From an uncultured Pelagibacteraceae bacterium (GTDB lineage Bacteria; Pseudomonadota; Alphaproteobacteria; Pelagibacterales; Pelagibacteraceae), in contig CACEDU010000004.1 in assembly GCA_902558435.1 (NCBI GenBank), forward strand, positions 60,228 to 124,227: a DNA stretch of 64,000 nucleotides. Reading direction: 5' to 3'. The notes below the pieces were generated by a model, which was not told the DNA's origin, made no database searches, and was given only the letters and a program-made list of their open reading frames with translations. The position numbers and the translations under genes are program-made. Positions 1-64,000 of the stretch are shown piece after piece; the stretch's first letter is position 1; every line of letters begins with the position of its first letter.

Positions 1-159
1 TATAATACAGAAAATCCGAAAATTCCAAAAGGGAGTGCTATTTTTATTCATTTAACAAATAATTTTAAGCCAACATCAGGATGTATTGCACTTAAAAGAA
101 AGGATTTTTTAATTTTGGTAAAACTAATAAATAAAAAAACTAAAATTAAATTAATTTAA
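1..159 (+). CDS. L,D-transpeptidase (YkuD family), C-terminal fragment
   Basis: The open frame runs in from the left edge and ends at the TAA at 157-159, giving 52 visible residues. It contains the family's catalytic signature: a histidine (FIHLTN), then PTSGCIAL with the nucleophilic Cys after SxG. Enzymes of this family form L,D cross-links in peptidoglycan or attach peptides to proteins in the periplasm. The start and signal region lie outside the window. The stop overlaps the stop of the convergent yggS gene by 4 bases. Family assignment is good; the substrate is unknown. Confidence 0.8.
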   Translation, partial: YNTENPKIPKGSAIFIHLTNNFKPTSGCIALKRKDFLILVKLINKKTKIKLI

Positions 160-818
160 CTTCTTTGACCAAATATGTTTGAACCAATTCTTAAATAAGT
201 TGATTTAAATTCTACTGCTTTAAGATAGTCTGATGACATTCCCATACTTAATTCTGCTAAGTTAACTTCATCTTTTAATTTACTCATTTGAGAAAAATAT
301 TTAATAGGATCTTCATCAAATGGTGGAATACACATAATACCAACTATATCAAGTCCTAGATCTTTTGAAAAATTATAAAATTCAAACAAATTTTCTTTCA
401 TAATTCCTGACTTTTGATTTTCTTTTCCAAGATTAATTTGAATAAAAATTTTAGGTTTAACAATTTGTTTTTGTTGCTCTTCTGATATTTTTTTAGCTAA
501 CTTTTCACTATCAAGAGAATGTATATAATCAAAAATTTTTACTGCAAACTTAACTTTATTTGTTTGTAGTTTACCAATTAAATGAAGATTAATTCTATCA
601 TTTTGTTTTTTTATATCAGTCCATTTTTCAATTGCTTCCTGAACTTTGTTTTCACCAAAGTCTGAATGACCATATTTAATTAATGGTAATATATGATTAA
701 TTTGAAAAGTTTTTGAAACTGCAATTATTTTAGGTATTCTGTCTTTTTCTTTTATTTCTAATAATTTAGATTTGATTGATGTTTGGATAGATAATAGATT
801 TTGAATAGTACTATGCAT
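156..818 (-). CDS. yggS: YggS/PROSC-family pyridoxal-phosphate homeostasis protein
   Basis: The 220-aa length fits YggS. The PLP lysine lies in IIAVSKTF near residue 36, followed by DFGENKVQEA, HLIGKLQTNK, and SMGMSSDY near the C terminus, all diagnostic of this alanine-racemase-like fold. The family binds PLP without known catalysis and keeps cellular vitamin B6 and amino-acid pools balanced; it acts in the cytosol. The ATG at 818 is well supported because MHSTIQNL aligns with the family N terminus. This ATG is half of an ATGCAT palindrome whose other strand gives the ATG of the divergent gene, so its promoter must lie inside that gene. Confidence 0.93.
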   Translation of the reverse strand: MHSTIQNLLSIQTSIKSKLLEIKEKDRIPKIIAVSKTFQINHILPLIKYGHSDFGENKVQEAIEKWTDIKKQNDRINLHLIGKLQTNKVKFAVKIFDYIHSLDSEKLAKKISEEQQKQIVKPKIFIQINLGKENQKSGIMKENLFEFYNFSKDLGLDIVGIMCIPPFDEDPIKYFSQMSKLKDEVNLAELSMGMSSDYLKAVEFKSTYLRIGSNIFGQRS

Positions 819-1358
819 ATAAAATTTCTTAAAAAATATTACTTTATAGAAAAATTTAATAAAAGTAATATTGATAAACAGACTAAAAATACCATTATTA
901 TATATAGAAATTATAAAAAAAAATACATTGAAGATGAGATAATTTTTATAAGAGAATATTGTAAGAAAAAAAAACTAAAATTTATTCTTTCTAATAATGT
1001 AAGACTCTCTTTAAAATTAAATTTAGATGGAGCTTATATACCATCATTCAACAATGAATATAATCATCTAAGTTATGCAATTAAAAGAGGATTTACTCTA
1101 ATGGGCTCAGCTCACAATTTAAAGGAAATTAGAGTTAAGGAAAAACAAAAAGTAAGTAGAATTTTTATTTCGTCAGTATTTAAAGATAACAAGAATTACT
1201 TAGGTCTTAATAGGTTTAGACTAATTTCTAATCTTTCAAAAGTTCAAATTGTTGCATTAGGCGGAATATCTAAAAGTAATGAAAAACTTATTAATTTAAC
1301 AAAATCAATTGGTATTGCGGGTATTTCTTTTTTTGAGAACAAAAAAAAAGGCCCCTAA
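813..1358 (+). CDS. Degenerate thiamine-phosphate synthase / TenI-like protein
   Basis: This 181-aa TIM-barrel-like protein follows the ThiE/TenI pattern: FILSNNVRLSLKLNLDGAYIP aligns with the region normally holding D-G-x-H-x-G-Q, LMGSAHNLKE with the SxHS segment, and VALGGIS with the phosphate-binding glycine loop. The usual substrate-site His and Gly-Gln are replaced (DGAYIPSF), so catalysis as TMP synthase is doubtful. The track begins at TTG 801, but the ATG at 813 gives a family-like N terminus (FLKKYYFIEKF) and is preferred. The stop codon lies inside a terminator hairpin. It could be a divergent active enzyme, a TenI-like paralogue, or a binding protein. Confidence 0.65.
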   Translation: MHIKFLKKYYFIEKFNKSNIDKQTKNTIIIYRNYKKKYIEDEIIFIREYCKKKKLKFILSNNVRLSLKLNLDGAYIPSFNNEYNHLSYAIKRGFTLMGSAHNLKEIRVKEKQKVSRIFISSVFKDNKNYLGLNRFRLISNLSKVQIVALGGISKSNEKLINLTKSIGIAGISFFENKKKGP

Positions 1359-1371
1359 AAAGAGGCCTTTT
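1346..1371. terminator. Bidirectional intrinsic terminator
   Basis: AAAAGGCC at 1346-1353 and GGCCTTTT at 1364-1371 form a perfect 8-bp inverted repeat around a 10-nt loop. The arms supply a T-run on both strands. It lies between the convergent ThiE-like gene and the porin, and contains the ThiE-like stop codon (1356-1358) in its loop. Confidence 0.85.
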
Positions 1372-1393
1372 AATTTATTATTTAAACTTTTAA

Positions 1394-2329
1394 TTAAAAC
1401 GCAAATTTAAAGTTTATTTCATAAGCTGAGTTATCTGTAGTAGATGTACCAGCTACGTTATCCATATTTCCGTAAGTACCTGAAATAGTCATTCCACCAG
1501 AAGTATGAGAGAAACTTACAGCAGTTGCTTCTTGATCGTCTTTTGTTGAAGCTTCATAATCAATAGTTGAACTATTGAATGATACTGAAAGATCATCAGA
1601 TACAGCGTATGATATACCTAAAGCTGTAAAATCTTCGTCTGCAGTACCTGTACCGAAGTCAGTTTCGTTTACTTGGTAACCTAAAGTTATTGCACCCATT
1701 GTGTATTTAACAGCTAATGCTGATGTGTCAGCAGCATTCGAAGCGTCGTTGTTTTCACCCATTGCTGCATATACATCTAGATTTTCCACACCTGTATAGT
1801 GTACACCATATTCTAGTGAACCTTCAACTGCAGTTGCTCCAGCTGATGGAGTGTAACCAGCTTTAAGTGCTACACCATCCATTACTGTATAGTCATAAAT
1901 GAATATGTTGTGCGTTGAAGCTGCACCATTAGCAGCACCGTCTGGAGTACCTGCGTATGCCACACCATGCGCTTCTTCGTTAGCAGATGGAGTTAAATCA
2001 TCCCAAGCACCAATAACTGAAGTACTACTTCCTCCAACGAATGTTAATTTACCCATATCTCCTGTATCAATTGATAGAGTGTTTAAACCAACACCAGCGC
2101 CACCATCTAGCTCAATTGTGTGAGAAACAGTCATACCATTGTCCATTTCACCGCTTGCAGAGAATGTGATTGAGTCAGACATTGACCAACCATTACCTTT
2201 GTTACCGTTATCGGCACCAGCGAAAGTAATTTGGCTAGTAGCTGACATTGAGAAGTCTGCAGCTTGCGCTGAAGATGCTACCAATGCAGTTCCTAATGCT
2301 GTCAATCCAACTTTTTTTAGATTGTTCAT
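1394..2329 (-). CDS. Outer-membrane porin (general porin type)
   Basis: The predicted protein has a clear signal peptide (LTALGTALVASSAQA, cleavage before ADFSM), then about 290 Gly/Ser/Thr/Asp-rich residues in alternating beta-strand style, and ends in NFKFAF. A C-terminal aromatic is the usual BAM-complex recognition signal. It resembles the trimeric porins that are abundant in SAR11 outer membranes. The track start at 2344 is probably wrong: ATGAAAGGAAATAATATG holds a Shine-Dalgarno-like AAAGGA that positions the second ATG, at 2329 (311 aa). Codon use is richer in G/C than neighbouring genes, as expected for strong expression. Solute specificity cannot be read from sequence. Confidence 0.9.
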   Translation of the reverse strand: MNNLKKVGLTALGTALVASSAQAADFSMSATSQITFAGADNGNKGNGWSMSDSITFSASGEMDNGMTVSHTIELDGGAGVGLNTLSIDTGDMGKLTFVGGSSTSVIGAWDDLTPSANEEAHGVAYAGTPDGAANGAASTHNIFIYDYTVMDGVALKAGYTPSAGATAVEGSLEYGVHYTGVENLDVYAAMGENNDASNAADTSALAVKYTMGAITLGYQVNETDFGTGTADEDFTALGISYAVSDDLSVSFNSSTIDYEASTKDDQEATAVSFSHTSGGMTISGTYGNMDNVAGTSTTDNSAYEINFKFAF

Positions 2330-2548
2330 ATTATTTCCTTTCATTAATTGTTTAATATTAAACAGGGTTTATTTATCAATTATTTGACATAATTTATTTT
2401 AATAATTGGCATTATTTGTTTATTTTGATCAAGTGTTGTATTTTTGCATCACTAAAAATTGTTATTTTACAGGTATTTTTTAAGATAATTAAAAAAATTC
2501 TTTTAAATTTTGTATTTTTTAATCTAAAACAATTTATTGGATATATTT

Positions 2549-3112
2549 ATGTCATTTTTGAAAAAAATCAGACTTTTAGCTAGTTTAAGTTTAGCTATTA
2601 TTTTTATGGTATCTTGTGAAGGAATGCCTGGAGCAGATGCTAGAAAATATCCACCAAATCCCGACTTAAGAGTACAAAAAAACCTCGAAGAAGGAAGAGG
2701 TTTCAGATTAGACAGTGCGTTTAAAAAAAGTAGGGGTGGAGATTTTTTGTTTGCAAGTTCAAACGAACTTTGGAGAGCCTCCCTAGATACAATAGATTTC
2801 ATGCCTTTATCGTCAGTTAATTACAGTGGAGGAATAATTATAACAGACTGGTATTCAGATGGAAAAAATCTTGATGAAGCAGTAAAAATTTCTATAAGGT
2901 TTTTGTCCAATGAGGTAAGAGCAGATGCTTTAGATATAAAAATTTTTTACAAAAACTGCAATCAAATGGTTTCTTGTAAAATTACACAAAAGTCAGGGCA
3001 GCTTTTAGTTGAATTAAAAAGAGAAATCTTAAGTAAAGCTGCAATTTATAAAAAAGAAAATAAAGACAAAAATTTCAAAGAGTATAAAGGCTCAAAAAAA
3101 CTGGCTAATTAA
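2549..3112 (+). CDS. DUF3576-family lipoprotein
   Basis: This is a 187-aa predicted lipoprotein. A hydrophobic N terminus (LASLSLAIIFMVSC) ends in a lipobox Cys followed by EGMPGAD. The body contains LWRASLDTIDFMPL and GGIIITDWY, which match the alphaproteobacterial DUF3576 family of unknown function that usually precedes leuS. The track starts at TTG 2537; the ATG at 2549 (MSFLKKIRLL) is the better start. It heads the leuS-lptE-holA operon, with 18 bases to leuS. The link to lptE suggests an envelope role, but that is inference. Confidence 0.85.
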   Translation: MSFLKKIRLLASLSLAIIFMVSCEGMPGADARKYPPNPDLRVQKNLEEGRGFRLDSAFKKSRGGDFLFASSNELWRASLDTIDFMPLSSVNYSGGIIITDWYSDGKNLDEAVKISIRFLSNEVRADALDIKIFYKNCNQMVSCKITQKSGQLLVELKREILSKAAIYKKENKDKNFKEYKGSKKLAN

Positions 3113-3130
3113 AACATTAAAAAAATTTAA

Positions 3131-5683
3131 GTGAATTCCGAAAGATATAATTTTAAAACTGTTGAACTTAAGTGGCAAAAAAATTGGGAAAATAATAAAG
3201 TTTTTGCATCAAAAATAGATAAATCTAAGAAAAAATTTTACTGCTTAGAAATGTTTCCATATCCATCAGGAAAGATACACATGGGACATGTAAGAAATTA
3301 TACGATAGGTGATGTCTTATCAAGGTACAAAACTTTGAAAGGTTTTAATGTTCTACATCCTATGGGGTGGGATGCTTTTGGTATGCCTGCCGAGAATGCT
3401 GCTAGGGAAAATAATTTAGACCCTAAAGATTGGACAAATAAAAATATATCTACAATGAAAGAGCAATTAAAAAGGCTTGGACTTTCTATCGATTGGGATA
3501 GAGAAATTTCTACTTGTTCAGAAGAATATTATAAACATCAGCAATTATTCTTTTTAGAACTTTTTGAAAAAGGTCTTGTTTATAGAAAAGAAAATTATGT
3601 AAATTGGGATCCAGTAGATCAGACTGTTCTCGCAAATGAACAGGTCATAGATGGAAAAGGATGGAGATCAGGAGCGATTGTTGAAAGAAAAAAATTGAAT
3701 CAATGGTTTTTTAATATTTCAAAATTTTCTCAAGAACTTTTAGATGGTTTAGAAAAATTAAAAGACTGGCCCAACAAAGTGAAAGTAATGCAAAAAAATT
3801 GGATTGGTAAATCATTTGGTTGTGAGATATCTTTTCAAACTTTAGGTGATCTTCCAGTAAAAGAAATAAAATGCTTTACTACTAGGCCTGATACCTTATT
3901 TGGTTTTTCATTTTTAGCATTATCTGTGGACCATGAAATTTCCAAATTTTTTTCAAAAGATAAAAAATTTCAAGAATTTAAAAATGAGTGCTCAAAAACT
4001 GGAACTACTGAGGAAGCAATCGCAATTGGTGAAAAAATTGGCTTTAAAACTAATCTCGTTGCAATTAATCCACTTGACCCTTCTCAAAAAGTACCAGTTT
4101 TCTTTGCAAATTTTGTATTAATGGACTATGGATTTGGAGCAGTTTTTGGATGTCCAGCTCATGATCAAAGAGATTTTGATTTTGCAAAGAAATACGGATT
4201 AGAAATTAAGACTGTTGTGAGGCCAAATGATCAAGGTGATAAATTCATTGTTGAAAAAGAGGCTTATACTGGCTCTGGTGTAATAATTAATTCAGACTTC
4301 TTAAATGGTCTTAAAGTTCCAGATGAATCAATTATTAGTACAATTGACATTTTGGAAAAGAGAAAAATTGGAAAGAAAAAAATTAATTTTAGATTAAAAG
4401 ATTGGGGTGTTTCTAGACAAAGATACTGGGGGTGTCCAATACCAATTGCCTATGATGAGAATGGTCAAGTCACTACAATTCCAAAAAAAGATTTACCAGT
4501 CAAACTTCCAGAAAATGTAGATCTTAATTCAAAGGGTAACCCATTAGACTATAAAAGTGATTGGAAGAATATAACAATTGACGGTAAGAAATATATTAGA
4601 GAAACAGATACTCTAGATACCTTTGTTTGCTCTTCATGGTATTATCTCAGATTTTGCTCTCCATCAGAAAAGACATACGGTTTCAAAAAAGAAGAAATTG
4701 ATTACTGGATGCCAGTAGATCAGTATATTGGAGGTGTGGAACATGCAATTCTACATCTTCTATATTCTCGTTTTTTTATGAAGGCTATAGGTTATAAAAA
4801 TAAAAATTTTATTTTTGATGAACCATTTAAAGGTCTTTTTACTCAAGGTATGGTTTGTCATGAGACATATAAAGATCAAAATAATCAATGGTTGAGTCCC
4901 GATGAAATAGATTTGTCAGGAAACCAGTATCACAAAAAAAATGATCCAAAAAATATTGTTAAAGTTGGTCCCTCTGAATCAATGTCAAAGTCAAAAAAAA
5001 ATGTTATTGATCCAGAAAGTATAATGAATAACTACGGTGCTGACGCAGTTAGGTTATTTATTTTATCTGATAGTCCACCAGAAAAAGATGTTCAATGGTC
5101 TGAACAAGGAATGGTGGCTTCTTATAAATTTTTACAAAAATTGTGGATACTTCACAATAAAATAAAAGATAAAATAAATAATGACTCACATGTTGAAAGT
5201 GCTGATAATAATTTAGAAAAATTTACCAATCAAATGATTAATAAGATAACAAATAATTTAGAAAGTTTTAGTTACAATGTAATAATTGCAAATATTTACG
5301 AGATTTACAATTTTTTGATTAAAGAGATAGAAAAAAATATTAGCAGTAAAGATTTAAAAGAAAATTATAAAAAAATATTAATTTTATTTTCACCAGCAAT
5401 TCCACATTACTCTCATGAGTGTTTTGAAGATCTGAAATTTTCTGAAAAAATATCTTGGCCAGAGGCAAATTTAGATTTTATAAATAATGAAAAAATTGAC
5501 TATGTGATACAGATAAATGGCAAGAAAAGGTCAATTTTAAATGAAAGTAGAGACATAGATGAAGAAAACCTTTTACTTAAAATTAAATCAAATAAGATGT
5601 TAGAAAAATATTTGAAAAATAAATCTATAATGAAAGTTATCTTTGTGAAAAATAGATTAATTAACCTGCTAATAAATGAGTAA
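3131..5683 (+). CDS. leuS: Leucine--tRNA ligase
   Basis: This is a class Ia aminoacyl-tRNA synthetase of normal length (850 aa) that charges tRNA-Leu. The HIGH motif is HMGH at residues 50-53 after [11 protein letters not shown]1 editing domain sits in the middle (TTRPDTLFG, then [15 protein letters not shown]). The KMSKS motif appears as SMSKS near residue 617, followed by the anticodon-binding helical domain. It begins at a GTG; no ATG nearby gives the conserved N terminus [16 protein letters not shown]. The last bases overlap lptE, so the leuS-lptE-holA genes are likely translationally coupled. Confidence 0.98.
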
Positions 5684-6152
5684 AGAACTAAAAAGATATA
5701 TATCTCTATTTTTTATAATTACACTAACATCATGTTCTTACAAACCAATTTTTTCTGAAAAGAATTACAATTTTGAAATCAATGAGATATTATTCACAGG
5801 TGATAAGTACGTTAATAAAATTATCGAAAGTAAATTTAATTTAATAAAAGAAGAACAGAGTAAAAATAAAAAAAAATATAATATTTCAATACGGACAAAT
5901 AAAGAAAAGTTAATTGTCTCAAAAGACTCTAAAGGAGATCCTCTTAAATTTGATCTTGTTGTTTCAGCTTATTATGAAATAAGTAATAACGGAAAGATAT
6001 TGCTAAATAAAAGAATACAAAAAAATAGTATTTACAACAATGAAATTGATAAATTCAAACTAGAGCAAAGCGAAAAAATTATATTAGACAATTTATCCAA
6101 AAAAATAAGTGAAACAATTATTTCATCAATTATTAATTTAGATGATAATTAA
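5676..6152 (+). CDS. lptE: LPS-assembly lipoprotein LptE
   Basis: The 158-aa protein has a short hydrophobic signal ending in the lipobox TSC followed by SYKPIF, the usual start of mature LptE. The rest is an alpha/beta LptE-like domain ending in helical repeats ([16 protein letters not shown]). LptE plugs the LptD barrel that delivers lipopolysaccharide to the outer leaflet. Sequence conservation in this family is low; the call rests on the lipobox, size, and the classical leuS-lptE-holA order. It overlaps leuS by 8 bases and holA by 11 bases. Confidence 0.87.
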
Positions 6153-7122
6153 AAGTTTTGAACTAGATAAATTAAATTTAATTAAATCAAATCTCCACCT
6201 TATTTATGGTAATAATGAAGGGATCAAGGAAGATATAATTAATAAGTATTATCTTAATAACTTTGATGGTGATGTGTTGAAGTATGAAGAACAAGAAATT
6301 TTAAGTAATAAAGATGAATTTATTTCTAGTTTGTTAACAAAATCTCTTTTTGATAATAAAAAATTGATTATTATATCAAGAGCAACGGACAAGTTATTCG
6401 TTTTATTTAGTGAATTTTTAGAGAGAGAAATTTCAGATATTCAAATAATAATTAAATCTTCAACTCTTGAAAAAAAATCTAAACTGAGAAGTATTTTTGA
6501 AAAAGAAAAACAAATGATTTGCACTCCAGTTTATGAGGATGATACAAGATCATTGAATTTTTATATTCAAAATTTTTTAAGAGAAAAAAAACTTAATTTA
6601 TCCCAAGAAATTAAAAACTTGTTAATCGAAAGATCAAAGGGCGACAGAATTAATTTAAAAAATGAACTATCAAAATTGAAAAATCTTTCAATAAGTAAGA
6701 AAACATTAGATGTTGAAGACGTAATAAAACTTTCGAATATTGCAGAAAATTATACTGTTTTTGAATTATCTGACAATTATTTAGCTAAAAATTCAAAAAA
6801 AGTATCTAACATTCTTAACGAAAATAATTATTCCTCTGAGGACTGCATTTTAATCATTAGAACAATATTAAATAAATCAAAAAGACTTTTGAAGATAAGA
6901 ACGGAGATTGACAATAACAAAAATATAGATCAAGTTTTATCAAACTTTAAACCACCGATATTTTGGAAAGAAAAGGATATTATTAAAAAACAAGTAAAAT
7001 TATGGTCATCTAAAGAGATAAAAGAGTTAATATTTAAAATTAATAGTTTAGAAATCTCTGTCAAAAAAAATTCAATAAATTCAATACTTTTTGTGTCGGA
7101 TTTTGTAAGTAGTTATCAGTAA
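6142..7122 (+). CDS. holA: DNA polymerase III delta subunit
   Basis: A 326-aa protein with the HolA layout: an N-terminal RecA-like domain (LHLIYGNNEGIKEDIINKYY) without a functional Walker A, then the lid (RSKGDRINLKNELSKL), then a helical collar domain. The delta subunit is the wrench of the clamp loader that opens the beta clamp. Family identity is supported by the GDR-NLKNEL-KL motif typical of HolA and by its position after lptE. The 3' end overlaps the convergent parB by 7 bases, so both operons end in shared sequence with no obvious hairpin. Confidence 0.93.
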   Translation: MIIKSFELDKLNLIKSNLHLIYGNNEGIKEDIINKYYLNNFDGDVLKYEEQEILSNKDEFISSLLTKSLFDNKKLIIISRATDKLFVLFSEFLEREISDIQIIIKSSTLEKKSKLRSIFEKEKQMICTPVYEDDTRSLNFYIQNFLREKKLNLSQEIKNLLIERSKGDRINLKNELSKLKNLSISKKTLDVEDVIKLSNIAENYTVFELSDNYLAKNSKKVSNILNENNYSSEDCILIIRTILNKSKRLLKIRTEIDNNKNIDQVLSNFKPPIFWKEKDIIKKQVKLWSSKEIKELIFKINSLEISVKKNSINSILFVSDFVSSYQ

Positions 7123-7967
7123 TTTTGCTTTATAATTTCAACTAATCTATCAAGCTGGTCAGCACCTTTATATTCTAAACTGATAGTTCCAGTATTATTT
7201 CTTTTGTTATTAACAAAAACTCTCATTCCTAGTCTACTTGTTAATTCCTCCTCAAGGTTTAAGATATTTGGATCTTTTTTTTTTATAGTATTTTTAGAGT
7301 TAGACTTTAAAATTTTAACTAAATTTTCAGATTGTCTTACTGATAATTTTTTTGAAATAATTTTTTTTGCTAAAAGTATTGCATTGTCTAGGCCTACTAA
7401 AATTTTTGCATGGCCTTGTGATAATTTTTCCTCTATAATTAGTTCAATTATCTCTTGGGGTAATGTTAAAAGCCTTAAACAATTAGAAATGTGTGCTCTG
7501 CTTTTGCCTATAAATTTAGCCACCTTATCTTGATCATAACTAAATTCATCAATTAATCTTTTATAGCCCTCTGCTTCTTCAATTGGATTTAAATCTTTTC
7601 TTTGAACATTTTCAACAATGGCAAATTCTAAAGACTTCAGATTATCTGCATTGATTACAATAACGGGAACTTCATGCAGTCCTGCATATTGAGCTGCCTG
7701 CCATCTTCTTTCTCCAGCTACAATCTCAAATTTATCTTCTTCATTAGTAGCCGGTCTAACAATGATAGGTTGGATAATACCTCGCTCTCTTATCGAGTTA
7801 GTCAATTCCTCTAAAGCTATTTCATCAAATTTTTTTCTAGGTTGATACTTATTTCTCACTAAAGAACTTATTGATATATTTTTTTTATCTTCAATTTTTT
7901 CGCTGTCACCTATCAGAGAGGAAAGTCCTCTTCCAAGACCCTTTTTTGATTTAAACGGATTTATCAT
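7116..7967 (-). CDS. parB: Chromosome partitioning protein ParB
   Basis: 283 aa with the standard ParB layout: N-terminal GLGRGLSSLIGD; a ParB/Srx CTP-binding domain with YQPRKKFD and the conserved GERRWQAAQYAGL; a central helix-turn-helix (DQDKVAKFIGKSRAHISNCLRLL); and a C-terminal dimerisation region. ParB loads at parS and spreads as a CTP-dependent clamp to organise the origin region. Its start overlaps the parA stop by 4 bases. A perfect parS site lies in rsmG two genes upstream. Confidence is very high. Confidence 0.98.
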   Translation of the reverse strand: MINPFKSKKGLGRGLSSLIGDSEKIEDKKNISISSLVRNKYQPRKKFDEIALEELTNSIRERGIIQPIIVRPATNEEDKFEIVAGERRWQAAQYAGLHEVPVIVINADNLKSLEFAIVENVQRKDLNPIEEAEGYKRLIDEFSYDQDKVAKFIGKSRAHISNCLRLLTLPQEIIELIIEEKLSQGHAKILVGLDNAILLAKKIISKKLSVRQSENLVKILKSNSKNTIKKKDPNILNLEEELTSRLGMRVFVNNKRNNTGTISLEYKGADQLDRLVEIIKQNY

Positions 7968-8764
7968 GCTGCGCTCTCCACTGATTTATCTTGGTTTAAG
8001 AATTCTTCTGTAAAATTAAAATATGCTTTACTCCCCGGACATGTCTTATCATAAATAAGTACTGGGACACCATGAGAAGGTGCTTCTGATAATCTGACAT
8101 TTCTTGGCACAGCAGTACTATAAACTTTGTCCTTAAAATAGCTTCTTGCCTCTATTTCTACCTCACTTGATAATTTATTTCTCTTATCATACATTGTTAG
8201 AAGTATTCCTCTTATGTCTAATGATGGGTTTAGATTTGACTTGATCCTCTCAATTGTTTTCATGAGTTGCGTAAGTCCCTCTAACGCAAAAAATTCAGTC
8301 TGAAGTGGTACCACAAGAGCATCAGAGGCTACCAATGCCATAATTGTAAGTAGACTTAAAGATGGTGGACAGTCAACAATGATATAATCGTAGAGAGATC
8401 CAGAAGTGTTTAAAATTGCGGTTAATTCATCTTTTAATTTAAAAGCTCTCCGATTATCACCTGCTGTTTCTATCTCTAGTCCAGACAAATCAACATTAGA
8501 TGATATTAAATCTAGATTTTTAAATTTTGTAGACTGAATTACCTCTGAAATTTTTTTGTTTCCATTCAAAACATTGTAAATTGTTTGTTCAGAACTTATT
8601 GTGTTAGATAATCCCAACCCTGTTGTAGCATTACCTTGGGGATCAAGATCAATTACAAGAATTTTTTTTTCTTTCATTGTTAATCCAGCAGCAAGATTAA
8701 TGACGGTAGTGGTTTTGCCCACTCCACCTTTTTGATTTATGACCGAAATAATTTTTCTATTCAT
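7964..8764 (-). CDS. parA: Chromosome partitioning ATPase ParA
   Basis: 266 aa with a deviant Walker A box (QKGGVGKTTTVINLA) at residues 10-24, then IVDCPPSLSLLT as Walker B. It is a chromosomal ParA/Soj ATPase that moves ParB-parS complexes after replication starts. It overlaps rsmG upstream by 8 bases and parB downstream by 4 bases, so the rsmG-parA-parB genes are likely co-translated. The order mnmG-rsmG-parA-parB is the conserved origin-proximal cluster in many bacteria. Confidence 0.98.
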   Translation of the reverse strand: MNRKIISVINQKGGVGKTTTVINLAAGLTMKEKKILVIDLDPQGNATTGLGLSNTISSEQTIYNVLNGNKKISEVIQSTKFKNLDLISSNVDLSGLEIETAGDNRRAFKLKDELTAILNTSGSLYDYIIVDCPPSLSLLTIMALVASDALVVPLQTEFFALEGLTQLMKTIERIKSNLNPSLDIRGILLTMYDKRNKLSSEVEIEARSYFKDKVYSTAVPRNVRLSEAPSHGVPVLIYDKTCPGSKAYFNFTEEFLNQDKSVESAA

Positions 8765-9401
8765 ACTTTTTATTTAGATTTGAAATTTTTATGACTAATG
8801 ACTCTTCTCTAGTCTGACTTTTCATTTTCTCCATGTCAAATTCCCATTCTGAAGAGGCATTTTCTAAAATTTTTTTTCCACTTTTTCCTAAATACATAAT
8901 TATGTATTTAAATTTTTTAAAATTTTTTGTTGCTATATCAAAGACCACTGGTAAAGGTTTAAACGCTCGACAAATTATTACATCAGTGACTAAATTTTTT
9001 TCTTCAAATATATTTTTTTGATAAATTTTTGCTTCCAATTTAAATTTTTTTACCATTTCTTTTAAGAAATTGCTCTTATGATAACTTTTTTCATAAAAAA
9101 TCAGCTTAAAACCTTGCTTTTTAGATTTCATCAAAATACCTAAAACTATACTAGGAAGCCCTGCACCAGATCCGAGGTCTGTGCAAATGTTTATATCATT
9201 TTTATTAATAAAATCAATGGTTTGTGCACTATCATAAATATGTCTTGTATTTATTGACTTTTCAGTACTTGAACTTATTAAATTTACTTTCTTGTTTCTG
9301 TTCAAAATTGACTGTGAATAGTCATCCAACTCCATAAGTGTTTCACGTGAAACATTTGGGAGATAAATTTTATCTTTTTTTATTATTTTCGAATCAATCA
9401 A
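8757..9401 (-). CDS. rsmG: 16S rRNA (guanine-N7)-methyltransferase RsmG
   Basis: 214 aa. The SAM-binding motif [13 protein letters not shown] is at about residues 75-87, preceded by [10 protein letters not shown], both typical of RsmG (GidB), which methylates G527 of 16S rRNA. The first codons ([11 protein letters not shown]) are encoded across a perfect parS palindrome, so this coding segment is shared with a centromere site. It overlaps mnmG by 4 bases and parA by 8 bases. Confidence 0.96.
9339..9354. promoter_or_regulatory. parS: parS centromere site (perfect consensus)
   Basis: TGTTTCACGTGAAACA is a perfect 16-bp palindrome identical to the widely conserved bacterial parS consensus bound by ParB. 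It lies within the 5' coding part of rsmG, about 1.4 kb from parB and about 7 kb from the candidate oriC. Origin-proximal parS sites near parAB are the usual arrangement. Confidence 0.97.
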
Positions 9402-11269
9402 GCTATATGCTTAATAGACTTTCTTTTAACATGAGACAACAAAATATACACAGCAGCTGGAGTAATTCCATCAATCCTAAGAGCTTGGCCAAGTGTTTTT
9501 GGCCTTATTTCCTTAAATTTTGACTTTACTTCATTTGATAGTCCTGAAAACTGGTCATAATCAAGATTATCTGGAATTTTAAGATTTTCATCTCTTTTAA
9601 ATGCTAAAATATCTGCATTTTGTTTCTTTAAATATCCTTTATAATGAGCTTTTATCTCAATTTGCTCATCAATTTCACGTGAAAAATATTCAATTTCTGG
9701 CCAAATTTCCCTTATTTTACTCATATCTACTGATTTTTGACTTAATATTTCAATTGCATTTCTTTTTACACCATCTTTAGCAATATTTATTCCAAATTTT
9801 GATACCTTTGATGGAGAAATAAGCGAATTTTCCATATTATTGAGACTTTTTTCAAGTTTAGATGCTTTATCTCTATAAATCGTTTTTCTCTCATCTAGTA
9901 TAAGTCCAGTATCAATCCCTTTTTGAGTTAGTCTAAGATCGGCATTGTCAGATCTTAAAGATAACCTATATTCAGCTCTTGAAGTGAACATTCTATAAGG
10001 CTCTGCAACTCCTTTGGTCACTAAATCATCAATCATAACTCCAATATAAGCCTCAGATCTATCAAGTATAAACGGTTCCATGCCTTTGATAGACAATGCA
10101 GCATTAATTCCAGCTATCAATCCTTGCGCTGCAGCTTCCTCATAACCTGTTGTTCCGTTTATTTGTCCTGCAAGGAAAAGATTTTTAATTTTTTTTGTCT
10201 CCAAAGTTAGAAAGAGCTCCCTTGGATCTACAAAATCATATTCTATGGCATATCCAGGTCTTAAAATTTTAACATTTTCTAAACCATTGATATTGTTACA
10301 TAATTCTTGCTGTACTTTAGCAGGAAGTGAAGTTGAAATTCCGTTAGGGTAAATTGTATTGTCATTAAGACCCTCAGGCTCCAAAAATATTTGATGTTTT
10401 TGCTTATCAGCAAACTTTACAATCTTATCTTCAATAGAGGGACAATATCTTGGACCTACTCCTTTAATACTTCCAGAGTACATAGCACTACTTTTTATAT
10501 TTCTAGAAATAATTTTATGCACTTCTTTATTTGTGTAGGTTATCCTACATGAAATTTGTTTATTAATATTTTTTTTTGTGAGGAAAGAAAAAAAATAGGG
10601 ATCTTCATCTGCATGCTGCACCTCGAGTTTTTCAAAATTAATTGTCGTTGCATCAAGTCTTGGAGGTGTTCCAGTTTTTAATCTTCCAATTTTGAAATTA
10701 TATTTTTCTAACTGCTCACTTAATCCTGTTGAAGGTTTTTCATTAAATCTTCCTGCTGGTGTTTTTTCATCTCCAATATGAATTAAACCATTTAAAAAAG
10801 TGCCAGTTGTCAGAATTACTTTTGATGATAATATTTTTTTACCTGCTTTTGTAATAAAACCAATTATATTGTTTTTTTCAAATATAAACTCAATTACAGT
10901 ATCAGAAAAAATGCTTAAATTACAGTAGTTTAACAGTTTTTCTTGCATATATTTTTTATACAATGATCTATCACTTTGCGTACGTGGTCCACGCACGGCA
11001 GGACCTCTACTTCTATTTAGTAATCGAAATTGAATTCCTGATTTATCAGCAATTTCTCCCATTACGCCATCAAGTGCATCTATCTCTCTAACAAGATGCC
11101 CTTTACCTAGTCCTCCTATAGCTGGATTGCATGACATTTCACCAATAGTTTCAAATTTATGAGTAAATAAGGCCGTATTTACACCTAATCTAGCTGATGC
11201 TGCAGCAGCTTCACAGCCAGCATGCCCACCTCCGATTACAACTACATCGAATGATATCTCATTTTTCAT
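9398..11269 (-). CDS. mnmG: tRNA U34 carboxymethylaminomethyl-modifying enzyme, MnmG subunit
   Basis: 623 aa, normal length. The N-terminal FAD-binding motif is [13 protein letters not shown], followed by [13 protein letters not shown] and [11 protein letters not shown], all hallmarks of MnmG (GidA). With MnmE it modifies the wobble uridine of certain tRNAs, using FAD, NADH and methylene-THF. The C-terminal helical domain ([19 protein letters not shown]) is intact. It sits at the head of the mnmG-rsmG-parA-parB run. A second parS-like palindrome lies within the gene at 9671-9686. Confidence 0.98.
9671..9686. promoter_or_regulatory. Degenerate parS-like palindrome
   Basis: AATTTCACGTGAAAAA keeps the central 12-bp core TTTCACGTGAAA of parS but differs from the 16-bp consensus at three outer positions. 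It lies in mnmG, 332 bases from the perfect site. It may be a low-affinity ParB site or a chance match; the rarity of CACGTG in such AT-rich sequence favours function. Confidence 0.55.
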
Positions 11270-11345
11270 AGCTGTAATTTATTATCGATCTTAAAATTTA
11301 CAAGAAAACACTTAAAAATGCCTAAAAATCAAGTAAAATAGGTAT

Positions 11346-12677
11346 TTATTTACCTATACAGAAATCACTAAAAATGGAACCTAATATTTCTTCAACATCT
11401 ACTTTTCCAACAATCATACCTAGGTGTCTAGTTGCCAATCTTAAATCCTCTGCAGCTTTATCAAAATCTTCTTGAGAATTCTTCTCTTCAAAATGTTTTA
11501 AATTTAAAACACAAGCTTCCAGACTTCGTCTGTGTCTTTCTCTAGTAATCAAAGTTTCATCTGAACTAACAAATTTATTTCTTAATTTATCTTTAATTCT
11601 ATTTAATAATTCATCTAGGTTCGTTTCATTTTTAATTGATAAAAAGATTGGATTAAATTTTGAGATTTGTTGATTGATATTTTTATAACCAATATCAATC
11701 TTATTAATCACAATAATTGATTTTTCACTTACCAAATCGTTCAAAAAACCAGTAAAATCAATACTTTTTGGTTCTATTACTATTATATTTAGATCTGCAT
11801 CATCTGCACGCTTAAGAGCTAATTTGATTCCTTTTTTTTCTATCTCATCTTGAGAATCTCTGATCCCTGCAGTATCAGAAATAACAACTGGGTAACCATC
11901 TAAATTTAAATGAGCTTCAATAACATCTCTAGTTGTACCTGCAATTTCTGAAACAATTGCAACTTCTCTTTTAGAAAGATAATTTAACAAAGATGATTTG
12001 CCTGCATTTGCTGGACCAAGAATTGCAATCTTAAATCCTTCTCTAATTCTTTCACCAACTTTTTGATCATCTAAAATTTTTTCAATTTCTTTTCGAATTT
12101 TTTCAGAGTCACTTCTAATATCTTTAATTACATCTTCTGGAAGATCCTCATCCGGAAAATCAATTTTAGCTTCTACCTTTGATAAAATTTTTAATAGTTT
12201 TTCTCTAAGAGAATTAAACTTGTTTGAACTTTCTCCACTCATTATTTTAAGGGCTTGTCGTCTTTGGATCTCGGTTTCGGCAGAAATTAAATCAGAAACG
12301 CTCTCGGCTTTTAAAAGATTTATTTTTTGATTTTGAAAAGCTATTTTTGTAAACTCCCCAGGTTCAGCCAAACGACAATCTTCAAATTTTGATAATTGGT
12401 CTAATATTGATCTAACTACAGCTATGCTACCATGCACATGTATTTCAGCCATATCCTCGCCTGTGTAGCTCTCTGGGCCTGGAAACCACAGCAATAGACC
12501 TTCATCTATCAGCTCAGAATTATCGATTTTACTGAATTTTTTTAAGGTTGCGACACGGGGAGGTGGTATTTTGCCATTTGTAAGACTCAATATAATCTTT
12601 TTTGTAAGTATTCCAGATACACGAACAACTGCTATTCCAGAAACCCCAGGACCAGATGATAAAGCATAAATTGTCAT
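11346..12677 (-). CDS. mnmE: tRNA modification GTPase MnmE
   Basis: 443 aa with an N-terminal folate-binding domain (PGVSGIAVVRVSG, GEFTKIAFQNQKINL), a central G domain (P-loop GPANAGKSS near residue 220, G3 DTAGIR, G4 NKID), and the C-terminal CIGK tail whose Cys is characteristic of MnmE. It partners MnmG for the wobble-uridine modification. The gap to mnmG is 76 bases. The start MTIYALSSGPG is canonical. Confidence 0.98.
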   Translation of the reverse strand: MTIYALSSGPGVSGIAVVRVSGILTKKIILSLTNGKIPPPRVATLKKFSKIDNSELIDEGLLLWFPGPESYTGEDMAEIHVHGSIAVVRSILDQLSKFEDCRLAEPGEFTKIAFQNQKINLLKAESVSDLISAETEIQRRQALKIMSGESSNKFNSLREKLLKILSKVEAKIDFPDEDLPEDVIKDIRSDSEKIRKEIEKILDDQKVGERIREGFKIAILGPANAGKSSLLNYLSKREVAIVSEIAGTTRDVIEAHLNLDGYPVVISDTAGIRDSQDEIEKKGIKLALKRADDADLNIIVIEPKSIDFTGFLNDLVSEKSIIVINKIDIGYKNINQQISKFNPIFLSIKNETNLDELLNRIKDKLRNKFVSSDETLITRERHRRSLEACVLNLKHFEEKNSQEDFDKAAEDLRLATRHLGMIVGKVDVEEILGSIFSDFCIGK

Positions 12678-12713
12678 AAAAAGAGTATAACAATTATTTT
12701 TAAAAAAATATTC

Positions 12714-13985
12714 TTAAGATGGTTTATTCATCGAATTAAAGAACTCGGCATTATTTTTAGTTGTCTTTAATTTTGAATTGATAAAATCAATTGCATCCAT
12801 AGATCCCATAGGAGCAATAATCCTTCTTAGAACATTCATTTTTTGTAGATCATTTTTATCAAATATTAATTCTTCGCGTCTAGTTCCTGATTTAGTTATA
12901 TCTATTGCCGGGAATATTCTTTTTTCAGATATTTTTCTATCTAATATTGTTTCACTATTTCCAGTTCCTTTAAATTCCTCAAAAATTACTTCATCCATTC
13001 TGCTTCCCGTATCAATTAGAGCTGTAGCTATAATAGTTAAAGAACCTCCCTCTTCAATATTTCTTGCTGCACCAAAAAATCTTTTTGGTCTTTGAAGAGC
13101 ATTTGCATCTACACCACCTGTTAAAACTTTACCTGAGCTTGGAACAACAGCATTGTAAGCTCTTCCTAATCTTGTGATCGAGTCTAAAAGTATAACGACA
13201 TCTTTCTTATGCTCAGTTAATCTTTTAGCTTTTTCAATTACCATTTCAGCAACAGCAACATGGCGCTGAGCTGGCTCGTCAAACGTTGAACTAATAACTT
13301 CACCCTTCACTGTTCTTTGCATATCCGTAACTTCCTCAGGTCTTTCGTCAATTAATAAAACCATGAGATAACATTCAGGATGATTGGCTGTTATAGAGTT
13401 AGCTATGCTTTGTAAAATCATTGTTTTTCCTGCTTTAGGAGGAGATATAATCAATGATCTTTGACCTTTTCCAATTGGACTTACTAAATCTATTAACCTA
13501 GGAGTCAGATCAGGTTTTTTTTCAATTTTATTTGTCTCTACTTCCATACCTAATTGTTTATTTGGATACAAAGGCGTTAAATTATCAAAAGCAATTTTAT
13601 GTTTAAATTTATCTGGCTCTTCAAAATTTATTTTACTAACTTGAAGAAGTGCAAAATATCTTTCTCCATCTTTTGGAGATCTAATTGGACCTTCAACTGT
13701 ATCTCCTGTTCTTAATCCAAATCTTCTTATTTGGCTTGGGCTTACATATATGTCATCTGCACCTGGTAGATAGTTAGACTCCATCGCTCTGAGGAAGCCA
13801 AAACCGTCTTGGAGTAATTGTAAGACTCCTCCACCTGTTATCTCTTCACCTTTTTCTGCAAGCTTTTTTAAAATTGCAAAATAAATTTCTTGTCTCCGAA
13901 GTGTACTAGCATTTTCTATACCCAGTTTTTCAGCTTCAGTGATTAACTTTTCAGAGCTTTTTTCTTTTAATTCTTGTATGTTCAT
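12714..13985 (-). CDS. rho: Transcription termination factor Rho
   Basis: 423 aa. An N-terminal Rho helix domain (LITEAEKLG) leads into an RNA-binding cold-shock-like domain ([22 protein letters not shown]). The RecA-like ATPase domain has P-loop [10 protein letters not shown], then [14 protein letters not shown] and [11 protein letters not shown]. This hexameric helicase ends transcripts lacking intrinsic terminators, which fits the few hairpin terminators visible here. rho next to mnmE and the hem genes is part of the alphaproteobacterial origin region. Confidence 0.98.
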
Positions 13986-14044
13986 GTGTGGAGGTTTTTG
14001 TTAAAGATAAGTTAAATATATATACTAGTATAAAAATTTCAACC

Positions 14045-14482
14045 CTAGATAGGTTTAAAAACCACAATAAAAACTGTTAAAATCAATAAAATTGTGGGAA
14101 TTTCATTGATTATTCTAAAAAATTTAGCTGATTTAGTATTTTCTTTTGTCTTTAGTAATCGAATGCATTTTCCGAGATACTCATGATAAATCGTTAAAAT
14201 CACGACAAAAATAATTTTCAACTGCAGCCACAAATAAGCGAAACTTTCTATACCGTTTATCCAAATTAATATAATTCCAAAAAGCCAGGATAAAATCATG
14301 GCTGGCCTCATAATATAATTATAAAGTTTTCTCTCCATTATCTCAAAAATTTCAGTAGCTTGATCTTTTTCAAAATTCTCTACATGATATACGAATATTC
14401 TTGGCAAATATAAGAGACCGGCCATCCAAGAAATTACTGCTATTAAATGCAAAGATTTAAATAAAAGATAACCACTCATCAA
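14045..14482 (-). CDS. hemJ: Protoporphyrinogen oxidase HemJ
   Basis: A 145-aa membrane protein with four predicted helices. The N-terminal LHLIAVISWMAGLLYLPRIFVYH carries the His and W-x-x-x-L-Y-x-P-R pattern of HemJ (UPF0093), and YHEYLGKC follows in the third segment. HemJ oxidises protoporphyrinogen IX in the step before ferrochelatase. It starts directly after the hemH stop, completing a hemE-hemH-hemJ operon for the end of haem synthesis. Confidence 0.93.
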   Translation of the reverse strand: MMSGYLLFKSLHLIAVISWMAGLLYLPRIFVYHVENFEKDQATEIFEIMERKLYNYIMRPAMILSWLFGIILIWINGIESFAYLWLQLKIIFVVILTIYHEYLGKCIRLLKTKENTKSAKFFRIINEIPTILLILTVFIVVFKPI

Positions 14483-15475
14483 TTATATATTTTTCATAAT
14501 TAGATTTTTTAATAAGAAAATATGATCCTCACTATCATTTAAACATGGTACCATTTCAAAATTCTCACCACCAGATTTAATAAAACTCTCTTTACCCTGA
14601 ATAGATATTTCCTCTAAAGTTTCTACACAATCAGATGAAAAGCCTGGACAAATAACTAAAATATTTTTCTTGCCTTCTTTAGGTAACGTTTCAAAAGTTT
14701 TATCTGTGTAAGGTTGTAACCATTCTTGAGGGCCAAATCTTGATTGAAATGTAGTCTTAATTTCAATATCTGAATATTTTTCAGAAATCAGTCTGGTAGT
14801 TTTATGACAATAGCAATGGTAGGGATCACCTTTATCAAAATATTTTTTAGGTATTCCGTGATAAGATGCAATTATTAAATCTGGTTTCCAATTAATTTCA
14901 CTAATTTTTTTTTCAATACTATTTTTGATTGCTTCTATATAAAGAGGTTCTGACTCATAGTGTGGGATAATTTTTAGGTTTGGTTGCCACCGCATTTTCA
15001 TCAAAGTTCTATAAACTTCATCACAAACTGTTGCTGTTGTTGCTGCTGCATATTGCGGGTAAAGGGGAAGAACAATTAAACTTTCACAACCTTTTTTCTG
15101 AAGTTCGTTAATTTTGCTTTTAATACTTGGATTTCCATACCTCATAGCAAAATCAACAATTAAATCTTCATTGCCAATTTGTTTAGACAATTTTTGTGCT
15201 TGGCTCTCAGTATAATATCTTAGAGGAGACATATCTTTGTCTCTCATCCATATCTCTTTATAGGCTTTTGCTGTTTTAGAAGGTCTGAAAGTAAGAATAA
15301 ATAAATTAAGTATTATCTGCCAAATTATGGGATTCACTTCTATCACTCGTCTGTCTGATAAAAATTCTTTTAAATATTTACGAATATCTAGCCAGTTAGT
15401 TGAGTCAGGTGTACCAAGATTAATAATTAGAATACCTGTCTTACCATAATTGATTTTCGGATGGTCTGGAGTCAT
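14483..15475 (-). CDS. hemH: Ferrochelatase
   Basis: 330 aa. ILIINLGTPDST at the N terminus, the catalytic His in ASYHGIPKKYF, and PGFSSDCVETLEEI near the C terminus are ferrochelatase signatures. It inserts Fe2+ into protoporphyrin IX at the inner membrane surface. GDPYHCYCHKT shows two closely spaced cysteines, and another is in SSDC; an iron-sulfur cluster as in some bacterial ferrochelatases is possible but cannot be settled from sequence alone. The start overlaps the hemE stop by 4 bases. Confidence 0.97.
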   Translation of the reverse strand: MTPDHPKINYGKTGILIINLGTPDSTNWLDIRKYLKEFLSDRRVIEVNPIIWQIILNLFILTFRPSKTAKAYKEIWMRDKDMSPLRYYTESQAQKLSKQIGNEDLIVDFAMRYGNPSIKSKINELQKKGCESLIVLPLYPQYAAATTATVCDEVYRTLMKMRWQPNLKIIPHYESEPLYIEAIKNSIEKKISEINWKPDLIIASYHGIPKKYFDKGDPYHCYCHKTTRLISEKYSDIEIKTTFQSRFGPQEWLQPYTDKTFETLPKEGKKNILVICPGFSSDCVETLEEISIQGKESFIKSGGENFEMVPCLNDSEDHIFLLKNLIMKNI

Positions 15476-16473
15476 TTAAAATTTCTTACAATCTTAATTA
15501 ATTCTTCAACCATTTCAATTTTAGTCTCAGGGAGAATTCCGTGGCCTAAATTAAAAATGTATGGGTGATCTTTAAAAATATTTAGATATTTTTCAACTTC
15601 TGTTTTAAGAGTTTTTTGATCAGTTAACAGTATTTTTGGGTCAAGCCCGCCTTGTATTGGTATTTTAATTTCTTTAACAATTTTTTTTGGATTAACATCG
15701 TAATCTATATTTACAGCATCAGGTTTAACAATCTCACAAAAATTTTTATAATCTTTAATACCTCTAGGAAAACAAATAACAGGAATATTTAATTTCTTCA
15801 CATACTCTACAATATTTAATGTAGGTATATAAATATACTCTGGAATTTTTTCTTCTAGTAAACCAGCCCAACTATCAAAAATTTGAATTATTTTAGCTCC
15901 TGCTTCAACTTGATTTTTAATATGAAGTTTTAAAAATTTCTCAATTATTTCTAGTAATCTATTTACTAAAAAATCATCTTTAAAAAAATCATTTGATAAA
16001 CCTTTTTTAGGAGAGGATTTATTAATCATATAAACTAAGATTGTCCAAGGCGCTCCAACAAAACCAATCATGTCCCTGTTGTTCATCAGAGGATTTTTTG
16101 AAGTTTTTGAAATTGCTTTGTAAACTTTATAAACTTTTTCAGTGAAATTTATTTCGTCAATATTTTTTATTTTTTCTAAATTTATATCACCTAATTTAGG
16201 TCCAAAATTTTTTTCAAATTCTACTTTTTGACCAAGACCATATGGTAACATTAAAATATCTGAAAATATTACAGCTCCATCAAATCCAAATCTTTTAATA
16301 GGTTGTAAAGTAATTTCAGATGCTAAATCACTATTAAGACAAAGTTTTATAAAATCTTGGTTTAGTCTCCTAATTTCTCTAAATTCTGGAAGATACCTTC
16401 CTGCCTGTCTCATCAACCATATAGGATTAGATCTAGTATCATTTTCTTTAATACATTTAGTTATGGGACTCAT
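15472..16473 (-). CDS. hemE: Uroporphyrinogen decarboxylase
   Basis: 333 aa. The N-terminal motif PIWLMRQAGRYLPEFRE and IQIFDSWAGLL in the middle are diagnostic. It decarboxylates uroporphyrinogen III to coproporphyrinogen III. It is the last leftward gene before the candidate origin; in Caulobacter and relatives the replication origin lies immediately upstream of hemE. Its promoter must lie in the 284-bp gap, so it may be linked to origin activity. Confidence 0.97.
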   Translation of the reverse strand: MSPITKCIKENDTRSNPIWLMRQAGRYLPEFREIRRLNQDFIKLCLNSDLASEITLQPIKRFGFDGAVIFSDILMLPYGLGQKVEFEKNFGPKLGDINLEKIKNIDEINFTEKVYKVYKAISKTSKNPLMNNRDMIGFVGAPWTILVYMINKSSPKKGLSNDFFKDDFLVNRLLEIIEKFLKLHIKNQVEAGAKIIQIFDSWAGLLEEKIPEYIYIPTLNIVEYVKKLNIPVICFPRGIKDYKNFCEIVKPDAVNIDYDVNPKKIVKEIKIPIQGGLDPKILLTDQKTLKTEVEKYLNIFKDHPYIFNLGHGILPETKIEMVEELIKIVRNFK

Positions 16474-16757
16474 ATAAATAGATAATATATTATTTACTTT
16501 ATTAGTATTATGTATTGTGAATAACGTAAATTAGTCAATTTCCACACTTAATTAACCTATTGTTAACAATTTTAATCACTAATTAATAAGATATTTAAAG
16601 GATAAATTAAAGATTTTCACATTTCTATATATTTTGAATAACTATAATCACATTTTATAATTTGTTTAATATTAAAGAAAAAAACAAGGTTCTATTCATT
16701 TAAAGAATAAATCTGCATTTTTCTTATTTTTACTAATAGTTTATAAACATCTTATAC
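16474..16757. other. oriC: Candidate chromosomal replication origin (oriC)
   Basis: This is the longest non-coding gap in the window. It separates a block of genes all running left (7.1-16.5 kb) from a block all running right (16.8-20.2 kb). The flanks, hemE and a DUF299-maf-aroE-coaE-dnaQ block, are the same as at the characterised Caulobacter origin. It holds one perfect DnaA box on the minus strand (TTATTCACA), a one-mismatch site (TTATTCAAA at 16633-16641), several two-mismatch sites, a TTGTTAACAA palindrome, and long A/T tracts suited to unwinding. Function is inferred; skew analysis and mapping would settle it. Confidence 0.78.
16516..16524 (-). promoter_or_regulatory. DnaA box
   Basis: The complement of TGTGAATAA reads TTATTCACA, which fits the TTATNCACA consensus exactly. 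It lies in the gap between hemE and the DUF299 gene, near the hemE side. Confidence 0.7.
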
Positions 16758-17585
16758 ATGAGAAACTTATATCAAATTTACTTAATATCAGATTCTACTG
16801 GAGAAACATTGGATAGGATATTTCTAGCGTTAAAAGCTCAATTTCCTAATTTTGAATATGAAACTAATCATTTTTCTTTTACTCGTACTGAAAGTCAAAT
16901 CATAAGCATTTTGAAACAAGCTAAAAAAGATAGGAATTCAATAATTTTATATACAATAGTAAATAGTAAACTTGCAAAATATCTTACAGAAAAAGCCTAT
17001 GAGAGAGAGATACCTTGTTTTGGCGTTCTTGGAGATTTAATATTAAATTTTTCAAAAGTTTTAAATCAAAAAGCTTCTCATCAGCCAAGTGGTCAGCACA
17101 TTTTAAATGAAGAATACTATGATAGAATTGAGGCTATTCAGTTTACCATGAATCATGATGATGGACATCAAACTGATGATATAGAAAAATCTGATATCAT
17201 TCTTTTAGGTGTAAGCAGGACAAGTAAAACTCCAACAGCAATCTATTTAGCAAATAGAGGTTTTAAAACCTCAAACATCCCTTTAGTTAACAAAAATTCA
17301 ATTCCATCAAAAGTTACTGCAAAAAACTTTTTGCCATGTGTTGTTGGTTTAGTAACTGAAGCTGAGAGACTATATGATTTAAGAAAAAATAGATTGAATT
17401 CTCTAAAAGAGGATCAAAATAGCGAGTATGTAAATATTGATAAAATCAGAGATGAATTAAATAGTTCAAAAAAAATATTCAAAGAAAATAATTGGCCCGT
17501 AATAGATGTAACTAGAAAATCAGTTGAAGAAACTGCAGCATCCGTAATTAAAATTTATGAAATAAAAAGTAAAAAAAATGCCTGA
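16758..17585 (+). CDS. Pyruvate phosphate dikinase/PEP synthase regulatory protein (DUF299)
   Basis: 275 aa, full length for this bifunctional kinase/pyrophosphorylase family. It contains LISDSTGETLDRI at the N terminus and the P-loop GVSRTSKTPTAIYLANRG in the middle. The family switches PPDK or PEP synthase on and off by phosphorylating a threonine near the catalytic histidine. Which enzyme is the partner cannot be told here. It is the first rightward gene from the candidate origin and overlaps maf by 8 bases. Confidence 0.93.
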   Translation: MRNLYQIYLISDSTGETLDRIFLALKAQFPNFEYETNHFSFTRTESQIISILKQAKKDRNSIILYTIVNSKLAKYLTEKAYEREIPCFGVLGDLILNFSKVLNQKASHQPSGQHILNEEYYDRIEAIQFTMNHDDGHQTDDIEKSDIILLGVSRTSKTPTAIYLANRGFKTSNIPLVNKNSIPSKVTAKNFLPCVVGLVTEAERLYDLRKNRLNSLKEDQNSEYVNIDKIRDELNSSKKIFKENNWPVIDVTRKSVEETAASVIKIYEIKSKKNA

Positions 17586-18162
17586 CATCATTTTAGCTTC
17601 AAAAAGTAAAGTTAGAAAGGAAATATTGGATAATCATAATATCAATTGTAATGTTGAAGTTTCAAATGTTGATGAAGATCCGATAAAAGAAAGTCTGCTA
17701 AAAGAGGGTGCTTCACCAGAAATCATTTCTAAAAATCTTGCGGAATTGAAAGCAAATAAAGTAAGTCAAAAAATTAATAATGTTTTGGTTTTAGGAGCAG
17801 ATAGCGTCATCGATCTGACTGGGGAGTTAATATCAAAACCAGAAAGTAGGGAAGAGGCATTAAATATTTTAAAGAAACTTAATGGAAAAAAACATTCTTT
17901 AATCAGTTCGGTATGTATATCTAAAAATGGTTCCATGGTTTGGAACTATACTGATAAAGCTTACTTGACCATGAAGGATTTTTCTGAAAACGAATTAATC
18001 ACTTATCTAAATAAAATAAGCGACGAAGCTTTATATGCTTATAATGTTTATCAGATTGAAGGGGAAGGAAGAGCTTTATTCTCAAATATTGATGGTGATG
18101 ATGATACGATAATGGGGTTACCAATTAAAAAAATTAAGGAGTATTTGGAACTTCAAAAATGA
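17578..18162 (+). CDS. maf: Maf-family nucleotide pyrophosphatase
   Basis: 194 aa with ILASKSKVRKEIL at the N terminus, LGADSVIDLTGELISKP in the middle, and YQIEGEGRALF near the end, all Maf signatures. Maf proteins hydrolyse non-canonical or modified nucleoside triphosphates and are tied to septum inhibition in some bacteria. It overlaps both neighbours (DUF299 gene and aroE) by a few bases, in an origin-flanking operon. Confidence 0.95.
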   Translation: MPDIILASKSKVRKEILDNHNINCNVEVSNVDEDPIKESLLKEGASPEIISKNLAELKANKVSQKINNVLVLGADSVIDLTGELISKPESREEALNILKKLNGKKHSLISSVCISKNGSMVWNYTDKAYLTMKDFSENELITYLNKISDEALYAYNVYQIEGEGRALFSNIDGDDDTIMGLPIKKIKEYLELQK

Positions 18163-18950
18163 AAAAATTTTTTGTTATAGGAAACCCAATTGAACACTCT
18201 CTATCTCCAAAGTTGCACAATTATTGGATAAAATTAAATAATTTAACAGCAGTTTACGATAAAAAAAAATTAAATATCTCTGAACTAGAAAACTTTATTA
18301 AAGAACTTGAAGAAAAGAAAATTGATGGAATTAATGTTACAGTACCTTTTAAAAATTCTGTAATTCCTTTTTTAGGCAAATTATCTGTTGAGGCCCAAAG
18401 AACTCAATCAGTAAATACTATATACTTAAGAGATGGAACAGTAATAGGACATAATACAGATATAGAAGGGTTTGAGTTGGCTATTAAACATACAAATTAT
18501 GATGTTGTTGGAAAAAAAGTTTTAATATTAGGTGCGGGAGGTGTTTCGCCTTCAATTATAGTAGCTTTAAACAATATGAGTGCCAAAAAAATATTTATAA
18601 GCAATAGAACACAAAGCAAAGCAGAAAATTTAAAAAAAACTTTTAATGAAATTGAAATTGTTAAATGGGGAACAATACCTGATTTTGATATGATTATAAA
18701 TGCGACTAGTTTAGGTTTGAAAAATGATGAAAATATTAGTTTAGATTATTCGAAAATTAGTCCTGAAAAATTTTTTTATGATGTAATTTATAATCCATCC
18801 GAAACTAATTTCTTAAAATCTGCTAAAAAAAATGGAAATAAAATAGAAAATGGAAAAAAAATGTTTATTTATCAGGCCCAAGCATCTTTTAAAATATGGA
18901 ATAACCTAGAGCCTCAAGTGGACAATAAAGTTATGGAGCTTTTAAATTGA
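18159..18950 (+). CDS. aroE: Shikimate dehydrogenase (NADP+)
   Basis: 263 aa. The substrate site GNPIEHSLSPKLHN, the catalytic Lys in NVTVPFKN, HNTDIEGF, and a Rossmann loop LGAGGVSPSI with SNRTQSKAE for NADP+ binding are all present. It converts 3-dehydroshikimate to shikimate in aromatic amino-acid synthesis. It is translationally coupled to maf upstream, and its TGA overlaps the TTG start of coaE. Confidence 0.97.
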   Translation: MKKFFVIGNPIEHSLSPKLHNYWIKLNNLTAVYDKKKLNISELENFIKELEEKKIDGINVTVPFKNSVIPFLGKLSVEAQRTQSVNTIYLRDGTVIGHNTDIEGFELAIKHTNYDVVGKKVLILGAGGVSPSIIVALNNMSAKKIFISNRTQSKAENLKKTFNEIEIVKWGTIPDFDMIINATSLGLKNDENISLDYSKISPEKFFYDVIYNPSETNFLKSAKKNGNKIENGKKMFIYQAQASFKIWNNLEPQVDNKVMELLN

Positions 18951-19534
18951 TTAAGATTGGTGTTTTAGGTGATATAGGTTCAGGCAAAAGCTTTGTTGCA
19001 AAACATTTTGGTTATCCAGTTTTTAATGCTGATAAAGAAGTTAGTGATATCTACAAAAAAGATAAATCTTGTTATAAAAAAATTAAAAAGAAATTTCCAA
19101 AATTTATTAAGTCAAAAACATTAAAAAAAGATGAGCTTGGGAGTGTCATAAAAGCAAATAAAAAAAATCTGAAAAAATTATCAGATATTGTTCATCCTAT
19201 AGTAAGGAAGAGAATGTATTTATTCTTTAAAAAAAACAAAAGAAAAAAAATGATTGTGTTAGACATACCATTATTAGTTGAAAATAAATTATATGATGAA
19301 AATTTTTATTTAATTTTTGTTCAATCAAATAAAAAAGAGATTAATAAAAGGCTTAAAAAAAGGCCTTTCTATAATAAAAGTATTATTAATAACTTACGAA
19401 AATCTCAAAGCTCTCTGGCTTATAAAAAAAAAATATCTAATTTTGTTATCAAGAATAATTTTAAACTTCTAAACTTAAAAAAAAAAATTAAAATAATTAA
19501 AAAAAAGATTCTAGATGAAAGAAATAGTTCTTGA
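18947..19534 (+). CDS. coaE: Dephospho-CoA kinase
   Basis: 195 aa with P-loop GDIGSGKSFVAKHF and the family motif VLDIPLLVENKLYD. It catalyses the last step of coenzyme A synthesis. The start is TTG at 18947, within the aroE stop region, giving MIKIGVLGD, the expected N terminus. The C-terminal third is extremely lysine/asparagine rich (LKKKIKIIKKKI), reflecting A-rich base composition more than function. Confidence 0.93.
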   Translation: MIKIGVLGDIGSGKSFVAKHFGYPVFNADKEVSDIYKKDKSCYKKIKKKFPKFIKSKTLKKDELGSVIKANKKNLKKLSDIVHPIVRKRMYLFFKKNKRKKMIVLDIPLLVENKLYDENFYLIFVQSNKKEINKRLKKRPFYNKSIINNLRKSQSSLAYKKKISNFVIKNNFKLLNLKKKIKIIKKKILDERNSS

Positions 19535-20180
19535 TACAGAAACAACTGGATTGTCAGTAAGAGATGGCCATCGAATTGTTGAAATAGGATGCGTGGAATT
19601 AGATAATTTAATACCTACAAAAAATATATTTCATGTTTATTTAAATCCTGAGCGAAAAGTATCAGAAAAAGCTTTCGAGGTTCATGGATATACTGATGAA
19701 TTTTTATCAACTAAGCAAAAATTTGCTGAAATTGCTGATATTTTTATTGAATTTATCAAAGATAAAAAAATAATTATACATAATGCCGAGTTTGATATTG
19801 GACATTTAAATAATGAATTATCTCTAATTGGTAAGCCAAAAATAAATAATTCAAATGTTATTGATACATTGGAGCTAGCTAGAAATAAATTTCCAGGGTC
19901 AGGTATTAGTTTAGATGCATTATGTAAAAGATTTAGAATTGACAATTCAAGAAGAGAAAAACATACAGCTTTAATTGATTGTGATCTACTTTCTAAAGTT
20001 TACATAAATTTAATTGATCAAAAAGAACCTAAATTTAATCTAACAGAAGAAAATCCTGAAAAGATGACTTTGAATAGTGATAATAAAGAATATTTTAAAA
20101 AGATTATATTACCAACTGAAAAAGAATTATCTGAACATAATAAATTCTTAAAAAAAGATTTAAAAAAAAATTTTTTTTAA
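19515..20180 (+). CDS. dnaQ: DNA polymerase III epsilon subunit (3'-5' exonuclease)
   Basis: 221 aa. The DEDDh exonuclease motifs are visible: ExoI VLDTETTGL, ExoII HNAEFDIGHLNNEL, and ExoIII HTALIDCDLL. The epsilon subunit proofreads for the replicative polymerase. Its start overlaps coaE by 20 bases. The gene ends in a run of A then T (A9T8) shared with the convergent secB end. aroE-coaE-dnaQ-secB is a conserved origin-side order in alphaproteobacteria. Confidence 0.95.
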   Translation: MKEIVLDTETTGLSVRDGHRIVEIGCVELDNLIPTKNIFHVYLNPERKVSEKAFEVHGYTDEFLSTKQKFAEIADIFIEFIKDKKIIIHNAEFDIGHLNNELSLIGKPKINNSNVIDTLELARNKFPGSGISLDALCKRFRIDNSRREKHTALIDCDLLSKVYINLIDQKEPKFNLTEENPEKMTLNSDNKEYFKKIILPTEKELSEHNKFLKKDLKKNFF

Positions 20181-20599
20181 TTCATTTTATCTTTATATAA
20201 TTTTTCAAAATCTATTTTTGCTCCAAATTTTAAATCAGGTAATCCAGAATTTCTTAAAATAGTTAAAAATTTTTCCTCAAGTTCAGGATATATTTTCATT
20301 TGAAGATCACACAAAACTATTTTTTCTAGTTCAGTTTTTCTTATATGTACATCTAATATATCAATTGCTGTAGCATACTTAATTTGAAAAAAACCTCTTT
20401 CTTTTTTAATATTTGGATTTTCATAAGTTAGTGTTGTTAAAACTTCAATCATTTTTCTTTTTAGAGGTTTTGATTTGATATCTACTTTCATTTTGTACTC
20501 TGGAATAGTGTTTCTTATCGATATTAAAGTTTCTGGACTTGGTATTTCAACTGATAAATCTTGAATGTAGCTTACAATAATTTTATATTTATTTTCCAT
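20177..20599 (-). CDS. secB: Protein-export chaperone SecB
   Basis: 140 aa with the SecB layout: YIQDLSVEIPSPETL at the N terminus, then beta strands and DFEKLY at the end. SecB keeps preproteins unfolded and hands them to SecA. The usual acidic C-terminal tail with SecA contact is short. It overlaps fxsA by 11 bases and convergent dnaQ by 4. Confidence 0.92.
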   Translation of the reverse strand: MENKYKIIVSYIQDLSVEIPSPETLISIRNTIPEYKMKVDIKSKPLKRKMIEVLTTLTYENPNIKKERGFFQIKYATAIDILDVHIRKTELEKIVLCDLQMKIYPELEEKFLTILRNSGLPDLKFGAKIDFEKLYKDKMN

Positions 20600-21011
20600 C
20601 TTTATCCTCTATGTCTTCATATTCGCCTTCAATATAATTCTTTTCTCTCTTATTTGTATTTTGCGAGTAATTTTTTGAGTATCTTTTAAGAATAAGCTTT
20701 CTTGTGATTGGAAAGATTAGTAGAATTCCCACTATGTCAGTAGCAAATCCTGGTAAAATTAAAAGCAAAGCTGCAAATGCTATAGCAGCACCTGATACAA
20801 TTTCGTAAAGAGGAAGTTCGTTTTTAACTAACTGAGACATGCCCGAACGTAAAGTATTAAAACCCTCAAATTTTGCATACCAAATACCGACAACTGCAGT
20901 AATTAATATAAGTAAAATAGTGTTTAACGCTCCTATTTGAGCACCAATTTTAATGAATAAGTAGATTTCGATAAGAGGTATCCCTAAAATAAGAATTATT
21001 GCTGTGTTCAT
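20589..21011 (-). CDS. fxsA: FxsA-family membrane protein
   Basis: 140 aa with hydrophobic segments at about residues 3-22, 26-44 and 70-92, and the family segment LILPGFATDIVGILLIFP. FxsA proteins are small cytoplasmic-membrane proteins of poorly known role, first seen as suppressors of F-plasmid exclusion of phage T7. The C terminus is charged (KREKNYIEGEYEDIEDKD). It is upstream of and overlaps secB. Confidence 0.9.
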   Translation of the reverse strand: MNTAIILILGIPLIEIYLFIKIGAQIGALNTILLILITAVVGIWYAKFEGFNTLRSGMSQLVKNELPLYEIVSGAAIAFAALLLILPGFATDIVGILLIFPITRKLILKRYSKNYSQNTNKREKNYIEGEYEDIEDKDGK

Positions 21012-21069
21012 TTGTCTATAGTGTAAATTGCAGGTTGAAATTAATCAACATAGTAAATATTATTAGTAT

Positions 21070-21660
21070 ATGAGCTATAGCTTTGAGTACATCGATATAA
21101 TACTTTTGGCAATGATTGCAGGATTTATTTTCCTAAGATTAAGAGGAATTTTGGGAAAAAAAACCGGATTTGAGGAGAATATTAATTCCAGTTTTCCCCA
21201 CGAGGAGGTTGAAGAAACAAAAAATTCTCCAATTTTAAATGCTGAGACATTTGACGACGCAGCAAAAAAAGACTTCTTAAATGGTGCAAAGATTGCTTAT
21301 GAAAGTATTATTACTAATTTTTCTAAAGGGGATTTAAAATCAATAAAAAATCTTTTAGCAAAAGATGTCTATGATCAATTTGATGAAGCAATCAAAGACA
21401 AAAAGGCAAGAAATGTTACCTCTGAAACTACATTTATAGGGATCAATTCCGCAGAAATAAAAGAGCACAGCCAAAATAAAAATATGCTTGAAGTGAGCGT
21501 TGAATTTGTAAGTGAAATTATTTCTTGTATTAAAGATAAAGACAATAAGGTTGTTTCTGGTGATGCTCAAAAAGTTAAAAAAGTACTAGACACTTGGAAA
21601 TTTACAAAGGAAAGTACTTCAAAAAACCCTAATTGGCTAATAGTAGATACTCAGGCTTAG
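21070..21660 (+). CDS. Tim44-like (TimA) domain protein
   Basis: 196 aa with one N-terminal membrane segment (IDIILLAMIAGFIFLRLRGILG), a charged linker, then a Tim44-like/NTF2-like domain containing FLNGAKIAYESIITNFSKGD and WKFTKES...NWLIVDTQA. Alphaproteobacterial Tim44-like proteins are membrane-anchored relatives of mitochondrial Tim44, probably involved in envelope protein handling. It is next to fxsA-secB, as in other alphaproteobacteria, which fits a protein-export neighbourhood. The Smr gene follows without a gap. Confidence 0.9.
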   Translation: MSYSFEYIDIILLAMIAGFIFLRLRGILGKKTGFEENINSSFPHEEVEETKNSPILNAETFDDAAKKDFLNGAKIAYESIITNFSKGDLKSIKNLLAKDVYDQFDEAIKDKKARNVTSETTFIGINSAEIKEHSQNKNMLEVSVEFVSEIISCIKDKDNKVVSGDAQKVKKVLDTWKFTKESTSKNPNWLIVDTQA

Positions 21661-22077
21661 TTGATTAAAAAAATATCATACAAAGATAAACAAGACTGGC
21701 AAAATTTTTTAAATAGTTCTGAGAAATTAGAAAATAAAGATAACATAAATAATAAAACTCCCAAAAAATACTCCGAAAAAACCATTGATTTACATGGTTA
21801 TACTTTAGATCAAGCCAACAAAAAAATGACCTCTTACATCGAAGAATGCTATGAAAAAGGAATTAACAAAATTAATGTTATTACTGGAAAAGGGTTGAGA
21901 TCTAAAAATTTAAATGATCCATACCAATCAAACAATTTGAGTATATTAAAATTCTCAGTACCGAATTTTATTAAAAGTAATAATCATTTAATGAATAAAA
22001 TTATTAGTATTGATTTTGAGGCTGTTGAAAATCCATCATTAGGAAATTTTGATATCTTTTTAAGAAGAAAAAAGTAA
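21661..22077 (+). CDS. Smr-domain protein
   Basis: 138 aa. The C-terminal Smr domain carries TIDLHGYTLDQA and INVITGKGLRSK, the two signature blocks. The domain is linked to nuclease or nucleic-acid-binding activity. The start is a TTG placed directly after the TAG of the Tim44-like gene, so translation is likely coupled. It converges with hslU at only 3 bases. The biological role is unknown. Confidence 0.88.
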   Translation: MIKKISYKDKQDWQNFLNSSEKLENKDNINNKTPKKYSEKTIDLHGYTLDQANKKMTSYIEECYEKGINKINVITGKGLRSKNLNDPYQSNNLSILKFSVPNFIKSNNHLMNKIISIDFEAVENPSLGNFDIFLRRKK

Positions 22078-22080
22078 ATG

Positions 22081-23451
22081 TTATAAGATAAATTTTGATA
22101 GATCGGCGTCTTTAACCAGCTCACCGATATTTTTCTTAATATATTCCGAGTCTATACTGATTTTTTCTCCAGCTCTGTCTGTTGCTGTAAAACTTATTTC
22201 ATCTAGAACTCTTTCTATAATAGTATGAAGTCTTCTAGCACCTATATTTTCAACAGTTGTGTTAACCTCACTTGCAATTGTTGCGATGGTATCAATTCCA
22301 TCTTCAGTAAATTCTAAATCAACATTTTCTGTTTTTAGTAGAGCTTTGTATTGTTTAATCAAACTATTGTCTGGTTCTTTTAAAATTCGTTTAAAATCCT
22401 CACTATTTAACGCATCTAGCTCAACTCTGATTGGTAGTCTTCCTTGAAGTTCAGGTAAAAGGTCAGATGGTTTTGCTAGTTGGAAAGCTCCTGAGGCTAT
22501 AAATAATATATGATCTGTTTTAATGGGACCGTATTTAGTACTTACAGTTGTTCCTTCAATTAAAGGAAGTAAATCTCTTTGAACTCCTTCTCTTGAAACG
22601 TCTCCACCAACTCTATCAGTTCTCGCTGAAATTTTATCTATTTCATCTAAAAATACGATACCATTATTTTCAGTCGTATTTTTAGCTGATTTAATAATTT
22701 TATCTTGTTCAATTAATTTATCAGCTTCTTCATTTAGCAGTATTTCATGAGACTCTTTAACAGACATTTTTTTCTTTTTAGGCTTTTGTCCCATAGATTT
22801 ACCTAGCATATCTGAAATATTAATCATTCCAACATTAGCTCCAGGCATCCCAGGAATTTCAAACGACGGCATTCCACCACCACTTTCAGTAACAGCTATT
22901 TCAATTTCATTATCGTCTAAATCACCATCTCTCAATCTTTTTCTAAAACTTTCCCTTGTTGCAACACTTGCTTTATTTCCAACAATAGCATCAAGAACTC
23001 TATCCTCTGCTAACTTTTGTGCTTTTGCGTGAACTTCTTTTCTTTTCTTTACTTTTTCCATTGCGATAGCAATTTCTAAAAGATCTCTAATTATTTGTTC
23101 AACATCTCTTCCTACGTAACCTACTTCAGTAAATCTTGTAGCTTCAACTTTTACAAATGGTGCTTCAGCTAATTTTGACAATCTTCTAGATATTTCTGTT
23201 TTACCAACACCTGTTGGTCCCATCATTAAAATATTTTTTGGAAGAACTTCATCTTTCATGTCACCTTCTAAAGCTTGTCTTCTCCATCTATTTCTTAAAG
23301 CAATTGCAACAGCTCTTTTTGCATTGTTTTGACCAACTACAAATCTATCCAATTCTGAAACTATTTCTCTTGGAGATAATGAGTTTTGGATGTTATTTTT
23401 TTCTTTTTTTACTTTAGTGTTTGGTAGAGTTGTAACGTTTGATTTTTCCAT
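22081..23451 (-). CDS. hslU: HslUV protease ATPase subunit HslU
   Basis: 456 aa AAA+ unfoldase. [33 protein letters not shown] is the typical start; Walker A is GPTGVGKTE, pore loop GYVGRD, Walker [10 protein letters not shown], and the C terminus DLSKFIL docks into HslV. The I domain between residues about 140 and 260 is present. It unfolds substrates for HslV. It lies 1 base downstream of hslV. Confidence 0.98.
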
Positions 23452-23452
23452 A

Positions 23453-23968
23453 TTAAATTTTCTCGATGTTTAAATTGTCATTTGTGAAAACACATATTTC
23501 AGATGCAACTTTAATTGCTTTTTTTGCAACTTCCTCAGCTGATAAATCTGTATCCATCAATACTTTTGCTGAAGCTAGTGCATAATTTCCACCAGAACCT
23601 ATTCCAATTACATCCCCCTCAGGCTCTAAAACATCACCAGTTCCCGAGATTATAAAACTATTTTCCTTATCACCAACAGCCATTAAGGCTTCTAATCTTC
23701 TTAAATATTTATCAGTTCGCCAATCTTTTGCTAATTCAACAGCTGCTCTTGCTAAATTTCCAGCATGTTTTTCTAACTTAGACTCTAATCTTTCAAATAA
23801 TGTTAAGGCATCTGCTGTAGAACCAGCAAATCCTGCGATCACATTTCTTTTCTCAATCTTACGAACTTTGTTTGCAGTTTTCTTAATAACTGTATTTCCC
23901 ATACTAACTTGGCCGTCACCAGCAACTACTACTTCATTGTTTTTTCTTACTAATACTATTGTTGTCAT
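23453..23968 (-). CDS. hslV: HslUV protease proteolytic subunit HslV
   Basis: 171 aa. After removal of Met1, the catalytic N-terminal Thr lies in [23 protein letters not shown] and [12 protein letters not shown] follow. It is the threonine protease partner of HslU in the cytosol. The start is fixed by the need for Thr2. It is the first gene of the hslVU pair, divergent from hisB with about 90 bases between. Confidence 0.98.
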
Positions 23969-24059
23969 GGGATATAGATGGATACTAAATCTAATAGTTC
24001 AAGACCAAGGCTAGAATTATTGCCATAATTGAATAATAGATATATACCTTTTTTAGATT

Positions 24060-24650
24060 ATGAAACGTAAAGCCAAAATAAGTAGAAAAACAAAAGAGAC
24101 CAACATCAGTGTTGATTTAAATATTGACGGTAAGGGTAAGTACAAAGTTGACACAGGCATAGGATTTTTAGATCACATGCTTGAGCAATTATCAAAACAC
24201 TCTTCTATGGATATGAACATTAAAGCTAAAGGTGATACGCATATAGATCTTCACCACACAACTGAAGATACAGGAATTGCAATTGGTGAATGTTTAAAAA
24301 AAGCATCTAAGAAATTTGTTGGTATTAAAAGATATGCTCACGCCATGATACCAATGGATGAAACATTAACTAGAGTTGCAATCGATGTTTCAAATAGACC
24401 TTATTTAATTTGGAAAGTAAAATTGAAAGTAGAAAAATTAGGTGAGATGGACACGGAACTATTTAAAGAATGGTTCCAAGCTTTTTCACAAGCTGCAGGA
24501 ATTACTTTGCACATTGAAAACATTTATGGCGATAACAGCCACCACATAATTGAATCTTGCTTTAAAGGATTAGCAAGATCATTACGTGCTGCTTTAGAAA
24601 TGGATCCAAGAAATAAAACTACAATACCTTCTACAAAAGGTTCTTTATAA
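24060..24650 (+). CDS. hisB: Imidazoleglycerol-phosphate dehydratase
   Basis: 196 aa monofunctional enzyme. The repeated metal-binding motifs [29 protein letters not shown] and [17 protein letters not shown] are intact. It dehydrates IGP to imidazole-acetol phosphate. It heads a long rightward operon that holds most of the later histidine genes. Confidence 0.97.
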
Positions 24651-24655
24651 ATTTA

Positions 24656-25282
24656 ATGAATGTCACAATTGTTGACTACAATTCAGGTAACATAAGTTCT
24701 GTAATTAATTCGTTTAAGGAAGTTGCAAAAGATAAAGTAAATATTGAAGTAACATCTGATCTTGAAACAATAAAAACTAGCGATAAAGTTGTATTACCTG
24801 GACAAGGATCTTTTAAGAGCTGTATTGATGGTCTCAATAGTATTAACGGCTTGATAGATACTCTTAATGAATTTGCATTAGAAAGTAAAAAACCACTTCT
24901 TGGAATTTGTGTTGGACTTCAAATGTTTGCAAATATTGGAAATGAAGAAGTTGAGACTAAAGGATTAGGTTGGATTTCTGGTAAAGTTTCTAAAATTGAT
25001 AACCAAGGCGGTAAATTTAAGCTTCCACACATTGGTTGGAATGAAATTAATATTAAGAAAGAAAGTAAGATTTTTAAAGGCATAGAAAATAATTCTCACA
25101 TGTACTTCGTTCACAGTTATGAATTTGTACCTGAGGATAAATCTGTAATTTCAGCAACAACTGATTACTCATCTAATGTTGTTTGTGCTGTTGAAAATGA
25201 AAACATATTTGGTACCCAATTTCACCCTGAAAAGAGCGATAAAATAGGGTTAAAAATAATAAGTAACTTTATGAATATCTAA
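24656..25282 (+). CDS. hisH: Imidazole glycerol phosphate synthase, glutaminase subunit HisH
   Basis: 208 aa class I glutamine amidotransferase. The catalytic Cys is in PLLGICVGLQMF, and the His-Glu pair in FGTQFHPEKSD. It supplies ammonia to HisF. It follows hisB by 5 bases. Only 4 bases separate it from an unexpected polysaccharide-lyase-like gene. Confidence 0.97.
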   Translation: MNVTIVDYNSGNISSVINSFKEVAKDKVNIEVTSDLETIKTSDKVVLPGQGSFKSCIDGLNSINGLIDTLNEFALESKKPLLGICVGLQMFANIGNEEVETKGLGWISGKVSKIDNQGGKFKLPHIGWNEINIKKESKIFKGIENNSHMYFVHSYEFVPEDKSVISATTDYSSNVVCAVENENIFGTQFHPEKSDKIGLKIISNFMNI

Positions 25283-25286
25283 AATA

Positions 25287-26171
25287 ATGAAAATTCTTAT
25301 TTACGTAATTTCAATTTTATTATCTTTTACAAATTTTAGTAATGCAGATGTCGAAAACATTTTAAAAGAAATTAAAAAAAATAAAGATTTAGTAATGGGT
25401 TTTAAAAATGTCAAATTTCTTGATGGTTCAATTAAAAATAATTGGGAAATTAATAATAGTGATATTCTTAAAAGTGAAAAAAAAACTAGAAAACACGTAT
25501 TAAAAATTGTTAACAAGGCTGACGATTATCCAGTGAGACTAGGAAAGCAATCATTAAGATTTGAGGTAAGACATGGTAATGGTTGGGGTTGGGACAAAAA
25601 AAATGATAGAGAGAGAGTAGAACTTAAAATTTGTTGTATAAATAAAAAAATAACTTGGACTGCATGGTCGATATATTTACCAAAAGATTACAATGTAGTC
25701 TTTCCAATTAGAACTATGTTAGGTCAATTTCATAATGATGGTGACAACCCACCAGCTTTTACTTTTGAAAATCAAGGAGTTCTTATTCCAGGAGGTTATT
25801 GGTTAGAGGTTGATAGTTATGTTGGGGGAAACAATAATAATCCTAAACTACTAATTGATCAGAAAGATATGTTAGGTAAATGGACAGATGTTCTGGTAAA
25901 TGCAAAATGGACAAATAAAAAAGATGGTTTTTTTAAAGTTTGGGTAAATGGGAAACTAAAAGCTCAACACACGGGCATGACACAAGAAAAAATAGACGAT
26001 ATGCTTTTTCACATAGGTATATATAGATCTTTTCTTTCCAAGACACCTGGTCCAGATCCTACTCAAGTTGCATATTATGATGAAGTTAGACACGGAAATA
26101 AATGTAAAAAACTTAAACTTAAGGAATTAGGATACTCTTGTAATGATATAGAAAGTCAGACTTTTAAATGA
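25287..26171 (+). CDS. Secreted heparin-lyase-I-like protein (polysaccharide lyase fold)
   Basis: 294 aa with a signal peptide (ILIYVISILLSFTNFSNA, cleavage before DVEN). The body fits the jelly-roll heparin lyase I-like family (PF14099 type): RFEVRHGNGWGWDKKNDRERVELK, TAWSIYLPKDY, GQFHNDGDNPP, WTDVLVNAKWTN, FKVWVNGKL, and DEVRHG near the end. Four Cys (LKICC and two near the C terminus) could form disulfides in the periplasm. The substrate is not known. The gene is embedded in the his operon and overlaps hisA by 4 bases, so it is probably co-translated. Fold assignment is good; lyase activity is unproven. Confidence 0.72.
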   Translation: MKILIYVISILLSFTNFSNADVENILKEIKKNKDLVMGFKNVKFLDGSIKNNWEINNSDILKSEKKTRKHVLKIVNKADDYPVRLGKQSLRFEVRHGNGWGWDKKNDRERVELKICCINKKITWTAWSIYLPKDYNVVFPIRTMLGQFHNDGDNPPAFTFENQGVLIPGGYWLEVDSYVGGNNNNPKLLIDQKDMLGKWTDVLVNAKWTNKKDGFFKVWVNGKLKAQHTGMTQEKIDDMLFHIGIYRSFLSKTPGPDPTQVAYYDEVRHGNKCKKLKLKELGYSCNDIESQTFK

Positions 26172-26893
26172 AAATATTTCCAGCAATAGACATTAAGGAC
26201 AAGAAGTGCGTGAGGTTAGTTAAAGGAGACTTTGATAATAAAACTGAATATGAAATGTCGCCAGTTGAACAAGCTGGTAAATATAAAGACCATGGTTTTA
26301 AAAACTTGCACATAGTTGACCTTGATGGAGCATTAACAGGAGATACTGTAAATATTGATATTATTGAGGAAATTGTTGGAAAATTTGATCTTAAAATTGA
26401 AATAGGTGGTGGTGTGAGAAACTTTGAGAGTATTCAAAAATATACTGATGCTGGAGTAGAGAAAGTAATTTTAGGAAGCGCTGCAATAAAAGATAAAAAT
26501 TTTTTAAAAGAGGCTTGCCAAAAATTTCCAGACAAGATTGCTTTAGGTCTAGATGCTAAAGATGGATATTTATCTGTATCTGGGTGGAAGGAAAATTCTA
26601 ACTTTAAGACTTTAGATTTCTTACAAGATATAAATGATTATGGAGCTAGCAGATTAATTTATACAGATATTAATAGAGATGGCATGAAGTTAAGTCCAAA
26701 TTTTGATGAAACAGAAAAAGTTGCTAATAATTCAAATTGTCCAGTAATTATATCTGGAGGTGTTTCATCAATAGATGATATTAAAAAGGCTAAAGAATTA
26801 GGAAATAAAAATATTGAAGGGATTATAGTTGGTAAAGCTATATATGATGGTGATATTAAATTAGATGAACTTGCAAAAGAAATAGATGCTTAA
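26168..26893 (+). CDS. hisA: ProFAR isomerase HisA
   Basis: 241 aa TIM barrel. [18 protein letters not shown] carries the catalytic Asp; [10 protein letters not shown] and [11 protein letters not shown] are phosphate-binding loops. It isomerises ProFAR to PRFAR. It overlaps the lyase-like gene and hisF by a few bases. Confidence 0.97.
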
Positions 26894-27641
26894 AAATAGA
26901 ATTATACCTTGCTTAGATGTTAAAAATGGAAGAGTCGTAAAAGGAATAAATTTTGTAGATTTACAAGACGCAGGTGACCCAGTGGAGCAAGCAAAAATTT
27001 ATAGTGATGGTGGAGCTGATGAAATTTGTTTTTTAGACATAACTGCTTCAAATGAAAATAGAGATACTATTTACGAAGTAGTTAAAGATACTTCGAAAAA
27101 ATGTTTTGTACCTTTAACAGTTGGAGGTGGAGTAAGAAGTGTAGAAGATATTAGTAAACTTTTAAACTGCGGAGCTGACAAAGTTTCAATTAATACCGCT
27201 GCTGTTCAAAACGCAGATGTAGTAGTTCAAAGCTCAAAAAAATTTGGTTCTCAATGTATTGTTGTTGCGATTGATGCTAAGAAAAATGGAGAAAAATGGG
27301 AAGTTTTTACTCATGGGGGTCGAAACAATACTGGAATTGATGCATTAGAATTTGCAAAAAAGATGGAAGATAGTGGAGCAGGTGAGTTATTGGTTACTTC
27401 AATGGATAGAGATGGAACTCAGGTTGGCTATGACATTGATCTGATGTCAAAAATATCATCTATGGTAAATATACCTACAATAGCATCAGGTGGGGTTGGG
27501 GATCTTGATCATTTAGTTGATGGCATCAAATTAGGCAATGCTAGCGCGGTTTTAGCAGCATCCATATTTCACTACGGTAAATATTCTGTGAAAGAAGCTA
27601 AAGAATATCTGGACTCAAAAGGTATACCTGTTAGGATTTGA
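26886..27641 (+). CDS. hisF: Imidazole glycerol phosphate synthase, cyclase subunit HisF
   Basis: 251 aa TIM barrel with [28 protein letters not shown] and [12 protein letters not shown]. It uses ammonia from HisH to cyclise PRFAR into IGP and AICAR. It overlaps hisA by 8 bases. AICAR made here feeds PurH, which is also in this window at 41-42.5 kb. Confidence 0.98.
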
Positions 27642-27642
27642 G

Positions 27643-27915
27643 ATGCTAAATACCCTAGAAAGTCTATTTAAACTTGCAAGAGAAAGAAAATCTTCACCAG
27701 TTGAAGGTTCTTATACCAATAAACTTTTGAGTGATAAATCTTTGAGCAAAGCAAAAGTGCTAGAAGAGATAAATGAACTAGTAGAGGCAATTGAAGAAGA
27801 CTCAAATAAAATTCATGAAGCAGCTGATGTATTTTACCATTTAATAATGTACCTTGAGGCAAATAATATAAAAATTGAAGATGTAATGAGCGAATTAGAT
27901 AAAAGAAAAAAATGA
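27643..27915 (+). CDS. hisE: Phosphoribosyl-ATP pyrophosphohydrolase
   Basis: 90 aa, a monofunctional HisE. The MazG-like helical motif is KVLEEINELVEAIEE followed by HEAADVFYHLIMYL, holding the metal-binding acids. It removes pyrophosphate from PR-ATP. hisI, hisG, hisD and hisC are not in this window. It overlaps the malyl-CoA lyase gene by 4 bases. Confidence 0.95.
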   Translation: MLNTLESLFKLARERKSSPVEGSYTNKLLSDKSLSKAKVLEEINELVEAIEEDSNKIHEAADVFYHLIMYLEANNIKIEDVMSELDKRKK

Positions 27916-28850
27916 GCCATAAATTTTATAAACCTGCAAGATCAAGATTACAAAGAAGTGAATTAGCTGTTCCAGGCTCTTCACCAAAAATGTTTGAGAA
28001 AGCTTTAAGTTCACCAGCTGATTACGTTTTTCTAGATTTAGAGGATGCAGTTTCTCCCAATGATAAAATTTCTGCTAGAGCAAATGTTATTAAAGCGTTA
28101 AATGAAATGAATTGGAGAGGTAGTGGCAAAACTATTTCTGTGAGAATAAATAGTTTAGATACACATTATATGTACTCTGATTTGATCGAAATAGTTGAAC
28201 AAGCTGGAGAAAATGTAGATACAATTTTAGTTCCAAAAGCTGGTACTGCGAGCGATGTTTATATGGTTGATTGTTTATTAACTCAGATTGAAACAAACAA
28301 AAAATTAAAAAATAAAATTGGAATTGAATGTTTAATTGAAACTGCATTAGGGATGTCAAATATAAAAGAAATCGCAACTTCTAGTGAAAGACTTGAGGCA
28401 TTGCATTTTGGTGTTGCAGATTATGCAGCAAGTTTAAGAGCAAGAACAACTGTCATAGGTGGTCTTAACGAAAACTATCCTGGAGATCAATGGCACCATG
28501 GATTATCAGAATTAGTAATGACATGTAGAGCTTATGGACTTAGAGCGATTGATGGACCATTTGGAGATTTTAATGATCCAGATGCCTATACTGCTGCTGC
28601 TAAAAGAGGAGCTGCAATTGGTATTGAGGGTAAATGGGCCATCCATCCATCTCAAATTGAGCTTGCAAATAAAGTATACTCTCCTCCTGAGGCAGAGGTT
28701 ACTAAGGCTAAAAGGATCCTAGAAGAACTAGAAAAGGCTGCAAATGAAGGAAAAGGAGCTGCTCAGCTTGATGGACGGATGATTGATGCTGCATCAGCAC
28801 GAATGGCTGAAAATATTGTAAACATCGATAAGTTAATCCATAATAAATAA
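27912..28850 (+). CDS. mcl: L-malyl-CoA / beta-methylmalyl-CoA lyase (HpcH/HpaI, CitE-like)
   Basis: 312 aa. RSELAVPGSSPKMFEKA, DYVFLDLEDAVSPNDK and KWAIHPSQIELAN are typical of CoA ester lyases. EALHFGVADYAASLRARTT and DQWHHGLSELVM match the malyl-CoA lyase branch rather than citrate lyase beta. It cleaves malyl-CoA to acetyl-CoA and glyoxylate, reversibly. The two genes downstream encode malate-CoA ligase, so together they convert malate plus CoA and ATP to acetyl-CoA and glyoxylate. The start overlaps hisE, so this carbon module is fused onto the his operon. Confidence 0.88.
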   Translation: MSHKFYKPARSRLQRSELAVPGSSPKMFEKALSSPADYVFLDLEDAVSPNDKISARANVIKALNEMNWRGSGKTISVRINSLDTHYMYSDLIEIVEQAGENVDTILVPKAGTASDVYMVDCLLTQIETNKKLKNKIGIECLIETALGMSNIKEIATSSERLEALHFGVADYAASLRARTTVIGGLNENYPGDQWHHGLSELVMTCRAYGLRAIDGPFGDFNDPDAYTAAAKRGAAIGIEGKWAIHPSQIELANKVYSPPEAEVTKAKRILEELEKAANEGKGAAQLDGRMIDAASARMAENIVNIDKLIHNK

Positions 28851-28858
28851 ATAAAATT

Positions 28859-30022
28859 ATGGATATTCACGAATACCAAGCAAAAAAAATACTTTCAGAT
28901 TTTGGAGTAACGATTCCAAGGGGTGGAATTGTGTACAGTCCAGAGAATGCTGAGAATAAAGCAAGAGAGATTGGTGGATCTAGATGGGTAGTTAAAGCTC
29001 AAATTCATTCAGGTGCTAGAGGAAAAGCTGGTGGAATAATAGTATGTGATAGTCCATTGGAAGTTGCTCAAGCAACAGACAAATTGTTAGGAAAAAAATT
29101 AGTTACAAATCAAACAGGCCCCGAAGGTAAAATAGTAAATAGAATTTATATTGAAGAAGCAACAGATATAGAGCGTGAACTATACCTTGGTTTGGTCTTT
29201 GATAGAAGTTCAGAAAGTATTATGGTTGTTGCATCGACAGAAGGCGGTATGAGTGTTGAGGAAATTTCGAAAGAAAAACCAGAAACAATTATAAGATCAA
29301 AAATTGAAGTTGCTGTTGGGATGCAAAGTTTCCAAGCTAGAGAATTGGCATTCGGTTTAGGAATTGAACCTGATTTAATTAGGAGAGCATCAGAAACCAT
29401 TATTGGATGCTATAAAGCATTTAGTGAACTAGATGCTACAATGGTAGAAGTCAATCCATTAGTAATTTCAAAACAAAAACAAATTTTAGCTTTAGATTGT
29501 AAAATGAGTTTTGATAACAACGCAATGTTCAGAAGAAACCAAGTTTCAGAACTTAGGGATAAGACGCAAGAGGATTCAAAAGAGGTTTTTGCATCTGATA
29601 GAGGATTAAACTATGTAAGTTTAGATGGAAACATTGGTAACATAATTAATGGTGCTGGCTTAGCAATGGCATCAATGGATATGATAAAACTAGCCGGTGG
29701 AAGTCCTGCTAATTTTTTAGATGTGGGTGGTGGAGCAACACCTGAAAAAATAGTCAAGGCATTTAAATTAGTTACGATGGATGAAAAAGTAAAAGTAATT
29801 CTTGTGAATATTTTTGCTGGTATAAACAGATGTGATTGGGTTGCGGAAGGAATAGTAGAAGCTCTTAAAAAAATAGAAGTTAATGTTCCATTGGTAATTC
29901 GGTTAGCAGGTACAAACGTAGAAAAAGGTAATCAAATTTTAAAAGAGAGTAAAATAAACTATATAGAGGCAAACACGCTTGAAGATGCAGCTAATAAAGC
30001 GGTTGCAGCTCTCAATAAATAA
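28859..30022 (+). CDS. mtkA: Malate--CoA ligase beta subunit (SucC-like)
   Basis: 387 aa ATP-grasp subunit. MDIHEYQAKKILSDFGV and VKAQIHSGARGKAGG are shared with SucC; ASMDMIKLAGG, GGGATPEKIVKAF and NIFAGINRCDWVAEG follow the pattern of the methylotroph malate thiokinase MtkA. Context next to malyl-CoA lyase also favours malate over succinate. Succinate-CoA ligase remains possible; whether a separate sucCD exists elsewhere would help decide. Confidence 0.82.
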   Translation: MDIHEYQAKKILSDFGVTIPRGGIVYSPENAENKAREIGGSRWVVKAQIHSGARGKAGGIIVCDSPLEVAQATDKLLGKKLVTNQTGPEGKIVNRIYIEEATDIERELYLGLVFDRSSESIMVVASTEGGMSVEEISKEKPETIIRSKIEVAVGMQSFQARELAFGLGIEPDLIRRASETIIGCYKAFSELDATMVEVNPLVISKQKQILALDCKMSFDNNAMFRRNQVSELRDKTQEDSKEVFASDRGLNYVSLDGNIGNIINGAGLAMASMDMIKLAGGSPANFLDVGGGATPEKIVKAFKLVTMDEKVKVILVNIFAGINRCDWVAEGIVEALKKIEVNVPLVIRLAGTNVEKGNQILKESKINYIEANTLEDAANKAVAALNK

Positions 30023-30025
30023 ATC

Positions 30026-30913
30026 ATGACAGTATTAATAGACAAAAACAGCAAGATAATTATTCAAGGTTTTACAGGTAAAATGGGCACTTTTCATGCC
30101 GATGAGATGATAAAGTACGGTTCTAATGTTGTAGGTGGAGTTACACCTGGTAAGGGTGGTTCTAAACATCTAAATTTACCAGTGTTTAATACAGTTAAAG
30201 ATGCAGTTAGTGAAACAGGAGCAGATGCATCAATCTTATTTGTGCCGCCAGCTTTTGCAGCAGACTCTGCAATGGAGGCTGCAGACGCTGGAATTAAAAC
30301 ATGTGTTGCAATTGTTGATGGAATACCTTCCCACGACATGATCAGAATAAAAAGATATATGAGAAGATATACCAAAAGTTCTAAAATGACTTTGGTTGGA
30401 CCTAACTGTGCAGGAATTATAAGTCCAGGGAAATCTATGTTAGGGATAATGCCAGGACATATTTATAAAGAAGGAAGAATTGGAATCATAAGTAGATCAG
30501 GAACATTAGGATATGAAGCTGCTCAACAACTTAAAAATTTAAATATTGGAGTTTCAACAAGCGTTGGAATAGGTGGAGATCCTATAAATGGAAGCTCATT
30601 TAGAGATATAATAGAAAAGTTTGAGACAGACGATGAAACTGACGCAATTTTAATGATTGGTGAAATAGGTGGTCCTCAAGAAGTAGCAGCGGGTGAGTTT
30701 GCAAAAGAAAATATGAAAAAACCAGTTATAGCATACATTGCTGGATTAACTGCTCCTAAAGGAAGGGTAATGGGTCATGCTGGAGCAATAGTTTCAGCTT
30801 ATGGAGAAAGTGCAATTGAAAAAGTTGAAATTTTAAAAGAATGTGGAATTACAATTTCTAAAAACCCATCTGTTATGGGAGATACAGTAAAATCAGTTTT
30901 AGAAAAAATGTAA
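30026..30913 (+). CDS. mtkB: Malate--CoA ligase alpha subunit (SucD-like)
   Basis: 295 aa. CoA-binding GFTGKMGTFHADEMIKYG, then VGPNCAGIISPGKSMLGIMP with the family's Pro-Gly, and the phospho-histidine region VMGHAGAIVSAYGES. Length and segments such as IPSHDMIRIKRYMRRY fit MtkB better than ordinary SucD. It forms the heterotetramer with the beta subunit 3 bases upstream. Confidence 0.82.
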   Translation: MTVLIDKNSKIIIQGFTGKMGTFHADEMIKYGSNVVGGVTPGKGGSKHLNLPVFNTVKDAVSETGADASILFVPPAFAADSAMEAADAGIKTCVAIVDGIPSHDMIRIKRYMRRYTKSSKMTLVGPNCAGIISPGKSMLGIMPGHIYKEGRIGIISRSGTLGYEAAQQLKNLNIGVSTSVGIGGDPINGSSFRDIIEKFETDDETDAILMIGEIGGPQEVAAGEFAKENMKKPVIAYIAGLTAPKGRVMGHAGAIVSAYGESAIEKVEILKECGITISKNPSVMGDTVKSVLEKM

Positions 30914-30914
30914 A

Positions 30915-31280
30915 ATGAGTTACGACGATAATAATATATTTGCGAAAATACTGAGAAACGAGATACCTTGTAATAAAATTTATGAGGATGATTTTGTTTT
31001 ATCATTCCATGATATAAATCCACAAAAAAAAATACACGCTTTAGTTATTCCAAAAGGTAAATATGTTGACCTTGATGATTTTAGCAAAAATGCATCTCCG
31101 GAGGAAATGGTTGGACTATTAAAAGGAATTAATATCGTTGCAGAAAAATTAAATATATCTGTTGATACTGGTAAAGGCTATAGAGCATTAGCAAATATAA
31201 GTGAGGATGGTGGACAAGAGGTTCCGCATTTACATTTCCATCTATTTGGTGGTGAGAAAATTGGTAAAATGGTCTCGTGA
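30915..31280 (+). CDS. HIT-family (HINT-like) nucleotide-binding protein
   Basis: 121 aa. NIFAKILRNEIPCNKIYEDD at the N terminus and the histidine triad HLHFHLFGG near residue 107 are diagnostic. HINT-like proteins hydrolyse nucleotide phosphoramidates or adenylated conjugates. It follows mtkB by 1 base, and its stop overlaps the GTG start of the acetyltransferase gene. Confidence 0.95.
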   Translation: MSYDDNNIFAKILRNEIPCNKIYEDDFVLSFHDINPQKKIHALVIPKGKYVDLDDFSKNASPEEMVGLLKGINIVAEKLNISVDTGKGYRALANISEDGGQEVPHLHFHLFGGEKIGKMVS

Positions 31281-31789
31281 TAATAAACGTAGACAGAAGT
31301 TTTTTAGAAATTAATTCAATTAAAAAACTTAATCGATCAAAAAGCCCAGGCCCAAACTTCAAAATTAATCAAGTAGATCCACCAGATTTTCAACTCAATA
31401 AATTTTTTTATAAACAAATCGGAAGAAAGCATAGATGGATAGATAGATTAGCGTGGACAGATAAAAAATGGATTGAATATGTTGAAAATTCAAGGGTAAA
31501 AACCTTTGTTTTAAAGGATAATAACAATTTAGCAGGATATTATGAAACTATTCGTGATCTTGATAAAGATCACTCAGAAATAGCATATTTTGGTATTTTA
31601 GAAGAGTATTTTGGAAAAAAATGTGGAGGGTTTATGCTTTCTGAGGCTATTAACAAGTTGTTTGAAGATGGAAATTCGAGAGTTTGGCTGCACACTTGCT
31701 CATTAGATCATGAAAATGCAATTAAAAACTACTTAGCTAGAGGGATGCGAGTATTTAAATCTGAAAAAATAAATGTTGAGGTTAATTAG
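31277..31789 (+). CDS. GNAT-family N-acetyltransferase
   Basis: 170 aa. The C-terminal half follows the GNAT fold: AYFGILEEYFGKKCGGFMLSEAI resembles motif A for acetyl-CoA binding (the R/Q-x-x-G-x-G/A signature is degenerate as GKKCGG), and RVWLHTCSLDHENAIKNYLARGM resembles motif B. The substrate is unknown. It begins with GTG within the HIT stop and ends 8 bases into convergent lolA. Confidence 0.8.
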   Translation: MIINVDRSFLEINSIKKLNRSKSPGPNFKINQVDPPDFQLNKFFYKQIGRKHRWIDRLAWTDKKWIEYVENSRVKTFVLKDNNNLAGYYETIRDLDKDHSEIAYFGILEEYFGKKCGGFMLSEAINKLFEDGNSRVWLHTCSLDHENAIKNYLARGMRVFKSEKINVEVN

Positions 31790-32342
31790 TATATTTGTGT
31801 ATAAAAAATAATCTTTCTTCAACATCAATATTAACATTAATATCACTTAAAAATGTTTGAATTTGGTTTTGATATACATCTTTGGTTTCCCAACCAATCA
31901 AATCTAAACTTTCTTTATCAAAAAAAACTTTAATTAAGTTATTTTCAAATTTAAAATTAAATACATAGTAAAAAGGATAATTTTTATCATTTTCTACCTC
32001 TTTCATTTTTGAAATTAAAAATTTTTTATCTAGAATGAAATTTAATGGTGTTTTATCTAGTGGATATCTATAGTAATTTGTGATTTTATCTGAATTTATA
32101 ATTAGAGACTTACCATTTGAAACTAATATTTTATTATATATATCATAATATTCACAAAAAATTTTCTTTGGGTACAAAATTATACACTCACCTTTTTCAA
32201 TATTATTATTATCTATTCTCTGAATAAATTTGAACTTTAAAGAATTAATGTTTTTTAAGTGATTTATAATTTTTTTACTTGAAGAACTTTGTGCATTTAT
32301 AGTAAAAAAAAAAATTAAACAGATAATTAAGTATTTTTTCAT
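31782..32342 (-). CDS. lolA: Outer-membrane lipoprotein carrier protein LolA
   Basis: 186 aa with a signal peptide (LIICLIFFFTINAQS) and a LolA-like open beta barrel: LNSLKFKFIQRIDNN, GECIILYPKKIFCEYY, and VSNGKSLIINSD. It carries lipoproteins across the periplasm; clients in this window would include LptE and the DUF3576 protein. It overlaps ftsK by 4 bases, a common alphaproteobacterial pairing. Confidence 0.9.
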   Translation of the reverse strand: MKKYLIICLIFFFTINAQSSSSKKIINHLKNINSLKFKFIQRIDNNNIEKGECIILYPKKIFCEYYDIYNKILVSNGKSLIINSDKITNYYRYPLDKTPLNFILDKKFLISKMKEVENDKNYPFYYVFNFKFENNLIKVFFDKESLDLIGWETKDVYQNQIQTFLSDINVNIDVEERLFFIHKYTN

Positions 32343-34426
32343 TTAAGCACTTCTCTTTTACCTACATGATTTGCCGGACTAACTTCCCCATTTGCTTCCA
32401 TTTGATCTACAATTCTGGCTGCTCTGTTATAACCAATTTGTAATTTCCTTTGTAAAAAAGAAGTTGATGCTTTTCGCTCAGATTTAACAATCTCTAATGC
32501 TGTGTTATACAATTCATCAAGATTTTCATTATCATTTGTACTATTAGAACTCTCTTTTTCATCAACAAAATTTAGAATTTCATCAACATAATCTGGTTCA
32601 GCTTGGTTTCTAAGAAAATTATTTATTTTGTCAATTTCTCCTTCTGATACAAATGGTGCATGAATTCTTGTCATTCTATTTGCTGAGGTCATATAAAGCA
32701 TATCTCCCTTGCCAAGCAGTTGTTCAGCACCTTGTTCTCCAAGAATTGTTCTACTATCTATTTTAGATGTGACCTGAAAAGATATTCTAGTAGGAAAGTT
32801 AGCTTTTATTGTTCCAGTAATTACATCAACACTTGGTCGCTGTGTTGCCATTATAATGTGTATTCCTGCTGCTCTAGCCATCTGTGATAGTTTTTGAATA
32901 TAGTTCTCTATGTCCTTACCTGCTACTAACATTAGGTCTGACATTTCATCAACAATAACAACTATATAAGGCATAGAAATCTTATGCTTATCATTGTAAC
33001 CATCAATATTTCTTACACCTACTTTGGTCATAAGTTTGTAACGATTTTCCATTTCTTTAACCACCCATCCTAATACAGCAGCAGCTCTTTTAGCTTCAGT
33101 TATGACAGGGCATAATAAATGTGGAATTCCCTCATATGTAGATAGTTCCAACATTTTAGGATCAATTAAGATAAATTTACATTTCTCAGGAGAGTGTTTG
33201 TACAAAAGTGACAAAATAATTGTGTTAATACAAACTGATTTTCCTGATCCTGTTGTACCAGCTATAAGCAAATGAGGCATTGTGCTAAGATCACTTGTAA
33301 TTGGTAATCCAGAAATACTTTTACCAAGAGCAATTGGAAGTTTTGTATCTTTTTTTTTATAGCTGGAGTCTGAGATAATTTCACTCAAAAAAACATTCTC
33401 TCTTTGTGATTTAGGCAATTCAATACCTATAGTATTACTTCCTGGTATTGTTGCAATTCTAGCTGACTCAGAACTAGTATTTCTAGCAATATCTTCAGAA
33501 AGATTAATTATTTTTGATACTTTTACTCCTGGAGCAGGTTCGAATTCATATAACGTCACTACAGGGCCCTGACTAACTTTTTTTATTTTTCCTTCAACTC
33601 CAAAGTCTAATAAAATTTTTTCTAATGTTTTCTCGTCAATTTTATTTTCTGATATATTTTTATCTTTCTTTGATGGAGTTTTTAAAAAATTAATTGCAGG
33701 TAATTTATATTTTATAACTCTTTTCTCAGATGAAGATATATTTTTATCGAATGAGAAGTTTTCTTGAATTCTAGTTTCATTATTAACATAATTATTTTCA
33801 CTTATTATGTTTTCTTCATTATTATCTATAATATTATTTGTTGGTATTTTTTTTGATTTGCTAAAAATTTTATTTATAAAGATCAGATTTCTAAACTTAA
33901 AATTAATACTTAATAGAAAAAAGCTAGTAATTAAAAAAATTAAAATTGCATAACTTATTTGATGATTTAAATTTATCAGATTAACAATAAAAGACTCTTT
34001 GAATAAATCGCCTATAAATCCATTATTTTCATTTACTATAAGCCAATATGTTTCTGTATGAAACACTGTAAAAAATAATGCGCCGGTTATTGAGTACAAA
34101 ACTATAAAAAATAAACTTTCAATAATAATTAAATTTTTTTTTTCGACAATCACCTTTAAAGATATGAAAAAAAATGAAATTGGTATTAATAAAGAAATTA
34201 GACCAAGTGACTGATATAGAATATCAGATGTATAACTACCCTTAGTACCCATTAAATTCTTTATTTCAGCATTTTCTGGAAAAATGAAATTTGGATCCTC
34301 TGGTGAATAAGTTATTAATGATATCAATAATAATACTGAAAAAATAAGTAAAGATGCCCCTATCACCTCAGATAATCTTTTTAATAAAAAGCTAACAGTT
34401 TTTTCTAAGATATCTTTAATTTTCAT
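32339..34426 (-). CDS. ftsK: DNA translocase FtsK
   Basis: 695 aa. Four or more N-terminal membrane segments (within residues about 15-190), a short Asn/Glu/Ser linker, then the alpha-beta motor with Walker A GTTGSGKSV and Walker B VVIVDEMSDLMLV, and a C-terminal gamma winged helix (SFLQRKLQIGYNRAARIVDQME) that reads KOPS-like sequences. It links division with chromosome dimer resolution. The linker is short compared with enterobacterial FtsK. Confidence 0.97.
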   Translation of the reverse strand: MKIKDILEKTVSFLLKRLSEVIGASLLIFSVLLLISLITYSPEDPNFIFPENAEIKNLMGTKGSYTSDILYQSLGLISLLIPISFFFISLKVIVEKKNLIIIESLFFIVLYSITGALFFTVFHTETYWLIVNENNGFIGDLFKESFIVNLINLNHQISYAILIFLITSFFLLSINFKFRNLIFINKIFSKSKKIPTNNIIDNNEENIISENNYVNNETRIQENFSFDKNISSSEKRVIKYKLPAINFLKTPSKKDKNISENKIDEKTLEKILLDFGVEGKIKKVSQGPVVTLYEFEPAPGVKVSKIINLSEDIARNTSSESARIATIPGSNTIGIELPKSQRENVFLSEIISDSSYKKKDTKLPIALGKSISGLPITSDLSTMPHLLIAGTTGSGKSVCINTIILSLLYKHSPEKCKFILIDPKMLELSTYEGIPHLLCPVITEAKRAAAVLGWVVKEMENRYKLMTKVGVRNIDGYNDKHKISMPYIVVIVDEMSDLMLVAGKDIENYIQKLSQMARAAGIHIIMATQRPSVDVITGTIKANFPTRISFQVTSKIDSRTILGEQGAEQLLGKGDMLYMTSANRMTRIHAPFVSEGEIDKINNFLRNQAEPDYVDEILNFVDEKESSNSTNDNENLDELYNTALEIVKSERKASTSFLQRKLQIGYNRAARIVDQMEANGEVSPANHVGKREVLK

Positions 34427-34489
34427 TTTATTATTAATGATTTGTCACTTTGTATCATTTAATTTTTCTTGATAAAATTAAATTATATT

Positions 34490-35578
34490 ATGAAAATTTG
34501 TCTTTTAGGAAATAATTTAACTAACTTGCTCTTAGCTAATATATTAGTAAAAAAAAAGATTCACATTGATATTTTCTTTATACCTAAAACCAAGTTATCT
34601 AGTAATAATACAAGGACTATTGCAATTTCAAACGAAAACCATAAATTTTTAAATAAATATATCAGATCATTTAGTACTTTTGGATGGCCTTCAGAAAATA
34701 TAAAAATTTACTCAGAAAAAAGTAGTTCATCAGAATTATTTGAATTTCAAATTAAAAATGAAAACAATTTTTATTTAGTTAAATATAATGAATTTTATAA
34801 ATTACTTCAAAATAATATAAAAAATAATAAATTTGTAAAATTTATAAAATTAAAGAAGTACAATTTAGATTTTTTAAATAAGAAAAATTATAACCTAATC
34901 ATTAATTCTGACCAAAATAGTCCAATAACTAAAAAATTTTTTCATAGAATAATAGAAAAAAAATATTCTGGTTTAGCTTATACCACTCTAATAAGTCACC
35001 AAAAAAGACGAAATAAAACAGCAATTCAATTTTTTACAAAAAAGGGACCTTTGGCATTTTTACCTTTATCAGAAACCCAAACTTCAGTAGTTTTTTCTTA
35101 TGATTCCAGTGTCCCAACTGAAAAAAAATTAATCATAAATTTTATAAAAAAATATAATATTAAATATGATATTAAGAATTTTAGTGAAATACAAAAATTC
35201 AATATTAAGTTTTCAGTTTTAAGAAATTATTTTTATAAAAATATTTTATGTTTTGGTGACTTAATACATAAAGTTCACCCACTTGCTGGACAAGGATTTA
35301 ATATGACTATAAGAGATGTAAATATTTTGTCAAAAATAATAGACGATAGTATATCCTTGGGAATCAATAACGGAGAAACAATTGCTCAAAGTTTTGAAGA
35401 GAAAACTAAACATATTAACTTCATATATGGAACTGGAATAGATTTTATAGGTAGTTTTTTCAAACTTGATAACAAATTAGATAATTATTTATCAGATCCG
35501 TTATTTAAACTTTTTAAAAAAAACAATTATTTAAATAAATATGCAATGTGGATTTCTAATGGAAGTACTTTTAACTAG
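34490..35578 (+). CDS. UbiH/UbiF/COQ6-family FAD monooxygenase, degenerate N-terminal motif
   Basis: 362 aa from the ATG at 34490 (the track start is an upstream TTG). The C-terminal FAD motif FGDLIHKVHPLAGQGFNMTIRDV is the family's GD-x-x-H-x-x-P-x-x-G-Q-G-x-N signature. NTRTIAISNEN is also typical. The N-terminal dinucleotide loop, usually G-x-G-x-x-G, reads LLGNNLTNLLLA, lacking two glycines. The likely role is ring hydroxylation in ubiquinone synthesis; the position of hydroxylation is unclear. It lies divergent from ftsK. Confidence 0.8.
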   Translation: MKICLLGNNLTNLLLANILVKKKIHIDIFFIPKTKLSSNNTRTIAISNENHKFLNKYIRSFSTFGWPSENIKIYSEKSSSSELFEFQIKNENNFYLVKYNEFYKLLQNNIKNNKFVKFIKLKKYNLDFLNKKNYNLIINSDQNSPITKKFFHRIIEKKYSGLAYTTLISHQKRRNKTAIQFFTKKGPLAFLPLSETQTSVVFSYDSSVPTEKKLIINFIKKYNIKYDIKNFSEIQKFNIKFSVLRNYFYKNILCFGDLIHKVHPLAGQGFNMTIRDVNILSKIIDDSISLGINNGETIAQSFEEKTKHINFIYGTGIDFIGSFFKLDNKLDNYLSDPLFKLFKKNNYLNKYAMWISNGSTFN

Positions 35579-36220
35579 TTATTGTAAAGTTTTATTGTTA
35601 AAATTATCTAGAATATAAGTATTTAAAATCTCCTTTAATCTGTCTTTTCTTATAGTTAGATCCTTACTCTCAAGTAAAACTTGTTTTTCCTCCAGAGAAA
35701 ATGGAGATGCCATTGATAAGGTATTTATAGTTTGATCTAAACTTTGTTTTTCAATTTCTTTCCAATTAATCTCATAACCTTGTTTTTTAAATAAACCCTT
35801 CAAATTTTGAAAAATTAAGTTTAGGTCTGAAAACTTAATCTCCTCTGACTTTTCATTTAAATCCTTAAGAAAATCGTCATATTTTACTTCACATTCTCTA
35901 AACAAATTATCGCTACTAATTTCATCTATTATTTTAAATCTACAAATACCATTCAGAATTATTAAATATCTTCCATCATCAGTTTCATTAAAACTAGTAA
36001 TTTTACCAATGCACCCAACTTTATAAAGATCTGGCTTTTTGAGTTGTCCAGATTTTTTTGGCTGTATCATTCCAATTAATCTGTTGGTTTTCATACTCTG
36101 ATCGACCATTTCGATATATCTCGGTTCAAATATATTTAATGGCACTGTTGTTCTTGGAAAAATAATAAAGTTTGATAAAGGAAAAACTGGTAATATATTA
36201 GGAAGATCTTCTTTTTTCAT
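35579..36220 (-). CDS. Lon N-terminal (LON substrate-binding) domain protein
   Basis: 213 aa from the ATG at 36220. The track start is an upstream TTG overlapping the divergent gene and is less likely. LPVFPLSNFIIFPRTTVPLNIFEPRYIEM is the hallmark of stand-alone LON-domain proteins. No ATPase or protease domain follows, as is normal for this family. Its function is unknown; it may bind protein substrates. It converges with the UbiH-like gene without overlap. Confidence 0.9.
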   Translation of the reverse strand: MKKEDLPNILPVFPLSNFIIFPRTTVPLNIFEPRYIEMVDQSMKTNRLIGMIQPKKSGQLKKPDLYKVGCIGKITSFNETDDGRYLIILNGICRFKIIDEISSDNLFRECEVKYDDFLKDLNEKSEEIKFSDLNLIFQNLKGLFKKQGYEINWKEIEKQSLDQTINTLSMASPFSLEEKQVLLESKDLTIRKDRLKEILNTYILDNFNNKTLQ

Positions 36221-36246
36221 TATATTTAAAATATAACATATAAATA

Positions 36247-37884
36247 ATGAATTCAAACAATTTAGATGAGACTAAAATATTAAATTTATATAAAGAAAAA
36301 AATTATAAAGATGTAATAATATCAGGGTTAAAATTATTAAAAAAAAATCCTAAAAATTATCAATTAATATATTCAATAGGTCTATCTTATGTAAATCTTC
36401 AAAATTATACTGAAGCTGAAAAGTATTTTGACAAATTATTAAATGTTCAAAAAAAACCAGAGATTTTATATATACAAGCAAATATTTGTAAGCAATTGAA
36501 AAAATACGACAGTGCTATCAATTATTTTGAAGAGGCAATTCGATTAAATCCAAATTTTTCTGAAGCATATAATAATTTAGGAAACACAAAAAAGCGTGTT
36601 GGTAAAATTGATGAAGCAATCTCTTGTTTTGAAAAAGCTATTCAATTAAAAGAAAATAATATTCAAGCATATCTTAATCTAGCAAATATATATAAAGAAA
36701 ATAAATATTTTAAAGAATTAATTAAAATTTATGAAAAAATATTAAGTTTCAATCAAAATGATATTAAAACTTTATATAATTTAGGTAGTGCCTATTTATT
36801 TTTGGGAAAGATATCTGAGGGAAAATATTATTTTGAAAAGATAATTGAAATTAACAAAAATCATATTCCCAGTTATAGAAACTATATTTCAGTTACTAAA
36901 ATTGAAAAAACAGATGAAATATTTAAACAATTAGAGATTTTAAATGAAGAGGATTTTTCAGATGACGATAAAGTTTTGCTTTATGATGCACTTAGTAAAG
37001 GATATTTTGATCAGGATAATGACCAATTAGCATTTAAATATTTAGAAAAATCAAATTCTCTAAAAAAGAAAAATTCTAAATTTTCCTTTGAGAAAACGGA
37101 AATACAATTTAATAATATAAAAACTTTTTTTAAAAACATTGATAATATTAATATAAATTTTAAAGATACATTAAAAAGCAAACCAATTTTTATAATTGGA
37201 ATGCCAAGATCTGGAACTACACTTATAGAGCAAATAATATCTAGTCATTCTCAAGTATATGGAGCTGGCGAGTTAGATTTCTTGCCAAAAATTATAGATA
37301 AAATAGGTATAAAAAAACCACAAAACTTAGAGAGTTTTTTTACTCAGATAAGAAACTTATACTATGATCAAATAATGAAAATCTCTAATAATCATTATAT
37401 TATTGATAAATTACCGGTCAATTATAGGTGGGTGGGATTTATTATAAACGCTTTGCCAGAGGCAAAAATTATACATATTGAAAGAAATCCCATGGCTGTA
37501 TGTTGGTCAAATTATAAAACTTCATTTGTTGATAGTGGTATGGATTTTAATCTAAGCCAGCAAGATATTGCAAAATATTACTCATTATATTTAAATTTGA
37601 TGAACTTTTGGAAATCAAAATATACATCTAATATTTTAAATGTTAATTATGAAGATTTTGTTAATGATTTTGTAAGTAATTCAAAGGAAATTTTAAAATT
37701 TTTAGATTTAAAATGGGAAGATAAGATTAAAAATTACAATAAAAATATAAGACCTGTAACAACTGCATCTTTTCAACAAGTCAGAGAAGGTATTAAAAAG
37801 AACACATCTATGGCTTGGAAAAAGTATAGCAATTACTTAAACCCTATGCAGGACACTCTCAAAAATATGAAAATAAAGTTTTAA
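36247..37884 (+). CDS. TPR protein with C-terminal sulfotransferase domain
   Basis: 545 aa. The N-terminal ~300 residues hold several TPR units (SEAYNNLGNTKKRVGKIDEAISCFEKAIQL is the clearest unit; quoted parts: EAYNNLGNTKK, DEAISCFEKAI). The C-terminal domain starts with the PAPS 5'-phosphosulfate loop FIIGMPRSGTTLIEQIIS near residue 315 and has a 3'-phosphate-like segment IHIERNPMAVCWSNY. Such TPR-sulfotransferases are common in marine bacteria; the acceptor (protein tyrosine, glycan or lipid) is unknown. It is first of a three-gene TPR cluster and strongly Asn/Lys/Ile rich. Confidence 0.87.
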   Translation: MNSNNLDETKILNLYKEKNYKDVIISGLKLLKKNPKNYQLIYSIGLSYVNLQNYTEAEKYFDKLLNVQKKPEILYIQANICKQLKKYDSAINYFEEAIRLNPNFSEAYNNLGNTKKRVGKIDEAISCFEKAIQLKENNIQAYLNLANIYKENKYFKELIKIYEKILSFNQNDIKTLYNLGSAYLFLGKISEGKYYFEKIIEINKNHIPSYRNYISVTKIEKTDEIFKQLEILNEEDFSDDDKVLLYDALSKGYFDQDNDQLAFKYLEKSNSLKKKNSKFSFEKTEIQFNNIKTFFKNIDNININFKDTLKSKPIFIIGMPRSGTTLIEQIISSHSQVYGAGELDFLPKIIDKIGIKKPQNLESFFTQIRNLYYDQIMKISNNHYIIDKLPVNYRWVGFIINALPEAKIIHIERNPMAVCWSNYKTSFVDSGMDFNLSQQDIAKYYSLYLNLMNFWKSKYTSNILNVNYEDFVNDFVSNSKEILKFLDLKWEDKIKNYNKNIRPVTTASFQQVREGIKKNTSMAWKKYSNYLNPMQDTLKNMKIKF

Positions 37885-37892
37885 TAAATTTT

Positions 37893-39254
37893 ATGAATTT
37901 AGATCCAGTTAAAAAATTAATGTATGAACAAGATTTTAAGGAGGCAGAAAAACTTTTACAAAAAGGTTTAAAAACTGAGAAAGACAAGTTTATGATTTTT
38001 TATTTCTTAGGACTTGTTTATTTTGAATTGAGAGTCTTAGATAAGAGTATTAAATATTTCGAGAAATCATTAAAATTAAGGCCTAATAATATCTCAACCT
38101 ACCTTAAATTAGCAAGTTTATATCAAACGATGGGAGATATAGAAACATCAAAAAATAATTTTTTAAAATGTATTGAATTGGATAGTAATCAGATAAGGAG
38201 TTATTATGGCTTATATCAACTAAAACCCAAATTTCTTAAAGATGAGTATTATAATAAGATAAAGAATATTTCTATAAATTCAAAAGAAAATTCAATAGAC
38301 CTTGCTATAAGTAAATTTTTACTTTCAAAGTTTGAAATTAGTAAAAATAATTTTAAAGAAGAATTAATTTTATTAGAAGATGCCCATAAAATAACATTTA
38401 ATTCAAACTTACAATACAACAAAGAGTCCGATTTTTATTACAAAACAATAATGCAAAAGTATCATAATAAAATAGAATATTTAAATTTAGATAAATTAGC
38501 AGAGCAAAAATATAAAAAACCCATTTTTATTATTGGTCTCCCAAGAACTGGATCTACTTTAATCGAAACGATAATTTCAAGTGATAATAATAATTATTTA
38601 TCATTTGGAGAAAGTTCATTTTTTCATATGGCTATATTGGAGCAAATGAACAAAAAAAATTTTTTTAATAACAACAATCATAATAATTTAAATAATATTG
38701 AATTAGATTTAGTAGAATTAAAAAATTATATATATAAAAGATACTCTCAGTTTAACTCCTCAGAAAGTAAAAAGGAAATTATTGATAAATCTTTAGATAA
38801 TTTTTTTAATATCGAAACAATATTAAAAGTTTTTCCAGATGCAAAAATCATAAATTCTACAAGAAATATTTATGATAATGTAATTGCAATTTATGAAAAG
38901 CTTTTGGCTAAATTATCATGGGCTCACACAATTAAAGATATACTACATTATATTGACGTATATATGAAAATTATGGATTATTACAAAAAAAAATATCCGA
39001 AAAATATTATTACAATTTCCTTAGAAAATTTGAATAATGACAAAAATTTAGAAACAAAAAGGATTTTTGAATTTTGTGAATTAAATTGGAATGAGGAAAT
39101 TTTTGAATTTCACAAAAGGAATGACTTATACATTAAAACTAGCAGTAATGTACAATTAAGAACTGGTATTCACTCATATAATTACGATAAGTATAAAAGA
39201 TATTACCCTTTATTTGAGGGTTACAAAAAAAAATATAAGTGGTTAAATAATTAA
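37893..39254 (+). CDS. TPR protein with C-terminal sulfotransferase domain (second copy)
   Basis: 453 aa. Two to three TPR units at residues 1-110 (KSIKYFEKSLKLRPNNIST is clear), a helical linker, then a sulfotransferase domain with FIIGLPRTGSTLIETIIS near residue 210 and INSTRNIYDNVIAIYEKLL as the 3'-phosphate segment. It is 8 bases after the previous gene and is its diverged paralogue: shorter TPR region, different acceptor-side sequence. The acceptor is unknown. Confidence 0.85.
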   Translation: MNLDPVKKLMYEQDFKEAEKLLQKGLKTEKDKFMIFYFLGLVYFELRVLDKSIKYFEKSLKLRPNNISTYLKLASLYQTMGDIETSKNNFLKCIELDSNQIRSYYGLYQLKPKFLKDEYYNKIKNISINSKENSIDLAISKFLLSKFEISKNNFKEELILLEDAHKITFNSNLQYNKESDFYYKTIMQKYHNKIEYLNLDKLAEQKYKKPIFIIGLPRTGSTLIETIISSDNNNYLSFGESSFFHMAILEQMNKKNFFNNNNHNNLNNIELDLVELKNYIYKRYSQFNSSESKKEIIDKSLDNFFNIETILKVFPDAKIINSTRNIYDNVIAIYEKLLAKLSWAHTIKDILHYIDVYMKIMDYYKKKYPKNIITISLENLNNDKNLETKRIFEFCELNWNEEIFEFHKRNDLYIKTSSNVQLRTGIHSYNYDKYKRYYPLFEGYKKKYKWLNN

Positions 39255-39356
39255 AAAACTTTGGTACTCTTACAAACATAGTTGATCTCTTATTCTAAAC
39301 ATTTTTCCTATTGCTTAATTGTCAAAAAGCTAATAGTTTCAACGTTTATAGAACAT

Positions 39357-39431
39357 GCGGGCATAGCTCAGTGGTAGAGCGTCTCGTTGCCAACGAGAAG
39401 GTCGTGGGTTCGAGTCCCATTGCCCGCTCCA
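39357..39431 (+). tRNA. tRNA-Gly (anticodon GCC)
   Basis: GCGGGCA and TGCCCGC pair perfectly as a 7-bp acceptor stem. D arm TAGCTCAGTGGTAGAGC, anticodon arm CTCGT-TGCCAAC-GAG with anticodon GCC, and T arm GTGGGTTCGAGTCCCAT are all standard. The CCA tail is encoded (39429-39431). It lies inside the TPR gene cluster. The 3' end was not found repeated elsewhere in the window by eye. Confidence 0.98.
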
Positions 39432-39453
39432 AAATTGCTAAAAATATTTGAAA

Positions 39454-40581
39454 ATGAATACCTCAAATTACAAGGATGAATTCAACCAATTAAATAAAAT
39501 AGTAAAAAGTTATAACCTAAATCCATTAAAAGACTCTTTATTGTTTGCAAATGCAAGTAAATCTAAACTTCCAAATTTAGATAATATTCCGCAATATCAC
39601 AATATTGTAGGACTTATAAATTTTAGACTTAATGATTTAGAAAAATCAATTTTACATTTTGAAAAGGCAATTAATTTAAACCCAAATTTTTATTCTGCTT
39701 ACTACAATTTAGGATTATTATTTTTTAAAACAGAGAATTTAAAAAAATCTTATAGTTTTTTAAATAAAGCAATAACTATTAAACAAGATTATAAATTAGC
39801 AAGAAATAAATTAATAGAAATACTCTCTTTTTATGAACCTAAAGATGGAGAGGATAATTTTATAACTGATATGCATAAAAAGATTAAACAAGTGCCTATT
39901 AGAATTAATTTTTCAAAAAAAATTACAGATCAACAAATTGTTAATTATTTTAAGAATTGTAAAAAAATCATTCGAAAAGATATAGAAGATATTTCATATA
40001 ATAAAGTTCAAATTTATAGAACAAAGTCTATAAATTTAAATTGTGAGAGGCATAAAGCAATTTTTTTTAAATATAATTCCATACCAAAATACTGCTTTGA
40101 GTGTTATAAAGTTGTAATAGAGTCAAAAAACTTTTATGATTTATTAAAAATGACTTTGATTTTTGATCACGTAACATATTTTCAAAATTTTAATAGAAAA
40201 AATATGATAGATAAAAAATTAAAAACTGATATTTTTAAAAGTATTATATATTGTCAAAGTCTTGAAGAAGTTTACCAAGTAGAAAAAGAAACAAAAAATA
40301 TTCTAACTGTTTATTTTGATAATCAAATTTCAATTGAAAGCAAAAGAGGTTGTCATGAGTATGCATTGAAATATCCTGAATATAAAAAAATTTTTAAAAA
40401 CAAATCAGATATGATGTCTATGCCCAACAAATGGATAGATAATGAAATAGAATATGATTTAGAAAATTCAAAGGATGGAACTGAAAATTTGGGTGTCTCT
40501 CATGATACAAGAAAAGGAATTTCTTTGAATAATTTTCTAATCATAAATAATTGGTTCAATGATCAAAAAATTTTTCTTTAA
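39454..40581 (+). CDS. TPR protein with C-terminal domain of unknown function
   Basis: 375 aa from the ATG at 39454 (the track uses a TTG 6 bases earlier). Two TPR units lie at about residues 45-120 (NLNPNFYSAYYNLGLLFF). The C-terminal ~230 residues contain KYCFECYKVVIES with a CxxC pair, DHVTYFQNFNRKN, ILTVYFDNQ, and SKRGCHEYALKYPEYKKIF. This resembles no family I can name; the conserved-looking Cys/His set could bind metal. It starts 22 bases after tRNA-Gly. Grouping with two TPR-sulfotransferases suggests a shared theme, but function is unknown. Confidence 0.7.
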   Translation: MNTSNYKDEFNQLNKIVKSYNLNPLKDSLLFANASKSKLPNLDNIPQYHNIVGLINFRLNDLEKSILHFEKAINLNPNFYSAYYNLGLLFFKTENLKKSYSFLNKAITIKQDYKLARNKLIEILSFYEPKDGEDNFITDMHKKIKQVPIRINFSKKITDQQIVNYFKNCKKIIRKDIEDISYNKVQIYRTKSINLNCERHKAIFFKYNSIPKYCFECYKVVIESKNFYDLLKMTLIFDHVTYFQNFNRKNMIDKKLKTDIFKSIIYCQSLEEVYQVEKETKNILTVYFDNQISIESKRGCHEYALKYPEYKKIFKNKSDMMSMPNKWIDNEIEYDLENSKDGTENLGVSHDTRKGISLNNFLIINNWFNDQKIFL

Positions 40582-40636
40582 AAAATTAATTACGCAGAAC
40601 TTGCAATTAAATCTTAAATATTTATAATAAAATTTA

Positions 40637-40975
40637 ATGAATGATTTAGCTGACAAAAAGTGTATTCCTTGTGAAGGGGGAATTCCAAGTTTTGATATCG
40701 AGGAAATACATAAATATCTTAAAAAGGTTGATGGTTGGGACGTAAATTCAGATGATAAAAAAAATTACCATATCATTAAAGACTTTAAATTTAATAATTT
40801 CTTAGAAAGCCAAGCTTTTGTTAACAAAGTTGGCGAAATTGCTGAGCAAGAGGGCCACCATCCTGATATATTTTTTGGATGGGGTTATGCAAAAATCAAA
40901 ATACAAACACACGCTATTAACGGATTGCATGAAAGCGATTTTGTGCTAGCTGCAAAAATTGACAGGATTGTTTAA
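40637..40975 (+). CDS. phhB: Pterin-4a-carbinolamine dehydratase
   Basis: 112 aa. FNNFLESQAFVNKVGEIAEQEGHHPDI holds the family's His-His-Pro catalytic motif, and IKIQTHAINGLHESDF completes it. PCD recycles the oxidised pterin cofactor of aromatic hydroxylases or can serve other pterin steps. Start and length fit. It converges with purH by 2 bases. No phenylalanine hydroxylase gene is present here. Confidence 0.92.
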   Translation: MNDLADKKCIPCEGGIPSFDIEEIHKYLKKVDGWDVNSDDKKNYHIIKDFKFNNFLESQAFVNKVGEIAEQEGHHPDIFFGWGYAKIKIQTHAINGLHESDFVLAAKIDRIV

Positions 40976-40977
40976 AG

Positions 40978-42522
40978 TTAATGCTTAAAGTGTCTTGTTT
41001 TAGAGAATACTAGTATAATACCTAATTTATCTGCAAATTTAATAATTTCCTTATCACGCATAGATCCCGAAGGTTGGATAATTGCACTTACTCCATTTTG
41101 AACTAAAGTTTCAATTCCATCTAAAAATGGAAAAAAAGCGTCTGAAGCCCCTATAATTATGTCATTTTCGCTTATTTTTTGGAATTTATTCATTTTCTCA
41201 ATTGCTATTTTGCAACTATCCAATCTACTTGGTTGACCTGAACCGATTCCAATAGTTGAACTATTTCTTGTTAAAACAATAGCATTAGATTTTACATTTC
41301 TACATACATTGAATGCAAACAACAAGTCATTAAAAATCTTTTTTGTTGGTTTAACTTTGGAAACAATTTTAAAATTATTCTTGGTAAAAATTTTGTTATC
41401 CACGCTTTGAAGCAATAAAGAGCCGAAGTTACTAGTAATATGGCTAAAGTTTTGTCCACCCAATTTTGATGCATCAATTAATCTTAAATTTTTCTTTTTT
41501 TTTAGGATTTTTAGTGAGTCTTTGTCAAACCCAAGTCCAATGATTACTTCCAAAAAAATTTTATTTAATTCTAGAGCTATTTTTTTATCTATTATAAAAT
41601 TACATGAAACAATCCCACCAAATGCACTTATAGGATCACAAGCTAAAGCCTCTTTGTAACTATCTATTCTATTACTATTAACTGAAACACCACATGGATT
41701 TGCATGTTTAACAATTACAGTGCCATTATTTTTTGGGAGTGTTCGTGAAATATTTAATGCGGCATAAATATCATTATAATTATTGTAGCTTAATTTTTTT
41801 CCATTCAATTGTAATAATCCTAAATGATTATTTTTACTATAAATTGCTGATACTTGATGAGGATTTTCACCATATCTTAGCACTTCTACCAAATTTCCAT
41901 AAACAGTTTTCTTTTTAGGGAAATGATTATTATTTTTGTTATTCAAATATTCAGAAATTACTGAGTCATAATACGCTGTCGAATTAAAAGCTTCTTGAGA
42001 TAGTTTTTTTCTAAGTTCTAAACTTGTGGAACCTTTATTTTTTTCAAAATCTAAAACAAATTCTTTGTATTGATGCGGAGAAGTTAGAACAGTCGTATAT
42101 TTGTAGTTTTTAGCTGCTGCTCTCACGAGAGTTGGTCCTCCAATATCAATATCTTCAATGAGTTTGTTATGATCATCTGTATTTTCTAATGTTTTTTCAA
42201 ATGGATAAAAATTTACAATAACTAGATCTATTTCATCATAATTATTTTTTTTAAGTTCTTTTTTATGATTTTTGTTTTCTCTTTTGTTCAAAATACCAGC
42301 ATATAATTTGGGATGAAGTGTTTTAACCCTTCCATTCAAAATCTCATCTGTATTAGTGTACTCTGATACCTCAGTACATCGGAATCCCAACTTTCTAATT
42401 GCTCTAGATGTGCCACCTGAGCTTATGATATTAACCTTGTATTTTTTTAGAGTATTTAATAGTGGTTTAATTTCTGATTTATCAGATAGGGATATAATAG
42501 CTTTTTTAATTTTATTATTCAT
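40978..42522 (-). CDS. purH: Bifunctional AICAR transformylase / IMP cyclohydrolase
   Basis: 514 aa. The N-terminal IMP cyclohydrolase domain has ISLSDKSEIKPLL, SSGGTSRAI and NGRVKTLHPKLYAGIL. The C-terminal AICAR transformylase has RYGENPHQ, VKHANPCGVS, and AFGGIVSCN. It makes the last two steps of IMP synthesis and also recycles AICAR released by HisF. Its start overlaps the heparinase-like gene by 4 bases. Confidence 0.98.
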   Translation of the reverse strand: MNNKIKKAIISLSDKSEIKPLLNTLKKYKVNIISSGGTSRAIRKLGFRCTEVSEYTNTDEILNGRVKTLHPKLYAGILNKRENKNHKKELKKNNYDEIDLVIVNFYPFEKTLENTDDHNKLIEDIDIGGPTLVRAAAKNYKYTTVLTSPHQYKEFVLDFEKNKGSTSLELRKKLSQEAFNSTAYYDSVISEYLNNKNNNHFPKKKTVYGNLVEVLRYGENPHQVSAIYSKNNHLGLLQLNGKKLSYNNYNDIYAALNISRTLPKNNGTVIVKHANPCGVSVNSNRIDSYKEALACDPISAFGGIVSCNFIIDKKIALELNKIFLEVIIGLGFDKDSLKILKKKKNLRLIDASKLGGQNFSHITSNFGSLLLQSVDNKIFTKNNFKIVSKVKPTKKIFNDLLFAFNVCRNVKSNAIVLTRNSSTIGIGSGQPSRLDSCKIAIEKMNKFQKISENDIIIGASDAFFPFLDGIETLVQNGVSAIIQPSGSMRDKEIIKFADKLGIILVFSKTRHFKH

Positions 42523-44147
42523 ATTTTATTGATTTGCCATTCAATAAGTTGGTCGTTATTTTGAGTAACTCCTGAGATAAAAATATTCTGGTTTTCCATA
42601 TATTTATTTTTATTACCGAAGTATAGCCCAGTTTCAACCCCAACCAATCCATCATTTGAAAAGAATCTCCAACCAGAATTCTCTAATTCAATTAATACAG
42701 ATTTATTGTCTTGAAGTTTAGTTACCTTAATATTTGGCAAAAGATGAAATCTAATCTCAAAGTTTGTGACCTTAAAATTCTTTTTTTTAATAAGTTTTTC
42801 TTTCCCAAGAAGAATATTTTTATTACAATCAAATTCCAAATTTCTTTGATGTATTACACCGTATTTTGATAAATATCCATCATGAGAACATTTAATACTC
42901 CAGTAATTTTTTTCATAACTTACAATATTATCAAATGTTTTAAATCCTTTACTTACAACACTTGGGCCTTTCCTTTTCTTTTTAAAATCACATGGTGAAG
43001 AGTTATCTAAAATTAATGTCGAGTGTGTAGCTGTTGATTTTGAAATTGAATTCAATTGATGGTTATGATCTTGAAAATAACCTGAGTTTGTTATTAGTTT
43101 TTTATCTTTAAAAAAAAATTCAAAGGATAACGGCCCGCTTTGATAATTTTCGGAGTAATCTTTTGCTGGATTGCTTCCAGTATCCATAGCAAGAACTACA
43201 TTTTTATTTTTTAAGATTGTGTACCCAGATATATTAAATTTTTCATTTTTAAATTTATATCTAAAAAGAGATAAATATTTATCAAAATCTTTGTTATTAA
43301 AGTTGTTGTTTCCATTAAATAGCAAGCTTTGATTTAACGACCCCCACATAAAATCATAAGATTTTCCAAGATAGTGAATAATTTCATTTAAGTATTCAGG
43401 AATATCATTAAAAGAATCTTTCAATAGTTCTCTGACTAAAATAAAATATTTTAAATAAAAAACTATTTGTCTTATATTTCTTGATTTTGGGAAATAACTA
43501 TTATCAAAAGAAGTATTAATAATTTTTTTTAGTAAATCTAATCCGTAATCTAAATATCTATTATTTTTGTATGCTATGCCTGAAAGCGTTACAGCTGTAC
43601 ACCCAATCATTTTATTATTTAAGTCAGAAGACCTATCAATTTCATTAATTAAATGATTTACTTGCTTACTTATTATTTCATTAAAATTATTCTTATACTC
43701 ATTGTCCGATTCATCATATGTTATTTTTGAATTTGAAATCCATGCAATTATTCTCTTTGAAAGAATATCTATTTCCCAACTTTTTGACTCATAATTTTGA
43801 TTTTTTTTTATCCAATTTTCAATAATTGTCTGTGTAACCTTATTGGAAGATTTAAGATCTATTGAAAATAGCCAGTAAAAACTGTGAAGTTTTTTAAAAT
43901 CATTGTAATTTAAATGTTTATTTTCCCATATTGATTGAATATTAAAATCTTCAATTTTTTTTTTCTGTTTTTCATATTTTATAAGCGAACTCAGAATATT
44001 TAGACTTGGTTGATAAACCAAATTATTTTCGTCAACTTTAGAAATTTTTTTATTATAAATTGAGGAATTTAAATAAATTTTTCGTACTTGATTTTTAATT
44101 ATAAAATAAAATTCATTGATATAATTAAAAGAACTTTTTAAAAACAT
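42519..44147 (-). CDS. Heparinase II/III-like protein
   Basis: 542 aa. The N-terminal half is an alpha-helical toroid-like region (ILSKRIIAWISNSKITYDE, DLNNKMIGCTAVTLSGIAY). The C-terminal half is a beta-sandwich containing GYTILKNKNVVLAMDTGSNP, GPLSFEFFFKDKKLITNSGYF, and SKSTATHSTLILDNSSPC, matching the heparinase II/III C-terminal domain. No signal peptide is evident. In alphaproteobacteria a member sits between rpe and purH, as here, so it is probably a conserved cytosolic or envelope protein rather than a scavenging heparinase. The substrate is unknown. Confidence 0.83.
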   Translation of the reverse strand: MFLKSSFNYINEFYFIIKNQVRKIYLNSSIYNKKISKVDENNLVYQPSLNILSSLIKYEKQKKKIEDFNIQSIWENKHLNYNDFKKLHSFYWLFSIDLKSSNKVTQTIIENWIKKNQNYESKSWEIDILSKRIIAWISNSKITYDESDNEYKNNFNEIISKQVNHLINEIDRSSDLNNKMIGCTAVTLSGIAYKNNRYLDYGLDLLKKIINTSFDNSYFPKSRNIRQIVFYLKYFILVRELLKDSFNDIPEYLNEIIHYLGKSYDFMWGSLNQSLLFNGNNNFNNKDFDKYLSLFRYKFKNEKFNISGYTILKNKNVVLAMDTGSNPAKDYSENYQSGPLSFEFFFKDKKLITNSGYFQDHNHQLNSISKSTATHSTLILDNSSPCDFKKKRKGPSVVSKGFKTFDNIVSYEKNYWSIKCSHDGYLSKYGVIHQRNLEFDCNKNILLGKEKLIKKKNFKVTNFEIRFHLLPNIKVTKLQDNKSVLIELENSGWRFFSNDGLVGVETGLYFGNKNKYMENQNIFISGVTQNNDQLIEWQINKI

Positions 44148-44148
44148 T

Positions 44149-44808
44149 TTATATTGATTTTAGTTTTTCAATATTAGTTTTGATATCTCCATTATTTTCT
44201 TTGAATACCGTAGTGCCAGATACCAAAATATCAGCTCCAGCTTCTAAGATTATTTTTGAATTACTAAAATTTATTCCACCATCTACCTCAATACTAAAGT
44301 GGTATTGGTTTTTTTCTTTAATATCTTTTAATTCTTTAATTTTTGTTAATACCTCTGGCATAAATTCTTGCCCACCAAAACCAGGATTGACACTCATAAC
44401 TAGCACCAAATCAATGTGTTCTATTTCATCAATTAAAGTCTTTATTTCAGTTTTTGGATTTAAAGAAACCCCAGCCTTTTTACCTAACTTTTTAATTAAA
44501 TTTATTGAATCTTTCAAATTTTCAGTAGCTTCAGGGTGAATTGTTATAATATCAGCACCTGCTTTTGCGTAATTTTCAATATATCTGTGTACAGGTGAGA
44601 TCATTAAATGCACATCAAAAGGAAGCTTAGTATACTCCCTTAAGTTTTTAATTACTGGAGGTCCAATTGTTAAATTTGGAACAAAGTGGCCATCCATTAC
44701 ATCGACATGAATTAAGTCAGCACCACCCTCTTCAAGTTTCTTAATTTCATTTCCTAGTTGACTGAAATCAGCAGATAATATTGAAGGGGATATTTGAATT
44801 TTTTTCAT
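44149..44808 (-). CDS. rpe: Ribulose-phosphate 3-epimerase
   Basis: 219 aa TIM barrel with ISPSILSADFSQLGNEI, HVDVMDGHFVPNLTIGP, DVHLM, VMSVNPGFGGQEF and EVDGGIN, all standard. It interconverts ribulose-5-P and xylulose-5-P. It lies 1 base upstream of the heparinase-like gene in an rpe-heparinase-purH operon. Confidence 0.98.
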   Translation of the reverse strand: MKKIQISPSILSADFSQLGNEIKKLEEGGADLIHVDVMDGHFVPNLTIGPPVIKNLREYTKLPFDVHLMISPVHRYIENYAKAGADIITIHPEATENLKDSINLIKKLGKKAGVSLNPKTEIKTLIDEIEHIDLVLVMSVNPGFGGQEFMPEVLTKIKELKDIKEKNQYHFSIEVDGGINFSNSKIILEAGADILVSGTTVFKENNGDIKTNIEKLKSI

Positions 44809-44850
44809 TTGATACTAAAATATTTCTATCAATTTTTTTTTCTATTTGAA

Positions 44851-45201
44851 TTAGTTTTTACTAAATATTCTATATAATTCTTGAGCTATTTCACTTTCTA
44901 AAGGAAATGAAAGCATTCCCATTACCGAATAACCAAGTAAATAAGGCATTAAATAGAAACGAGCCATATAAAAGAACCAAGCTACATAAAGTGGTACTAA
45001 AGGCCCTACCAAAAAGCTTGGGGTAATCGGTTTAAACACATTTATTAGTGGATTTGTGAGTTTTACAAAAACTTTCATAAAGAAGAACTGTGAATCTTCT
45101 CTTTGAAAAATGTTCATCGCTACTCTTCCAATCAATGTCCACATAATGACTCCTAAAATGTAATCGATTATATAAACTAATGGATGAAAGTTAGCAGACA
45201 T
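44851..45201 (-). CDS. Small membrane protein, YggT-like
   Basis: 116 aa with two hydrophobic segments. YIIDYILGVIMWTLIGRVAMNIF followed by KVFVKLTNPLINVFKPITPSF and VPLYVAWFFYMARFYL follows the YggT pattern (membrane helix, arginine, LTxPLxxxFxxxxP, membrane helix). A clear YggT is also encoded at 54433. It is separated from the symporter by an intrinsic terminator, so it is not simply the third gene of that operon. Role unknown. Confidence 0.65.
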   Translation of the reverse strand: MSANFHPLVYIIDYILGVIMWTLIGRVAMNIFQREDSQFFFMKVFVKLTNPLINVFKPITPSFLVGPLVPLYVAWFFYMARFYLMPYLLGYSVMGMLSFPLESEIAQELYRIFSKN

Positions 45202-45210
45202 AATTTTAAG

Positions 45211-45237
45211 AAAAAAGGGGCGAACTTAATCCGCCCC
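45211..45237 (-). terminator. Intrinsic terminator after the symporter operon
   Basis: On the minus strand GGGGCG-N9-CGCCCC is followed by a six-T run (seen as AAAAAA at 45211-45216 on the plus strand). It is 14 bases past the symporter stop and is the strongest hairpin terminator in the window with the one at 1346. Confidence 0.9.
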
Positions 45238-45250
45238 TAAGTTTTATTAT

Positions 45251-47062
45251 TTATTTCTGTGCTAGTACCGTCTTACCGCTTGGTACACGTACATCATCAA
45301 CCATTTTCTGAGTAGCTGCATCTGGTGCTGCAGTTATTAAACTGACAACAATCATAGAAACTAAACTTACAGCTGCTCCAACTATTCCAAACGTAAGTTG
45401 AGTTATGCCCAAGAAACCAGATCCTCCATTTCTTACCCATATTAGGTAAGCAGTTCCAGATATAAGTCCTAGTAGCATTCCCGCAACAGCGCCTGGTGCA
45501 TTAGCTCTCTTCCACCATACACCAAGTACAAGTGGGAAGAATAGTCCTGACATAGCAAAGTCAAAAGCCCAAATTACCGAACCTAAGATACCTTGTATCT
45601 CTAACGCGGCTATTGTTGCTCCTGCAAAACCAATTAATACAAGTAGTACCCTTGCAACAATTAGTCTTTTCGCTGTCTCAGCTTTTGGATTAATTATTTT
45701 GTAGTAAATATCATGAGATAACGCATTTGATATTGCTAACACTAATCCATCTGCAGTTGACATTGCAGCCGCCATACCTCCAGCAGCAACTAGACCTGAA
45801 ATTACATAAGGTAATCCTGCAATCTCTGGTGTTGCTAATACAACAGCTTTACCACCCATAAAGAACTCATTAAGTTCAAGAGTTCCATTACCATTAAAGT
45901 CACTGATAAACATTAAGTTTGCTTGGTTCCAGTTTTGATACCAATCAATAGCTTGAACTTCCGCAATTGTTTTACCAATAATTCCAGTCGGTAGCGTTGG
46001 GTCTATTAAAGATAGTTTAGATAATGTAGCTAACATCGGTGCAGAAGAATAAAGTAGGAAAATAAAGAATAGTGACCAACCTACTGATCTTCTTGCAGTT
46101 CTTACACTTGGAGTTGTAAAGTATCTCATCATAACGTGAGGTAGCGATGCAGTTCCTGCCATCATACACACTGCTAATGAAATAAATGCCCAAGGAGTTG
46201 CATTAACCGAAGAATGCGCTTTAGTTATTCCAGCTAAACCTTTTGGAACTGTTGCTAAATCAGCAGCAGAGTTTTTAACAAAACCAAATTGACCTTCTAG
46301 TTCTGCAATTCTTGCAACCTCATCAGCTAACATAAAGTGTGGGAAGAAACCTGCTCCCAACTTACTGCTAATCCAAAATACTGGAAGTAAGTAAGCTATA
46401 ATTAACACAATGTATTGAGCCACTTGCGTCCAAGTTACAGCTCTCATTCCACCAAGCATTGAGCACATCAAAATACTTGCTAACCCTACATAAACAGCTA
46501 TCCCAAATGGAATATCTAATGCTACAGATGCAATTGTACCTGTTGCATTAATTTGTGCTGTTACATAAGTGAATGAAGCTACTGTTAAAACTATGACTGC
46601 ACTAAATCTTGCTAAGTTACCACCATAACGTGTTCCTATAAAATCTGGAACAGTATAACATCCAAATTTTCTAAGATACGGTGCTAATAACGAAGCAACT
46701 AGTACATATCCACCAGTCCACCCAACAAGTAGAGCCATATATCCATAGCCTTTGAAATAAATTCCACCTGCCATAGCAACGAAAGATGCACCTGACATCC
46801 AGTCAGCAGCAGTTGCCATACCATTGAAGACAGTTGGAACTTGTCTTCCAGCTACATAATAAGCATCAACTTGTAGTGTTCTAGATAACCAACCAATTAA
46901 AGCATAAATCAAAACTGTAAAAGCTACAAAAAAGATTCCAATTAATTTTGCAGACATTCCAGCTTGTTCAGCTATTGCCATCAGAATAATAAATACAAGA
47001 AATCCTCCGGTATATATTCCGTAGACCTTTGGTAAATTATCTATAAATTTACCTTTTATCAT
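45251..47062 (-). CDS. Sodium:solute symporter, large subunit (VC_2705/ActP-like), with EF-hand-like loop
   Basis: 603 aa with about 13 membrane segments. ADWMSGASFVAMAGGIYF and the DFIGTRYGG region are typical of the SSS family, and the adjacent DUF4212 small subunit points to the VC_2705 branch. Substrates are likely short monocarboxylates; an acetyl-CoA synthetase gene lies 1 kb away. A loop at about residues 388-399 reads DFNGNGTLELNE, an exact EF-hand calcium-loop pattern. Composition is less AT-rich than its neighbours, consistent with high expression. It overlaps the small-subunit gene by 4 bases. Confidence 0.88.
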   Translation of the reverse strand: MIKGKFIDNLPKVYGIYTGGFLVFIILMAIAEQAGMSAKLIGIFFVAFTVLIYALIGWLSRTLQVDAYYVAGRQVPTVFNGMATAADWMSGASFVAMAGGIYFKGYGYMALLVGWTGGYVLVASLLAPYLRKFGCYTVPDFIGTRYGGNLARFSAVIVLTVASFTYVTAQINATGTIASVALDIPFGIAVYVGLASILMCSMLGGMRAVTWTQVAQYIVLIIAYLLPVFWISSKLGAGFFPHFMLADEVARIAELEGQFGFVKNSAADLATVPKGLAGITKAHSSVNATPWAFISLAVCMMAGTASLPHVMMRYFTTPSVRTARRSVGWSLFFIFLLYSSAPMLATLSKLSLIDPTLPTGIIGKTIAEVQAIDWYQNWNQANLMFISDFNGNGTLELNEFFMGGKAVVLATPEIAGLPYVISGLVAAGGMAAAMSTADGLVLAISNALSHDIYYKIINPKAETAKRLIVARVLLVLIGFAGATIAALEIQGILGSVIWAFDFAMSGLFFPLVLGVWWKRANAPGAVAGMLLGLISGTAYLIWVRNGGSGFLGITQLTFGIVGAAVSLVSMIVVSLITAAPDAATQKMVDDVRVPSGKTVLAQK

Positions 47063-47325
47063 TTGTCACCCTCTCTTTCAGAAAATCCGAACTCATCATC
47101 TATTTTCTCTTGTCGACCTGCAAACCAGAAAATTAAAATGACGAAGATCGCAAGTGATCCTTGACATGTAAACCAATACGTTAAAGGATATCCAAATGGT
47201 CTAATGCTAGATTCTTGCATTTCGGCTCCGAAGAGAAAGATGCCAATTGAGAAAACAAACCAAATTGCTAATGTAATAAAAAGCAAATTTCTGGTTTTTT
47301 CCCAGTGTTGTTCTTGTTTTGACAT
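47059..47325 (-). CDS. Sodium/solute symporter small subunit (DUF4212)
   Basis: 88 aa with two membrane segments (LLFITLAIWFVFSIGIFLF and WFTCQGSLAIFVILIFWFAG) and GYPLTYWFTCQGS, the family signature. It pairs with the large symporter subunit just downstream. A strong Shine-Dalgarno sequence GGGAGAG lies 7 bases before the ATG, unusual in this window where most genes lack one. Confidence 0.93.
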   Translation of the reverse strand: MSKQEQHWEKTRNLLFITLAIWFVFSIGIFLFGAEMQESSIRPFGYPLTYWFTCQGSLAIFVILIFWFAGRQEKIDDEFGFSEREGDK

Positions 47326-47341
47326 TTTTTTCTCTCCCTAT

Positions 47342-47359
47342 AGGTTAAAGAAATAACCT
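47342..47359 (-). promoter_or_regulatory. Inverted repeat in the symporter 5' leader
   Basis: AGGTTA-N6-TAACCT is a perfect 6-bp dyad directly upstream of the GGGAGAG ribosome-binding site of the DUF4212-symporter operon. It could be an operator or an mRNA hairpin controlling translation. No known regulator is recognised. Confidence 0.5.
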
Positions 47360-47445
47360 TACTGATAATCAAATTTATTTAAACCCTTAAAAACACTCGA
47401 TATTGTGGCATTTTTACATTATATATCAACATATTAGGTAGATAA

Positions 47446-48072
47446 ATGGCCCTCAAATACAGATTCAATCTTAAAGATATAAAACTTGAAGATTTTAAAG
47501 TTTATTTAGTTGCGATGTTTAAGGGCATTTTGCCTAAGAAGAAAATTAAGAACATTGATGATCTTAGGCAATTTGTTCAGCAAAAATCTGCTTGGGTATC
47601 TCAAGTTACTTTATATAACTATTTAAAAACGAGAATGGGAACTAAGTGGGTTCTGCATTTTGATGACGAAAAGTTCTTAACTTCAATAAATACAGCAAAG
47701 TGGAATATTTATGCAATATCTCTTCAAGATTTGTCATTTTATACAGTTTCGTATTTATATGTTTTTTATAATTATAAGGAAACAGACAAAGCATCTGAAA
47801 TTTACAATGATATTCTCAATAAAGAGTTAGAAAATGGTATGCCCACAGAGATTGTCGATGAGGCAAGAATAAGTTTTAAAAAAAGATTAGATCAAATTAA
47901 GTGGGAGGAATATTATAAATCTTGGCCATTTAATGAAAGTGCTTTGGCTTTATATAATTGGGCTCCTGTCGCGAATGAATTAAAAACTTTAGATAGGAAA
48001 ATTGTTTTGAATTCAATGATTTTAAAATGGGACAATATTAAAGAGGAGTTTTCGAAATTAATAAAGATCTAA
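47446..48072 (+). CDS. Conserved hypothetical protein beside acetate genes
   Basis: 208 aa, soluble, mostly helical by composition. Notable segments: [28 protein letters not shown] and FTSI-like [21 protein letters not shown] recognise a general alphaproteobacterial family pattern (DDLRQFV...KSAWVSQVT...Y...R.G) but no named function. It is divergent from the symporter operon and overlaps the acs stop by 4 bases on the opposite strand. The conserved placement between transporter and acs would suggest a link to acetate use, which is only inference. Confidence 0.6.
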
Positions 48073-50066
48073 ATATTTTTTCTATTGTCTACCAAACTGT
48101 CAACAACCGAAGGATCTGCTAAGGTCGTTGTATCTCCTAATTGACCATGTTCATTCGCAGCTATTTTTCTCAAAATTCTTCGCATTATTTTTCCAGATCT
48201 AGTTTTTGGAAGTCCTGGAGCAAACTGTATTAAGTCCGGTGTAGCAATTGGACCAATTTGCTTTCTAACCCAAAGTTTTAAATCTCTTTCTAAATCAAGA
48301 GTACTTTTTTCCCCTGCATTTAAAGTCACATAACAATAAAGTCCATTGCCTTTAATATCGTGTGGATAGCCAACCACTGCTGCTTCAGCAACTTTTGGAT
48401 GAGCTACAAAAGCACTTTCGATTTCCGCAGTACCTAAATTATGTCCGGATACTATTATGACATCATCTACTCTTCCAGTTATCCAATAATAACCATCTTT
48501 ATCTCTTCTACATCCGTCTCCTGTAAAATATTTTCCATCAAATTGTGAAAAATATGTATCAATAAATCTCTGGTGGTCTCCATACACAGTTCTCATTTGT
48601 CCTGGCCAAGATTGTGCTATACATAATCTTCCTTGAGCTTCTCCTTTTAATACTTTTCCATCTTTATCTAATATTTCTGGTTTTATCCCGTAAAATGGTT
48701 TTGTTGCAGAGCCAGGTTTTAAATCTATTGCGCCTGTTTGTGGACTTATTAATATCCCACCTGTCTCAGTTTGCCACCAGGTGTCAACAATTGGACATCT
48801 GCTATCTCCAACAGTTTTAAAATACCATTCCCAGGCCTCAGGATTTATTGGCTCTCCAACAGTACCTAAAAGTTTTAAAGTTTTTCTGGAAGTTTTTTTA
48901 ACAGGTTTATCTCCTTCTCTCATTAGAGCTCTAATTGCCGTAGGAGCAGTATAGAAAATATTGACTTTATATTTATCAACTATTTGCCACCATCTTGATG
49001 TGTCAGGATAAGTTGGAATTCCCTCAAACATTATTGTAGTTGCGCCATTAGCAAGTGGACCATAAATAATATAACTGTGTCCAGTAACCCACCCAATATC
49101 AGCTGTGCACCAATAAATATCTTTTGGTTTGTAGTTGAAAATATATTGGTGGGTCATTGATGCGTAAACCATATAACCACCAGTTGTATGAAGAACACCT
49201 TTTGGCTTTCCAGTTGAACCAGATGTGTAAAGAATAAACAGAGGATCTTCAGCACCCATTTCCTCAGGCTCACATTTTGATGATACTTTTTTAGTCATTT
49301 GATGATACCAAACATCTCTATCATTAAACCAATCTATTTTCTTAGTACCAGTTCTTTTTACTACAATACATTTTTTTACATTCGGACAGCTTTGCAGGGC
49401 TTCATCAGTAATAGATTTCAATGGAATTGTTTTACCACCTCTAACTCCTTCATCTGCAGTTATTACATAATCGGATTCACAGTCATTAATTCTTCCCGAA
49501 ATACTATCTGGAGAAAAACCACCAAATATTATTGAGTGAACTGCACCTATTCTTGCGCATGCCAGCATTGTATAGGCAAGCTCAGGTATCATAGTTAGAT
49601 AAATTGTTACTCTATCTCCTTTTTGAACTCCTAAATTTTTTAAACCATTTGCCGCTTTGCAAACTTCTTTATGTAATTCCTTGTAGCTAATTTTCTTTTG
49701 AACTTTTGGATCATCACCAACCCAGATAATTGCAGTTTTGTCAGCATTTTTTTTTAAATGTCTATCAATACAATTTGCTGATGCGTTCAATGTACCGTCA
49801 TAAAACCATTTAATATGAACGTCATCTTTACTGTACTTTACATCTTTAATTTTTTTATAAGGTTTAATCCAATTTATTCTTTTTCCTTCTTTTTTCCAAA
49901 ACCCATCATTATCTTTTATAGATTCATTATATTTTTTTAAATATTGAGACCTTGTAACAATTGCTTTGCTAATCCAATCTTTTTGAGTTTTATAAATAGT
50001 TTCTTTAGTTTTCTTGGAAACTATTTTTTTTTTAACTTTTTTTTTTGTTTTTTTTTTCTTAGGCAT
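48069..50066 (-). CDS. acs: Acetyl-CoA synthetase
   Basis: 665 aa AMP-forming enzyme. ATP loop [29 protein letters not shown], and the C-terminal lysine in [13 protein letters not shown] (site of acetyl regulation in homologues) are intact. It activates acetate to acetyl-CoA. The N terminus carries an extra stretch of about 20 residues very rich in lysine ([17 protein letters not shown]) before the usual [14 protein letters not shown]; it is not part of the Acs fold. It is last in a tsaD-37aa-EVE-acs run. Confidence 0.97.
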
Positions 50067-50076
50067 GAATTTTTTT

Positions 50077-50493
50077 TTATTTAATTCTACCCATGTTCAA
50101 AATTATTTTCCAGCTTTTAGTATCAATTGGCATAACTGAAAGTCTACTTTGTCTGATCAGGGATAAGTTCTCTAAAGCCTTAGTTTTTTTGATATTTTCA
50201 AGTGTTACAGGATTTTGAAGTTTATTTTTAAATTTGACCTTAACTGCAACAAACCTTTTTTTTTTATCTGTTGGATCAATGAATGCGGTTTTTATAACTT
50301 CAACAATACCAACAATCTCTTTTCCTATATTAGAATGATAAAAAAAACAAAGATCTCCTCTTTGCATTTTTTTTAAATTATTGGCTGCTTGATAATTTCT
50401 AACACCATCCCAGTCAGCACCTTTTTCTCCAGCTTTGATTTGTTGATCAATTGACCATACATCTGGTTCAGATTTCACTAACCAATATTGCAT
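50077..50493 (-). CDS. EVE-domain protein
   Basis: 138 aa, the length of a single EVE domain. [20 protein letters not shown] at the start, [20 protein letters not shown] and FYHSN in the middle fit the PUA-like EVE family, which binds modified bases in DNA or RNA. The start codon directly follows the stop of the 37-aa ORF upstream. The stop is 10 bases before acs. Confidence 0.93.
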
Positions 50494-50607
50494 CTATTTT
50501 CTTTTTCTTTTTTCTTTTTTAAGTTTTCTTTTTTCCTTTAAGGAAAGCTTGGCTTTTTTCATTACACTTGCATCCTTAAATGATTTACCACTATATCTTT
50601 TTGACAT
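50494..50607 (-). CDS. Small basic protein, 37 aa (not in ORF track)
   Basis: An open frame starts with ATG immediately after the tsaD TAA and ends with TAG immediately before the EVE ATG, so three genes abut with no spare base. The product begins MSKRYSGKSFKDASVMKK and ends in a lysine/arginine tail (KEKRKLKKEKRKRK), 19 basic residues of 37. This resembles nucleic-acid or ribosome-binding small proteins, but I recognise no family. The exact abutment at both ends supports translation. Confidence 0.68.
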   Translation of the reverse strand: MSKRYSGKSFKDASVMKKAKLSLKEKRKLKKEKRKRK

Positions 50608-51681
50608 TTATAATCTAACTCCTGCTCCTTTTAAAAACTTTGCTTTTTTGTCAAGTGTTAGTCTTGGATTTGCTGGTAGATCTAATCTATCAAATTTTTT
50701 GATTTTATATTTTTCAAGACCAACAAGAGCAATCATAGCTGCATTATCTCCACATAATTCTGGAGCAGGAAAAATTGGTTTAAAATTATTTTTCTTACAC
50801 ACTTTTATTAATTTTTTTCTTATACCTAAGTTAGCCGCAACACCTCCAGCAATTACAAAACTTCTCTCCTTTTTTTTGTTTATTTTCATGAATTCATCAA
50901 ATGCTATTTGAGTTTTGACTTCTAAAATTTCTTCAATTGTTTTTTGAAAAGATGCTGCAAGATCATATTTGTCTTGCTTAAATTTTATAGAGCTTGATAT
51001 CCTTAAAATTGCTGTTTTAAGACCTGCAAATGATAAGTTGCATCCTCCTTTATTTATGATTGGTTTAGGAAGTTTAAATTTGTTCGCATCTCCCTGCTTT
51101 GCAAAACTTTCTAACTTTGGTCCTCCTGGAAATTCAATACCTAAAAGTTTTGCGGTTTTGTCAAATGCTTCCCCCAATGCATCATCAATTGTTGTTCCTA
51201 ATCTTTTGTATTTTCCAAGTCCATTAACACTCAGAAATTGAGTATGCCCTCCTGAAATTAGTAATAATAGATATGGAAAATTTAATTTTGTACTAAGTCT
51301 AGGGCTTAAGGCATGTCCCTCAAGATGATTTACACCAATAAAAGGTACATTTAGGCTTGCAGATAAAGCTTTACCAAAGTTTAAACCAACAGTAAGGCAA
51401 ACAATTAAGCCTGGGCCAGATGTAGAAGCAATTGCAGAAACATCATTTAAATTAATACCGCTTTCAGTGATTGCTTTTTTTGCAATTAAATCAATTTTTT
51501 CAACATGTGACCGTGCTGCAAGCTCAGGAACTACACCTCCAAATTCTTTATGAATATCAAATTGACTTGAAACTACGTTAGATAATATTTTTATCTTACC
51601 ATTTTTATCCTCTTCTATGATGGATACTGCTGTCTCATCGCAACTTGTCTCAATTCCTAAGATTAATTTTTTTTCATTCAT
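50608..51681 (-). CDS. tsaD: tRNA threonylcarbamoyladenosine transferase TsaD
   Basis: 357 aa. ILGIETSCDETAVSI at the N terminus, the metal-binding HLEGHALSPRL, LLISGGHTQFL, and FAGGVAANLGIRKKL-like IAGGVAANLGIRKKL near the end are diagnostic. With TsaB/TsaE it makes t6A37 in ANN-reading tRNAs. It is divergent from hemC, the usual alphaproteobacterial arrangement. Confidence 0.98.
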   Translation of the reverse strand: MNEKKLILGIETSCDETAVSIIEEDKNGKIKILSNVVSSQFDIHKEFGGVVPELAARSHVEKIDLIAKKAITESGINLNDVSAIASTSGPGLIVCLTVGLNFGKALSASLNVPFIGVNHLEGHALSPRLSTKLNFPYLLLLISGGHTQFLSVNGLGKYKRLGTTIDDALGEAFDKTAKLLGIEFPGGPKLESFAKQGDANKFKLPKPIINKGGCNLSFAGLKTAILRISSSIKFKQDKYDLAASFQKTIEEILEVKTQIAFDEFMKINKKKERSFVIAGGVAANLGIRKKLIKVCKKNNFKPIFPAPELCGDNAAMIALVGLEKYKIKKFDRLDLPANPRLTLDKKAKFLKGAGVRL

Positions 51682-51735
51682 AAATATTTATAATTAATAC
51701 AATTAAACTATAAGAATGTAATAAAAATAAGAATT

Positions 51736-52647
51736 ATGAAAAAAGATAAATTTATAATTGGTACTCGGGGAAGTAAGTTAGCTCAAATTTATACTGAAAA
51801 AGTGATGAAATTTCTTAAAAAAGTTTCATCAACTCACATAGAAATTAAAAAAATAGTCACCAGTGGAGACGAAAATCAAAAGGACAGACTTTCAAATATT
51901 GGAGGTAAAGGCTTATTTTCAAAAAAAATTGAAATAGAATTAATTAATCATAATATAGATATAGCAGTACATGCTTTAAAAGATATGCCATCTATTGAAA
52001 CTGAAGGTCTTGTAACAAATTTTTATTTAAAAAGAAATTCACCTAACGAAATATTTATTAGTAATAGCAATGTTAAGTTTCAAGATCTTAAACCAAATTC
52101 AATTATTGGAACGTCTTCATATAGAAGAGAGTATCAACTTAAAAGAATTAGATCAGATTTGAGATATAAATTAATAAGAGGAAATGTGGACACTAGGATT
52201 AAGAAATTAGAGAATGGAGATTACGATGCAATTTTACTTTCAAAAGCTGGTATTGAAGCTTTGGGATTGACAAATAAAATTACACAGGAATTTAATACAG
52301 AGGAGCTAATACCCTGTGCTGGTCAAGGAATTATTGCCATGCAATGTAGAGAAAATGATAAAGAAATAATAAATATTTTGGAAAAAATTAACGATAATCA
52401 GTCGAGAATAATTGCAAATGCTGAGAGAAAAGTTTTGAAAATTCTAGAAGGAGATTGTGATACAGCAGTTGGTGTCTATGCAAAAATTAACAAAGATATT
52501 GTAAATATAAAGGCAGAACTTTTCTCAGTTGATGGAAAACAGAGATTTTTTGTTGAAGAAAGTGAAAATAAAAAAATGATTAATGATCTAAGTATTAAGA
52601 TTGGAGAAAAATTAAAATCGGAGTCAAAAGGATCATACAAAAGTTAA
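51736..52647 (+). CDS. hemC: Hydroxymethylbilane synthase
   Basis: 303 aa. IGTRGSKLAQIYTEKV, GKGLFSKKIE, HALKDMPS, and the cofactor Cys in LEGDCDTAVGVYA (attachment point for dipyrromethane) are present. It builds the linear tetrapyrrole. It is followed after 1 base by hemD, adding to the hemE/H/J set near the origin. Confidence 0.97.
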   Translation: MKKDKFIIGTRGSKLAQIYTEKVMKFLKKVSSTHIEIKKIVTSGDENQKDRLSNIGGKGLFSKKIEIELINHNIDIAVHALKDMPSIETEGLVTNFYLKRNSPNEIFISNSNVKFQDLKPNSIIGTSSYRREYQLKRIRSDLRYKLIRGNVDTRIKKLENGDYDAILLSKAGIEALGLTNKITQEFNTEELIPCAGQGIIAMQCRENDKEIINILEKINDNQSRIIANAERKVLKILEGDCDTAVGVYAKINKDIVNIKAELFSVDGKQRFFVEESENKKMINDLSIKIGEKLKSESKGSYKS

Positions 52648-52648
52648 A

Positions 52649-53347
52649 ATGCATATTTTATTAACAAGGCCGCTTGAAGATAGTAAAGAATTGATCTTAA
52701 GATTTAGTTCTCTGGGGCATAAAGTTTCTCATTTGCCTGTAATAAAAATTAAACCAATTAAATACGAAGAACATGATTATAACCAATTTAAGGGAGTAAT
52801 ATTCACAAGTTCCAATGCGATTAAGAATTTAGATTTAACTAAGGTTGATAAAAAAATTGAATGTTATTGTGTTGGTTCTGCAACAGAAAAAGTTGCAAAA
52901 TTAAATGGTTTTCAAAATATTATCTCTGCGGAGGGAAACGTAAATAATTTAAAAGAATTAATATTACAAAACTTTGACTCAAAGAATGGATCGCTTCTTT
53001 ACGTAAGTGGTGAAATAGTTTCCAGTAAATTAGATAAAGATCTTATTTCTGAGGGTTATTCTTTAAAGAGACTGATTAATTATACTGTTTCACCAACTCA
53101 AGAAATAAAAGAGGAACTTAGAGCACAATTAAAAGCTTCTATTCCCAATATAATTTATGTCTACTCAGAAAATAGCGCTAAGAGTTTATTAAATTTACTT
53201 AAAAAATATGACCTTTTAGACTGTTGGTTGGATACTAATTTAATGTGTTTGGGTGAAAAATCATCGTCAATTTTAAATGAGATCAAGTGGAAAAAAATTT
53301 TTCTATTTAACCCTGGTGAAGAAGAGTTTTTGCTATATAAAATTTAG
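52649..53347 (+). CDS. hemD: Uroporphyrinogen-III synthase
   Basis: 232 aa. This weakly conserved family is recognised by ILLTRPLEDSKELI, FTSSNAIKNL, YCVGSATEKVAKLNGF, and VYSENSAKSLLNLL, plus its place after hemC. It closes and inverts the tetrapyrrole ring. It ends 2 bases before the ATG of the frameshifted MscS gene. Confidence 0.92.
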   Translation: MHILLTRPLEDSKELILRFSSLGHKVSHLPVIKIKPIKYEEHDYNQFKGVIFTSSNAIKNLDLTKVDKKIECYCVGSATEKVAKLNGFQNIISAEGNVNNLKELILQNFDSKNGSLLYVSGEIVSSKLDKDLISEGYSLKRLINYTVSPTQEIKEELRAQLKASIPNIIYVYSENSAKSLLNLLKKYDLLDCWLDTNLMCLGEKSSSILNEIKWKKIFLFNPGEEEFLLYKI

Positions 53348-53349
53348 CC

Positions 53350-53472
53350 ATGGGTGTTTTTGATAATTTTACAGGCCTTTTTTTATCGGTATGGGAAAAA
53401 GGGATACTGGGTGTAAACTTTGTCGAGATCTTAATAGGTCTTGGAATATTCTTTATATTCCTAGTTTTTTAG
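53350..53472 (+). pseudogene. 5' part of MscS-family channel gene, split by frameshift
   Basis: An ATG 2 bases after hemD opens 40 codons with a charged start and a membrane helix (VEILIGLGIFFIFLVF), ending at TAG 53470. The T run GTTTTTTAGAGGC has six Ts; with five, the frame reads on as VF-RG-LISKLVIRKLEL into the ORF at 53477. The fused product would be about 361 aa, a normal MscS-like length. Either a one-base insertion mutation, a sequencing or assembly error, or slippage at the T tract. Neither start at 53477 nor this fragment alone makes good sense. Confidence 0.75.
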
Positions 53473-53476
53473 AGGC

Positions 53477-54436
53477 TTGATAAGCAAATTAGTAATAAGA
53501 AAATTAGAATTAATTTCAAAAAGAACTACCAATAAACTTGATGATACTTTTGTGAAGGCAATGGAGGGACCTGCCAGATTTCTTCCAATTGTTTTGGGAG
53601 TATTTTTTGCAAGTTATTATATGTCTTTTTCAGAAGACACCAGACTATTTTTAGATAATGTAAATAGAACTTTAATTACAATTCTACTTTTTTGGATTAT
53701 ACATCAAATAATTGAGCCAATCTCTTATATTCTAAGCGGGTTTGATAAAATTTTAACCAGAGAATTAATTGGCTGGATTATCAAATCACTTAAAATTTTA
53801 ATTTTAATTTTAGGCGCTGCAGCAGTTTTAGAGTTGTGGGGAATTAAAATTGGACCAATTATAGCTGGACTTGGTTTGTTTGGTGTTGCTGTTGCTTTAG
53901 GAGCTCAAGATTTATTTAAAAATTTAATTTCAGGAATTTTGGTTCTTGTAGAAAAAAGATTTAAAATGGGTGATTGGATTGAAGTTGAAGGAATAATTGA
54001 GGGAGTAGTTGAAAAAATAGGTTTTAGATCAACTGTTATAAGAAAATTTGATAAATCTTTAGCAATCATTCCAAATTTTCAGTTCGCGGAAAATGCTGTC
54101 ATTAATAAAAGTCAAATAACTAATTGGAGAATTAGTTGGACAATAACTCTTCAATATGACTCTACTGTTGAACAATTAAAAACTATTAGAAATGAGATAG
54201 AGGATTTTATTAAAAATTCAGAAGATTATGAGACAGCTGTTGGTGTGTCTGTGCGTGTTGATAAATTTTCTGATAGCTCAATAGATATGTATGTAAGGTG
54301 TTATACAAAGACTAACAATTGGACAGAAATGTTATTAGTAAAAGAAAGACTTGCAATTAAAATAAAAGAAATTGTAGAGAGCAATAAAGCATCTTTTGCT
54401 TTCCCAAGTACATCTGTGTATGTAGAAAAGAAATGA
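53477..54436 (+). CDS. MscS-family mechanosensitive channel (main part, frameshifted)
   Basis: 319 aa starting at a TTG. Three membrane segments (FLPIVLGVFFASYYM, ILLFWIIHQIIEPISYIL, ILILILGAAAVLELWG) lead into the pore helix AGLGLFGVAVALGAQDLFKNL and the beta domain (VEKRFKMGDWIEVEGIIEGVVEKIGFRS). These identify a small-conductance mechanosensitive channel of the inner membrane, which releases solutes on osmotic downshift. The first helix of the protein is encoded by the out-of-frame fragment at 53350-53472. It overlaps yggT by 4 bases. Confidence 0.85.
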   Translation: MISKLVIRKLELISKRTTNKLDDTFVKAMEGPARFLPIVLGVFFASYYMSFSEDTRLFLDNVNRTLITILLFWIIHQIIEPISYILSGFDKILTRELIGWIIKSLKILILILGAAAVLELWGIKIGPIIAGLGLFGVAVALGAQDLFKNLISGILVLVEKRFKMGDWIEVEGIIEGVVEKIGFRSTVIRKFDKSLAIIPNFQFAENAVINKSQITNWRISWTITLQYDSTVEQLKTIRNEIEDFIKNSEDYETAVGVSVRVDKFSDSSIDMYVRCYTKTNNWTEMLLVKERLAIKIKEIVESNKASFAFPSTSVYVEKK

Positions 54437-54723
54437 TAGCTATTTTTTATCTAGTTCTTCAACTTTTGAAATTATATTCTTATGTTGTCATCGCTAATGT
54501 AGTTATTAGCTGGTTAATAGCTTTTAATGTTTTAAATACATCGAACAGATTTGTTTATTCAATTTTAGAATTTACCTATAAGTTAACTGATCCAATCCTC
54601 AATAAAATCAGGGGTTTTTTACCTAGTCTAGGTGCCTTTGATATTTCGCCAATTATTCTTCTTTTGTTGATATGGTTTATAGAAATGTGTATGAAGCTCT
54701 ACATAGCACCATTAATTTTTTAA
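54433..54723 (+). CDS. yggT: YggT-family membrane protein
   Basis: 96 aa with two membrane helices. YSYVVIANVVISWLIAFNV, YKLTDPILNKIRGFLPSLGAFDISPIILLLLIWFIE is the full YggT signature. The role is unclear; links to cation tolerance or division have been proposed for relatives. It is in an operon between mscS and folD. Confidence 0.93.
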   Translation: MIAIFYLVLQLLKLYSYVVIANVVISWLIAFNVLNTSNRFVYSILEFTYKLTDPILNKIRGFLPSLGAFDISPIILLLLIWFIEMCMKLYIAPLIF

Positions 54724-54727
54724 TATC

Positions 54728-55576
54728 ATGATTTTAATTGACGGAAAAAAACAATCAGCTGAGCTAAGAGAGGAATTAAAACAAGAAGTTGAGAGTTTAA
54801 AAAAGAAACATAATAAAGTTCCAGGTCTTACCGTAATCTTAATTGGAGACCTAGCACCAAGCCAAATTTATGTTAGGAATAAGGAAAAATCAGCAACACA
54901 AGTTGGTTTAAAATCAGAGGTTATAAAATACCCAGACACAGTAGATGAGAAAACTGTTTTAAATAAAATAGAGGAACTTAATAAAGATGAAACAGTCTCA
55001 GGAATTTTAGTACAATTACCGTTACCCAAGCATATAAATAAACAACATGTAATAGAAACAATTTCCCCACATAAAGATGTTGATGGTCTACATCCCATGA
55101 ATGTTGGTAATTTGTCATCTGGATATCAAGGATCAATTCCATGTACACCACTTGGGTGTTATTATTTACTAAAAAAAATTGAACCCAACTTGACGGGAAA
55201 AAAAGCTGTCATGATTGGGAGATCAAATTTAAATGGAAAAGCTATGGCACAGCTTTTACTTCAAGAAGATTGTACAGTAACGATTACTCATTCGAAGACT
55301 AAAGATCTTCAGCATGAGTGCTTAGAGGCAGATGTGATAGTTGCAGCTGTTGGAATTCCAGAACTTATAAAGGGAAATTGGGTAAAAAAAGATGCAATAG
55401 TTATTGATGTTGGAATTAACAAAACAGAAAATGGCTTAGTTGGTGATGTAAATTTTGAAGAAGTTTCAAAAGTTGCAAAAGCTTTAACGCCAGTTCCAGG
55501 TGGTGTTGGACCTATGACAATTGCATGTCTTTTAAAAAATACAATTGAGTGTTTCAAAAGATCGTTAATTAATTAA
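54728..55576 (+). CDS. folD: Methylenetetrahydrofolate dehydrogenase / methenyl-THF cyclohydrolase
   Basis: 282 aa. The catalytic Lys region YVRNKEKSATQVGL, VQLPLPKHIN, PHKDVDGLHPMNVG, the NADP loop MIGRSNLNGKAMAQLL, and PVPGGVGPMTIACL are all present. It makes 10-formyl-THF, the donor needed by PurH in this window. Confidence 0.98.
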   Translation: MILIDGKKQSAELREELKQEVESLKKKHNKVPGLTVILIGDLAPSQIYVRNKEKSATQVGLKSEVIKYPDTVDEKTVLNKIEELNKDETVSGILVQLPLPKHINKQHVIETISPHKDVDGLHPMNVGNLSSGYQGSIPCTPLGCYYLLKKIEPNLTGKKAVMIGRSNLNGKAMAQLLLQEDCTVTITHSKTKDLQHECLEADVIVAAVGIPELIKGNWVKKDAIVIDVGINKTENGLVGDVNFEEVSKVAKALTPVPGGVGPMTIACLLKNTIECFKRSLIN

Positions 55577-55582
55577 AGATAA

Positions 55583-56641
55583 TTGCCAAAGTTAGCAATT
55601 TTAATTGTTATTTTTTTTATCTATAATTACTTGTCATTAGCTATGGAAAAAATACCTTATCATCACTTACCAGACGGTAGTTTTAGAAATCCCGAAGGCT
55701 CACCCGAGAGAAATTCTAATTTCAAATGGTCCTTTAAAGTATTCAACAAAGAAAAGAAAAAACTTAATATGTCTGTTCCTAAGGATCATGTCATTGATAA
55801 ACAAAGAGTTCTTTCAAATTTAGAAAATTTAAAAAATGATGATTATGTCGGTTGGATTGGGCATGCAACTTTCTTAATTAAGCTTGGAAATACAACAATT
55901 ATAACTGATCCTGTCTTTTCAAAAAATGCAGGTCCACTAATTTTTGGTCCAAAAAGATATGTTAAAACAGCTCTAGATTTAAATGAAATTCCTAAGACAG
56001 ACTTATTTCTTCTAACTCATAATCATTACGATCATCAAGATATGACTACAATCAGAAGATTTCCTTTTAAGAATGCAAAAGTTTTACTTCCTCTTAAGCT
56101 TGGAAAGTATTTCACGCGAAATAGTTATAAAGATGTGAAGGAAATGGATTGGTATGATGAAATTAAAGTTAATGAGAATCTAAATGTTACATTGTTACCA
56201 GCAGTTCACTGGTCAAAAAGAAGCTTAACAGATACAAATAAAACTTTATGGGGAAACTTTTTAATTGAGTACAAGGATAAAAAGATACTCTTTGCTTGTG
56301 ACACTGGAGTTGGAAATATTTATAAAGAGTTAGGTGAAAAATATGGACCTATTGATTTAACGCTTATTAACATTGGGGCTTATAATTTTTATCCATTATC
56401 ACCTAATAAAGATAAATCCTCTTACCATACCAACCCTGAAGAGGCTTTAAGTATTGCAAGAGACCTTAAAAGTAAAAAAGTTTTAGGTATGCACTGGGGT
56501 ACTTTTGTTTTATCTTTGGAGCCAATAATGGAGCCACCAGTTAGATTTAAAGATAATGCAGAAAAATATGGTTTTAAAAAAGAAGATGCAATTATTTTTA
56601 GAATTGGTGAATTTCAGTCTTTAAAAAATTTAGGAATTTAA
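55583..56641 (+). CDS. MBL-fold metal-dependent hydrolase (NAPE-PLD/UlaG-like)
   Basis: 352 aa. GWIGHATFLIKLGNTTIITDPVFS and LTHNHYDHQDM (HxHxDH) give the metallo-beta-lactamase metal site; FACDTGVGN and LGMHWGTF supply further ligands. The YHHLPDGSFRNPEGSP start is typical of the NAPE-PLD-like branch. A TTG start at 55583 gives an N-terminal hydrophobic anchor (LAILIVIFFIYNYLSLA); ATG 55643 would remove it. I favour TTG because the coded helix is intact, but this is not certain. The substrate is unknown. Confidence 0.82.
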   Translation: MPKLAILIVIFFIYNYLSLAMEKIPYHHLPDGSFRNPEGSPERNSNFKWSFKVFNKEKKKLNMSVPKDHVIDKQRVLSNLENLKNDDYVGWIGHATFLIKLGNTTIITDPVFSKNAGPLIFGPKRYVKTALDLNEIPKTDLFLLTHNHYDHQDMTTIRRFPFKNAKVLLPLKLGKYFTRNSYKDVKEMDWYDEIKVNENLNVTLLPAVHWSKRSLTDTNKTLWGNFLIEYKDKKILFACDTGVGNIYKELGEKYGPIDLTLINIGAYNFYPLSPNKDKSSYHTNPEEALSIARDLKSKKVLGMHWGTFVLSLEPIMEPPVRFKDNAEKYGFKKEDAIIFRIGEFQSLKNLGI

Positions 56642-56889
56642 CAACAGCCACAAGTTTTCTTTGGCTTACTTTTTTCCTCTTTTAATAATTTTTCTTCAGC
56701 TTTAGCTATTTCTAGCTCTCTTGCACTTTCTTCTAAAGCAGTTTTTTCTTGCAAAAGTTTGTTTTCAAAATATGCATAAAGAGAGTTAAAGCCTAGCTTA
56801 GAAGCTTTTTTTTCTTCGTAGTTTCTTCTTCCCTTTAAGTTTTCAATTAATCTAATATTTGTGGGTTTTGCATAATATTTTTATCTCAT
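56638..56889 (-). pseudogene. Small ORF with CGCC tail and stop at codon 3 (not in ORF track)
   Basis: Reading from ATG at 56889 gives M-R-stop, then 80 uninterrupted codons (56880 to the stop at 56638): KYYAKPTNIRLIENLKGRRN, a helical Glu/Lys-rich middle (ALEESARELEIAKAEEKLL), and the end KPKKTCGCC. The sequence looks protein-like and the frame follows the photolyase-like gene by 25 bases. No ATG/GTG start exists after the stop in the first half. It may be a nonsense-mutated gene, a sequence error, or use a rare start such as ATT. No family is recognised; the Cys cluster could bind metal. Confidence 0.55.
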
Positions 56890-56914
56890 AAATTAAAAAA
56901 ATTTCAATTATAAT

Positions 56915-58057
56915 TTATTCAAGGTTTTCAACTATTTTAGGAATATATTTTTTAAAGTTAAAAAAACCTTTGTTACAAAACTTCCATGAATTTTGATCTA
57001 ATTTTCTATAAAGAAACTCAATATTTTTTAGCGAGTTTTTATTTATATAATCTAAATTTTCCCCAACAGTTGGATAAAGGCAGTAACAACTTTCTAAGTT
57101 TTTAATTTCGTTTATATCAATAATCTCACAATTAATTGATTTTTCCTCTAACCTTTTCTTTTGTTCCTCAATCAAACTATCTTTAAAATTCACAACATTT
57201 TCACTGAGTTTAATATTTCTATTTTCATTTTTATTATTAATAAGAAGTATTTTTTTGAATTTTTGAATTGTAAAGTCAGTGATTTCAAATGCTAAGTTAT
57301 TTTCAAAAACTAATAAGTTTTTCTCTTCAATATTTATCGGATTTTCAAAAGTTTTATGAAGAATAGTATAATTTTTATCACTTATTATTGGGGGTGCATT
57401 TTCTTTAAGTTTTATATTTTCAAATCTATTACTTGTAAATTTTTTAATGTTCCATTCGCTTGCAATATAATGCTTCCCTTGAGTTTGAATACCTGCAACC
57501 CAACGCCAGCCCAAAGTGTTAGATGCAGTATCACCATCGTATAAGTGTTGCATAAAAAATTCAGCACCAAGTTGCCAAGGTAAGTCTAGTGTAAATATCC
57601 AAATGCTCGCAAACCACATTCTGGTATGATTATGTAAATAATTATAAGTCTTAAGTTCATTTACCCATTCATTGAAGCATTCAATTTCAGTGTTACCTTT
57701 AATGGCATTTAAGTAATTTTTATTATCTTTAAATTCCTCTTTTATTCTTTTTAAATCTAATAAATAATCATCCCAAACTCCTGATCTTAGTTCCAACCAA
57801 CCTTTCCAATATGTCCGCCACAAAACCTCTTGAATAAATTTTTCATTTTTTGAAAAGGAAAATTTTTCCAGTGACTTACTAATCACTTCTTTTTCATTAA
57901 TCACTCCATGTGTAATATATGGTGATAAGCAAGATGTATTAGATCGTTTATCAGGACCAAAATCAAAATTTCTTAATTTTGAATATTCTCCAAGATTATT
58001 TTTAATAAAATTATCTAAGTTCTCAATAGCCGAAGCTCTTGTAGTTTTAAATTCCAT
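56915..58057 (-). CDS. Photolyase/cryptochrome-like FAD protein with reversed domain order
   Basis: 380 aa. Residues about 1-240 are a photolyase FAD-binding domain: LSPYITHGVI, VLWRTYWKGWLELR, NHTRMWFASIW, and YDGDTASNTLGWRWVAGIQT. In ordinary photolyases an alpha/beta antenna domain comes first; here the protein starts with the FAD domain, and a Rossmann-like region follows (LLVFENNLAFEI, KKILLINNKN, CYCLYPTVGENLDYI). It may be a light-driven repair enzyme or photoreceptor. Activity cannot be told from sequence. It lies between argG and the CGCC ORF on the same strand. Confidence 0.82.
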   Translation of the reverse strand: MEFKTTRASAIENLDNFIKNNLGEYSKLRNFDFGPDKRSNTSCLSPYITHGVINEKEVISKSLEKFSFSKNEKFIQEVLWRTYWKGWLELRSGVWDDYLLDLKRIKEEFKDNKNYLNAIKGNTEIECFNEWVNELKTYNYLHNHTRMWFASIWIFTLDLPWQLGAEFFMQHLYDGDTASNTLGWRWVAGIQTQGKHYIASEWNIKKFTSNRFENIKLKENAPPIISDKNYTILHKTFENPINIEEKNLLVFENNLAFEITDFTIQKFKKILLINNKNENRNIKLSENVVNFKDSLIEEQKKRLEEKSINCEIIDINEIKNLESCYCLYPTVGENLDYINKNSLKNIEFLYRKLDQNSWKFCNKGFFNFKKYIPKIVENLE

Positions 58058-58063
58058 TTTTTT

Positions 58064-59248
58064 TTATCTTAATTTTTTTTTATGAAAGTTGATAAATCTT
58101 TCTACATTTGATTTATTAAAAGTTTTATTTTCTTCGAAAGAAACTTTTTTCATTGAATAAGCATTACTAGAAGTTTGTCTTGATTGAATTGTAACATTTC
58201 CTTTATAAAGTTTAAGTTTTACTGATCCATTTACTTTATTTCTATTTAGATCGACTATTTTTTGTAGTTTAAATCTTTCTTTTGAATACCAATAGCCATT
58301 ATAAACAAGCTCTGCATACTTTGGCATAACCTCATCTTTTTTATGCATTGTTTCTTTACCTAAAGTTACAGACTCTATTGCCCTGTGAGCCACAAGCAAT
58401 AATGTTCCTCCAGGAGTTTCATAAACTCCTCTAGACTTTATTCCAATAAATCTATTCTCGACTAAATCCACTCTTCCTATTCCATTTCTTCCAGCTAATT
58501 GATTTAATTTACCCAAAACTTTTGCTGGAGATAATTTTTTTCCATTTAAACCTACAGGGTCACCATTTTTGTAATTAATAGTAATAAAGCTTGGTTTATT
58601 TGGAGCCTTTTCAGGAGAAGTTGTTCTTTGAAAAATAAATTCAGGTGCAGAATTTTTAGGATTTTCTAAAACTTTTCCCTCTGTTGAAGTATGAAATAAA
58701 TTATCATCAACTGAAAAAGGTGGTGCACCTTTTTTATCTTTTGGAATGGGTATTCCATATTTTTTTGCATAATTGATTAGATCTGTTCTTGATTTTAATT
58801 TCCAAATTCTCCATGGAGCAATGATTTTAATTTTAGGACCAAAGTAATGATATCCCAATTCAAATCTAACCTGATCATTTCCTTTTCCTGTCGAACCATG
58901 TGAGACAGCATAAGCATTAAATTTTTTAGCAACCCTGATTTGATCTTTTGCAATCAGCGGTCTTGCAATAGATGTACCTAATAAATAAACACCTTCATAA
59001 AGAGCATGACCTCTTATCATAGGATATACATAATCTTTAACAAAAATGTTTTTTAAATCTTGAATTATGATTTTTTTAACTCCCAATTTTTTTGCATTCT
59101 TAATTATTTTTTTTCTGTCCATTTCCTGCCCAACATCAGCAGTGTATGCTATAACTTCAGCATCATAATTTTCTTGAAGCCATTTAAGAATGATAGACGT
59201 ATCCAAACCACCTGAATAGGCGAGTACAATCTTCTTTTGTTTTTTCAT
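58064..59248 (-). CDS. argG: Argininosuccinate synthase
   Basis: 394 aa. The PP-loop AYSGGLDTSIILKWL, HGSTGKGNDQVRFELG and DRKKIIKNAKKLG are diagnostic. It joins citrulline and aspartate using ATP. It is 6 bases upstream of the photolyase-like gene, and its ATG directly follows the IalB-like stop. Confidence 0.97.
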   Translation of the reverse strand: MKKQKKIVLAYSGGLDTSIILKWLQENYDAEVIAYTADVGQEMDRKKIIKNAKKLGVKKIIIQDLKNIFVKDYVYPMIRGHALYEGVYLLGTSIARPLIAKDQIRVAKKFNAYAVSHGSTGKGNDQVRFELGYHYFGPKIKIIAPWRIWKLKSRTDLINYAKKYGIPIPKDKKGAPPFSVDDNLFHTSTEGKVLENPKNSAPEFIFQRTTSPEKAPNKPSFITINYKNGDPVGLNGKKLSPAKVLGKLNQLAGRNGIGRVDLVENRFIGIKSRGVYETPGGTLLLVAHRAIESVTLGKETMHKKDEVMPKYAELVYNGYWYSKERFKLQKIVDLNRNKVNGSVKLKLYKGNVTIQSRQTSSNAYSMKKVSFEENKTFNKSNVERFINFHKKKLR

Positions 59249-59761
59249 TTAAGTGCAGCTTTTTTTTGCAGCGTTATAAGCTTTGGTAAAACCCATCAAT
59301 GAATAGTCATCTGTAGTTCTTGTGCCACTTTGTTTGTAGGCTGTTATCATCAGCCTTGAGGCCTTTTTCATTCTTTTAATAATTTTTTGCTCTGTTTTTC
59401 CACTTGAAATCCATGCAAATTTATTTTGTGGTAAGTCAAACTCAAATTTTGATTTTCCAGATGTAGCTAATATTGCATTTTGAACATTAAAGTCATAACC
59501 AGAAGTTATGCTCACTTCATCTGAAATCTTATCCTCAGGTCTAAAGGATACAAATAATCTTGCTTCTCTGCTGCTTGCCTTAGGAGACTGGCTTACTGGT
59601 ATTGAATAAGCAAAACAGATTTTTCCAGTTTCATTAAAAACTGTAACAGCATTCCAATCTTTAAAAGTACCTAACTTAGTTAAGTCTTCTGATTGGACAG
59701 ATGTGATTATAAATACTGTTAATATAAGAGTTTTTAAAAATAATTTTTTAATTATGGACAT
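59249..59761 (-). CDS. IalB-like periplasmic protein
   Basis: 170 aa with a signal peptide (LFLKTLILTVFIITSVQS, before EDLTK). FKDWNAVTVFNETGKICFAYSIP, EARLFVSFRPEDKISDEVSI and FAWISSGKTEQKIIKRMKKA follow the invasion-associated locus B family. Despite the name the family is widespread in free-living alphaproteobacteria and its role is unknown. Two Cys (GKICF and the C-terminal SCT) may pair. It overlaps the aldo/keto reductase gene by 10 bases and abuts argG. Confidence 0.83.
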   Translation of the reverse strand: MSIIKKLFLKTLILTVFIITSVQSEDLTKLGTFKDWNAVTVFNETGKICFAYSIPVSQSPKASSREARLFVSFRPEDKISDEVSITSGYDFNVQNAILATSGKSKFEFDLPQNKFAWISSGKTEQKIIKRMKKASRLMITAYKQSGTRTTDDYSLMGFTKAYNAAKKSCT

Positions 59762-60786
59762 GGATTAGGATATTTTTTTTGTACATTATTTATTTCTTTA
59801 ATTACTTCACTATCAAGATTCACTTTTACACTTTCTACGTTAGTTTTCAACTGCTCCATACTTGTTGCTCCAATTATCACACTAGTCATAAAGTCTTGTA
59901 CTTCACAGAATTTTATAGACATTTGACTCATATCTAGTTCAAATTTCTGACTAATTTTATAATAATCTTCAACTGCATTTTCCATATTTGGCTTTCTATA
60001 TCTTGTCCAAAAATCAAAATCTCTCTCCATTCTTGACCCTTTAGGAAACTTTTTATTTCTATATTTTCCGCTAAGGTAACCGCTTGCAAGTGGAGAATAA
60101 GCCAAACATCCAATGTTCTCCCTTATTGATACTTCAGCTAGTCCTACTTCATAAGATCTATTTAAGAGACTGTATGGGTTTTGAATTGCCATCATTCTTG
60201 GAAGGCCTTTATCTTTTGCAAGTTGAAGATAATTCATTACCCCCCACGGAGTTTCATTTGATAAACCAACATATCTAATTTTGCCTTGTTCTATAAATTT
60301 TTTTAAGTTCTCCAAAACATCTTCAAATTTATTCCAGTCGTTTTCTTTGTGCTCGTAACCCAATTTTCCAAAGTTATTTACGTTTCTTTCAGGCCAATGT
60401 AATTGATAAAGATCAATATAATCAGTTTTTAATCTTTTTAGACTTCCATGAAGAGCATCCTCTAAGTTTTTTCCAGTAAAACTATTTTCTCCATTTCTCA
60501 TATATTTCCTGCTAGGACCACCCACTTTGGATGCTAGTATTATATCTTTTCTTTTTTTTGTTTCCTCAAACCAATTTCCAATAATAGTTTCTGTATGACC
60601 ATATGTTTCAGCTTTTGGTGGAACTGCATAGAGTTCAGCCGTATCCCAAAAATTAACCCCATTTTCTAAAGAGTAATTCATTTGTTCAAATGCCTCACTT
60701 TGGGTATTTTGTTCACCCCAAGTCATTGTCCCAAGACAGATTGTGCTGACATTTATGTCAGTATTTCCTAGTTTTTTATAATTCAT
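59752..60786 (-). CDS. tas: Aldo/keto reductase (Tas-like)
   Basis: 344 aa TIM barrel. The catalytic tetrad is visible: Asp in NFWDTAELYAVPP, Tyr in that segment, Lys in LASKVGGPSRKY, His in LYQLHWPERN. The insertion ETYGHTETIIGNWF is typical of the Tas subgroup of NADP-dependent reductases. The substrate is unknown. It heads the leftward run AKR-IalB-argG-photolyase. Confidence 0.88.
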   Translation of the reverse strand: MNYKKLGNTDINVSTICLGTMTWGEQNTQSEAFEQMNYSLENGVNFWDTAELYAVPPKAETYGHTETIIGNWFEETKKRKDIILASKVGGPSRKYMRNGENSFTGKNLEDALHGSLKRLKTDYIDLYQLHWPERNVNNFGKLGYEHKENDWNKFEDVLENLKKFIEQGKIRYVGLSNETPWGVMNYLQLAKDKGLPRMMAIQNPYSLLNRSYEVGLAEVSIRENIGCLAYSPLASGYLSGKYRNKKFPKGSRMERDFDFWTRYRKPNMENAVEDYYKISQKFELDMSQMSIKFCEVQDFMTSVIIGATSMEQLKTNVESVKVNLDSEVIKEINNVQKKYPNPCP

Positions 60787-60862
60787 GCTCAGTTATACGT
60801 AATGTTTGTTACATTTATTTTGACGACTTGAAAATCTCAAAAAAAAAACTTATATAAATATT

Positions 60863-61621
60863 ATGGAATTCAATAAAGAAAATATTCTAAGAAAAGCAAC
60901 TACAGCCAAACAAACAGTTGTTATGGATGAAGGCCTAAGAGCCTACATGTTAAAAGTCTATAATTATATGGCAACCGGTGTATTGCTTACTGGTATAATT
61001 GCACTTTTATCGTTTAAAATGTCTGTTGTAACAGACCCAAATGGTTCGATTGTTGGACTGACTGAATTCGGAAGTGCAATTTATTTATCTGGATTGAAAT
61101 GGATTGTTATGTTGGCTCCTCTCGGGATTGTGTTCTACATGAGCTTTGGCATAAATAAAATGAGTGCATCTAGGGCTCAAACTACTTTTTGGGTATTTGC
61201 AGCTTTAATGGGATTATCACTTTCTTCAATTTTATTAATTTACACAGGTTTAAGCGTAACAAGAGTATTCTTTATTTCTTCAGCAACTTTTGGTGCTATG
61301 AGTATTTATGGTTATACAACAAAAAGAGACTTAACAAAAATGGGATCTTTTTTAATGATGGGTTTAATTGGGATCATAATTGCATCAATAGTAAATATAT
61401 TCTTAAAATCATCAATGATGTATTTTGCAATATCTATAATTGGTGTTCTCGTATTTGTTGGTTTAACTGCATACGATACGCAAAAGATCAAAAATATGTA
61501 TGCAGCATCTGACAGCGGTGAGTTAATGGGCAAAAAAGCAGTAATGGGTGCCCTAACTTTATATCTGGATTTTATAAATCTTTTTATAATGCTATTAAGA
61601 TTATTTGGTCAAAGAAGATAA
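60863..61621 (+). CDS. Bax inhibitor-1 family membrane protein
   Basis: 252 aa with seven membrane segments; MLKVYNYMATGVLLTGIIALL near the start and TAYDTQKIKNMY plus GALTLYLDFINLFIMLLRLFG at the end are BI-1/YccA motifs. Bacterial members are pH-gated calcium-leak or protease-associated proteins. It converges with the DUF2794 gene with a 3-base gap. Confidence 0.93.
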   Translation: MEFNKENILRKATTAKQTVVMDEGLRAYMLKVYNYMATGVLLTGIIALLSFKMSVVTDPNGSIVGLTEFGSAIYLSGLKWIVMLAPLGIVFYMSFGINKMSASRAQTTFWVFAALMGLSLSSILLIYTGLSVTRVFFISSATFGAMSIYGYTTKRDLTKMGSFLMMGLIGIIIASIVNIFLKSSMMYFAISIIGVLVFVGLTAYDTQKIKNMYAASDSGELMGKKAVMGALTLYLDFINLFIMLLRLFGQRR

Positions 61622-61624
61622 AGC

Positions 61625-61963
61625 CTAAATTTTTTTCCAATCAACTCTATTTAAGAGTATTTTTAAATCGTAAGAATTTTTTAAAATTTTACCATTAGTG
61701 TCTGTAATTAAATATTTTAGATTTTTATTTGATGGTTTAAAATTTTTACAAATTTTATAAATCGCTTTTTCAGCTGCACTTTTAAAAACGCTGAAACTTA
61801 CCTGCTTTCCTGAAATAGAAAGACCATAGTCTTTCCAATTTCCTGAAGAAACCATTTTTGCATAAAGATCTAATATAATTTTTAACTCAGTTCTCTCAAA
61901 AAAAAGTTTTTTGTTTTCATCTTTATTTTCATTATTTATTACTAGTTTTAAGTTTCTATTCAT
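61625..61963 (-). CDS. DUF2794 protein
   Basis: 112 aa. LFFERTELKIILDLYAKMVSSGNWKDYGL and SFSVFKSAAEKAIYKICK match the alphaproteobacterial DUF2794 family, function unknown. It overlaps the yciB start region by 8 bases, with both in one leftward operon. Confidence 0.85.
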   Translation of the reverse strand: MNRNLKLVINNENKDENKKLFFERTELKIILDLYAKMVSSGNWKDYGLSISGKQVSFSVFKSAAEKAIYKICKNFKPSNKNLKYLITDTNGKILKNSYDLKILLNRVDWKKI

Positions 61964-62540
61964 TTATTTTGTATTTATTTATTAGACCAATTTGAAAAGC
62001 GGTAAAAATGAAGGTTATAGGTAACATTCCCCAAACTTTAAAGTTGACCCAAAATTCTTCTGATTGAGTTCTCCATATTATTTCATTCAATATGGCTAGT
62101 CCAAAAAAGAAGTATGTCCATCTTTTATTTAAAATCTCCCATCCTTCATCACTTAAAGGCATAGATTTTCCAAGTAACTTTTTTAAAACTGGTTCATTCG
62201 TGAAGTATTTTCCAAACATTAATACAAGACCAAACAAAATATTTATTATTGTTGGCTTCATATAAATAAAAATAGGATCATCAAAATAAATTGTTAAACC
62301 ACCAAATAATGTAATCAATATTCCACTTATAAGTGGCACTTTTGGAATTGTCTTTTCAACAATCCACATAATTAAAACTGCTATGATAGTTGCAACTATA
62401 AGTGGAGGTATTGCAACGATTAAGTTTTTATCATTATTGTAATAAAAATAAAAAAATATTACCAAAGGCCCTAAATCAGTAACAAATTTTAAAACAGATT
62501 TATTCACTGCTACATAATAGCAGATTAATAAAACAATCAT
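61956..62540 (-). CDS. yciB: Septation protein A / YciB-family membrane protein
   Basis: 194 aa with five to six membrane segments. LKFVTDLGPLVIFFYFYYNND at the start, FGGLTIYFDDPIFIYMKPTIINILFG, MPLSDEGWEILNKRWTYFF and NEIIWRTQSEEFWVNFKVWG are the family's conserved blocks. It affects cell envelope or septation in other bacteria. The ATG at 62540 adds 11 residues before a GTG (MNKSVLKF) that would match the family start better; which is used is open. Confidence 0.92.
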   Translation of the reverse strand: MIVLLICYYVAVNKSVLKFVTDLGPLVIFFYFYYNNDKNLIVAIPPLIVATIIAVLIMWIVEKTIPKVPLISGILITLFGGLTIYFDDPIFIYMKPTIINILFGLVLMFGKYFTNEPVLKKLLGKSMPLSDEGWEILNKRWTYFFFGLAILNEIIWRTQSEEFWVNFKVWGMLPITFIFTAFQIGLINKYKINE

Positions 62541-62584
62541 ATTTTTTTTATTGATTTTTATTTTTAAATATCCATATTTATTAT

Positions 62585-62905
62585 GTGACTATTCAAAAAG
62601 GAAAATTCTCAATTGGGGACGTTGTAAAACATAAGCACTTCGACTTTAGAGGTGTGATTTATGATGTTGATTTTGAGTTTAATAATTCAGAGGAATGGTA
62701 TCAATCCATACCAAAAAACGTTAGACCTAGAAAAGACCAACCATTCTATCATTTGTTAGCTGAGAATGATGAAATAACATACGAAGCATATGTCTCTGAG
62801 CAAAATCTATTAGTGGATGACTCTGATGAACCCATTAAACACCCCTTAATAAATGAAATATTTTCAGGAAAAAGAGGCTCTAGTTATTTTAAACCCTCTA
62901 ACTAG
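62585..62905 (+). CDS. hspQ: Heat-shock protein HspQ / YccV-like
   Basis: 106 aa. FSIGDVVKHKHFDFRGVIYDVD and PFYHLLAENDEITYEAYVSEQNL are the HspQ/hemimethylated-DNA-binding YccV motifs. HspQ influences DnaA stability and Lon specificity in enterobacteria. It starts at GTG (an overlapping ATG in another frame stops at once). It is divergent from yciB. Confidence 0.92.
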   Translation: MTIQKGKFSIGDVVKHKHFDFRGVIYDVDFEFNNSEEWYQSIPKNVRPRKDQPFYHLLAENDEITYEAYVSEQNLLVDDSDEPIKHPLINEIFSGKRGSSYFKPSN

Positions 62906-62973
62906 ACACAATTACATTATTTAAACACATTTCGTGCAAATCTTAGACATACATGAAGGTTAAGATAATTAAA

Positions 62974-63038
62974 TATTTTGACCAAGGATGCTTAATTTAT
63001 CCATTTATTTATCTCCCTCTGTGTTCTTGGTCAGAATA
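62974..63038 (+). other. Strong RNA hairpin upstream of ccmC
   Basis: TATTTTGACCAAGGATGC (62974-62991) pairs with GTGTTCTTGGTCAGAATA (63021-63038) over 18 positions: 14 Watson-Crick and 4 G-U. The 29-nt loop is U/C rich and holds ATCTCCCTCT, complementary to a purine-rich Shine-Dalgarno sequence. There is no T-run after the stem, so it is not a plain terminator. It lies 54 bases before ccmC in the 187-base hspQ-ccmC gap. It could be a leader element or a small RNA. Confidence 0.6.
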
Positions 63039-63092
63039 ACTCACCATAAAAATTTTCAAAATTTTTTAATTTGATATAGATAGCTAAAAAAA

Positions 63093-63800
63093 ATGTTAAA
63101 TTATTTTAAACCAAAAAACCTAATTCAGATTATCAATAGATCTCAAAAATTTGTCTTCGTTGTATTTATTTTAATCTTAATTCTCGGACTTGTTGAAGCA
63201 TTAATTCTTTCACCTGAAGATTATAAACAAAGTGACTCTGTTAGAATTATGTATGTACATGTTCCTGCTGCTTGGATCTCATTAGGAATTTTTTCTTTAA
63301 TATCAATTTTATCTTTTGGTATTATTATTTTTAAAAATAAAAATTTTTCACTAATTACTAAAAGTTTAGCTCCATCAGGATTTGTCTTCAATATAATCGC
63401 TCTAGTAACTGGATCAATATGGGGAAAACCTACTTGGGGAACGTGGTGGGCATGGGATGCAAGAATTACATCCATGTTATTATTAGCAATATTTTATTTA
63501 ATGTTTATTTTGTCTTGGAGAATTGCAGGAACAGAGGATAAAGCTGTAAAATTAAGTTCATATATTGCAATATTTGGAGTAATTAATGTTCCAATTATCA
63601 AATTTTCTGTCGATTGGTGGTCTACTCTTCATCAACCAGCTTCAATAAATCTACTTAAAGAAACTTCAATTCATTCAACAATGCTGCTTCCTTTGGGAAT
63701 AATGACTGCGGCATTTGCACTTTTTTCACTTTTGATATTTTTGATGAAATATAATACAGAACTGATAAAAATTAAGAATAAAGGATTAGATAGATTATGA
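63093..63800 (+). CDS. ccmC: Haem exporter permease CcmC
   Basis: 235 aa with six membrane helices. The WWD haem-handling motif WGKPTWGTWWAWDARITS is near residue 110, with His in VHVPAAW and LHQPASI as axial ligands. CcmC passes haem to CcmE for cytochrome c maturation, using haem made by the hem genes of this window. Its stop overlaps ccmD in ATGA. ccmA/B are not seen upstream. Confidence 0.97.
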   Translation: MLNYFKPKNLIQIINRSQKFVFVVFILILILGLVEALILSPEDYKQSDSVRIMYVHVPAAWISLGIFSLISILSFGIIIFKNKNFSLITKSLAPSGFVFNIIALVTGSIWGKPTWGTWWAWDARITSMLLLAIFYLMFILSWRIAGTEDKAVKLSSYIAIFGVINVPIIKFSVDWWSTLHQPASINLLKETSIHSTMLLPLGIMTAAFALFSLLIFLMKYNTELIKIKNKGLDRL

Positions 63801-64000
63801 TTCAAGACGTTTTATACATGAATGGGTACGGCTTATACGTATGGTCTTCTTTTGTATTTACTTTATCTTGTTTTTGGATTTTACATTCAGTTATTAAGCT
63901 TCAGTTAATTAAAGAGCAGAAAAGATTTGAAGCAAAATTTGAAAGTTTAGATATAGAGAAAGTTGAAAAAGCAAAAAAACAAGAAACTTTCAAAGAAATT
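63797..64000 (+). CDS. ccmD: Haem exporter protein CcmD (runs off the window)
   Basis: An ATG overlapping the ccmC stop opens 68 codons to the right edge without a stop. The product has MNGYGLYVWSSFVFTLSCFWIL, the single CcmD membrane helix with its GYGxYVW motif, then a charged cytosolic tail. CcmD helps release holo-CcmE. The tail already exceeds the usual length for this short protein. Confidence 0.9.
   Translation, partial: MIQDVLYMNGYGLYVWSSFVFTLSCFWILHSVIKLQLIKEQKRFEAKFESLDIEKVEKAKKQETFKEI

Follow-up and report, generated by a model that had tools for sequence, protein, structure and literature searches.

The hemE/DUF299 intergenic region as the probable chromosomal replication origin of SAR11 bacteria

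The window analyzed here, a 64-kb stretch of DNA corresponding to C4:60228-124227 of a 1.32 Mb genome in 28 contigs (G000) whose nearest named relatives are single-cell genomes of Pelagibacteraceae (SAR11), has as its longest intergenic region the gap at 16474-16757, on either side of which hemE (minus strand) and a gene of the DUF299/COG1806 family (plus strand) form a divergent pair. The principal features of the neighborhood are the following:

7116..8764, minus strand: parB and parA, the origin-segregation genes (Pfam ParB_N, HTH_ParB, AAA_31)
9339..9354, unstranded: parS, TGTTTCACGTGAAACA, inside rsmG and 7.1 kb from the gap; the genome has no other perfect copy
15472..16473, minus strand: hemE, left flank of the candidate origin (TIGR01464 above cutoff)
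16474..16757, unstranded: candidate oriC, the whole hemE/DUF299 intergenic region (284 bp, 17% GC)
16758..17585, plus strand: DUF299/COG1806 (PPDK/PEP synthase regulator family), right flank (NF003742 above cutoff)

To the left of the gap lie, in order, hemE, hemH, a HemJ-like gene, rho, mnmE, mnmG, rsmG, parA, and parB, and to its right DUF299 is followed by maf, aroE, coaE, and a gene for a dnaQ-like exonuclease; the rightward genes were confirmed by Pfam, save DUF299 itself, which was identified by NCBIfam. The initial annotation had described a gap that splits about 9 kb of leftward from 3.4 kb of rightward genes, shares its flanks with the mapped Caulobacter origin, and has no dnaA near it. 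All of this holds: the blocks measure 9.4 kb (parB to hemE, 7116-16473) and 3.4 kb (DUF299-maf-aroE-coaE-dnaQ, 16758-20180), the flanks agree with those published for Caulobacter (PMC1914354), and dnaA is found 66 kb further left along this contig. The arrangement is kept in 50/50 same-genus genomes, this set comprising those in which both hemE and DUF299 were readable, with the two genes divergent, a gap of 261-285 bp at 13-21% GC, and flanking proteins down to 54-60% identity.

An exact TTATNCACA occurs once in the gap (n=1, at 16516-16524 on the minus strand), and two more boxes lie within one mismatch, in line with the earlier description of one perfect DnaA box and several weaker ones. 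These three boxes at <=1 mismatch, against 0.65 expected from base shuffles (p ~0.02), are a modest and only mildly unusual excess for a single genome, and relatives were hence needed. Across the 50 gaps, 218 boxes at <=1 mismatch were found against 30 expected from base shuffles, a cluster above chance as is characteristic of the hemE/COG1806 type of oriC, and they are piled at shared columns. When all 50 gaps were anchored, ungapped, on the perfect box (box 1), a fixed order emerged: four TAN triplets come first, separated by a 4-nt spacer from box 1, which is followed by forward boxes at exactly +22, +33, and +44. The elements of the gap, as they stand in the present genome, are:

16474..16499, unstranded: AT-rich stretch from the hemE start to the triplet run, the candidate duplex-unwinding side
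16500..16511, plus strand: DnaA-trio-like run TAT TAG TAT TAT, reading into box 1 on that strand
16516..16524, minus strand: DnaA box 1, TTATTCACA, the sole perfect box (TTATNNACA exact in 40/50 genomes, <=1 mismatch in 48/50)
16526..16534, minus strand: second, degenerate site, tandem to box 1 at a distance of roughly one helical turn (conserved G-N3-ATTA)
16538..16546, plus strand: array box 2, ATTTCCACA, +22 from box 1 (mean 1.34 mismatches to TTATNMACA)
16549..16557, plus strand: array box 3, TAATTAACC, +33 from box 1 (mean 1.44 mismatches)
16560..16568, plus strand: array box 4, TTGTTAACA, +44 from box 1 (mean 1.06 mismatches)
16644..16652, plus strand: distal weak box, ATAATCACA (box at <=1 mismatch in the aligned column in 16/50 gaps)
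16663..16671, minus strand: distal weak box, TATTAAACA (box at <=1 mismatch in the aligned column in 27/50 gaps)
16741..16749, plus strand: distal weak box, TTATAAACA, beside the DUF299 start codon (<=1 mismatch in 28/50 gaps)

The consensus of box 1 over the 50 genomes is TGT(G/T)AATAA, followed by NG and a conserved ATTA; the latter positions belong to the second site (G in 98% at +10, ATTA in 92-98% at +14 to +17), which is a class-wide element found as CGGGGATNA in other alphaproteobacteria. The forward array follows the consensus TTATN(A/C)ACA, and forward offsets off this lattice average ~4-7 mismatches to it over the 50 gaps, while box 3 of the present genome shows 2 mismatches even to this relaxed form. 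Most of the conserved boxes have A in place of the C of strong boxes, and such conservation of weak boxes would fit the earlier suggestion that initiation may rely on degenerate sites. In 22 unseen genomes, the positions +22, +33, and +44 again stand out (mean mismatches 1.09, 0.86, and 0.59), these genomes having been fetched by a pattern over the triplets, box 1, and the following ATTA, so that the independent test covers just the three array boxes. The pattern scan matched 201 of 299 genus genomes, a weak count as a reversed control pattern also often matched at one mismatch, and 29/30 of the scan sites that were fetched fall inside the hemE/DUF299 gap at the same offset. The comparison of the gap across relatives that had been proposed as a check thus finds the boxes retained at fixed spacing across the genus. 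At the scale of the chromosome, the gap is the densest DnaA-box cluster by both scores used in G012, a complete relative assembled as a single 1.34 Mb contig (read except for 15 kb); in G183, a complete genome from another genus of the family, it ranks first by one score and is tied by the other.

The triplets to the left of box 1 display a clear periodicity in the 50 genomes, with T in 92-100% at -16, -13, -10, and -7 from box 1 and A in 62-88% at -15, -12, -9, and -6. They recall the DnaA basal unwinding system (BUS), in which a DnaA box and a spacer are followed by 3'-GAT-5' triplets whose middle A is conserved and which lie on the strand of DnaA filament extension (PMC8287927). A BUS calls for a DnaA box with no more than two mismatches and, on the correct strand, three or more NAN triplets within 16 bp; the SAR11 gap offers four TAN triplets at a 4-nt spacer from TTATTCACA. 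As NAN triplets are easily had in AT-rich DNA, the case for putative trios rests on their periodic conservation. Only one of the four triplets in the present genome is TAG; at the equivalent position, a sister family and many alphaproteobacterial hemE/DUF299 gaps have the run in a clearer TAGTAGTAG form. Coding was considered as the source of the three-base period and rejected, for the gap length varies regardless of threes and the plus-strand run contains an in-frame TAG. Further left, the joint lowest-GC 40-mers of the gap begin within 16474..16499, and most columns left of box 1 are devoid of C in the 50 genomes.

We found that this element outlives its neighbors. In nine genomes of the sister family (f2; L093-L101), hemE adjoins maf across the gap and DUF299 is missing, no match to it being found in the f2 genomes listed; the gap, of 263-280 bp, nevertheless has an AT-rich start, a triplet run (TAGTAGTAGTAGTTGTACC in L101), and then tandem boxes. 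In G183, rho rather than hemE is the neighbor of the gap, and TTATTAG-GTCA-TGTTTATAA-TGGGGTTAA is kept beside DUF299; the best hemE match of this genome lies at C1:718121-719032 (718 kb), with 32% identity, and may be a replacement gene. In a sample of the class, 99/144 genomes have a DUF299 match, and among 20 upstream regions of class DUF299 genes that were fetched, 18 have hemE alongside. About 10 of these 18 gaps carry, on the hemE side, AT-rich DNA, a TAG/TTG run, CCTGTGgAtaa, and CGGGGATnA (e.g. L159, L168, L169, and L170), and the element is not clear in some of the class gaps; a test of the pattern against shuffles agrees, the pattern having been written after those gaps were seen. These findings also suggest that alphaproteobacterial origins ancestrally possessed the unwinding element on their hemE side.

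The cumulative-skew check recommended by the initial annotation was run on G012 and G183, the present genome being fragmented, and in G012 the strand-asymmetry switch falls at the gap. Its fourfold T-A skew, corrected for gene strand, displays one strong switch at 1,261,447, inside hemE and 0.5 kb from the gap (1,261,949-1,262,209), with a statistic of 8473 against a permutation maximum of 2767 (three times) and bootstrap 95% intervals of 1.256-1.285 Mb and, in a second run, 1.241-1.285 Mb; the opposite switch falls near 0.73 Mb, at a position that is only loosely constrained. The raw GC-skew minimum of this genome (1,231,116) is broad and 31 kb from the gap, and was dropped as a locator in favor of the corrected T-A skew; its fourfold GC skew alone was uninformative on origin location. 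T-A skew was far sharper than GC skew in the AT-rich G012. This was not so in G183, where fourfold T-A skew did not locate the gap and raw GC skew was used instead: the minimum lies at 159.9 kb, a gene-orientation switch at 165.9 kb, and the gap at 141 kb (within 19 kb of the skew minimum), with the GC-skew maximum at 771.5 kb.

The parS sites point to the same region. A parS with <=1 mismatch is present near the gap in 5/5 same-genus relatives tested, and G183 has a perfect one 19.5 kb from its gap. As a separate observation, the sole perfect parS of the present genome encodes an NVSRET motif near the start of the rsmG protein; a second, weaker parS-like site, AATTTCACGTGAAAAA, is seen at window positions 9671-9686, 332 bp away from it, and the relative G004 has a similar second site at the same spacing.

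Based on the strand asymmetry in a relative, the conserved architecture, the persistence independent of flanks, and an intact DnaA (with the conserved RDHTTVIH motif in its DNA-binding domain), we propose that the gap is in all probability the oriC of this SAR11 bacterium (Pelagibacteraceae), orthologous to the alphaproteobacterial hemE/COG1806 origin (probability about 0.93). It might alternatively be thought to be only a divergent promoter or regulatory region of hemE and DUF299, perhaps DnaA-regulated, with the origin lying elsewhere: the two genes are divergent, three promoter-like matches occur in the gap region, and DnaA is also a transcription regulator in many bacteria. However, the promoter-like matches do not rise above shuffles (3 vs 4.7), both the skew switch and parS point to the gap, and the gap is the top DnaA-box cluster of G012. 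Moreover, comparative evidence indicates that the element is more than a shared promoter, because it is kept where DUF299 is lost, as in f2, and where rho has taken the place of hemE, as in G183. We accordingly regard a purely regulatory role as very unlikely.

Caulobacter-type control of the origin by CtrA is comparably improbable. The motif TTAA-N7-TTAA, which such a reading would take as CtrA sites, occurs in 23/50 gaps against 10.7 expected, and twice in the present one; yet this excess arises from adjacent TTAAC boxes standing 11 bp apart, and many relatives keep the boxes without the motif. Further, no protein passes the CtrA model among the Trans_reg_C matches examined in G000, G012, and the sister-family genome G061, these being PhoB, OmpR-like, ChvI-like, and receiver-less proteins. 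Thus, we recovered in these searches neither the sites nor the protein of the CtrA system, which is of the Caulobacter type and not common to all hemE/COG1806 origins. The receiver-less proteins deserve mention in their own right: one of 190-200 aa, with a winged-helix Trans_reg_C domain, no recognizable receiver domain, and no NCBIfam match, is encoded ~17 kb from the origin (G000:C4:59332-59541, ~0.7 kb outside the left end of the window; G012:C1:1244375), and a similar one of ~215 aa occurs in G061.

Among other elements looked for, the IHF consensus, in a consensus search, has no match in the present gap and occurs in 4/50 gaps, and no structured RNA was detected in the gap by Rfam. GcrA and an HdaA homologue are both present, and hence not all known controls have been lost. 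Control by GcrA/CcrM via GANTC was rejected, this site being absent from the present gap and from 48/50 gaps despite GcrA; GANTC is seen in just 2/50 gaps. An absence of Hda from SAR11 was likewise considered and dropped: there is a single PF00308 match per genome, but positive controls from the class also gave one, and a search with the HdaA model recovers a second homologue, of full length, in SAR11. Least credible of all is an origin adjoining dnaA as in many bacteria, for though dnaA is only 63-66 kb off, and to the same side, in G000 and G012 (and 72 kb in G183), in G012 it lies at 1.199 Mb, 63 kb from the gap and outside both bootstrap intervals, and the dnaA-rpsT intergenic region of G000 has no DnaA box at <=1 mismatch.

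For the hemE/DUF299 gap as origin, we envisage the following mechanism, in which occupancy and order of assembly are read from the layout of the sites. DnaA would first bind box 1 and then spread cooperatively rightward over the three weak boxes, set one helical turn (11 bp) apart in fixed phase. From box 1 it would also form a leftward filament along the TAN triplets of the plus strand, which would act as degenerate DnaA-trios; we infer this filament because the triplets on the plus strand read into box 1 and DnaA is intact. The AT-rich stretch next to hemE would presumably then open for helicase loading, and two forks would leave, one via hemE-rho-parAB and the other via DUF299-maf. More tentatively, and with somewhat less than even confidence, we suggest that the SAR11 oriC is a minimal machine of a near-consensus anchor, deliberately weak boxes (A for C) phased at 11 bp, and G-poor DnaA-trios, operating without CtrA or IHF, and that it is a module inherited across Alphaproteobacteria independently of its neighbors. 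The kind of origin, namely the alphaproteobacterial hemE/COG1806 origin, is already known; what is new, as judged from sequence comparison, is the location of the SAR11 origin by comparative evidence, together with its fixed architecture, apparent degenerate trios, and flank-independent persistence. A search of the literature, as distinct from database entries, found no base-level description of a SAR11 origin.

SAR11 bacteria count among the ocean's most abundant cells, and estimates of their in-situ growth from read depth depend on knowing the position of the origin. A published SAR11 whole-genome alignment starts at dnaA (PMC12421898). Our analysis yields a location for the origin, a base-level model of its candidate sites, and a prediction, that of weak phased boxes with degenerate trios, which could be tested by a single assay with purified protein, thereby making SAR11 initiation directly testable.

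Among known systems, the Caulobacter crescentus Cori was mapped between hemE and COG1806, where the Rickettsia origin was also predicted (PMC1914354). The SAR11 gap shares with Cori the flanking genes, a dnaA that is not adjacent, and a few moderate with many weak boxes (the G-boxes and W-boxes of Cori; PMC4285127, PMC4468827); it differs in being shorter, far more AT-rich, and without CtrA or the IHF consensus, and in having a TTATT(A/C)ACA array at 11-bp steps where Cori has TGATCCACA/TCCCCA. In the Rickettsiales, the origin is placed between hemE and COG1806 in Rickettsia and between hemE and COG1253 in Wolbachia, Ehrlichia, and Anaplasma, and there too an AT-rich gap stays beside hemE while flanks turn over (PMC1914354); however, those origins are defined by DnaA, CtrA, and IHF sites, of which SAR11 shows the DnaA part only. 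With the BUS, a system whose DnaA-trios have been predicted in 85% of origins across bacteria (PMC8287927), the SAR11 gap has in common the order of the elements, their strand, the period of the triplets with their middle A, and the spacing from the box, whereas its triplets are mostly TAT/TAG with TTG variants rather than repeated TAG, it has no GC-rich spacer, and its second box is very degenerate. Finally, the low-affinity arrays of the E. coli oriC similarly comprise weak boxes in one orientation that adjoin a strong anchor box, itself flanking the unwinding region (PMC4285127); in contrast, the SAR11 array runs opposite in direction to box 1, with a regular 11-bp spacing, and its box 1 is directly adjoined by the triplet run.
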